Position numbers and translations under genes: made by a program. Shown piece after piece: positions 1-32,056 of a stretch of DNA of 32,056 nt. Each line of letters begins with the position of its first letter. Position 1 is the first letter of the stretch. The stretch is from Clostridia bacterium. GTDB lineage: Bacteria; Bacillota; Clostridia; TANB77; RGIG9151. Location of the stretch: the NCBI GenBank assembly GCA_017934955.1, contig JAGBIO010000035.1, positions 1 through 32,056 of the forward strand, written 5' to 3'. The notes beneath the pieces were generated by a model, which saw nothing but the letters and a program-made list of their open reading frames with translations, was not told the origin of the DNA and ran no database searches.

Positions 1-679
1 GATCTTGCCACTCATCTCCGGTTATCTCTCCAAGAAACTCTTCGCAACGGTTACAGATACGGTTGTAATAATGCCTCACTTCATGCTGTTCTTCATTATA
101 ACTTCCCGTATATTCGCTTCTTCCGCTGTAGTCATCTCGATAATCGTTATGTTCACACTTTTCTTCCGGTTTCGTATAACCGCAATCGCAACAAGTCCCA
201 TCAAAGTAATGATCTTGCCACTCATAATCCGTTACTTCTTTTAGGAACTCTCCACAATCCTTGCAAATACGATCATAAATATGCTCAACCTCATGTTGCC
301 GATCATTATAGTTCCACGTAAAACTGCTACTACGATAATAATCTGTATAATTATGTTCACAGGGTTTTGCATAACCACAATCGCACCAACCGTTATCAAA
401 ATCATGCTCAATATACTCCGTTACAGGAATCCTCTCTTCGAGAGTCGCACCACAGTCATCGCAAATACGATTATAATAATGCATTACGGTATGGAAAGTT
501 TCATCATAAATGATATTTCCATATTTATCCCAATTATCATAACAATATTCCGACGTCTGATAATAATCAATATAGTTTGTATGAGAACATTCCTCACTAA
601 GTACAGAAACCGGCATCATCAAAGACAAGAAACAAACAACTAAATACCACGAGACGACGCGCTGAACAAAAGATTTCAT
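1..679 (-). CDS. Secreted Cys/His-rich tandem repeat protein (partial, C-terminus beyond window)
   Basis: An open frame runs from the ATG at 679 to the left edge without a stop, about 226 codons. AAAGGATG lies about ten bases upstream. The first ~28 residues are a signal peptide: a basic start, then a hydrophobic stretch (WYLVVCFLSLMMPVSVL). The rest is about two and a half tandem repeats of roughly 70 residues. Each opens with C-[ES]-H-x-x-Y, is rich in Tyr/Asp/Asn/His, has a central RIC-x-x-C, and (in the two complete repeats) ends with CxCGY-[AT]-KP. The regular Cys pairs and His residues suggest metal binding or disulfides outside the cell; this is inferred. I do not recognise a named family. 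The opposite-strand open frames here lack ribosome sites and mirror the repeats. Confidence 0.85.
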   Translation of the reverse strand, partial: MKSFVQRVVSWYLVVCFLSLMMPVSVLSEECSHTNYIDYYQTSEYCYDNWDKYGNIIYDETFHTVMHYYNRICDDCGATLEERIPVTEYIEHDFDNGWCDCGYAKPCEHNYTDYYRSSSFTWNYNDRQHEVEHIYDRICKDCGEFLKEVTDYEWQDHYFDGTCCDCGYTKPEEKCEHNDYRDDYSGRSEYTGSYNEEQHEVRHYYNRICNRCEEFLGEITGDEWQD

Positions 680-954
680 GATACTACATCCTTTCTAAGT
701 TCTTCGATCTTTTGATAAAAACAACGCTAAGTGACAACAAGGTAAAAAGCTTTTTCTCTCCGTTTCAAATCAACCACTATCAAGCACAACAATGCTCATT
801 TTCAACACACCTCTCTATTTTTTATCCTTTTCTTATATAACAAAGAAAATAAACTATATTTACCTCTTCGTGAAGTATATCACAGATGATAAAAAAATCT
901 ACTATTTCTTTCCATTTTATTAAGAATATCATCATAAGTTAGAAATAAAGGCAT
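680..954. other. AT-rich intergenic region upstream of the repeat protein
   Basis: This holds the leader of the gene starting at 679 and the tail of the rho transcript. On the minus strand a very short frame (about 9-11 codons, MSIVVLDSG, near 763-797) follows an AGAGAGG motif; it might be a leader peptide but nothing else supports it. No convincing promoter or conserved RNA was seen. Confidence 0.4.
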
Positions 955-984
955 AAAAAAGACCAATTCTATATTAAATTGGTC
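955..984 (-). terminator. Intrinsic terminator after rho
   Basis: On the minus strand, GACCAATT and AATTGGTC form an 8-bp stem followed by TTTTTT, about 20 bases past the rho stop codon. Confidence 0.85.
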
Positions 985-1004
985 TCAATTTATATTCTTC
1001 CTCA

Positions 1005-2273
1005 TTACCGAAATGATTTATTGATTTTCTCTACAAACTCTTTATTATCCTTTGTGCCAATCAACAAATTCAGCAACGTCTCCGCCACATCACTGTTTCC
1101 CTGATTTCCCATCTTACGACGAATATTCAAAATCGCCTCCGCTTCTTCCTTTGAAAGAAGCAATTCCTCTCTACGCGTTCCGGATTTATTCATATCAATC
1201 GCCGGGAAAATTCTTCTCTCCGATAACTTTCTGTCCAAATGCAATTCCATATTACCGGTTCCCTTAAATTCCTCAAAAATCACATCATCCATACGGCTTC
1301 CCGTCTCAATCAAAGCTGTCGCCAAAATCGTCAAGCTACCGCCGTTTTCAATATTTCTCGCCGCGCCGAAAAATTTCTTCGGCTTATGCAAAGCTCCCGG
1401 ATCCAAACCACCCGATAACGTTCTTCCTGTCGGCGGTATCGTCAAATTATATGCACGAGCAAGACGCGTAATACTATCCATCAACACAACCACATCTTTC
1501 TTATGCTCTACCAAACGCTCAGCTCTCTCCAATACCATCTCTGCAACCTTCACATGATGCTCCGGAAGCTCATCAAACGTTGAATAAATCACTTCGCCGT
1601 CAATTGAACGTTGCATATCCGTTACTTCCTCCGGTCGCTCATCAATCAAAAGGACAATTAGTGTAACATCCGGATAATTTTTCGAAATAGAATTCGCAAT
1701 CTTTTTCAGTAATACTGTTTTTCCGGCTTTCGGCGGTGCCACAATCATACCGCGCTGTCCCTTTCCGATCGGGGCAATCAAGTCAATCAATCGCGTCGCC
1801 GTTTCCTGGCGTTCCGTCTCAAGACGCAACCTCTCGTTCGGAAAAATCGGTACCAATTGTTCAAACGGCTTCCTTTTTAGGGTATTTTCAATCGAATCAC
1901 CATTTACGCTATTCACATAAATTAAAGCACGGAATCTCTCTCCCTCTCGACAAGGGCGAACCTTGCAAGAAATCATATCTCCGGTTTTCAAATTAAATCT
2001 CCGAATTTGTACCGGCGACACATAAATATCCTGCGTACCGCTTAAATAGTTTTCACAACGCAAAAATCCGAAGCCATCAGTCAGTACCTCTAAAATACCT
2101 TCTGCGTCTTCGGGTTCTTCTCTCTGTTGGGAAGATTTCGCGACAGGTTCCTCTTTTTTCACCTCTAAATTCTGTAAAGCCTCTACCAATTCGCTTTTCT
2201 TCATTTTTGAAAATCCGGAAATACCGGCTTCTTCCGCTAAAGTTCTAAGTTCTGCAACAGTTTTATTTTCCAT
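1005..2273 (-). CDS. rho: Transcription termination factor Rho
   Basis: This is a 422-residue hexameric RNA-dependent ATPase that ends transcription of untranslated RNA. The first ~45 residues form the Rho N-terminal helical domain. An acidic linker leads to the cold-shock-type RNA-binding domain (GFGFLRC, then [16 protein letters not shown]). The ATPase core has Walker A APPKAGKT near residue 180, Walker [11 protein letters not shown], and the canonical [10 protein letters not shown] and [11 protein letters not shown] segments. Length is normal for a Firmicutes Rho without a large insertion. It lies 12 bases downstream of the S1-domain gene and shares its promoter at 2712-2740. Nothing looks damaged. 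Confidence 0.98.
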
Positions 2274-2285
2274 ATTAAAACCTTT

Positions 2286-2675
2286 CTATCTTCGATTTGC
2301 CTTTCCGCGTTTCGCTTCAAAGCTTCTTCTTACATCACTTTGTCTCTCTTCGCTATCTTTTAAGAATTTACTCAATCTGTCCTCAAAAGATAATTCTGCT
2401 GCCGGTTTCGGCGAAGGTCTTCTATTTTCATTCTTCGTCTCCATCGCACGCTTGATTGACAAAGTAATTTTTTTATTTTCCTCATCAATCGCTAAAACTT
2501 TTACCTTTACTTTCTGATCCTGTTTCAAGAACTCCGAAATATCCTTCACATATTCATTGGAAACCTCTGAAATATGAACCAATCCGGTTGCTCCGTCTCC
2601 CAAATCAATAAATGCCCCGAAGTTTGTAATGGTTTTTACTACCCCTTCAACAATTTCTCCTGCTTTCAACGACAT
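2286..2675 (-). CDS. S1 domain RNA-binding protein (YabR-like)
   Basis: A 129-residue protein with one S1 domain in the first ~70 residues. It has the typical GEIVEGVVKTITNFGAFIDLGDGATGLVHISE pattern (quoted here as a pattern across residues 6-37) and ends with VKVLAIDEENKKITLSIK. A basic, disordered tail follows (KRGKANRR). This matches the YabR/general stress protein 13 type found next to divIC in Firmicutes, likely acting on ribosomes or RNA. The start at 2675 has an AAAGGAAG ribosome site. It is the first gene of a two-gene unit with rho, behind a strong promoter. Confidence 0.92.
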   Translation of the reverse strand: MSLKAGEIVEGVVKTITNFGAFIDLGDGATGLVHISEVSNEYVKDISEFLKQDQKVKVKVLAIDEENKKITLSIKRAMETKNENRRPSPKPAAELSFEDRLSKFLKDSEERQSDVRRSFEAKRGKANRR

Positions 2676-2711
2676 AAAAACGTCTTCCTTTCTAAAATAA
2701 CTCTTATTAAC

Positions 2712-2740
2712 ATTTTACACCATTTTTAATATTACGTCAA
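2712..2740 (-). promoter_or_regulatory. Sigma-A promoter for S1 gene and rho, with adjacent palindrome
   Basis: On the minus strand TTGACG and TAAAAT are separated by exactly 17 bases, about 40 bases before the S1 start. Just upstream of the -35 (2741-2756) is the palindrome CATGTT-TTTC-AACATG, a possible operator; the regulator is unknown. Confidence 0.75.
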
Positions 2741-2788
2741 CATGTTTTTCAACATGAATTTCGACAAATTTCACAATATATCTCACTT

Positions 2789-3064
2789 TTATCCGTTATA
2801 CTCAATATAAATCTTCTCTTCCGGCAAAAGCATTCCCAATTTTTCCCGAGCAATTTTTTCAATAAAAGCATCCGTCTTTACATATTCCGAATATTTTTTA
2901 TACTCTTCCTGCTTTGCCTTTGCCAATTCAATTTGCTCCATATAATACTGCTTCTCTTTATCATACTTCTTTATTTCAATTTCCTGACGAATCAACGCAT
3001 AAGACGCATAAAAAATCAAGAAAAGAATCATTAAAAATTTAAGCGGGTTCATTTTCTTTTTCAT
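2789..3064 (-). CDS. divIC: Septum formation initiator, DivIC/FtsB family
   Basis: A 91-residue single-pass membrane protein. It has a short basic cytoplasmic start (MKKKMNPLK), one transmembrane helix (FLMILFLIFYASYAL), a charged coiled coil (residues ~25-65), and the family's C-terminal signature IEKIAREKLGMLLPEEKIYIE. DivIC works with FtsL and DivIB at the division septum. Its start overlaps the end of yabQ by 26 bases, so the two are translated from one transcript. The order yabP-yabQ-divIC-S1 is the conserved Firmicutes order. Confidence 0.93.
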   Translation of the reverse strand: MKKKMNPLKFLMILFLIFYASYALIRQEIEIKKYDKEKQYYMEQIELAKAKQEEYKKYSEYVKTDAFIEKIAREKLGMLLPEEKIYIEYNG

Positions 3065-3416
3065 TGTCTGCCCCCTTTGACCACTTACCGATATTTCCCA
3101 TAATGACTCCTATATATCGGCAAACAAAATCCAAAAGTTTATAAATATATTTGCCAAAAGTTAAAAAATACAGACAAGCCCCTAAAAACATCCCCACAAA
3201 CATATACAGCCGAATGCTTTCCGCATCCAACATATAGATAAAACTCAAAAACAATCCGCCGATTAAAAGCCAAAACAAAAAATCTTCCAAAGCAACCATC
3301 AGCGTATTATTCTTTCGGTTATGTCGAATTGCTCGAAGAAAATCAAAAAAAATACTGCCAATCATTCCCGCTAAAATAAAGTACAGAAAAATGGTAAGTT
3401 CTCGCGTAATCATCAT
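3039..3416 (-). CDS. yabQ: Spore cortex biosynthesis protein YabQ
   Basis: A 125-residue membrane protein with about four hydrophobic segments. The first begins at the N-terminus (FLYFILAGMIGSIFFDFLRA) and is followed by a basic RAIRHNRK patch typical of YabQ. In Bacillus, YabQ is made in the mother cell under sigma-E and is needed for spore cortex formation. It sits between yabP (21 bases upstream) and divIC (overlap), which supports the assignment. Confidence 0.9.
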   Translation of the reverse strand: MMITRELTIFLYFILAGMIGSIFFDFLRAIRHNRKNNTLMVALEDFLFWLLIGGLFLSFIYMLDAESIRLYMFVGMFLGACLYFLTFGKYIYKLLDFVCRYIGVIMGNIGKWSKGADNEKENEPA

Positions 3417-3437
3417 AGAACCTCAACCCTCCGTCAT

Positions 3438-3728
3438 TTACTTAAAAATCTTGCTTAACAGTCCGCCACCGGTGCTACCCGTTTTTTCGGAATAAATACA
3501 ACTGTTAATTTCCCCTTCCAAGCACAATTCCGACGATTCTAAATTCAGCTTGCTGATATGCAAGTCTACACCCTTTATCGTCAACATTCCCATCTCCGTC
3601 TGCACCACCACCATATCCGGATTAAAAATATCCACGTCAATCACCCCGGATAAGCTCATTTTTTCGCGGTTTTCCAATAAAAAATTATGCTGTGTCTTCA
3701 CAGCTTGTTTTTTCTCTTCAATCGGCAT
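3438..3728 (-). CDS. yabP: Sporulation protein YabP
   Basis: About 96 residues. The core LSGVIDVDIFNPDMVVVQTE followed by GMLTIKGVDLHI is characteristic of the YabP/YqfC family, which takes part in spore envelope formation in the mother cell. A start at 3737 is possible, but there GGAG touches the ATG directly; the next ATG (3728, MPIEEKK) has that GGAG at a usable distance and is preferred. First gene of the yabP-yabQ-divIC unit. With YabQ it shows that the organism or a recent ancestor sporulates. Confidence 0.9.
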   Translation of the reverse strand: MPIEEKKQAVKTQHNFLLENREKMSLSGVIDVDIFNPDMVVVQTEMGMLTIKGVDLHISKLNLESSELCLEGEINSCIYSEKTGSTGGGLLSKIFK

Positions 3729-3760
3729 TTTCCTCATCTCCGTTTCTATCTATTTTCTAT

Positions 3761-3865
3761 GTTACAAGTCAAACTATATCTTTCTGCCATAATGGTACAA
3801 TCATTGTAGGGGACGGCGTCCTCGACGTCCCGATATATTTGTAACAATTTAAGTCTGACTGTAAC
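3761..3865. repeat. Hairpin/MITE-like element, family 1 (GGACGGCGTCC core variant)
   Basis: A 105-bp element bounded by imperfect inverted ends: GTTACAAGTCAAACTATA on the left and AAGTCTGACTGTAAC on the right. In the middle is TGTAGGGGACGGCG followed by TCCTCGACGTCCC. The same ends recur at 8572, 10854-10944, 29334-29579 and 31075. No coding capacity. Confidence 0.75.
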
Positions 3866-3894
3866 TTTCCTATCTTTAAAATCATATTCAAAAC

Positions 3895-3923
3895 TTGTTT
3901 TCAATATGTCAAAATGTTATAAT
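3895..3923 (+). promoter_or_regulatory. Sigma-A promoter for the 3958 gene
   Basis: TTGTTT and a perfect TATAAT are separated by 17 bases. The -10 box ends 34 bases before the ATG at 3958. Confidence 0.7.
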
Positions 3924-3957
3924 TTAAATAGACTTTTATCCGACAGGAGTGAAAACT

Positions 3958-4308
3958 ATGAATATTAATCAAATGAACAGTCTCTATCAATCTAAAGTTA
4001 CCGAAATCAAGCAAAGACTTCCCGAAACCGTTTCAGTACAAAATAAATTTCAGGAATTATTAGAAAAAGTACAGCTAAGCAATTCCACCGAAACTGCTAC
4101 CTCTACACAAACAAGCGAAAGTAATGAAAGCGACCCTGTAAATCTTCTTAATTCGTTAATAGCAACGCAATCTACCTTTAACACTTCTTCACTTTTCAGC
4201 TCCTCCAACCAAAACAGCTTATTTCCAACCTCATCCTTAAACAACTCATTACTCACCTTGCAGCAAAATGCCTTGTTAAAATCCTTAACAACCAAAACGG
4301 AAGATTAA
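3958..4308 (+). CDS. Small Ser/Thr/Asn-rich protein of unknown function
   Basis: A 116-residue protein without signal peptide or membrane segment. Residues ~1-40 (MNINQMNSLYQSKVTEIKQR, then a predicted helix ending FQELLEKV) look helical. The rest is low complexity, rich in Ser, Thr, Asn and Gln. The ATG at 3958 is chosen over an upstream in-frame GTG at 3949 because the GTG lies inside the AGGAGTG ribosome site. The helical start is a little like the N-terminal tails of phage or flagellar-type murein hydrolases, but no hydrolase domain is present. Function unknown. It has its own promoter and terminator, so it is monocistronic. Confidence 0.75.
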   Translation: MNINQMNSLYQSKVTEIKQRLPETVSVQNKFQELLEKVQLSNSTETATSTQTSESNESDPVNLLNSLIATQSTFNTSSLFSSSNQNSLFPTSSLNNSLLTLQQNALLKSLTTKTED

Positions 4309-4337
4309 GAAAACGGTCGCAAATCGCGACCGTTTTC
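4309..4337. terminator. Bidirectional intrinsic terminator
   Basis: GAAAACGGTCGC and GCGACCGTTTTC form a 12-bp stem with a 5-base loop. The AAAA/TTTT in the arms gives a U-tract on either strand. It separates the + gene ending at 4308 from the - gene ending at 4342. Confidence 0.85.
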
Positions 4338-4341
4338 CCAT

Positions 4342-6147
4342 TTAAATCTCAATTCTCTTGATTTCTTTTACCGTATTAATATCATGTGCCGACACATCCG
4401 TATCAGAAACTCCATATAACGTATCATCCATGAATAGCATTCTGTTTACATCAGAATCATGCTTAATTTCCCCTCTTAATGTAAAGCCATTCTCTAAATC
4501 AATCGTAAACACTTTACCAACTTTATTTTCTGTTTTTCCGTAAGAGCGTTTTCCTACCGAAAAAGCAATTAAATCCTTTTCCTTTGAGAATAATAAGGAT
4601 TTATGATTCGTCAATAATTCCGAATCTCTTGCGTCCAAAACTTCCTTAAATTGTTCCCTTGGATTTGTCACATCGGTAATATCAAACAACGCAATCTTTA
4701 ACTTACCGTTTGTTCCCGTTGATGTCCCGTCGTATCCAAATCCAATCACGTGATTCTCATCATAAGTATGTAAATATGTACTGTATCCCGTAATCTTTAA
4801 TTCTCCTAACATCTTCGGCGCTCTTGCGTTACTTAAATCAAGCACAAACAACGGATCGGTATTACGGAAAGTTACCAAATAGCCTCGGTTTCCTTCAAAA
4901 CGAACGGACCTTAAGGATTCGCCTTTTGCGATATTTTTCACACTACCGAGAATATGCATACTTTCACTTAATACATACACCGCACTACGGCTATTTTTCT
5001 CTGTCGCAATTCTAAAATTCCCGTTATATTCATCCATTGCAAACTGATTAATAATCTTTCCGTCAACAGTAACTTTTGCCTCAAACCGAGGATATTCACG
5101 ACCTAAACTGAATTTATAGACAACGGTATCGCCATTTTTCGCTTGTGCCATATACAAGTTACCTTGCGACATATATACGTTTTGTGCAGACGAACCGAGA
5201 TAAGTCACAATCTTAGGCGAATTTAACGGAGTTGCCAAATCAAATACAAAGATTTGTGTATAGCTTGTATAACTGTCATTCGGCACATATTGAATTTCAC
5301 TTAAGGAAACTTCCTCAAAATTTGTAAATTCGCTCTCTCTATATTGCGGAAGCGGACCATATTTACTTGCCGACATATTCGAGAAAAGGTAAACTTTACC
5401 ATCAATCATTCTCGAAGAAGTATATGCACCCTTAAATTCAAATGTTTTTACCGATTTCGGTGCTGTTCTGTCAGAAAGATCAAAAACAATAACCTTCGTC
5501 GTAATTTCTGTTATATTATATCTGTATTTACCGACGCAGTCGTCTGTTACTAAGAACAACTTATCTCCTGATAAAAATAAATCAATGGCACGATAATCCT
5601 TTTCTATTTCTACTTCCGACAGTTTCTTCATTGTCTCCGCCGGGAACGCCTCGATAATAACTAATTTATTCTCTGCAATAGTATAAATATACTTTCCGTC
5701 ATTTTTTAAGATATCCACTTCATCAATACCGGCTACTTGTATGTTTGTACTTGAATAGTCGCTTGATACAGAATCACTAAGTAAATTTGAAGCTCCACTT
5801 GTAATGCCAAAAAATTGCGATGGATTCGGTAAAGAAGGAGCTGACAGAGAATCTGAAGTGTCAACCGTTACATTTGCAAATGACAATGAATTACTGCTAC
5901 GCCCGACATTATTTCTAACTACTATATCATCGTCCGCTTTAATATAACTAGTATTTCTACGTTCACCAATCAATTTTTCCAACTTCTCTGTGGTCTTTAC
6001 CGTCGGCAACTTGCCGGTACTTTTCATTGTAACATCCAAATACACTTCAAAACCCCAATTGCAAATCGCCGGAGAGAAAATCATCAAAGTAACTACCGCA
6101 CAAAACGCAATCAATCGAATTACTTTACTCTTCATCATTGTCATCAT
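4342..6147 (-). CDS. Secreted beta-propeller domain protein
   Basis: About 600 residues. One N-terminal hydrophobic segment (VIRLIAFCAVVTLMIFSPAI) serves as signal or anchor. A linker to about residue 135 is followed by a long beta-rich region that begins with TNIQVAGIDEVDILKNDGKY, the hallmark of the Beta_propel family of secreted C-terminal propeller proteins. Repeated blade-like stretches follow (FVFDLATP, PLFVLDLSNARAPKMLGELK, IALFDITDVTNPREQF). The molecular role of the family is not known. Several ATGs at 6147-6135 could serve as start. The start lies inside the end of the upstream membrane gene, so the two are coupled, and the ECF sigma operon context suggests an envelope-stress or surface function. 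Confidence 0.85.
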   Translation of the reverse strand: MMTMMKSKVIRLIAFCAVVTLMIFSPAICNWGFEVYLDVTMKSTGKLPTVKTTEKLEKLIGERRNTSYIKADDDIVVRNNVGRSSNSLSFANVTVDTSDSLSAPSLPNPSQFFGITSGASNLLSDSVSSDYSSTNIQVAGIDEVDILKNDGKYIYTIAENKLVIIEAFPAETMKKLSEVEIEKDYRAIDLFLSGDKLFLVTDDCVGKYRYNITEITTKVIVFDLSDRTAPKSVKTFEFKGAYTSSRMIDGKVYLFSNMSASKYGPLPQYRESEFTNFEEVSLSEIQYVPNDSYTSYTQIFVFDLATPLNSPKIVTYLGSSAQNVYMSQGNLYMAQAKNGDTVVYKFSLGREYPRFEAKVTVDGKIINQFAMDEYNGNFRIATEKNSRSAVYVLSESMHILGSVKNIAKGESLRSVRFEGNRGYLVTFRNTDPLFVLDLSNARAPKMLGELKITGYSTYLHTYDENHVIGFGYDGTSTGTNGKLKIALFDITDVTNPREQFKEVLDARDSELLTNHKSLLFSKEKDLIAFSVGKRSYGKTENKVGKVFTIDLENGFTLRGEIKHDSDVNRMLFMDDTLYGVSDTDVSAHDINTVKEIKRIEI

Positions 6148-7246
6148 CTTCCTCTCCTCCTTCCTCTAATTCCTTCGCCTTTGCCGGAGTTAACAAGTAA
6201 GCATACCCGACAATCACTGAAGAAAGATAAATAATCGTATAAACAAGTTCATCAATATTCACCTTGTTTCCTACATTTACCCAAATAATCAATAAGAAAA
6301 GTGCCGATAACACTTTCTTATAAATGCTTTCTTCCGAAAATAGTAAAACACTTACGAGAATGTTAAAAAGTCCTAACAAAGCAATTATTTCCGGCTCCGG
6401 TTCTGTTACAAATAACACTACAACATACGGAATATACATCAAAAGTGCCCGCAAATTTAATTTTTCTAACAGAAACTGTTCAATGACACTCCCTACAATA
6501 AATAAAATGGTTATAAAGAAGATAATATAGGAAGGTTCAGAAGTATCAAGTGTTTCAGAACAAACTAAAAACATCAATAAGGTAAAGCAAAAATTGCTGC
6601 AAATACGGCTTCCAATGCTTTCTCTCTTCGAAAAGCCATGAATACCTAATAAAATTACACAAGTCACAATAATTGCCAAAGTTGAATTAATTTCATTCAC
6701 ATAATTTTCGAGTAAAGAAATCACGAAAACACCTAATGTAATCCAGAAAAACGCCTTGTTTTCTGTTTTTCCAACTTTTCTAACAATATAAAAGTTAAAA
6801 ATTGTCCAAAGTAAAAAGACAATATTTACGGAATAACCGATCCCTTTGTTTACCATGATTAATAACATCGTAATTCCGAAAAACTCTTGCCCGATAAATC
6901 CCAATGCCCGACAAGCACCGTTGATACCCTTTTTCTCTTCTGTAAAGAACGCGAAAACAAGCGTTCCGAGCGTAATGATAAGGCTAAGAATAATCTTTAC
7001 ATTCTCATTGATTGCCGGTGTAACGTAAAACAATAGTCCTATCACTTGCGCACCAAACAATAATTTTACTGCATCCAAAATATTTTTCTTTGTCTCGAAA
7101 GGAACTTTCCCCTCTTCCTTTGTCATTTTCTGCTTTGCTTTTGCAACTGCCTTTTTCACTGCACAAACCAATCCATAGATGGCAAATACAATAACGGCTA
7201 AAGTAAATATCATACTAATCATGTTTCTTACCTGATAGCTACTCAT
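6125..7246 (-). CDS. Polytopic membrane protein of unknown function
   Basis: About 373 residues with roughly ten hydrophobic segments from residue ~9 to ~350 and a very acidic C-terminal tail (EEGGEEDDDNDEE). The ATG at 7246 (MSSYQVRN) has AAAGGAGGAG at good distance; an in-frame TTG two codons upstream is less likely. I recognise no transporter motif. It lies between the membrane-anchored regulator (31 bases upstream) and the beta-propeller protein (overlap of about 20 bases), so it is probably a partner of the latter in the membrane. Confidence 0.8.
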   Translation of the reverse strand: MSSYQVRNMISMIFTLAVIVFAIYGLVCAVKKAVAKAKQKMTKEEGKVPFETKKNILDAVKLLFGAQVIGLLFYVTPAINENVKIILSLIITLGTLVFAFFTEEKKGINGACRALGFIGQEFFGITMLLIMVNKGIGYSVNIVFLLWTIFNFYIVRKVGKTENKAFFWITLGVFVISLLENYVNEINSTLAIIVTCVILLGIHGFSKRESIGSRICSNFCFTLLMFLVCSETLDTSEPSYIIFFITILFIVGSVIEQFLLEKLNLRALLMYIPYVVVLFVTEPEPEIIALLGLFNILVSVLLFSEESIYKKVLSALFLLIIWVNVGNKVNIDELVYTIIYLSSVIVGYAYLLTPAKAKELEEGGEEDDDNDEE

Positions 7247-7277
7247 TCCCAACTCCTCCTTTACAAAAGATATCTAT

Positions 7278-7697
7278 TTAAAACAACAGTTCTTGGAACC
7301 ATTGCAGAATTTTCATAAAGAACTCTATAATAGGGTTTTTGCTTACACTCGACATCTCACTTGCGGAATCCACAGTAACACTCGAAAAAGAATTGTTTGC
7401 TGAACTCGACGCTGTATTCGGCAAAGCCAATCCGTTTGCGGAATTAGAAGTCAAAGAAGAATTTGCCACTCCGCTCAAATCTTCTGCTACTTGATTACTT
7501 GCGTTCTTTACATTAACAGAAAAAAGACTGATAACAAGGATAAAACAAGCAGCTAACGTTGCATATTTATAAAAATGAATCTGTTTCACGTTCTTTTTTG
7601 CATTTATTTCTCTAAGCATTTTCGCTTTCGTTTCATTGATTAACTTTAAATCCGGTTTTATCTTTGCATCTGCTTTAAGATATAACTCCTTAAACAT
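7278..7697 (-). CDS. Single-pass membrane protein, probable anti-sigma factor
   Basis: A 139-residue protein. A basic cytoplasmic segment of about 47 residues precedes one transmembrane helix (ATLAACFILVISLFSV). Then comes a Ser/Asn/Ala-rich outside region and an amphipathic aromatic C-terminus (FFMKILQWFQELLF). The start overlaps the sigma factor's last codons, the usual arrangement for a sigma/anti-sigma pair. The cytoplasmic part shows no clear HxxxCxxC zinc anti-sigma motif. The anti-sigma role is inferred from position and topology only. Confidence 0.7.
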   Translation of the reverse strand: MFKELYLKADAKIKPDLKLINETKAKMLREINAKKNVKQIHFYKYATLAACFILVISLFSVNVKNASNQVAEDLSGVANSSLTSNSANGLALPNTASSSANNSFSSVTVDSASEMSSVSKNPIIEFFMKILQWFQELLF

Positions 7698-8178
7698 TCT
7701 CCTTCGCCTCCTCCATGATATCCTTTAACATTCTCCGTGCCCTCGTAAGCTGCATTCTCACGGTAGATTCCTTCTTACCTAAAACATTGCTGATTTCCGA
7801 CGTACTCAAATCTTCATAATAAAATAAATGAATCACCGTTCTATAATCCGGAGAAAGCTGTTCCAAAAACTCCTCCATTATCTCCTCCGGTTTCTCCTCT
7901 GCCGAAATTTCCTCCTCAAGTTCTTCGTGTATCGTTCTCTTCAAAAACTGAAACAAACTTTTTGAACAGTTGATTGTTACCCGAATAAACCAAGCCTTTT
8001 CATGCGTTTCATTTTCAAAACGAGGTTGCTTTCGTATATACTGTAAAAATACTTCCTGAAAAATATCCTCCGCATTTTCCTTATTTCTCGTCCTTGCAAA
8101 TGCTAATTTGTAAACCATCACAGAATACCTGTCTACAATCTGATTAATCCCTGATTCATCAAACGTCTGTAAATACAT
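7690..8178 (-). CDS. ECF-type RNA polymerase sigma factor
   Basis: A 162-residue two-domain sigma factor. Region 2 (residues ~10-75) includes ENAEDIFQEVFLQYIR and HEKAWFIRVTINCSKS. Region 4 (residues ~108-155) has SPDYRTVIHLFYYEDLSTSE followed by the helix-turn-helix ISNVLGKKESTVRMQLTRAR. An acidic linker of Glu repeats joins them. The start at 8178 follows GGGGGAG. It heads a four-gene minus-strand operon: sigma, probable anti-sigma, membrane protein and beta-propeller protein. Such factors usually control their own operon; I could not identify its -35/-10 with confidence. Confidence 0.93.
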   Translation of the reverse strand: MYLQTFDESGINQIVDRYSVMVYKLAFARTRNKENAEDIFQEVFLQYIRKQPRFENETHEKAWFIRVTINCSKSLFQFLKRTIHEELEEEISAEEKPEEIMEEFLEQLSPDYRTVIHLFYYEDLSTSEISNVLGKKESTVRMQLTRARRMLKDIMEEAKENV

Positions 8179-8293
8179 ATTTTCTCCCCCATTTGTAAGT
8201 AATACTTTTTAAAACGACAAAATGCCACATTTTTTCTAAAAACTTTTTCGTAATAAAAAAAGAAAACTTAACACGAAAATGAAAATGATGCTT

Positions 8294-8572
8294 ATGGGTC
8301 AGACTATAAGCTTGTATCTTTCGAAAAATATCATCAGAATGTGATTTGTAGGGACAGCATTTATGCTGTCCTGCTTTTCTGCCTATTCTGTGGACAGCAT
8401 AGCAGTCAAAACTTTCCAATCACTTCGTTCTTGGAGTTTCTTTGCACAGGACGTACAAGCCATTCACTTCGTTCATGGTGTTACGTCCGCGAATGCTGTC
8501 CCTACGATGATTGTGCTGTTATTGTAGGTGACGGCGTCCTCTACGTCCCGATCTATATTCTGACCTGTAACC
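8294..8572. repeat. Composite hairpin element, family 1 (nested copies)
   Basis: Left end GGGTCAGACTATA near 8297, right end TCTGACCTGTAAC at 8560-8572. Inside are a complete palindrome GGACAGCATTTATGCTGTCC (8352-8371), a second palindrome split into halves (GGACAGCAT at 8393 and ATGCTGTCC near 8500) by about 100 bases, and a GACGGCGTCC variant near 8531. The splitting segment itself carries GGACGTA and TACGTCC in inverted orientation, so one hairpin appears inserted in the loop of another. Open frames here are repeat artefacts. Confidence 0.75.
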
Positions 8573-8600
8573 CCACTAAAAACATTTTTTCAAAAACATA

Positions 8601-8629
8601 TTGACAAGCAAAAAATTATATTATACAAT
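8601..8629 (+). promoter_or_regulatory. Promoter of the tRNA pair
   Basis: TTGACA, 17 bases, TACAAT. The -10 ends 14 bases before the first base of tRNA-His, a strong consensus promoter as expected for stable RNA. Confidence 0.88.
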
Positions 8630-8643
8630 AATCCTTGCGTTAT

Positions 8644-8720
8644 GGTGGATGTAGTTCAGCTGGTAGAGCGCCAGATTGTGGTTCTGGTTGTCGTGGGTTC
8701 GAGTCCCATCGTCCACCCCA
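8644..8720 (+). tRNA. tRNA-His (anticodon GTG)
   Basis: Complete cloverleaf. The extra G at -1 (8644) pairs with C73, the identity feature of tRNA-His. Anticodon stem CCAGA/TCTGG encloses loop TTGTGGT with GTG at 8678-8680. T arm contains GGTTCGAGTCCC. CCA is encoded at 8718-8720. Confidence 0.97.
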
Positions 8721-8726
8721 TTTTAT

Positions 8727-8802
8727 TGGGATGTAGCCAAGTGGTAAGGCACCACACTTTGACTGTGGCATTTCGTAGGTTCGAATCCTGCCATCCCAGC
8801 CA
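8727..8802 (+). tRNA. tRNA-Gln (anticodon TTG)
   Basis: Acceptor TGGGATG pairs with CATCCCA, giving the T1-A72 pair common in tRNA-Gln. Anticodon stem CCACA/TGTGG with loop CTTTGAC places TTG at 8759-8761. T arm AGGTTCGAATCCT; CCA encoded. Only six bases separate it from tRNA-His, so they share one transcript. Confidence 0.97.
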
Positions 8803-8806
8803 AAAG

Positions 8807-8834
8807 AAGTCACAACTTATGTTGTGACTTTTTC
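8807..8834 (+). terminator. Intrinsic terminator of the tRNA unit
   Basis: AAGTCACAAC, loop TTAT, GTTGTGACTT, then TTTTC. A 10-bp stem right after the tRNA-Gln CCA. Confidence 0.9.
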
Positions 8835-8855
8835 TTTTCCGCTTTAACAGGGAAC

Positions 8856-8992
8856 AAAAGTGTTTTGCGCAGGCAAAACACCTGCGCCGAACGCGAGTTG
8901 CGTAGCAACATTCCTTTCGCGTGAGTGTGCTTCCCCGCGGAGCGTTTTTTGTTGTATAGGCAAAATCTTTGATTTTTCCTATACAACAAAAA
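8856..8992. repeat. 137-bp structured intergenic repeat, copy 1
   Basis: Nearly the same sequence recurs at 19406-19541, and a shortened piece at 15751-15792. It folds into three hairpins: GTGTTTTGC/GCAAAACAC, an ACGCGA/TCGCGT arm around GTTGCGTAGCAAC, and a 13-bp terminal arm TTGTTGTATAGG/CCTATACAACAA. Bases that differ between the copies change in pairs (GTGTTTTGC/GCAAAACAC becomes GTGCTTTGC/GCAAAGCAC), so structure is conserved. It sits in A/T tracts next to terminators. Confidence 0.8.
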
Positions 8993-9020
8993 CAGGTACC
9001 AAACCGAAGTTCAGTACCTG
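8985..9020 (-). terminator. Intrinsic terminator after the 9030 gene
   Basis: On the minus strand CAGGTAC pairs with GTACCTG around an AACTTCGGTT inner hairpin, followed by TTTTTGTTGT. The inner AACTTCGGTT also occurs in the terminator of the neighbouring paralog. Confidence 0.75.
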
Positions 9021-9029
9021 ATGAGTTGT

Positions 9030-9698
9030 TTAGAAGGGCTTGCGAAGGACAAGCACCCATGCGGCATAAGAATTCTTATCATGCGAGGCGCCATACCAAT
9101 TCGTAGCTGCAACCGGATCTACCATACCGCCTATATGGCAATTACCGCCGCACAGGACATATCCTGCATCATCATACACTGCCTTAAAGGTATTTCCGAC
9201 TCCATCCGCAGCACCACCGACATTTTTCGCTCCTGATGGCTCGATATCATGCGTCGCATCCGGCGAGTTATCATAGTTGCCGTCGCCCGAACTATCATCA
9301 CAAACATACTCTAATGACCAGTACCCCATAGCAATTCGCCAAGCATACCACAGATACAGTTCGTAAATCGTTCCGGGTTCCGACTGATATTCCGGTGCAA
9401 ACGCCTTTGCCTTGTCTTCCCACTCTATCGGTGCAAGTCCACGACAAACATCATGCCCCTTATGATAGTAAATATTGCCATTCTCATCTATCGACGCTTC
9501 GATTTTAGGAATGGCATAGTCATAATCGACCTTTTCCAGTGCCTTTTTAACACTCTTCAAGAATTTATTCTGCCTCCAAGTCTTTCCCGTCTGCTTGGAA
9601 AACCAGTCAGCGACGAGATTTCGCTTTGTTGCATTTATAAGTTCAAAGTACTCCATCCAAAACGGGCTCTTTCCAACGGCATAATTTTCCTGATTCAT
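9030..9698 (-). CDS. Unknown protein, paralog of the 9847-10509 gene
   Basis: About 222 residues, no signal peptide from the chosen start. It aligns along its length with the neighbouring gene: W-x2-YF near the start, KR-x-LV-x2-W, FLxxVxxALxxVDYDY, CRGLAPIEWEDKAKAFAPEY, then LWYAWxxAMG and VC. The C-terminal third is Gly/Ser-rich and ends AAWVLVLRKPF. That ending (a Trp or Tyr in a small-residue context before a final beta strand) is reminiscent of FISUMP/C-type-lectin-like folds, but this is only an impression. An in-frame start at 9770 is rejected: it lies inside the -10 box. The ATG at 9698 has GGGAGGATG in front. Function unknown. Confidence 0.75.
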   Translation of the reverse strand: MNQENYAVGKSPFWMEYFELINATKRNLVADWFSKQTGKTWRQNKFLKSVKKALEKVDYDYAIPKIEASIDENGNIYYHKGHDVCRGLAPIEWEDKAKAFAPEYQSEPGTIYELYLWYAWRIAMGYWSLEYVCDDSSGDGNYDNSPDATHDIEPSGAKNVGGAADGVGNTFKAVYDDAGYVLCGGNCHIGGMVDPVAATNWYGASHDKNSYAAWVLVLRKPF

Positions 9699-9768
9699 AA
9701 ACATCCTCCCAATATTTAACTTCACCGCTAAAACAATAGCAGTTACCAAAATATATGTTACCAGCTTC

Positions 9769-9797
9769 ATTATACATCGATATTATGCAAATGTGAA
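9769..9797 (-). promoter_or_regulatory. Promoter and leader of the 9030 gene
   Basis: TTCACA, 17 bases, TATAAT on the minus strand. The spacer carries GCATAAT, similar to the other two promoters of this cluster. Downstream, the leader contains ACTGCTA and TAGCGGT, which can form a stem also found in the paralog's leader. Confidence 0.82.
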
Positions 9798-9803
9798 TGC
9801 ATT

Positions 9804-9840
9804 TAAAAAAGAAAAGAGCACCAAACCGAAGTTTGGTGCT
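9804..9840 (-). terminator. Intrinsic terminator after the 9847 gene
   Basis: On the minus strand AGCACCAAAC, loop TTCG, GTTTGGTGCT, then a T-rich tail (CTTTTCTTTTTT). A UUCG tetraloop closes a 10-bp stem. Confidence 0.92.
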
Positions 9841-9846
9841 TTGAGG

Positions 9847-10509
9847 TTACTGCCGGATTGCAATCATGCAGGTGGCACCCTCAATGCCCTGATTGGGATC
9901 CGACCAGGCGTATATATCCGCCATCGCGCCGATAAAACTCGTCATGCGGCGAGTTCCACCGCCGCCAAGAATGGAGAAGCTTCCCGCACCGTCATAAACG
10001 ATCCGGCTATTCAAAGCCTGCTTCTGCGCGGCTTCCTGAATATACCGAATGTTACGAGAAGGCTTCCCGTTCTCTTCATCCTGGAGGTAGCGGGGTGTCT
10101 TCGTTCCGCATACCTGCGGAAGCGTTAGCCTTCCCTTTGCTACGCAATACGCGTAGTACAGGAACGCCTCATGACGATTCGCCATACCGGATTCATACTC
10201 CGGTGCGAATTCCTTCGCCAGCTTAACCCACTCGAGAGCGGACAAAGCTTCGCAAATCTCTTCACCGGCGCCGAAGCCCAGGCGCTTTCCGAAAAACTCC
10301 CAGGTTGGAGCAACGCGGGAAATGAGGTAATCGTAATTGATGTAGCTCAGTGCCTCATCAACCCGCTGTAGGAAAACCCTCTCTTCATGCAGCGCAGCAG
10401 AAACCTTGCTTCGCCACTCGGTAACAAGCGCACGCTTCTCCGGTCCCATGACCTGGAAATAGTCCAACCATTCCGGCTTGTTTTCGACGACACGAACGAC
10501 GTTTTTCAT
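9847..10509 (-). CDS. Unknown protein, paralog of the 9030-9698 gene
   Basis: 220 residues, predicted soluble. Shared blocks with the neighbour: EWLDYFQVMGPEKRALVTEW, FLQRVDEALSYINYDY, CEALSALEWVKLAKEFAPEY, AFLYYAYCVAKG and the final MIAIRQ strand. The C-terminal region (ILGGGGTRRM and YAWSDPNQG) is Gly-rich and less conserved. The G+C content here is visibly higher than in the flanking DNA, which hints at different ancestry from its surroundings. GGGAGGATTTAT precedes the ATG. It has its own consensus promoter and terminator, so the tandem pair is not an operon. Function unknown. Confidence 0.78.
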   Translation of the reverse strand: MKNVVRVVENKPEWLDYFQVMGPEKRALVTEWRSKVSAALHEERVFLQRVDEALSYINYDYLISRVAPTWEFFGKRLGFGAGEEICEALSALEWVKLAKEFAPEYESGMANRHEAFLYYAYCVAKGRLTLPQVCGTKTPRYLQDEENGKPSRNIRYIQEAAQKQALNSRIVYDGAGSFSILGGGGTRRMTSFIGAMADIYAWSDPNQGIEGATCMIAIRQ

Positions 10510-10581
10510 ATAAATCCTCCCTCGTTCGACTTCACTACTAAAAGAAAATAGCAGTTACAGGTATACATAACCTACGCCTTT

Positions 10582-10610
10582 ATTATACACTCAGGTTATG
10601 TAAATGTCAA
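10582..10610 (-). promoter_or_regulatory. Promoter of the 9847 gene with inverted repeat and conserved leader hairpin
   Basis: Perfect TTGACA, 17 bases, TATAAT. A 9-base inverted repeat (TACATAACC and GGTTATGTA) flanks the -10 box, a plausible operator. The leader then carries ACTGCTA and TAGTAGT; the paralog has ACTGCTA and TAGCGGT. Both pair fully if G-U is allowed. Confidence 0.85.
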
Positions 10611-10702
10611 CTCAATTGGAAAGAAATGACCAACCGAAATCATCAACTTAAAGTACTTTATAGACATAAGTAAGTCAGTGATTCCTTTTGGTTACAAACG
10701 AC

Positions 10703-10825
10703 CTATTTCATACAATATCCTCCTGCCTATAAGGCTTTGTTTTACTTTTCCGTCGAAAAAAAACGACGGATGAGTGCAAATTTCGCACACCGAAACATTA
10801 TACAACCACATTATGTAGTCGTCAA
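10703..10825 (-). pseudogene. Orphan promoter, leader and ribosome site followed by ATG-AAA-TAG
   Basis: TTGACG, 17 bases, TATAAT (10797-10825) resembles the promoters of the two paralogs, including ACATAA inside the spacer. The transcript would hold the hairpin CCGTCG/CGACGG (loop of T residues), a small GCC-TTATA-GGC hairpin, then AGGAGG and an ATG at 10711. The frame stops after two codons. This looks like the 5' end of a third family member whose body was deleted, or a small RNA. No frame continues downstream. Confidence 0.55.
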
Positions 10826-10853
10826 GCTTTTTTTATTTCTTATTCTATTGATG

Positions 10854-10944
10854 GTTACAGTTCAGAATCAAATTTATAGAAAAGGCACAAACACTGTAGG
10901 GACAGCATTTATGCTGTCCACAGAATTATGGTCTGACCTGTAAC
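10854..10944. repeat. Hairpin/MITE-like element, family 1
   Basis: 91 bp from GTTACAGTTCAGAATC to GGTCTGACCTGTAAC, with one central palindrome GGACAGCATTTATGCTGTCC (10903-10922). The remaining bases up to 11027 hold only CGCGGGA-GTA-TCCCGCG (11001-11017), a GC-rich palindrome past the end of the next minus-strand gene. Confidence 0.78.
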
Positions 10945-11027
10945 CGAGACTTTTCTAAAGTGCTAAAGAAAAATGAAAATTTGTCGATAACGTTATGTAC
11001 CGCGGGAGTATCCCGCGATTGATACAC

Positions 11028-11378
11028 TTATCGTCCGGTCATATTAGGAATCATATCCTTCACATTGTTACCGGCATCTTTTACCGCATTACCGGAATTT
11101 TGAACACCACCACTAATATCTTGTCCTAATTGATTTGGATTAATTTCAGTTGGCAATTGCCCATCCTTTGGCTGCTCAGTAATCGCATTTTTCATATTTG
11201 CGTTATTCGATGCCTTTGGTGATGTTGTATTTGGCAACGTTTGATTGATTTGTTGGGGATTCATTCCGTTATTTTTGTTGGTTCCGTTCGGCAATGTCGT
11301 CGATGCGGTAAAAACACCTACCAAAAGAACAAGACATGCCAAACCGAAGAAAACCATCAATAAATTTTTATTATTCAT
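11028..11378 (-). CDS. Small membrane-anchored or secreted protein, unknown
   Basis: 116 residues. After MNNKN comes one hydrophobic helix (LLMVFFGLACLVLLVGVF), then a polar Asn/Pro/Gly/Gln-rich stretch with no recognisable fold. The helix contains a Cys, but no clear lipobox. GAAAGGATG lies before the ATG. It is divergent from the exchanger gene. Function unknown. Confidence 0.75.
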   Translation of the reverse strand: MNNKNLLMVFFGLACLVLLVGVFTASTTLPNGTNKNNGMNPQQINQTLPNTTSPKASNNANMKNAITEQPKDGQLPTEINPNQLGQDISGGVQNSGNAVKDAGNNVKDMIPNMTGR

Positions 11379-11480
11379 AAAAAATCATCCTTTCTTCTCG
11401 ATTCAAGAATAGTCTTTGCAAATTTGCGGAAATTATTACGGTAGATAAAGGATTGATCATTCATCATTAGGAGGTATTTT

Positions 11481-12431
11481 ATGGCACAATTTTTAATTTT
11501 ATTGGTATCATTAGTAATTATTGTAATTACATCAGACAAGTTGATTGATTCCTCTTCCAAAATTGCTAAATTTTACGGTGTTCCGACTTTCATTATCGGT
11601 GTCTCGATTATTGCATTCGGGACCAGCGCGCCGGAATTGGTAGTCGGAATTATTTCATCCATTCAAAAAACTAATCAGCTTTCCTACGGAAATATTGTCG
11701 GGAGCTGTATTAATAATACCGGACTCATATTGGGAGTTTCTTCCTTGATTTTAACAATTTCGGTCAGTGCAAAAATTATGCGAAAAGAAATGCTTATGTT
11801 AGTCGGCGTAGAAACTATTTTATTAATTATGTCCTTAAACGGAAGTCTTTCACGAACGAACGGAATTATCTTAATTATCCTTGGAATCTTGTTTATTATT
11901 TACTTAATTAAAGGTGCCACAAGTGCAGAAGAATCTGCAGAAACGATTGAGAAAGGCGACTTGAAAAAACATTGGATTATCGTAATCTTCGGACTTATCG
12001 GATTAATCGTCAGCGGACAACTAATTGTCAGCTCCAGTACCGCGATTGCTGAAAGTTTCGGTATCGATCAATCTGCAATCGGACTTACCTTAGTTGCTCT
12101 TGGAACCACAATGCCGGAATTAATGACAAGTATCGCCGCCGCGAGACGCAAAGAAGATGACATGATTTTAGGAAACATCATCGGAAGCAACATTTTTAAT
12201 ATTCTATTGGTTTTAGGCGTTTCTTCTGCTATTCACCCGATTGCGATAAACATTATCGATCCTTTCAACATCTATCGTTCTCTCTTCATTGACGTCGGAA
12301 TCATGCTTCTGTTAACTGTATTAATTCATATCATCATGCTTTTACGAAAGAAAATCTCCTGGTTAAGCGGTATTCTGCTTCTATGTATTTACACTTTATA
12401 CATGTTCAAACAAATTTACTTTATTATGTAA
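11481..12431 (+). CDS. Calcium/sodium antiporter, CaCA family (YrbG-like)
   Basis: 316 residues with about ten membrane helices. It has the two inverted alpha repeats of Na/Ca exchangers: GTSAPELVVGI with GNIVGSCINNTGLILG in the first half, and GTTMPELMTSIAAARR with GNIIGSNIFNILLVLG in the second. The Glu in each PEL motif is the ion-binding residue in the family. A short cytoplasmic loop (SAEESAETIEKGDLKKH) separates the halves. AGGAGG lies before the ATG. It would export Ca2+ using the Na+ or H+ gradient; ion specificity cannot be read from sequence. Confidence 0.95.
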   Translation: MAQFLILLVSLVIIVITSDKLIDSSSKIAKFYGVPTFIIGVSIIAFGTSAPELVVGIISSIQKTNQLSYGNIVGSCINNTGLILGVSSLILTISVSAKIMRKEMLMLVGVETILLIMSLNGSLSRTNGIILIILGILFIIYLIKGATSAEESAETIEKGDLKKHWIIVIFGLIGLIVSGQLIVSSSTAIAESFGIDQSAIGLTLVALGTTMPELMTSIAAARRKEDDMILGNIIGSNIFNILLVLGVSSAIHPIAINIIDPFNIYRSLFIDVGIMLLLTVLIHIIMLLRKKISWLSGILLLCIYTLYMFKQIYFIM

Positions 12432-12476
12432 AAAAACTGTTTCGGAAAAATAAAATTTTCCCGAAACAGTTTTTTT
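12432..12476. terminator. Bidirectional intrinsic terminator
   Basis: AAACTGTTTCGG and CCGAAACAGTTT with a 15-base A/T-rich loop that can extend the stem, flanked by A6 on the left and T7 on the right. It closes the exchanger gene and can also serve the minus-strand gene ending at 12514. Confidence 0.92.
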
Positions 12477-12513
12477 AGGTCCCTTTATTACCTTTTGTCT
12501 CTCTAAAGGAGAA

Positions 12514-12801
12514 CTACTTCTTTCTCTCTATCACCCTTAAATTGGAATACTCCTTTTCCATCCGCCGCAAAACTTCCACAGTACCATCGGTAGAACCCAG
12601 ATCTAATACGGTCACACTCCATATCGAGTTTAACTTAAAAATCTCCTTCACCGCATTTTCCACTACGTCTTCTTGATTACAAACCCTTATAATCAACTCA
12701 ATATCCGCCGCATGATTCGCCCAATAAATACTGTCAAGCAGATGCGAAATTATCTCCCAAAGTCCAAATAAGGCTAATACCCATAAAATAATATATTGCA
12801 T
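12514..12801 (-). CDS. Minimal glycosyltransferase-2-like protein with N-terminal membrane helix
   Basis: 95 residues. A membrane helix (IILWVLALFGLWEII) is followed by only the first part of a GT-A fold: ELIIRVCNQEDVVENAVKEI, then VTVLDLGSTDGTVEVLRRM. D-x-GSTDGT is the nucleotide-binding motif of family 2 glycosyltransferases. The catalytic half is absent. It is short but has a clean start, a stop in a sensible place and no frameshift signs, so it may be a genuine small protein and not a remnant. It follows proS by 49 bases. Confidence 0.7.
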   Translation of the reverse strand: MQYIILWVLALFGLWEIISHLLDSIYWANHAADIELIIRVCNQEDVVENAVKEIFKLNSIWSVTVLDLGSTDGTVEVLRRMEKEYSNLRVIERKK

Positions 12802-12812
12802 ATGTATTCACC

Positions 12813-12837
12813 CTTAACATAATATGATTATGTTAAG
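12813..12837. promoter_or_regulatory. Perfect 11-bp inverted repeat between proS and the GT-like gene
   Basis: CTTAACATAAT, ATG, ATTATGTTAAG. On the minus strand it ends one base before the GGGTG ribosome site of the 12801 start, so a hairpin here could influence translation; it could equally be an operator. Confidence 0.55.
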
Positions 12838-12850
12838 AGAAAGGTGAAAA

Positions 12851-14104
12851 TTACGGTTTCAACAAGTCCGCCAATTTTTCAAAACTCAAGAAACACTTTT
12901 CACCATTCACTCTCTTCTCCACTTCCATAGTACCTTCCGGCGCCTTCTTGCCCAAAATCACAAGATACGGAACACCAAGCAACTTCGCATCTTTCAGCTT
13001 TTCGCCAAATCGCATCGCCCGATCATCCAGCAGCACTTCTGCCCCCCTCTTCCGCAAAGCCTCGTAACAAGCAAAAGCCTCTGCCCGCTTCTCTTCCGCA
13101 TACACCATAACCGCCGAATACGGCGCAATCTTCTCCGGCCATACCAAACCCTTCTCGTCGCAATTCATCTCCAAACAAGTCGCCAGCGTCCGATTGATGC
13201 CGATTCCGTAGCACCCCATAAAATACGGTTTCTTCTTTCCGTCGCGGTCAATGAAGCAGGCATTCATCCCCTGAGAATAATACGTTCCCAGTTGGAAAAT
13301 ATGTCCCACTTCAATACAAGACCTTCTCCGAAGCGTCTCAAAACACAAATCCGGATAGCGTTTTCTTAACGCATCTCTTTCTTGCGGAATCTCCAAAACT
13401 TCCATATTCCATCCGAGTCCGGTCGCTTCATCATACAGTAACTTATCCTCTCCGATATCGCAAATTACCATAAACTCTTCCGAAACACGTCCGCCCATCT
13501 CCGCATTTACTGCCTTCACCGGAACCGTTGCAAGTCCTAACGTTGCAAAAAACTCGCTGTACGCTTTCCTCATCTTTAAGTACTCTTCCGCCATATCCTC
13601 AAAACTCGTATGAAAACTGTACCCGTCCGCCATCATAAACTCTTTGCTTCGCAAGAGTCCGCCATGCGTCCGAATCTCATCCCGATATTTCATGCTGATC
13701 TGAAACACATTCACCGGCAAATCGCGGTAGGAAACCAGAATATTCCGCAAAAAATCTACCACCATCTCCTCGTGTGTCGGTCCCAAACAATACCAAGTGT
13801 CATTTCGATCTTGCAAAGTAAACATCTGCCGAGAATCTTTGTACACGTTCCAACGCCCCGACTCTTGCCAAAGTCTCGCCGGCTGCAGACTACTCAAAGA
13901 AATCTCCACGCAATCTGCGTCGCTCAGCTTTTCTCGAAGGAGCTCAATCAGCTTATTCCGCGATTTCACCAACAAAGGTCCCATACTGTAGATTCCCGCC
14001 GAATGACGCTTTAACAGACTACTCTGAAAAAGAATCTCCTGCGAAAGTGCCTCTTCCTGTCCTCTTACCTTCGACGTCCTAATTGCCAATTTCGACATTT
14101 TCAT
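12851..14104 (-). CDS. proS: Prolyl-tRNA synthetase lacking the INS editing domain
   Basis: 417 residues, against about 570 in common bacterial ProRS. Class II core: motif 1 region SAGIYSMGPLLVKSRNKL, motif 2 in KYRDEIRTHGGLLRSKEFMM, motif 3 MGCYGIGINRTLA. The C-terminal anticodon-binding domain is complete (SAVMVYAEE to ADLLKP). Between ISLSS-type core elements and VEVGHIFQLGTYYS-like sequence (IEVGHIFQLGTYYSQGMNA) the approximately 180-residue INS domain that clears Ala-tRNA(Pro) is missing: EFMVICDIGEDKLLY is followed after only ~45 residues by the GHIFQLG block. GGGAGG precedes the ATG. Such short ProRS forms are known in some bacteria, with editing left to a free-standing protein. Confidence 0.93.
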   Translation of the reverse strand: MKMSKLAIRTSKVRGQEEALSQEILFQSSLLKRHSAGIYSMGPLLVKSRNKLIELLREKLSDADCVEISLSSLQPARLWQESGRWNVYKDSRQMFTLQDRNDTWYCLGPTHEEMVVDFLRNILVSYRDLPVNVFQISMKYRDEIRTHGGLLRSKEFMMADGYSFHTSFEDMAEEYLKMRKAYSEFFATLGLATVPVKAVNAEMGGRVSEEFMVICDIGEDKLLYDEATGLGWNMEVLEIPQERDALRKRYPDLCFETLRRRSCIEVGHIFQLGTYYSQGMNACFIDRDGKKKPYFMGCYGIGINRTLATCLEMNCDEKGLVWPEKIAPYSAVMVYAEEKRAEAFACYEALRKRGAEVLLDDRAMRFGEKLKDAKLLGVPYLVILGKKAPEGTMEVEKRVNGEKCFLSFEKLADLLKP

Positions 14105-14264
14105 AATCCGTACCTCCCTATATTTGTCGATACCGTCCGAGAATTATTATGCAATTTGTTAAAGCATTGTAAGAACAACGGTTACAGTGTCCATTTTGCA
14201 TACTTAAAACATAATATTCCTCCCAAAATATTCACTTTTCTGTTAAAGTATAACACCCCCAAAC

Positions 14265-14289
14265 GGCAAAATCTGTCGGAATTTTGCCT
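14265..14289. other. Hairpin in the proS/HisRS-like divergent region
   Basis: GGCAAAAT and ATTTTGCC form an 8-bp stem. It lies upstream of the + promoter, so it belongs to DNA regulation or to the minus-strand proS leader. No T-box motif (TGGNACCGCG) was found in this region. Confidence 0.4.
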
Positions 14290-14299
14290 ACGAAATGTT

Positions 14300-14329
14300 T
14301 TGACCAAACAATTTTATCAGTGGTAGGAT
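14300..14329 (+). promoter_or_regulatory. Promoter of the HisRS-like gene
   Basis: TTGACC, 18 bases, TAGGAT. Transcription would begin near 14336, past the in-frame ATG at 14328, which therefore cannot be the start codon. Confidence 0.7.
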
Positions 14330-14411
14330 GAAACTATCCGATTATTTTTCAAAAGTAAATACTGTTTTGTATTTGCAGATACCATCATCATCTATTGAGG
14401 AGGAAATCACC

Positions 14412-15632
14412 ATGAAAAGTACAGAAAGCAAGATTCCGCAATTCTACGACATTTCCGACGAAGAATTGCACGCAGTAAACACTGTCTACCGCAAGATTTT
14501 GGAAAAAGCTAAGATTTATGGTTATGACGAAATTCAAACGAGTTCTTTCGAGTTAAAGGACCGCTACCTTTCCGCCACTAACGTCCACCCTTCTAAAATC
14601 TTCGAAGCGGTCCGCCCGAAACAAAGAACGACCTTTCTGCTCGCCTCAGACTTGGCAATGAGTATCAGTCGTTTTATCGCGGACCTTCCCACAATTCCTC
14701 CGGTTGTAAAGCTCATTCAGTTAAATAACCTTTTCCGGGACAGAATTCCGGAAATCAGCGGTTATCGGCGGGAATTTAAGCAGGTTCTGCTCGGCGTTTG
14801 GGGTAGCCCTTCCTTTTTCTATGACGCAGAATTGATTGATATCACCTATCGTTCGCTCCAAGAAATTCAGGGGATTCAGCTAAACTATCTGCAAATCTCC
14901 AACCACGATATCTTTAACGCTGTTTCTCCCGGATTAGCACAAGAAATTCGTTTCAATGGAATTGAAAAGTTAATCGAAAGCGACCTTTCTTCTTCCGACA
15001 AAGCAATCTTACTCTCCCTTTTCCACCAAGGAACTGTCCCGATCACGGAATTTTTCGATATTGCAAGTAACATCAAAAACGAAGAAATCCAAAAAGAGGT
15101 TGAGAAAGTAAAAACCGTTTACCACTATCTGCATACCCTGCAATTCCCCGGAAAAATCCTCTTCTCCCTCTCAAACTTCGGCGGAACCGGTCACTACACC
15201 GGAATGAATTACCGAATCTACGCCAATTTAAGAGAAGAAAAAGGAGTCCTCATCGCAGACGGCGGACGAATCAATAACCTTTGTCAAAAGTTCAATCCGA
15301 CAAAAGAAATCGACGCCGTATGTATGGGAATCGGAATTCAAGTAATCGCTCAAAAACTATTTTTCGCCCAAAAGGAAAAAGTCCTTTTAATTCTTCCCGA
15401 AAAAGAACTGAATCAAGCGATGTACCAAATTCTTATAATTCGAAAAATACTATCCGACTATCGCGTCTCGATTCTCCCGCTTCCCACCTTGGAGCGGAAA
15501 AAGCAATTTTTCCAAAGTCCCTTCTATCAAAACTGCTGCTTTATCTTTTACGAAAAAGAACATATAGAAGTTCGTTCCGATAACCCCGAACAAAAAGCAA
15601 CCATCGAAAAGTTGCTTTGTACGTTTCTTTAA
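14412..15632 (+). CDS. Histidyl-tRNA synthetase-like protein (HisZ-type paralog)
   Basis: 406 residues of class II HisRS fold. Residues ~1-30 hold the start (IPQFYDISDEEL). Motif 2 appears as FRDRIPEISGYRREFKQVLL. The histidine-site region is GGTGHYTGMNYRIY followed by DGGRINNL, where true HisRS has RGLDYYTG and GGRYDGL. The missing RGLDYYT Arg and Asp and the weak C-terminal anticodon domain argue against a working HisRS. HisZ, the regulatory partner of ATP phosphoribosyltransferase HisG, is the closest known role, but no hisG or other his gene is in this window. GAGGAGG precedes the ATG at 14412. Confidence 0.8.
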   Translation: MKSTESKIPQFYDISDEELHAVNTVYRKILEKAKIYGYDEIQTSSFELKDRYLSATNVHPSKIFEAVRPKQRTTFLLASDLAMSISRFIADLPTIPPVVKLIQLNNLFRDRIPEISGYRREFKQVLLGVWGSPSFFYDAELIDITYRSLQEIQGIQLNYLQISNHDIFNAVSPGLAQEIRFNGIEKLIESDLSSSDKAILLSLFHQGTVPITEFFDIASNIKNEEIQKEVEKVKTVYHYLHTLQFPGKILFSLSNFGGTGHYTGMNYRIYANLREEKGVLIADGGRINNLCQKFNPTKEIDAVCMGIGIQVIAQKLFFAQKEKVLLILPEKELNQAMYQILIIRKILSDYRVSILPLPTLERKKQFFQSPFYQNCCFIFYEKEHIEVRSDNPEQKATIEKLLCTFL

Positions 15633-15657
15633 GAATGTCCCCTTCACGTTTTGACCT

Positions 15658-15792
15658 CTCGGACAGCATAAATGCTGTCCCTACACACAAACAAGTGGTG
15701 CCCTGCATAGGACATCACTTCTTCTTTACGATTTTAACGAAAAAACTATTTTGTGTAGGCAAAACACCTGCACCGAGCGCGAGTGTGCTTCC
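15658..15792. repeat. Isolated palindrome plus truncated 137-bp repeat
   Basis: GGACAGCATAAATGCTGTCC at 15661-15680 is a family-1 palindrome without the element ends. At 15751-15792, TTGTGTAGGCAAAACACCTG to GTGTGCTTCC matches the 137-bp repeat but lacks its GTTGCGTAGCAAC arm; the deletion lies between two similar GCGAGT/GCGTGAGT stretches. The whole gap 15633-15875 holds no other feature I can see. Confidence 0.7.
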
Positions 15793-15897
15793 TATAAATC
15801 TTCTCCAAAGCAAACACTTGTTCTTTAAACGGATTCGAAAACGGAACTTGTAACTTTTCTCTCTCCGCCGCCAAAAAGGAGGGGTCTTACGAGATAC

Positions 15898-15951
15898 ATG
15901 TTGAAAATATTCATAATAATCGTACTCATGTTATTCATACTTACAGGTTAA
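15898..15951 (+). pseudogene. Decayed copy of the small hydrophobic peptide gene
   Basis: 17 codons (MLKIFIIIVLMLF...). The DNA from AAAGGAGGG onward aligns base by base with the intact copy at 19309. At the position of its start codon this copy has ACG (15889), so only a later ATG 13 bases from the ribosome site remains, and it stops five codons early relative to the other. The 5' leader with promoter and CTGTCCTTA repeat is not conserved. The downstream terminator and antisense promoter are kept. Confidence 0.65.
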
Positions 15952-15967
15952 TGCAGCTGAGGGTACG

Positions 15968-16000
15968 AAAAACGGATGCCAAGCCGGGCATCCGTTTTTT
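15968..16000. terminator. Bidirectional terminator, decayed toxin-like locus
   Basis: ACGGATGCC, loop AAGCCG, GGCATCCGT, with AAAAA before and TTTTTT after, so it works on both strands. The same hairpin is at 19542-19568. Confidence 0.85.
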
Positions 16001-16045
16001 CTGTCCTTATAAAATGAGACTCGTATTAAAAATAAGCTTTCACTC
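15968..16045 (-). ncRNA. Putative antisense RNA of the decayed toxin-like locus
   Basis: Predicted from the promoter at 16052-16080 to the bidirectional terminator, about 75 nt. Its body includes the complement of CTGTCCTTA (16001-16009), identical to the pairing site in the intact locus, so if made it could act on the other copy in trans. Confidence 0.55.
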
Positions 16046-16051
16046 ACTTTT

Positions 16052-16080
16052 ATCCTACCCCACTCCCACAGATTTGTCAA
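16052..16080 (-). promoter_or_regulatory. Promoter of the antisense RNA (decayed locus)
   Basis: TTGACA, 17 bases, TAGGAT on the minus strand. Position relative to the terminator matches the second locus. Confidence 0.78.
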
Positions 16081-16103
16081 CCAATTTATTCCAAAATTTG
16101 TAA

Positions 16104-17117
16104 TCACTCGCAATAAAACAAATTTCTCTCCGAATCTAACTTTACTTTACCTCCAAGCGGAAGCGTCATAATCGGATCGGCATGCCCCACATTCACGTTA
16201 AACAGTATCGGGAAAGAATATTCCTCCGTCTTTCGCAAAATAATCTTCTTCAACTCTTCCGTCTCTTCCTCCGTATAGCCGTAAGGTCTTCCGATTACCA
16301 TACCGGAAATCTGCGAAAAAACACCACTTAACTCCAAATCCGTTAGATAAGAATCAATAATACTTACCTCTTTTCCCTTCGTAATGTCTTCGCTTCTCTC
16401 CGCAATTTCCCACAAAAATATTTTTTTATTAAAATCCGGCCAATACTTCGTTCCCCGCAAATGTAACATACTTTCGATGCACCCGCCCATAACAGTACTT
16501 TCCGCTTTTCCGGGTTTTAACCATTCATAGCCGTAATTTGTAAAAACTTTCCGCTTTCTATGTAAATCCTCCTCTCCAAACCAATCTAAAAGTTCATCAC
16601 TCCAAAATTCCGACGGCTGAACTTCACCAATCGCCTCTTCCTGCATCAACGCTTTTTGAAAATACTCCATACTGTAATCGTTAATATCCGTCAAATCCGC
16701 CAATTGATTCATCACAGACGGCCCGTAATAAGTCACCAAACCGCACTGCGTATAGAAAGCAAAATGCAACACCGTCGCATCGGAATAGCCAACAAAAATT
16801 TTCGGATTTTCTCGAATCACGTCAAAATCCAGCTCCTTCAACAACTCATTCGAATGAAATCCGCCAATTGAACAAATAATCGCCTTCACTTTCGGATTCT
16901 TAAAAAACGCCATGATATCGCCGGCTCGCTCTTTCGCACTTCCCGCCGTATAACCGGTCACATCCAATGCATGCGGGGCAACGATAACATGAAATCCCAA
17001 ATCCTCTAATTTTCTAACCCCTTGATAAAATCTTCTTTGTACCAGACCGCCCAAACACGAAGACGGACTCACAATCCCTATCGTATCCCCTTTTTTCAAT
17101 TTCTCTGCTACTATCAT
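16104..17117 (-). CDS. S66 family peptidase, LD-carboxypeptidase/MccF-like
   Basis: 337 residues, cytoplasmic. The N-terminal half has KGDTIGIVSPSS and the nucleophile motif VGYSD. The C-terminal half has GGCIESMLHLRGTKYWPDF, with the triad Glu, and FNVNVGHADPIMTLPLGG, with the triad His. The RGTKYWPDF block is typical of the MccF subgroup (longer than LdcA), whose members cut acyl-sulfonamide or phosphoramidate-linked aminoacyl or peptidyl nucleotides such as microcin C; other members trim muropeptides. It overlaps the upstream methyltransferase by ATGA, so the two are translationally coupled. Substrate cannot be fixed from sequence. Confidence 0.88.
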   Translation of the reverse strand: MIVAEKLKKGDTIGIVSPSSCLGGLVQRRFYQGVRKLEDLGFHVIVAPHALDVTGYTAGSAKERAGDIMAFFKNPKVKAIICSIGGFHSNELLKELDFDVIRENPKIFVGYSDATVLHFAFYTQCGLVTYYGPSVMNQLADLTDINDYSMEYFQKALMQEEAIGEVQPSEFWSDELLDWFGEEDLHRKRKVFTNYGYEWLKPGKAESTVMGGCIESMLHLRGTKYWPDFNKKIFLWEIAERSEDITKGKEVSIIDSYLTDLELSGVFSQISGMVIGRPYGYTEEETEELKKIILRKTEEYSFPILFNVNVGHADPIMTLPLGGKVKLDSERNLFYCE

Positions 17118-17959
17118 TTTTCTTTCGTTCCCTTCTTCTTTTTTCCTACAATATACAGCTGATTTCCACGCGCTGCCGTATCGGAATTTTGAAATAACAC
17201 CTTCTCGGTTTCATAGATTTTATTAAAAATTTCACCGGATGTCAAAATATTTGTCACATGCCCACTACTTCCCTTAATCTGCGTTTCCTGCATTCCCGGA
17301 TAAATCGTTATCGGAAATCCCGATACTATCTCCACCGACAATCCGTTTCTTTCGTACAAATCCGTTAATCCCGACGGTGTAAACAAATTCATCAGTGGCA
17401 TATTTTCGGTAAATCTTCCTTTACCACACGCTATTGTTTCGTCAAATAATTTAAAATTATTAACAAATAAGTTGAAAAATAAATTATGATACAAATTCGG
17501 TACCAACGAAACCACATAGCCGTCCTCCTTCGTCACTCGTGCTAATTCTTGTATCACAACTTCAGGATTCTCCACAAATCCCAATACGTTGTGAAAATTA
17601 AAACTCACATCATACGTATTGGAAGAAATTCCCGCCAATTTTTCTAAATTTCCCTCAATTAACGCCAAGCGATCCTCCAAGTGATAATGCGTCACTTTTT
17701 GCTTCGCCTGTCGCAACATATCCGCCGACAAGTCCACAATCAGACCGCTCGATTGCGGAAACTCCTGTAAAATCTTCAAACTCCAACGTCCTGTCCCGCC
17801 GCCCGCATCAAAAAACAAAAAGTCCTCCGGCAAATTTTTTAATACCGTCTTTCGGAAAAAATACCACAACAATTTATCCGACAAAACCCAATAAACCTGA
17901 TTCTCCACCAAATCATACTCATCCGCTTTTTCCTTAAAATACTCAATCACTTCATTCAT
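17114..17959 (-). CDS. Class I SAM-dependent methyltransferase
   Basis: 281 residues. Motif I FFDAGGGTGRWSL near residue 50, the acidic motif II residue in GLIVDLSADML, and ALIEGNLEKL then YDVSFNFHNVLGFV as later motifs of the Rossmann fold. The C-terminal part (HNLFFNLFVNNFKLF onward) is a substrate lid with no family I recognise. Small-molecule methylation is more likely than RNA or DNA, because no target-recognition domain is present. It ends inside the start of the peptidase gene and follows the ligase-like gene after 165 bases that contain three palindromes. Confidence 0.88.
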   Translation of the reverse strand: MNEVIEYFKEKADEYDLVENQVYWVLSDKLLWYFFRKTVLKNLPEDFLFFDAGGGTGRWSLKILQEFPQSSGLIVDLSADMLRQAKQKVTHYHLEDRLALIEGNLEKLAGISSNTYDVSFNFHNVLGFVENPEVVIQELARVTKEDGYVVSLVPNLYHNLFFNLFVNNFKLFDETIACGKGRFTENMPLMNLFTPSGLTDLYERNGLSVEIVSGFPITIYPGMQETQIKGSSGHVTNILTSGEIFNKIYETEKVLFQNSDTAARGNQLYIVGKKKKGTKEK

Positions 17960-17995
17960 GCGCAGCCCCTCCTCATTTTACATTCTGCTTATTCT

Positions 17996-18122
17996 GTGGA
18001 CAGCATAAATGCTGTCCCCCTACAAGATTACGTCTCAAACCTACTGTACGGACAGCATTCATGCTGTCCACACAAGATTGTATATCAAACTTACTGTACG
18101 GACAGCATTCATGCTGTCCACC
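17996..18122. repeat. Three family-1 palindromes inside an operon gap
   Basis: Palindromes at 17998-18017 (GGACAGCATAAATGCTGTCC), 18051-18070 and 18103-18122 (GGACAGCATTCATGCTGTCC). The last two lie in a 52-bp direct tandem unit that includes AAGATT, TCAAAC and TACTGTACGG. They would form hairpins in the transcript between the ligase-like and methyltransferase genes and may terminate or stabilise it. Confidence 0.8.
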
Positions 18123-18124
18123 TT

Positions 18125-19150
18125 CTAAGGTATAATATTCGCTCCGTTAAACCGTGGCAGTATCTGACAATCCCGAATATCATCATGCTTTAACAACCAC
18201 AATAAAAACCGCTCAATTCCTAATCCGAATCCCGCTGTCTTTAACGGAAACTTCTCCTTCATCTCGACATACCACTCATACTCTTTTTCCGGCACTCTAT
18301 GTCTATTTAGAGCCTTCATTACTTCCGCTTTATTTTGATGACGTTCTCCCGAGCCAACCACTTCGCCGATACCAAACAGTAAATCTGCATTTAACGCTTT
18401 TTGCCCACTCTCATCGCAAGCTTGATAAAAAGGAACCGCTAATGAATCAAAGTGCGTAATCCATACAATTCCACCCGTCTCCCGCAGTAACTCTTTTTCT
18501 CCTTCCCGCGTAATATTTCGAAAACCCGGCTGACAAAACTCAATATACTTCGGATCGTTTTTCAAAATTACAGCCGCCTCATCAAAAGTCACCTTCGGAA
18601 TAGTTCCGCAAAGCGAAATCATCTTCTCAATATGTCCCAAATCATCTACCAAAAGATGCAATTCCTCCTCATACTCCGCCAAAATACTTTCACAAAGATA
18701 TTGAATATATCGTTCCACCAAATTCATCACATCCGATAACCCGCCCGGAAATTCCGCCTCACTGTGATAAAACTGGCACAAATGCCTCTCATCCGCCATT
18801 TCTCCACGAAAAGAAGGCATAATATAGTAACAACCTTTTTCAAAAATCCGACAGCCATACTCTAGCATAAACTGCATCGAATCCGCCAAATACGTCTCTA
18901 CACCGCACAAATTCACCTTCACCGGCAAGGAATCGCTTCCTAAACCCATAGGACTGCTGATAGAACCCGTCGTAATCGGCAAAAATAACGTTTTAATGCC
19001 TTCTTTCCGATAAAACTCACACGTCGCATGATGAATAATATTCTCAATTGCCGCAATATGCTTGTACCACGGATCTTCAAGTGCACACAAAAAATGATTC
19101 TTCCTGTCCTTCCAACTACGCGTCGGTCGAATTGTCAATAAATCCTCCAT
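18125..19150 (-). CDS. Aspartyl/asparaginyl-tRNA synthetase-like catalytic domain (asparagine synthetase-like)
   Basis: 341 residues: the class II AsxRS core without any N-terminal anticodon-binding domain. Motif 2 is FRGEMADERHLCQFYHSEAE, motif 3 GFGLGIERFLLWLL. GSISSPMGLGSDSLPV takes the place of the AsnRS acceptor region. Such stand-alone cores resemble the archaeal asparagine synthetase related to AsnRS, which amidates aspartate through an aspartyl-adenylate; without the anticodon domain, tRNA charging is unlikely. It is the first gene of an apparent operon with the methyltransferase and MccF-like peptidase. A possible role in making an amino-acid or peptide conjugate that the peptidase can later cut is inference. 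Confidence 0.85.
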   Translation of the reverse strand: MEDLLTIRPTRSWKDRKNHFLCALEDPWYKHIAAIENIIHHATCEFYRKEGIKTLFLPITTGSISSPMGLGSDSLPVKVNLCGVETYLADSMQFMLEYGCRIFEKGCYYIMPSFRGEMADERHLCQFYHSEAEFPGGLSDVMNLVERYIQYLCESILAEYEEELHLLVDDLGHIEKMISLCGTIPKVTFDEAAVILKNDPKYIEFCQPGFRNITREGEKELLRETGGIVWITHFDSLAVPFYQACDESGQKALNADLLFGIGEVVGSGERHQNKAEVMKALNRHRVPEKEYEWYVEMKEKFPLKTAGFGLGIERFLLWLLKHDDIRDCQILPRFNGANIIP

Positions 19151-19183
19151 AAAATCCCTCCCCTTCTCACTCTATATTTATGC

Positions 19184-19222
19184 AAAAAAATAAGAAGTTA
19201 GAACTCTATCTAAACTTCTTAT
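19184..19222 (-). terminator. Terminator/attenuator just upstream of the AsxRS-like gene
   Basis: On the minus strand ATAAGAAGTTTAGA pairs with TCTAACTTCTTAT (one bulged T), then TTTTTTT. It lies only 34 bases before the ATG at 19150, with no minus-strand gene immediately upstream to terminate, so attenuation of the operon is possible. No T-box sequence is seen. Confidence 0.7.
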
Positions 19223-19251
19223 AGTATTTGTAAAAATATTACAGGAATATA

Positions 19252-19280
19252 TTGTAAATTATTAAAACTTATGGTATTAT
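19252..19280 (+). promoter_or_regulatory. Promoter of the small hydrophobic peptide gene
   Basis: TTGTAA, 17 bases, TATTAT. Transcription would start near 19287, so the mRNA begins with the palindrome GTCCTTAAGGAC. TTTCCT and AGGAAA around it can extend pairing into the ribosome site. Confidence 0.72.
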
Positions 19281-19322
19281 TTTCCTGTCCTTAAGGACAA
19301 TCCAAAGGAAAGGAGGGTTCTT

Positions 19323-19394
19323 ATGAGCAAGTTTACTAAAATATTCATAATAGGAGTACTCGTATTGTTTCTACTTACAAGTCAATACAGCTAA
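19323..19394 (+). CDS. Putative type I toxin-like hydrophobic peptide, 23 residues
   Basis: Starts MSKFTKIF, has an unbroken hydrophobic core (IIGVLVLFLL) and ends TSQYS. AAAGGAGGG sits five bases before the ATG, an excellent ribosome site. Size, single membrane helix and lack of charged C-terminus recall Ibs-type peptides, while the gene layout recalls Fst/par: convergent antisense promoter, shared bidirectional terminator and a direct repeat. A second, decayed copy exists at 15898. Too short for ordinary gene finders. Toxicity is inferred, not shown. Confidence 0.7.
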   Translation: MSKFTKIFIIGVLVLFLLTSQYS

Positions 19395-19405
19395 AGGAGT
19401 ATAAG

Positions 19406-19541
19406 AAAAGTGCTTTGCGCAGGCAAAGCACTTGCGCCGAGTGCGAGTTGCGTAGCAACTTTCCTTGCGCACGAGTGTGCATCCTCGCGGAGCTTTTTTG
19501 TTGTATAGGCAAAATCTTTGATTTTTCCTATACAACAAAAA
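19406..19541. repeat. 137-bp structured intergenic repeat, copy 2
   Basis: Inserted between the small peptide gene and its terminator; the decayed locus at 15951-15972 lacks it, so the insertion boundary can be read (within an A-tract). Stems are kept relative to copy 1 despite base changes: GTGCTTTGC/GCAAAGCAC and GTGCG/CGCAC. It lengthens the 3' UTR of the toxin-like mRNA and adds three hairpins. Confidence 0.82.
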
Positions 19542-19616
19542 AAGGATGCCATAGGAGGGCATCCTTTTTTCTGTCCTTATAAAATGAGACCATTTACTAA
19601 AATAAGCTTTTCGCTC
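19541..19616 (-). ncRNA. Putative antisense RNA (type I antitoxin)
   Basis: About 75 nt from the promoter at 19623-19651 to the shared terminator. It contains the complement of CTGTCCTTA (19571-19579). The same CTGTCCTTA occurs at 19285-19293 at the extreme 5' end of the toxin-like mRNA, so the two RNAs can pair at both the terminator and the leader, the arrangement used by RNA I/RNA II of par loci. Confidence 0.62.
19542..19568. terminator. Bidirectional terminator shared by toxin-like mRNA and antisense RNA
   Basis: GGATGCC, loop ATAGGA, GGCATCC, bounded by A7 on the left and T6 on the right. Confidence 0.85.
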
Positions 19617-19622
19617 ACTTTT

Positions 19623-19651
19623 ATCTTACCCTATTCTCGTACTTTTGTCAA
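19623..19651 (-). promoter_or_regulatory. Promoter of the antisense RNA
   Basis: TTGACA, 17 bases, TAAGAT on the minus strand. Same -35 and spacing as in the decayed locus at 16052-16080. Confidence 0.8.
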
Positions 19652-19672
19652 CCACAAATTCCAAAAAATTAC

Positions 19673-19912
19673 AAAAAAATTCCCACAATGCCGTATTATA
19701 AAGTCGTTTCCGGACCTGCATGTGCAGGTGGGTTTCTTCTTGAATATCTCACGCTTCCCATTCCGCCGAAGCGAGGGCCTGCAATTGATACCCAAAGTTC
19801 TGAATCCCATATAAATTGTGTTGGTTCGAAACAACCTTATTCTCGAACACCGCAGGAATTTTTACTGCCTTATTCTCGAACACCGCAGGAATTTTTACTG
19901 CCTTATTCTCTT
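19673..19912 (-). ncRNA. ssrS: 6S RNA (RNA polymerase regulator)
   Basis: Minus-strand transcript of about 240 nt from a consensus promoter. Its end segment CAUUGUGGGAAUUUUU pairs without interruption (16 bp, several G-U pairs) with AAAAAUUCCUGCGGUG near its start. Next to this helix are UGUUCG on the 5' side and CGGCAU on the 3' side, both present at the same places in E. coli 6S RNA (GAUGUUCG and CGGCAUC). A U-run follows the helix. 6S RNA binds the housekeeping holoenzyme in stationary phase. Here the 5' closing strand occurs twice through a 33-bp tandem repeat (19835-19910); without one unit the RNA would be about 205 nt, the usual size. Exact ends are estimates. Confidence 0.82.
19835..19910. 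repeat. 33-bp tandem duplication inside the 6S RNA gene
   Basis: Two full copies and a 10-base partial copy of a unit that runs from CCTTATTCTCGAACACCG to TTTTTACTG on the + strand, identical to the base. It doubles the 5' strand of the closing helix (19848-19863 and 19881-19896). Confidence 0.9.
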
Positions 19913-19918
19913 ACTATT

Positions 19919-19947
19919 ATTGTACCATAAATACGCATCAAATTCAA
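19919..19947 (-). promoter_or_regulatory. Promoter of 6S RNA
   Basis: TTGAAT, 17 bases, TACAAT on the minus strand; start of transcription near 19912. Confidence 0.82.
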
Positions 19948-19993
19948 TAAAAATGTGCCATTTTCTTAACTATAAATGCGTATTATCTCTCCA

Positions 19994-21451
19994 CTAAAAC
20001 ACCTTATCGATAACCTTCTTATAAAGCTTCACATACTTATCCGAAACATTTTTCCAAGAGAAATCTTCCTTCATACCTCTTACCACAATATCCTCCCACA
20101 AATCCGGCATATTCTTATACACCGAAATCGCACGAATCAAAGTCTTCATCAAAGCTCGCTCGGAATATTCCTTAAAGGAAAATCCGTTCCCTTCTTCTTG
20201 CTCAATCTTAAAATCTTTTACCGTATCCGCAAGGCCACCCGTTTCCCTTACTACCGGAACCGTACCGTATCGGAACGCAATCAACTGTCCGAGACCGCAA
20301 GGTTCAAACTTCGACGGCATTAAGAAAATATCCGATCCTGCATATATTTTATGCGCAAGTGCGTCATTAAATTCAATATTTGCCGAAAATTTTTCAGGAA
20401 ATTTTTTCGCATATTCCTTAAATAAATTTTCATAATGCGGATCGCCCAGTCCTAATACAATAAACTGAACATCGGTAGCCAACAAATCCGGCAAAATCTT
20501 CTCTACCAACTCGAAGCCTTTTTGATCACAAATTCTCGTTACCATACTGATAATCGGACAATTCTTCGTCGGAAGCCCCAATTCCATCTGAAGCTCTCTT
20601 TTATTAATCGCTTTATTATGAAGCGTTTTGTAATCATACTTCTTATAAATTTTATGATCCTCCGCAGGATTATATAACACCGTATCAATTCCGTTCACGA
20701 TTCCGTATAAATCCTTCTCCCGCATATTCAGAAGTCCATTCATACGTTCTCCGTATTCCGGTGTTTTAATCTCCTTTACGTAAGTCTCACTCACCGTATT
20801 GATCAAATCCGCATAAAGCACACCGGATTTCATGAAATTCACTTCACCGTAAAACTCTAACTTATCCGAAGTATAATACTCTTCCCCCAAGCCAAGTACC
20901 GGAAGAACACCTTTTCCGAAGTTTCCTTGATACTGTAAGTTATGAATGGTATATAACGTACCCATCTCTTTGTAATACGCATCATTATTATAAAAATCCT
21001 TCAAATACAACGGAATCGGACCGGTCTGCCAATCGTTACAATGAATCACATCCGGCTTAAATCCGATTTTCGGCAACATCTTCAAAACCGCTTTATCAAA
21101 AAACGTAAAACGGTCAGCATCGTCCCCGTAGCAATAGATTCCCGGTCTGTCAAAATAATGATAATTATCTACGAAATAAACCGGAATAGAATAATGTTCT
21201 CCGGAATCATCAAAATTCAAGGAACCTTCTCGGATAATCGCCGTTTCCTCACGCCCCAACATCTCAACCGAAAAATCCGCCAAATAGCTCATTTTGGTAC
21301 TGATGCACTGATAACGCGGCATAACAATACGCACATCATGCCCCATCGCCGTCAACGCCATCGGCAAAGCCCCGGCAACATCCGCAAGCCCTCCCGTCTT
21401 CGCAAACGGCTCAACTTCCGCAGAAACCATTAAAATTTTTAACTTTTCCAT
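19994..21451 (-). CDS. glgA: Glycogen (starch) synthase
   Basis: 485 residues of the GT5 ADP-glucose glycogen synthase family. KILMVSAEVEPFAKTGGLADVAGALP carries the KTGGL glucose-nucleotide motif (residues ~15-19). The C-terminal Rossmann domain has the catalytic Glu region SKFEPCGLGQLIAFRYGTVP followed by RETGGLADTV. Length is typical. The frame can be extended to 21544, but that part is read from a palindromic repeat; the ATG at 21451 with AGAGGG upstream is the start. Other glycogen genes are not in the window. A palindrome (21531-21550) separates it from recG. Confidence 0.96.
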   Translation of the reverse strand: MEKLKILMVSAEVEPFAKTGGLADVAGALPMALTAMGHDVRIVMPRYQCISTKMSYLADFSVEMLGREETAIIREGSLNFDDSGEHYSIPVYFVDNYHYFDRPGIYCYGDDADRFTFFDKAVLKMLPKIGFKPDVIHCNDWQTGPIPLYLKDFYNNDAYYKEMGTLYTIHNLQYQGNFGKGVLPVLGLGEEYYTSDKLEFYGEVNFMKSGVLYADLINTVSETYVKEIKTPEYGERMNGLLNMREKDLYGIVNGIDTVLYNPAEDHKIYKKYDYKTLHNKAINKRELQMELGLPTKNCPIISMVTRICDQKGFELVEKILPDLLATDVQFIVLGLGDPHYENLFKEYAKKFPEKFSANIEFNDALAHKIYAGSDIFLMPSKFEPCGLGQLIAFRYGTVPVVRETGGLADTVKDFKIEQEEGNGFSFKEYSERALMKTLIRAISVYKNMPDLWEDIVVRGMKEDFSWKNVSDKYVKLYKKVIDKVF

Positions 21452-21530
21452 TTCACTAAATCCCTCTTTCGTATTTTTTTCATTTTTTCTATTGTATGAA
21501 TCAGAATTTTCCAATATATCAAATCCCGTA

Positions 21531-21550
21531 CGGACAGCATTCATGCTGTC
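21531..21550. repeat. Isolated family-1 palindrome
   Basis: GGACAGCATTCATGCTGTCC immediately after the recG stop codon on the minus strand; it may act as a 3' hairpin for recG. Confidence 0.85.
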
Positions 21551-21557
21551 CTACCTT

Positions 21558-23609
21558 TTACAACGTAACACTTCGGAATTTCTCATCCACTTTATCAAAC
21601 AAAGCCCGATACTCCGGATTTTCCTTCTTATTCTTTATAATCTCCTTCGCCACAGCCGTTGTTTGCTCCAACACTTCTTTATCGGCAAAAATATTCGCAA
21701 TCTTAAATTCCGGAAGACCATGCTGACGAATTCCTAAAAATTCCCCCGGTCCACGCAACTCTAAATCCTTTTCCGAAATCTTAAAACCATCGTCGGTCTT
21801 CACCATAATTTCCATTCGATCTCTTGCCGTCATAGACCTGCTGTAACACTTTAATACACAATAAGACTTTTCGCTGCCTCTGCCGACTCTGCCCCGTAAC
21901 TGATGTAATGCTGCTAAACCAAATCGTTCCGCATTTTCAATAATCATCAAAGTCGCATTCGGAACATTCACGCCAACTTCAATAACAGTAGTCGATATTA
22001 AAATATCGACTTCTCTCTCTTTAAATTTTAGCATAATTTCATCCTTGAGGGAAGACTTCATTTTTCCATGTAAAATTTCAACACGGAAATCCGGAAAACG
22101 CTTTTTATATGCCTCATAGACATCAATAACATTTTTTAACTTCGCCTTGTCAGTATTTTCCTCGCCCTCTTCAATTAACGGGCAAACAACATAAGCCTGC
22201 CTTCCTGCCGTAATTTCCTTCTCTATAAATCCGTTTAGCCGTTCCTCCAAAGTCGGACCAACCAACAATGTCTCGATTTTCTTTCGATTCGGCGGTAACT
22301 CATCAATAATGGAAATATCCAAATCTCCGTATAAAATCAACGCCAAAGTTCTCGGAATCGGCGTCGCCGTCATAATCAAAGTATCCGGATTTCTTCCCTT
22401 ATCTGATAATTTACTCCTTTGCCGTACCCCAAAACGATGCTGTTCATCGGTAACCACAAAACCTAAGTTGTTAAAAATTACATCATCTTCCAACAAAGCA
22501 TGAGTTCCCACCACAACATTTGTAATTCCCGTCGCAATTCGATCCTTCACACGTCGTTTTTCCTTTGCCGTCAAACTACCCGACAACAACTCTACCTTAA
22601 TGCCTTCCTTCTCAAACAACTCCTTAAAACTATTATAATGCTGTTCTGCCAAAATCGACGTCGGTGCCATCATAACTGCCTGATATCCATTTAATACCGC
22701 GTTATAAATCGAAATCGCTGCCACAATCGTCTTACCGCTTCCGACATCGCCCTGTAACAGCCGATTCATCGGACAGCAAAGCTTCATATCCTCAAAAATC
22801 GCATTTAATACTTTCTGCTGTGCATTGGTAAGCCGAAACGGTAAATGATCGATAAACTCTTCTACCTTTTCACTTTTCTCAAACTCAATTCCGTCTCTCT
22901 CTTCCTGCTGAATGGATTTTAACTTCATCAAACCCAACTCCAGCATCAAAAGTTCCTCAAACACCAATCGGCGTCTTGCTTCCACGAAACTATCCTTAAA
23001 ATCCGGAAAATGAATATAATGTAACGCCTGATTGATATCCACCAAATTATAATTTAGCCGAATCGCCTCCGGCATAAACTCCTCAAATTGATAATGAAAC
23101 TCATCAAACACATTCCGAACTGCCGTCCGAATCGCCGTCTGCGTCAAACCCGCCGTAGCCGGATAAATCGCCAGTATCTTTCCGGTAGTCTTACTGTTTC
23201 CCGCTTCCTCAAAAATAGGATTCACTACCTCAATTTTATTAAACTCTCGCTTAATTTGCCCATAAAAAGTATAAGTTGCCCCCGGCTTTAAGGAAGTTTT
23301 CACATAAGGCGCATTAAACCACGTCAACTCCGCCCTACCGGTAGAATCCACAACATCCGCCTTCGCAATCGACAGCTTTGTCCGCGTTCGATTCATCCGA
23401 ATTTCACCCTTCACCGTCGCATCAAAACTAACCTTCTCCCCATCCAAAAGCTCCATAATCGGCTTCTTAATCGACCGATCCTCATAATCCCGCGGAAAAT
23501 AATAAATCAAATCCTGCACCGTATAAATTCCCAACCGATTAAACAACTTTTCACGAGAAGGGCCAACCCCTTTAATATACCGAATAGAATCATTTAAAGA
23601 TATTGCCAT
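21558..23609 (-). CDS. recG: ATP-dependent DNA helicase RecG
   Basis: 683 residues. The N-terminal wedge/OB domain (to ~residue 250) has an HhH-like IRYIKGVGPSREKLFNRLGI. The superfamily 2 motor follows: GDVGSGKT (Walker A), DEQHRFGVRQR (DEQH box), ATPIPRTLALILYGD, then TTVIEVGVNVPNATLMI and QLRGRVGRG, ending in the TRG region FKISEKDLELRGPGEFLG. RecG remodels stalled forks and R-loops. The ATG at 23609 (MAISLND) follows GAGAGG; the frame extends upstream without a ribosome site. Its promoter abuts the tandem repeat at 23669. Confidence 0.97.
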   Translation of the reverse strand: MAISLNDSIRYIKGVGPSREKLFNRLGIYTVQDLIYYFPRDYEDRSIKKPIMELLDGEKVSFDATVKGEIRMNRTRTKLSIAKADVVDSTGRAELTWFNAPYVKTSLKPGATYTFYGQIKREFNKIEVVNPIFEEAGNSKTTGKILAIYPATAGLTQTAIRTAVRNVFDEFHYQFEEFMPEAIRLNYNLVDINQALHYIHFPDFKDSFVEARRRLVFEELLMLELGLMKLKSIQQEERDGIEFEKSEKVEEFIDHLPFRLTNAQQKVLNAIFEDMKLCCPMNRLLQGDVGSGKTIVAAISIYNAVLNGYQAVMMAPTSILAEQHYNSFKELFEKEGIKVELLSGSLTAKEKRRVKDRIATGITNVVVGTHALLEDDVIFNNLGFVVTDEQHRFGVRQRSKLSDKGRNPDTLIMTATPIPRTLALILYGDLDISIIDELPPNRKKIETLLVGPTLEERLNGFIEKEITAGRQAYVVCPLIEEGEENTDKAKLKNVIDVYEAYKKRFPDFRVEILHGKMKSSLKDEIMLKFKEREVDILISTTVIEVGVNVPNATLMIIENAERFGLAALHQLRGRVGRGSEKSYCVLKCYSRSMTARDRMEIMVKTDDGFKISEKDLELRGPGEFLGIRQHGLPEFKIANIFADKEVLEQTTAVAKEIIKNKKENPEYRALFDKVDEKFRSVTL

Positions 23610-23630
23610 AAAAATAACCTCTCTTAAGAA

Positions 23631-23659
23631 ATTATACAAAATTTTCAAAAACAATACAA
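23631..23659 (-). promoter_or_regulatory. Promoter of recG
   Basis: TTGTAT, 17 bases, TATAAT on the minus strand, 22 bases before the recG ATG. Confidence 0.75.
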
Positions 23660-23668
23660 GTCAATTTT

Positions 23669-23869
23669 GCATCGGGGACGTTTCCATTTTGCAAAATCTC
23701 CTTCTTTTTTCGCATCGGGGACGTTTCCATTTTGCGAAATTTCCTTCTTTTTTTTCGCATCGGGGACGTTTCCATTTTGCGAAATTTCCTTCTTTTTTTT
23801 CGCATCGGGGACGTTTCCATTTTGCGAAATCTCCTTCTTTTTTTCGCAAAATGGAAACGTCCCCGATGC
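23669..23869. repeat. Tandem repeat, four direct units and one inverted unit
   Basis: The 24-base core GCATCGGGGACGTTTCCATT+TTGC starts at 23669, 23712, 23757 and 23802 (periods 43, 45, 45). Linkers are GAAATTTCCTTC plus T-runs. A fifth core at 23846-23869 is inverted, so the last direct unit and it can form a 24-bp hairpin. Frames through it on both strands are repetitive and lack ribosome sites, so it is treated as non-coding. Confidence 0.9.
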
Positions 23870-23950
23870 AAAATCCAAACCTACTCTTCCTTTCAAAATT
23901 TCCATATTTTTCATAACATAACTTTTCTGAAATTACACATCATAATGCCA

Positions 23951-24395
23951 TAAGGGTTTGTGATAGTCGAGCCAAGAGAGATATTAGGTAATAAAGTTGC
24001 CTTGTACCTTTCGGTCAAAGGTTTGTAGAAGATTATGAGGTTTTCTCCAAGCCGGCGAGCAGATCTTTGCAGGTTGTGAACGGTGTTATCGCGGGACATC
24101 CTCGCCATAGCATCCTAAACAATCTTCTCAGGTCGAGCTAAGACTATTATCATTGCCGCAGGCCGATTTGTTAAAGAGGGGGGCACTCCTCCCTCTTCAA
24201 CAAAGCACTTATTTATTAAGTGTTACGGTTAACGAGCTTCTATGGTAAGCATGATCATAGCGGTTCGTACAGGTAGTCTTAATAGTCGAGTAAAGGTTTG
24301 TTTAAGTGGTGGAATGTTGGGTAATCGGTTAAAGCCGATTGCCGGATGTGTAACTGCTTACTACAGGCCGTAGCGTAGATTATCACGAGCTCTTA
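23951..24395 (+). ncRNA. Large structured RNA of unknown class (~445 nt)
   Basis: The ends pair over 18 continuous base pairs: TAAGGGTTTGTGATAGTC (23951-23968) with GATTATCACGAGCTCTTA (24378-24395), including four G-U pairs that would be mismatches on the other strand. Internal helices: GGTAA/TTGCC; ACCTTT/AAAGGT; AGAAGATT (24027) with AATCTTCT (24121), enclosing GGCGAG/CTCGCC; TAAGACTATT (24139) with GGTAGTCTTA (24272); AAGAGGGGGG/CCTCCCTCTT (24174-24197); CACTTA/TAAGTG; CTATG/CATAG; GGTAATCGG/CCGATTGCC (24320-24343). Several also use G-U only on the + strand. GTCGAG occurs three times in likely junctions. It lacks the signature sequences of RNase P RNA, tmRNA and SRP RNA. No clear promoter was found; CATAAT at 23941-23946 is a weak -10. 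Confidence 0.75.
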
Positions 24396-24420
24396 GAATT
24401 ACATAGCTATTGAAACGAAC

Positions 24421-24447
24421 CAAGGGGGAGACAATGTCTCCCCCTTG
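24421..24447. terminator. GC-rich hairpin between the structured RNA and the 24457 gene
   Basis: CAAGGGGGAGA and TCTCCCCCTTG, 11 bp, loop CAATG. No strong T-run on either strand, so termination is possible but not certain; it could end the minus-strand gene at 24457 and the + strand RNA. Confidence 0.6.
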
Positions 24448-24456
24448 TGAAATGAT

Positions 24457-24879
24457 TTAGCCTTGGAACCGAGAAGAACTCTCCGCTTTTCCCCTTTCTT
24501 CCTTAAGCTTTTGCGTCCTCTCCAAAAAACGCTTAAAGTAACTGCAAAGCTGTGCCCTTTCTTTGATTTCCGGAGTGGCATCACATGTCATAAAATAGCC
24601 ACCCTTAAGAGCCTCAAATATTCCTTCCATCGTACACGGAACATCATAGCTACGATGAAGATATCGAGCTTGCCATACTCCCTTATTGGTCAAATATTCC
24701 GTGCTATTCCCGTCAGACCATATTTTGATTCGCTCTTCAGCAACATCAAATTTAAAATCATGATAAACTTCTCGAATCAGCTTTTCAGCTACGACAACGC
24801 TAACCGCCAATGCTTCCCGCATTTTCACAGCCTCCGCGACTTCTTGCAACGTCAGACTCATAACCTTCAACTCGTCCAT
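24457..24879 (-). CDS. Unknown 140-residue protein
   Basis: Predicted soluble. Helical first ~50 residues (LQEVAEAVKMREALAVSVVV), a middle part with Trp and Tyr (IKIWSDGNSTEYLTNKGVWQ), and a basic, Arg/Lys-rich end (FKRFLERTQKLKEERGKAES). No family recognised. AAGGAG lies about 12 bases before the ATG. It follows the 111-residue gene by 21 bases and is probably co-transcribed from 25295-25323. Confidence 0.72.
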   Translation of the reverse strand: MDELKVMSLTLQEVAEAVKMREALAVSVVVAEKLIREVYHDFKFDVAEERIKIWSDGNSTEYLTNKGVWQARYLHRSYDVPCTMEGIFEALKGGYFMTCDATPEIKERAQLCSYFKRFLERTQKLKEERGKAESSSRFQG

Positions 24880-24900
24880 TTTTTTCTTTCTCCTTTTTGT

Positions 24901-25236
24901 TCAGTCAAAATAATACACCGTTTCGTGTTTTAGGTTATAATTCCGGTAATCCTTCGCCAATTCCGGCAATTTAAGCTTTATCAAGACCGAAGTTCCGGTA
25001 TAACCCAACATCAACTCCACATACCATTCTTTTTTCCCGTTCTCATCTCCCCAATAATTTCGATTAACAAGCGATTTCAAACCACCTGTATCTCGCACCT
25101 TGTTTTTCGCAATTTTTTCAATCTCCTGCTCCGTCTTTGGACCAATCAGTACCAGCGCATGCGCAAAATCATTCTCCACGATTTCCTGCAGCTTTCCTAA
25201 AACATCTTCCGGTACACCGACAGAAACAAAATTCAT
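24901..25236 (-). CDS. Unknown 111-residue protein
   Basis: Predicted soluble alpha/beta protein: MNFVSVGVPEDVLGKLQEIV, then LVLIGPKTEQEIEKIAKNKV, a charged WGDENGKKEWYVELMLGY strand and a Tyr-rich end. A frame can be read up to 25323 but runs through the promoter; the ATG at 25236 has AAAGGAGG and is chosen. I recognise no family. It lies downstream of the large AAA+ gene on the same strand, with its own promoter in the 102-base gap. Confidence 0.75.
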   Translation of the reverse strand: MNFVSVGVPEDVLGKLQEIVENDFAHALVLIGPKTEQEIEKIAKNKVRDTGGLKSLVNRNYWGDENGKKEWYVELMLGYTGTSVLIKLKLPELAKDYRNYNLKHETVYYFD

Positions 25237-25294
25237 GCGACGTCCTCCTTTAAAATACAGTTCGGATTTGCAATATAAAGAAACAATCCTGTCC

Positions 25295-25323
25295 ATTCTA
25301 TCACAAACCCGAAATTTTAGCAA
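25295..25323 (-). promoter_or_regulatory. Promoter of the two small genes at 24457-25236
   Basis: TTGCTA, 17 bases, TAGAAT on the minus strand, about 59 bases before the ATG at 25236. Confidence 0.7.
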
Positions 25324-25338
25324 TACATTATGTTTCTG

Positions 25339-28300
25339 TTAGCCACTAATATCCTCGGCGCGAATCTCCATCAGCGTTTCTTTATCAAAAGCTACTTCCT
25401 TGCTGAGTCGCAAAGATTGATTCGAAATCGCCTTTTCAAAAAGATTTCGCACAAATCTTCCGTTTCCAAAACGAGGCCGTACTCTTGCCTCCCTTAAAAT
25501 ATCCTTCATTTTCTCCGCCGCTTCTTCTGAAAGCCGATACCCATTGTTTTGGAACATTCGTACTCCGATTTCAAACAACTCTTCCGTCGTATAATCTGCA
25601 AACTCAATCACATTCGGGAATCTTGAATGCAAGCCGGGATTCGATAACAAGAACTCCGTCATTTCCTCGGTATATCCCGCCAAAATCACAATCAACCGAT
25701 CCCGATTGTCCTCCATCAACTTTAACAACGTATCGATTGCCTCTCTTCCAAAATCAGTCGGTCCGCCTTGTGCCAAAGTATAAGCCTCATCGATAAACAA
25801 CACGCCATTTAACGCCTCTTGCACAACTTGCATTGTTTTTATCGCAGTCTGTCCTACGTATCCCGCCACCAAGCCGGCACGGTCCGTCTCGACAAAATGA
25901 TTGGTAGAAACTACCCCTAAAGAATACATCAAATCCGCAATAATTCGCGCCATTGTTGTCTTTCCCGTTCCGGGGTTTCCGGTAAATATCATATGAAGCG
26001 TCTGCGTTTCATTCACCGCAAGCCCTAACTTTTTTCGTTCCTTCTGAATCTTAATTCTCGCATGGATTGCTCGAATAAAGTCTTTCACTTCCTGCAAACC
26101 GATGATTTTATCAAACTGCGCTTCTAAATCGAATAATTCCGCTTTTTGATTCTCTTCCTCCCCGAAATCCGCTTTTATAATCCAATTCATCTCCGAAGCA
26201 TCCGTCTCTTCTAACGCCACACGGGTACTCTGGTTTCGAATGATTTCCTCCACAAAATTTCTCACCATTCTCCCGTTGCCCGAAGAAGCATCAGAATTCC
26301 GATGCAATTGTTCTATTTTTCCTTTCGCATATTCCTTCGCAGAATCCTCTAACACAAATCCTTTCTTTGCAATTTGATTCAAGAAAATTTGGTACAATTC
26401 CTCAGCAGTATAATCCGAAAATTCAACAGAAAGCGGAAATCTTGAATTCAAACCGGAATTTGCCTCTAAAAACTCGCTCATTTCCTTTTTATAACCTGCC
26501 AAAATCACACAAATTTCCCCGCGATAATCCTCAATCAACTTCACTAAGGTATCGACCGCTTCTTTCCCAAACTGGTCGTTTTGATTGGTCAACGCATACG
26601 CTTCATCAATAAACAACACGCCACCCAACGCCGAAAGAAAAACTTCCTCCGTCTTTTTCGCCGTCTGTCCTACATATTCCGCCACTAACTTCGAGCGATC
26701 TGCCTCTACCAACTGACCGCTTTTTAACATTCCCATTTCTTTCAGCATTTCTGCCACAACACGAGCAACCGTTGTTTTTCCGGTTCCCGGGTTTCCGGTA
26801 AATATCATATTCAACGACTGTGCCGCATCCGTCGTAATTCCGGCAGACTTTCTCTTCGCTTGCGCTTTTAATAAATTTTGTTGTTTTCTCAAAAAGTCTT
26901 TTACGTTATCTAATCCGATAATTCCGGTCAAATGTTCCTCTAAATCAAACTCCTCTTTTTCCTCCAATTCAAAATCCACCAGTTTTAATAACTCAAAATC
27001 ACTCTCATTTTCATTAATAATACGATTTGACTGATTTACAATCGCTTTTTCTACCACATTTCTTGCCAATCTTCCATTTCCCGAATCATTTTTCCCCTTG
27101 ATATTCTTCGTTTCAAAAAAGGAAATAAGCGGTTGAACGCAGGAAGAATCAATCACATATTCACTCTCTCTTGCGATTTTCTCCGCAATTTTATACATCT
27201 CAGTCGGCGTATAATCCGGAAATTCAATAATATTCGGAAATCTCGACATCAATCCGGTATTGCTCTTTAAGAAAGCCGTCATCTCATCTCGGTAGCCCGC
27301 CAAAATCACAACAAGCTCCTCCCGATGGTCCTCCATCATCTTAACCAACGTATCAATTGCTTCCAATCCGTAAGTATCATTCTTGTCTCGACAAAGCGCA
27401 TACGCCTCATCGATAAACAGTACACCGCCAATCGCCTGCTTAATCTTAGCCGTTGTCTTCTTTGCGGTCTCTCCGGCATACTCTCCCACCAAATCGCCTC
27501 GAGAAACTTCCACCAATTGTCCTTTTTGCAGCATTCCCGCCGCTGCCAAAAACTCTGCCACAATTCTCGCAATCGTTGTCTTTCCCGTTCCCGGATTTCC
27601 GGTAAATATCATATTCATAGAAATCGAAGAGTTTTTAAAACCCGACTCTTCCCTTAATCGTCTCGTCAGCACGGTATCTTCCAATTTCAAAATATACTCT
27701 TTCACCGAATCCAAGCCAATAACATTATTCAAACGCTTTTTAATTTCATCCGTATTGTGATTCTTTCTCTTCACCGTAAACTTATCCAAAGAAACATAAT
27801 TTCCTTCTACCACCAAAATAAACTCTTCATTAAGAACGCCTAAAACAACATCCCCTTCAATCGGTGCAGTCCGTTTTAGCTTAAATTCCGTAATCGGCTT
27901 TACAATATTTTGTTCCACATAAAAGGAAATTCCTTTCAGTCCGCTTCGCTTGCTGTAAGACTTTCGAATAAACTCAATAATATTCGGATCATATAAAAGT
28001 GCTATATTAAGAGATTCCCGCAGTTGAAATACTTTTTGATTGATAAGGTTATTAATCAGAAAATGAATGTCTTCTTCACTCAACTCAAAAATCTTTATAG
28101 CATCTGTTACCCTTTGCATAACTCTGTCCCCGAAGACTTCGGAAAACTCTGCTTCCGCTTTATCCGTCAATAGTACAATATACTTTCGTTCCGCATGAAG
28201 CGCAAGTTGTTCTGTGCCTATCGTCACATTCACAGCCCCGTTTTCCAAAACAGCATATAACGTATTTTTTACTTTCTCGCTCGTATTTTCCCAACCGGTC

Positions 28301-29229
28301 AATACCAATATTTCTGTCGAAGAATTTAATCTGTCCTGCAATAATCTTAAAAACTTCTCGTAAGAAGCCTCTTCTGCAAATTCCGCCAAATTTATTTCAC
28401 AGTCTATTCCCTGCAATAAATTTTCCGCATACAAAAGACGGGCAACATCCGAAATAACTGCCTTCACAAAATCCGGTTCTCCCGCTGAAATCGCAATCAC
28501 ATTTTTAGGACCGTTTCCGCTATTCTTTAGAATAAAAGGACGCTTAAACCCAACCAATAAATTCCCGATAAACTCCTCATGTCCCACATATTTCTCAGAA
28601 AGCTTATTTTTCACGCCGGAAAACACCAAATCCGGATCAATCGCCGGAACTTCTTCTTTTATGTTGCTTTTCGGATGAAGGGCGCTTGTAATTTGTTCCG
28701 CACGAGCCTCATCATACTTGAAAACCGTCTTAAAATATTGTATAACCTCATTTTGCTCTTCCGTTATCCCCGTACCCGCTTCCGCCACACGATACAGCAG
28801 CGAAAAAATATCATCCTCTGCCTTATTTTGCTCACTAAGCGGAGCGGTTTTATATAACGCGTCTATAAAATGCTTTAATTCTTTTATTGTATCTTTATAT
28901 TTCTTCATAAATCCGAAAAGAGACTTTTTCTCGGAAGAATATACCTTCTGCAAATCCTCAAACTGCAACCGGGTTAAAGCTACTTGGTTTTTAATAAAAT
29001 TCGTCGCATAAGTATCGTACGCCGCCTCATGTTCTTGATCCAGTCGCGCGAAAGTACCAAACAACGAAACCACATAGCAAAGCATTTCCGGAGCAACTTC
29101 CTCATTTTTATAACACTTATTTCCCCGAAGTCGAAACGTCTGCCCACATCGCGGACAGCCTAACGTAAACTCCGTTCCTGTTACAATTAAATTACTGTTA
29201 CAATACGGGCATTCCACTTGTTTTGCCAT
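25339..29229 (-). CDS. Giant AAA+ ATPase with zinc ribbon and three CbxX/CfxQ-type modules
   Basis: About 1296 residues. The N-terminus is a zinc ribbon (CPYC and CPRC, 15 residues apart). Residues ~40-190 are helical. Residues ~195-450 resemble a ClpB/ClpA-type AAA+ module that has lost Walker A but keeps FGDRVMQRVTDAIKIFELSE, a ClpB-like sensor region. Three active modules follow, each with a GLDSVK/GLDNVK/GLQEVK lead-in, MIFTGNPGTGKTT (near residues 545, 815 and 1090), GVLFIDEAYAL/TL, and the NGR-x-VRN arginine region. CbxX-type ATPases remodel proteins, as in Rubisco activase CbbX and ESX EccA. A TTG two codons upstream is less likely than the ATG at 29229. Client unknown. Confidence 0.9.
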   Translation of the reverse strand: MAKQVECPYCNSNLIVTGTEFTLGCPRCGQTFRLRGNKCYKNEEVAPEMLCYVVSLFGTFARLDQEHEAAYDTYATNFIKNQVALTRLQFEDLQKVYSSEKKSLFGFMKKYKDTIKELKHFIDALYKTAPLSEQNKAEDDIFSLLYRVAEAGTGITEEQNEVIQYFKTVFKYDEARAEQITSALHPKSNIKEEVPAIDPDLVFSGVKNKLSEKYVGHEEFIGNLLVGFKRPFILKNSGNGPKNVIAISAGEPDFVKAVISDVARLLYAENLLQGIDCEINLAEFAEEASYEKFLRLLQDRLNSSTEILVLTGWENTSEKVKNTLYAVLENGAVNVTIGTEQLALHAERKYIVLLTDKAEAEFSEVFGDRVMQRVTDAIKIFELSEEDIHFLINNLINQKVFQLRESLNIALLYDPNIIEFIRKSYSKRSGLKGISFYVEQNIVKPITEFKLKRTAPIEGDVVLGVLNEEFILVVEGNYVSLDKFTVKRKNHNTDEIKKRLNNVIGLDSVKEYILKLEDTVLTRRLREESGFKNSSISMNMIFTGNPGTGKTTIARIVAEFLAAAGMLQKGQLVEVSRGDLVGEYAGETAKKTTAKIKQAIGGVLFIDEAYALCRDKNDTYGLEAIDTLVKMMEDHREELVVILAGYRDEMTAFLKSNTGLMSRFPNIIEFPDYTPTEMYKIAEKIARESEYVIDSSCVQPLISFFETKNIKGKNDSGNGRLARNVVEKAIVNQSNRIINENESDFELLKLVDFELEEKEEFDLEEHLTGIIGLDNVKDFLRKQQNLLKAQAKRKSAGITTDAAQSLNMIFTGNPGTGKTTVARVVAEMLKEMGMLKSGQLVEADRSKLVAEYVGQTAKKTEEVFLSALGGVLFIDEAYALTNQNDQFGKEAVDTLVKLIEDYRGEICVILAGYKKEMSEFLEANSGLNSRFPLSVEFSDYTAEELYQIFLNQIAKKGFVLEDSAKEYAKGKIEQLHRNSDASSGNGRMVRNFVEEIIRNQSTRVALEETDASEMNWIIKADFGEEENQKAELFDLEAQFDKIIGLQEVKDFIRAIHARIKIQKERKKLGLAVNETQTLHMIFTGNPGTGKTTMARIIADLMYSLGVVSTNHFVETDRAGLVAGYVGQTAIKTMQVVQEALNGVLFIDEAYTLAQGGPTDFGREAIDTLLKLMEDNRDRLIVILAGYTEEMTEFLLSNPGLHSRFPNVIEFADYTTEELFEIGVRMFQNNGYRLSEEAAEKMKDILREARVRPRFGNGRFVRNLFEKAISNQSLRLSKEVAFDKETLMEIRAEDISG

Positions 29230-29333
29230 ATTCAAACCACCATTCTGTTATTTTTCGTTACAATAATTATATCATATTTTTTTTCGAATCCATACAAGTA
29301 TCTGTAAAAATTATTTTGTGATTGTTACAGGTC

Positions 29334-29579
29334 AGACTATATCTTGTATCTTTCGAAAGATATCGGTCAAATGCGGCTTGTAGGGACACAATTTATTGTG
29401 TCCTAATTCTACCATCTGCCTATTCCGCGGACACAATGAATTGTGTCCCTACAAAGATTATGCAGTCATTGTAGGGACAGCATTCATGCTGTCCTGCTTT
29501 CTGTCTATTCTGTGGACAGCATAAATGCTGTCCCTACAGTGTTCGTAACATTTTTATAATTTTAAGTCTGACCTGTAAC
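29334..29579. repeat. Hairpin/MITE-like element, family 1 (long form)
   Basis: 246 bp. Left end GTTACAGGTCAGACTATA, right end TTAAGTCTGACCTGTAAC, a near-perfect 16-18-bp terminal inverted repeat. Inside are four hairpins: two with GGACACAAT/ATTGTGTCC arms and two with GGACAGCAT/ATGCTGTCC arms, each joined to TGTAGG or CCTACA. Confidence 0.85.
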
Positions 29580-29730
29580 TTGTAATTACCGATTAATCTA
29601 TCCTTTTTTATATTTCCTAAAACAATGATAAAAACTTCTGTGCGGGCATCATTGGCAGACGTAACACCATAAACAAAATGAATGGTTTGTACGTCCTGTG
29701 AAAGGAAACTCAAAAATTGCATTCATAAAA

Positions 29731-29762
29731 TACAAAAGCGAACTACGCTTAATGTAGTTCGC
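29731..29762 (-). terminator. Intrinsic terminator after the amidase gene
   Basis: GCGAACTAC/GTAGTTCGC, 9 bp, followed on the minus strand by TTTTGTATTTTA. Confidence 0.82.
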
Positions 29763-29768
29763 TCTCTG

Positions 29769-30806
29769 CTATCCCTTCATACTCTGTAATGACTCCAAAA
29801 CTCCAATTGCAATAGCACGTCCGGCATCTTCATGAAACTTCCTGTTTTTTAACTTATTCAAATCACTCGCGTTTGTCATATACGCCACTTCCACAATCAC
29901 CGACGGCATATTGGTTCGATTCAGCACATACAGATTTGTCCGATTAATAATTCCCTTATTATATGTACCGGCTAAACTCGAAACCTTTTCCTGTATGGTA
30001 GATGCCAAACTCTTACTCGTTACCCCTTTTCGATTAATCACGCTTTCCTTATACAAAACTTCTGTCCCTTGAACGCTTGGTTTTCCTACAATAGCATTAT
30101 TGTGAACACTCACAAATAAATCTGCATTTACACTATTAGCAAGCGTCGTTCGTGACGCAAGAGAGGTCGTTACATCACTGTTTCTGGTCATGTAAACCCT
30201 TACTCCGTTTTTCTCTAATTCTGCCTTTACATACTGTGCAATCGAAAGATTTAGGTCTTTTTCATAGATTCCGCCGTAATTCGCTCCTACTTCGCTACCG
30301 CCATGCCCCGCATCTACCACAACCACTTTGTTTACCGCATTCGGATACAAACTTCGTGGTGCATAACTTCGACTGACGCTTTCCGCTCGTTGAATCAGTT
30401 CTTCCTTTTCCAGCACAATATTCACAATCGCCTGCGGGTCATGCCATTCAATCTTGGCATCGATAAACTCTTCTAAGAACTTTAACGGGACCATCGTGGT
30501 AGAGTTTTTCAAAATCGCCGGACTATCCAACGCACGCTCCTCCCTGTTTACGTACGCCGTCATCGAACCGATTGGAAAAATAATCTCATTTCCGTTATGC
30601 TTTATCGTCACAACTCTATGTGGGTCCCATAAAACCTCTGCATCAAATATCTCTGCAATCGCCTTTAGCGGCACCAAAATTCTGCTATTCATCACCACCG
30701 GCTCCTCCGGAAGATTAAACTTTCCGAAGTTCACCCTTACCTCTATCGCCATAGAAGAAGACATCAACAGAAAGAACATCAGAAACCCGATTACAAACCT
30801 CTTCAT
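29769..30806 (-). CDS. N-acetylmuramoyl-L-alanine amidase with copper-amine-oxidase-like N-terminal domain
   Basis: 345 residues, secreted. Signal peptide MKRFVIGFLMFFLLMSSSMA. Residues ~22-130 are two stalk repeats of the copper amine oxidase N-terminal type (RILVPLKAIAEIFDAEVLWD and TMVPLKFLEEFIDAKIEW), common in clostridial surface proteins. The Amidase_3 catalytic domain begins VVVDAGHGG (zinc His), then YEKDLNLS (zinc Glu), LFVSVHNNA (second His) and VIVEVAYMTN (catalytic Glu). It cleaves the bond between MurNAc and the stem peptide. AAGGGG precedes the start. Monocistronic. Confidence 0.95.
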   Translation of the reverse strand: MKRFVIGFLMFFLLMSSSMAIEVRVNFGKFNLPEEPVVMNSRILVPLKAIAEIFDAEVLWDPHRVVTIKHNGNEIIFPIGSMTAYVNREERALDSPAILKNSTTMVPLKFLEEFIDAKIEWHDPQAIVNIVLEKEELIQRAESVSRSYAPRSLYPNAVNKVVVVDAGHGGSEVGANYGGIYEKDLNLSIAQYVKAELEKNGVRVYMTRNSDVTTSLASRTTLANSVNADLFVSVHNNAIVGKPSVQGTEVLYKESVINRKGVTSKSLASTIQEKVSSLAGTYNKGIINRTNLYVLNRTNMPSVIVEVAYMTNASDLNKLKNRKFHEDAGRAIAIGVLESLQSMKG

Positions 30807-30930
30807 TATGTACCAACCCCTTATGAATCTGCCTACTTAAATTTTCGCTGTCCTTCGGTTGTTACCTTTATGTAAATCTTGGTTCTGATGGCAAAAGATG
30901 ATAAGAATTTTCTTAAATCTTTCTCAATCT

Positions 30931-31075
30931 TATGTAGGGACAGCATTTATGCTGTCCTGTCTCTCTACTTTTCTTCACTATCCTATTTCATTTAGCCTAT
31001 TTCTGTGGACAGCATGAATGCTGTCCCTACAATGATTGTACCATCATCGTAGAAAGATATAGTCTGACCCGTAAC
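30931..31075. repeat. Hairpin/MITE-like element, family 1
   Basis: TGTAGGGACAGCATTTATGCTGTCC near 30934 (read as TGTAG plus the 20-base palindrome), a second palindrome GGACAGCATGAATGCTGTCC at 31008-31027 with CCTACAATGATTGTACC, and the right end TATAGTCTGACCCGTAAC. The left end is not recognisable, so this copy seems truncated. Confidence 0.75.
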
Positions 31076-31091
31076 TATAACATTCCAAATC

Positions 31092-31120
31092 TTGCTATTC
31101 TTATCTCATTGTGATATCTT
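31092..31120 (+). promoter_or_regulatory. Possible promoter of the FemX-like gene
   Basis: TTGCTA, 17 bases, TATCTT, 48 bases before the ATG. Moderate match only. Confidence 0.5.
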
Positions 31121-31168
31121 TATACATGAAAATCTTTACACGAGAAAAAATAGTAACGGAGGTAAAAC

Positions 31169-32056
31169 ATGAAAATATCGACGGAATATGATAAAAAAAC
31201 TTTAAATGAATTTTTACAGTCTCACGAAAAGTCTCATTTTATGCAGTCTTTTGAGTGGACGAAGGTAAAAGATAATTGGAAACATGAATTTGTCGTGGCT
31301 TACGACGAACAAAATAAAATCATCGGGGCGATGTTGGTCTTAATCCGCAGAATGCCGCTTGGGTATTCTTTGATGTACGCTCCCCGCGGTCCGGTTTGCG
31401 ACTTGCATGATAAGGAGCTGATGGAGGCGCTTTTTGCGAAGGTGAAGGAATTAGCAAAGAAATATAAAGCTTATACCTTTAAAATTGACACCGATGTTTT
31501 GAAAACAGACGAAACTTTCGTAAAAATGATGGAATCCTTTGGCTTTCACATGCCGAAACAAAACAAAAATTTCGAAGGAATCCAGCCTCGTTTTGTCTTC
31601 CGTATCAATAACTTAAAGGGGAAATCCGAAGAAGAGGTAATAAACTCCTTCGAATCGAAAACACGCTACAACATTCGATTAGCAACGAAAAAAGGCGTTA
31701 CCATAAAAGTTGCGGAGAAAAAAGATTTAAAAGACTTCCATCGTATTATGTTGGAAACCGGCGTTCGAGATAACTTTGTCATTCGTTCTCTTGAATACTT
31801 CGAAAAAATGTATGATGAAATGGCACCGAATCACCTTCGCCTTTATATGGCATATTTAGATAACCAACCGATTGCGGGAACAATTGCGATTCTCTACGGA
31901 GACAAATGTTGGTACCTTTACGGCGCAAGCAGTAACGAACATAGAAACGTGATGCCGAATTATCTTCTTCAGTGGTCGATGATTCAGTGGGCTATTGAAA
32001 ATAACTGTAATGTTTACGATTTCCGAGGTGTGTCGGGAAATTTAGATCCGAATAAC
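31169..32056 (+). CDS. FemABX-type peptidyltransferase (partial, C-terminus beyond window)
   Basis: 296 codons are present with no stop. ACGGAGG precedes the ATG. Family features: N-terminal FMQSFEWTKVKDNWKHEFVV, GYSLMYAPRGPVCD (the conserved GP segment of the first GNAT-like domain), RYNIRLATKKGVTI at the start of the second domain, and LYGASSNEHRNVMPNYLLQW followed by YDFRGVSGN near the substrate site. Fem enzymes add amino acids from aminoacyl-tRNA to the lipid II stem peptide to make the interpeptide bridge. The residue added cannot be told from this part. Confidence 0.93.
   Translation, partial: MKISTEYDKKTLNEFLQSHEKSHFMQSFEWTKVKDNWKHEFVVAYDEQNKIIGAMLVLIRRMPLGYSLMYAPRGPVCDLHDKELMEALFAKVKELAKKYKAYTFKIDTDVLKTDETFVKMMESFGFHMPKQNKNFEGIQPRFVFRINNLKGKSEEEVINSFESKTRYNIRLATKKGVTIKVAEKKDLKDFHRIMLETGVRDNFVIRSLEYFEKMYDEMAPNHLRLYMAYLDNQPIAGTIAILYGDKCWYLYGASSNEHRNVMPNYLLQWSMIQWAIENNCNVYDFRGVSGNLDPNN

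Follow-up and report, generated by a model that had tools for sequence, protein, structure and literature searches.

A Widespread RNA with Six Near-Equivalent Spokes in Spore-Forming Bacillota, Preceded by a Sigma-G-like Promoter

The question raised by this locus was what is encoded by a stretch of approximately 445 nt that lies between genes at positions 23951–24395 on the + strand of the window, by which we mean the whole 32,056-nt piece of DNA analysed here (contig JAGBIO010000035.1 of a Clostridia bacterium). The two ends of the stretch pair with each other. Positions 23951–23968 and 24378–24395 form a closing helix, P1, of 18 uninterrupted base pairs whose strands are 409 nt apart. The folding energy of the + strand was −188.6 kcal/mol, compared with −127.9 ± 5.9 kcal/mol in dinucleotide shuffles (z −10.3), whereas the − strand reached a z of only −2.95, and the assignment to the + strand is therefore right. 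Both this strand and the 18-bp end-to-end helix, which is present in homologues as well as in the window, had been proposed in the original prediction, and the bounds given there are those of the conserved RNA, exact to the base.

Homologues were identified by several routes. A BLAST search against 95 relatives returned only one sister species from the same genus, with 75% identity in the middle of the RNA and 84% at its start. The sister-species locus (L004, on the same contig as L027) is flanked by the same RecG and N-acetylmuramoyl-L-alanine amidase genes, with other genes than those of the window between them; among the loci examined, this synteny is confined to the two sister species. A covariance model of arm D (R1), built from two sequences, those of the window and the sister species, gave full-length matches in eight further genomes from the class (E 2e-7 to 6e-5), where the RNA was again without an Rfam match. 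A pattern search restricted to linker 1 and the 5′ strand of P1, with the 3′ strand of this helix left free, found 52 stretches in one-per-species genomes, ranging from Acetivibrio and Ruminiclostridium to Pelosinus, Propionispora and Lucifera (Negativicutes). The homologue set was widened with a second covariance model (R2), which covers only the 5′ third of the RNA and matched 34 of 291 class genomes, 29 of 95 order genomes and 95 of 249 phylum genomes, these samples overlapping slightly. Among 18 genomes checked, one to eight R2 matches were found per genome, some of the secondary ones falling in the second half of an RNA already matched. The MAG SKW257 had up to eight, with two copies on contig JAOAEJ010000066.1 (L023 and L055), and the MAG CTSoil_080 also had eight. 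Copies within a genome mostly differ clearly and, by their sequences, look like old paralogues. Many of the R2 matches in the window's own order reached only E near 1e-8; fast divergence of the RNA restricts its detection.

The structure was assessed in an alignment of 46 full-length RNAs, for which RNAalifold gave a consensus of 154 pairs. Pairing held in 96.7% of the pair cells across the 46 RNAs, as opposed to 33–43% when the partners were slid by 1 to 3 columns, two-sided changes occurred at 110 of the 154 pairs, and double-change cells numbered 884 versus 255 in shuffles; the consensus was derived from this same alignment, a favourable bias whose effect these margins far exceed. Essentially every homologue retains P1 unbroken, and compensatory changes in this helix are numerous. 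The loci found by pattern search, in which the 3′ strand of P1 had been left free, paired at 15 of 15 positions in nearly all cases. A model that treats this helix as unpaired added 31 loci, of which 30 paired in P1 at 15 of 15 positions and one at 14 of 15. The covariation for this RNA class is overwhelming.

The fold is a six-way hub in which P1 and five arms, A to E, form six near-equivalent spokes, and this architecture is secure. On the + strand of the window, the 18-nt 5′ strand of P1 (23951–23968), supported by both the fold and alignment covariation, leads through linker 1 (GAGCCAA, 23969–23975), almost invariant across the 46 sequences, into arm A (23976–24012), a covarying helix (helix 2). 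There follow linker 2 (GGTCAAA, 24013–24019), arm B (24020–24053; covarying helix 3), linker 3 (GGCGAGCA, 24054–24061), the two-tier arm C (24062–24134; covarying helices 4–6), linker 4 (GAGCTAA, 24135–24141), arm D (24142–24287), whose base helix covaries (helix 7), linker 5 (GAGTAAA, 24288–24294), the two-tier arm E (24295–24369; covarying helices 11–12) and linker 6 (GTAGCGTA, 24370–24377), with linkers 2 to 6 placed by the alignment of the 46 RNAs. The 3′ strand of P1 (24378–24395), also backed by covariation, completes the RNA. Throughout the class the spokes measure 15–18 bp and the linkers, similar and purine-rich, are 7, 7, 8, 7, 7 and 8 nt long; the window RNA, with P1, five arms and six linkers of exactly these lengths, fits this definition. 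Several internal helices had been drawn before any homologue was at hand. GGTAA/TTGCC is real and is the tip of arm A, as is GGTAATCGG/CCGATTGCC, the tip of arm E. The AAGAGGGGGG/CCTCCCTCTT hairpin is present as an insert in arm D, the upper part of which departs from the class consensus, but such a G-rich hairpin insert is common to the two sister species only. In place of the drawn pairing TAAGACTATT/GGTAGTCTTA, the homologues support a different, conserved register, GACTATTA/TAATAGTC (24142–24149 with 24280–24287), as the base helix of arm D.

The spokes resemble each other in detail. With pairs numbered outward from the hub within each spoke, 91% of spoke-cells have a G·U wobble at pair 12, and no other pair exceeds 24%. 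A U·G wobble occupies pair 14 in 76% of spoke-cells and pair 3 in 68%, the latter lying eleven pairs, or about one A-form turn, hubward of the former. In many genomes R2, which models the 5′ third, repeatedly matched the 3′ half of one and the same RNA as well, with E down to 8e-10. The most regular RNA seen is a divergent member (L140, 527–800, − strand) with six nearly identical spokes of ~16 bp and the linkers GAGCAAA, GAGCAAA, GGAGCGAA, GAGCCAA, GGGCAAA and GGCGCGAA, and it is probably nearest to the ancestral repeat. The simplest origin would be repeated duplication of a single spoke-plus-linker unit. Judging by short pairs beside the hub in the consensus, some linkers may pair briefly with one another across arms A, C and E, and the hub may be tighter than drawn.

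The sequences upstream of the RNA were searched for promoters. The sigma-G consensus of Bacillus subtilis consists of the elements GHATR and CATNNTA. Upstream of the homologues, a strong box, CATAATA or CATACTA in consensus, precedes the GGG of P1 by 6 to 11 nt, and a GHAT element is found 17 nt (sometimes 18) upstream of this box. Scored as GHAT-17-CATNNTA, with expected counts taken from shuffles, a sigma-G-like promoter was present at 42 of 53 loci where 1.5 were expected (shuffle maximum 7), an enrichment of ~28-fold, and at 18 of 32 loci found by another route (1.0 expected); about 20% of the first set and 44% of the second do not fit the pattern. A sigma-K pattern was found at none of the 53 loci, and a sigma-E pattern at five (1.0 expected), far under the sigma-G pattern, and both were rejected. 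In the window, the candidate −10 element CATCATA (23938–23944, +) is a perfect CATNNTA of sigma-G type, recognised by its sequence and by conservation of the box in homologues, and the candidate −35 element ACATA (23916–23920, +), recognised by its position and 17-nt spacing, has one mismatch to the GHATR type of forespore sigma factors. At the other end, P1 and a U-tract probably form the transcript end, as T follows directly 3′ of P1 in most members (95, 74, 65, 68 and 61% at positions 1–5). The DNA that separates the RNA from the convergent gene contains a strong hairpin (24421–24446), a possible shared terminator, whose role is uncertain because there is no T-run on the + strand.

We also compared the distribution of the RNA with that of sigG-type genes, which were scored by the sigma-G family TIGR02850, with a lenient cutoff in the class sample. 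This family matched 221 of 291 class genomes and 211 of 249 phylum genomes. Every RNA-bearing genome of the class sample (34/34) and 94 of 95 in the phylum sample carried a sigG-type gene, together 128 of 129, and the one genome without it is a fragmented MAG. The match in genome G318 (5e-79) may be a related sigma factor instead of sigG. The association gave Fisher values of 6e-5 (class) and 8e-8 (phylum), uncorrected for shared ancestry, owing to which it is weaker than these values indicate. The sigma factor was present and no RNA was detected in 187 class and 117 phylum genomes; because a detectable copy is missing from over half of the genomes with sigG, the RNA is accessory to sporulation and not required for it in general. 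Based on the promoter sequence and the co-occurrence with sporulation genes, control of the RNA by sigma-G in the forespore is likely. Sigma F is a possible alternative, as the promoters of the two forespore sigma factors overlap and recognition by SigF and SigG is promiscuous in Clostridioides difficile (PMC7438776).

In the account that we propose, forespore RNA polymerase with sigma-G would start the RNA ~8–10 nt past GHAT-17-CATNNTA, at the base of P1, and in most members transcription would stop at the U-tract just past P1. The transcript would fold into the hub, with P1 and arms A–E joined by the six linkers and the shared wobble signature held at a fixed distance from the centre. Six near-equivalent docking sites would then hold copies of a partner, either a protein or the same RNA, in radial order, in the forespore or the dormant spore. 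A multivalent scaffold is favoured because wobbles kept strictly at fixed helical positions suggest a recognised surface, for which such strictness, with pair identity otherwise free, is expected. The scaffold role is as probable as not, and the account as a whole, from sigma-G-driven synthesis to scaffold, has about an even chance of being correct. No partner was found; Hfq, a six-fold ring, was considered as an obligate partner and rejected, since ~12 of 95 RNA-bearing genomes are without Hfq and several of these are at least 97% complete.

Next in our order of preference, and distinctly less probable, is self-assembly, in which spokes or tetraloop tips of the same RNA would pack within the spore into a particle or lattice made of RNA alone. 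By analogy, GOLLD, ROOL and OLE homo-oligomerise in vitro (PMC12286853), and spokes that are pseudo-symmetric and fixed in length, together with the stable GNRA/UAAC tips of arms D and E, would suit such packing. However, arms A and B have loops of variable length and sequence, in which no conserved kissing interaction was apparent, and raiA RNA is a monomer (PMC12286853).

The multivalent scaffold is also preferred to a general regulator that would bind RNA polymerase or the ribosome and silence or store that machine during dormancy, a reading by analogy with 6S RNA that we consider unlikely. A trans-acting RNA made in the forespore would fit such a role. The 6S RNA of the window lies at 19676–19861 (−; 87.7 bits), 4 kb from the six-spoke RNA, and in Propionispora a 6S gene (L020:2198–2370, −) is located ~130 nt downstream of a six-spoke RNA on the same strand. 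This nearness is limited to two loci, however, and the architecture is not 6S-like: 6S RNA, also a free-standing structured RNA gene, consists of one long hairpin with bulges, measures ~190 nt and binds RNA polymerase.

It is similarly doubtful, and if anything slightly more so, that the RNA is driven by a housekeeping promoter and linked with sporulation through shared ancestry alone. The CATAAT sequence is near the sigma-A −10 element, some loci are without a sigma-G −35 element, and the association statistics carry no correction for phylogeny. Nevertheless, a sigma-A-like promoter was found at 7 of 53 loci where 5.5 were expected, which is background, whereas the sigma-G-like pattern lies far above its own background and keeps a 17-nt spacing almost throughout.

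Known RNA families were searched with 4227 Rfam models. At the gathering cutoff, none was matched by the window RNA or 17 related loci, and at E up to 10 only chance matches were returned for the window RNA and one consensus-like member. The search works, since two tRNAs and the 6S RNA were recovered by the same scan from other parts of the window. Size and end-to-end pairing would suit a divergent RNase P RNA, tmRNA, SRP, OLE, ROOL, GOLLD, raiA or group I/II intron, but with no credible match to any model such an identity is very improbable. RNase P RNA, tmRNA and SRP RNA had been discounted in the original prediction, and none of their covariance models matched, nor did ARAGORN detect a tmRNA. 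Its suggestion of a large structured RNA, perhaps of a new class, is supported by the strong covariation and the lack of an Rfam match, and we regard the RNA as almost certainly a new structured class. It had also been likened to ROOL, GOLLD and OLE, which is apt for size and ornateness, but homology and phage linkage were not found and the six-spoke layout differs. The six-fold repetition, the sigma-G-like promoter and the occurrence among spore formers were beyond what that prediction could see. ROOL and GOLLD, likewise large ornate RNAs of unknown function, are encoded by phages and prophages (PMC12286853), whereas no homologue of the window RNA was found in phage, plasmid or viral contig collections, and the ROOL and GOLLD covariance models matched neither it nor its relatives. 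OLE resembles the window RNA in being large, free and highly conserved in anaerobic Bacillota, and its cryo-EM structure was solved with two-fold symmetry (PMC12286853). Its covariance model gave no match to the window RNA or relatives, which differ in their six-spoke hub, sigma-G-like promoter and lack of a fixed neighbour gene. The raiA-motif RNA (ModT) is likewise a structured RNA of Bacillota, a monomer of ~205 nt (PMC12286853), and its disruption leads to sporulation defects according to the title of a 2024 PNAS paper cited there; the window RNA has a different architecture and no Rfam match. Bvs196 and other sporulation-specific sRNAs are likewise RNA genes, reported to be involved in spore development (PMC9147052); Bvs196 is 294 nt long and comes from Bacillus velezensis. 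No such RNA was found in PMC11109978, PMC8632094, PMC12286853 and other open-access journal literature, which included two recent genome-wide ncRNA surveys and the ornate-RNA cryo-EM paper; an earlier description is possible.

The surroundings of the RNA vary between loci. Of 40 loci where a downstream ORF was found, 29 have it in convergent orientation and 11 on the same strand, and the 20 neighbours scanned have varied and unrelated Pfam domains, with no conserved neighbour gene. From these mostly convergent ORFs and unrelated neighbours, the RNA is its own gene and acts in trans. A cis-regulatory leader or long terminator, to which the intergenic position and the same-strand minority might point, can be dismissed given the convergent majority, the unrelated neighbours and the RNA's own promoter and U-tract. 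Just upstream of the RNA in the window, 23665–23848 holds four tandem 45-bp copies of TTTTCGCATCGGGGACGTTTCCATTTTGCGAAATCTCC..., with an inverted copy at 23847–23864. Twelve copies of the 18-mer core of the repeat are spread over six contigs of the genome, and the element looks like a REP/BIME-type dispersed repeat. Two genes away from the RNA, 25339–29235 (−) encodes a protein of 1298 aa that contains three AAA domains of the SpoVK/CbbX type (TIGR02881, 854.9 bits over three stretches); in the sister species no such gene lies near the RNA. Beside the AAA protein gene are two adjoining 140-aa ORFs (24457–24879 and 24901–25323, −), both without a match in Pfam and NCBIfam.

Taken as a whole, the findings tip slightly towards a new and widespread spore-specific RNA, a six-fold spoke-plus-linker repeat whose own ends pair to close a ring of pseudo-six-fold symmetry, and which would provide the forespore with a radial scaffold. 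To our knowledge, very few large structured RNA classes exist among those described in bacteria, and we know of no described natural RNA with six-fold pseudo-symmetry in a single chain. This class is present in over a hundred of the spore-forming Bacillota sampled, a large share of the sample, yet it is uncatalogued in Rfam. The six-spoke RNA is also a natural template for RNA nanostructure design. The RNA biology of spores is poorly understood, and a scaffold RNA of the forespore would turn the way in which dormant spores organise their contents into a testable question.
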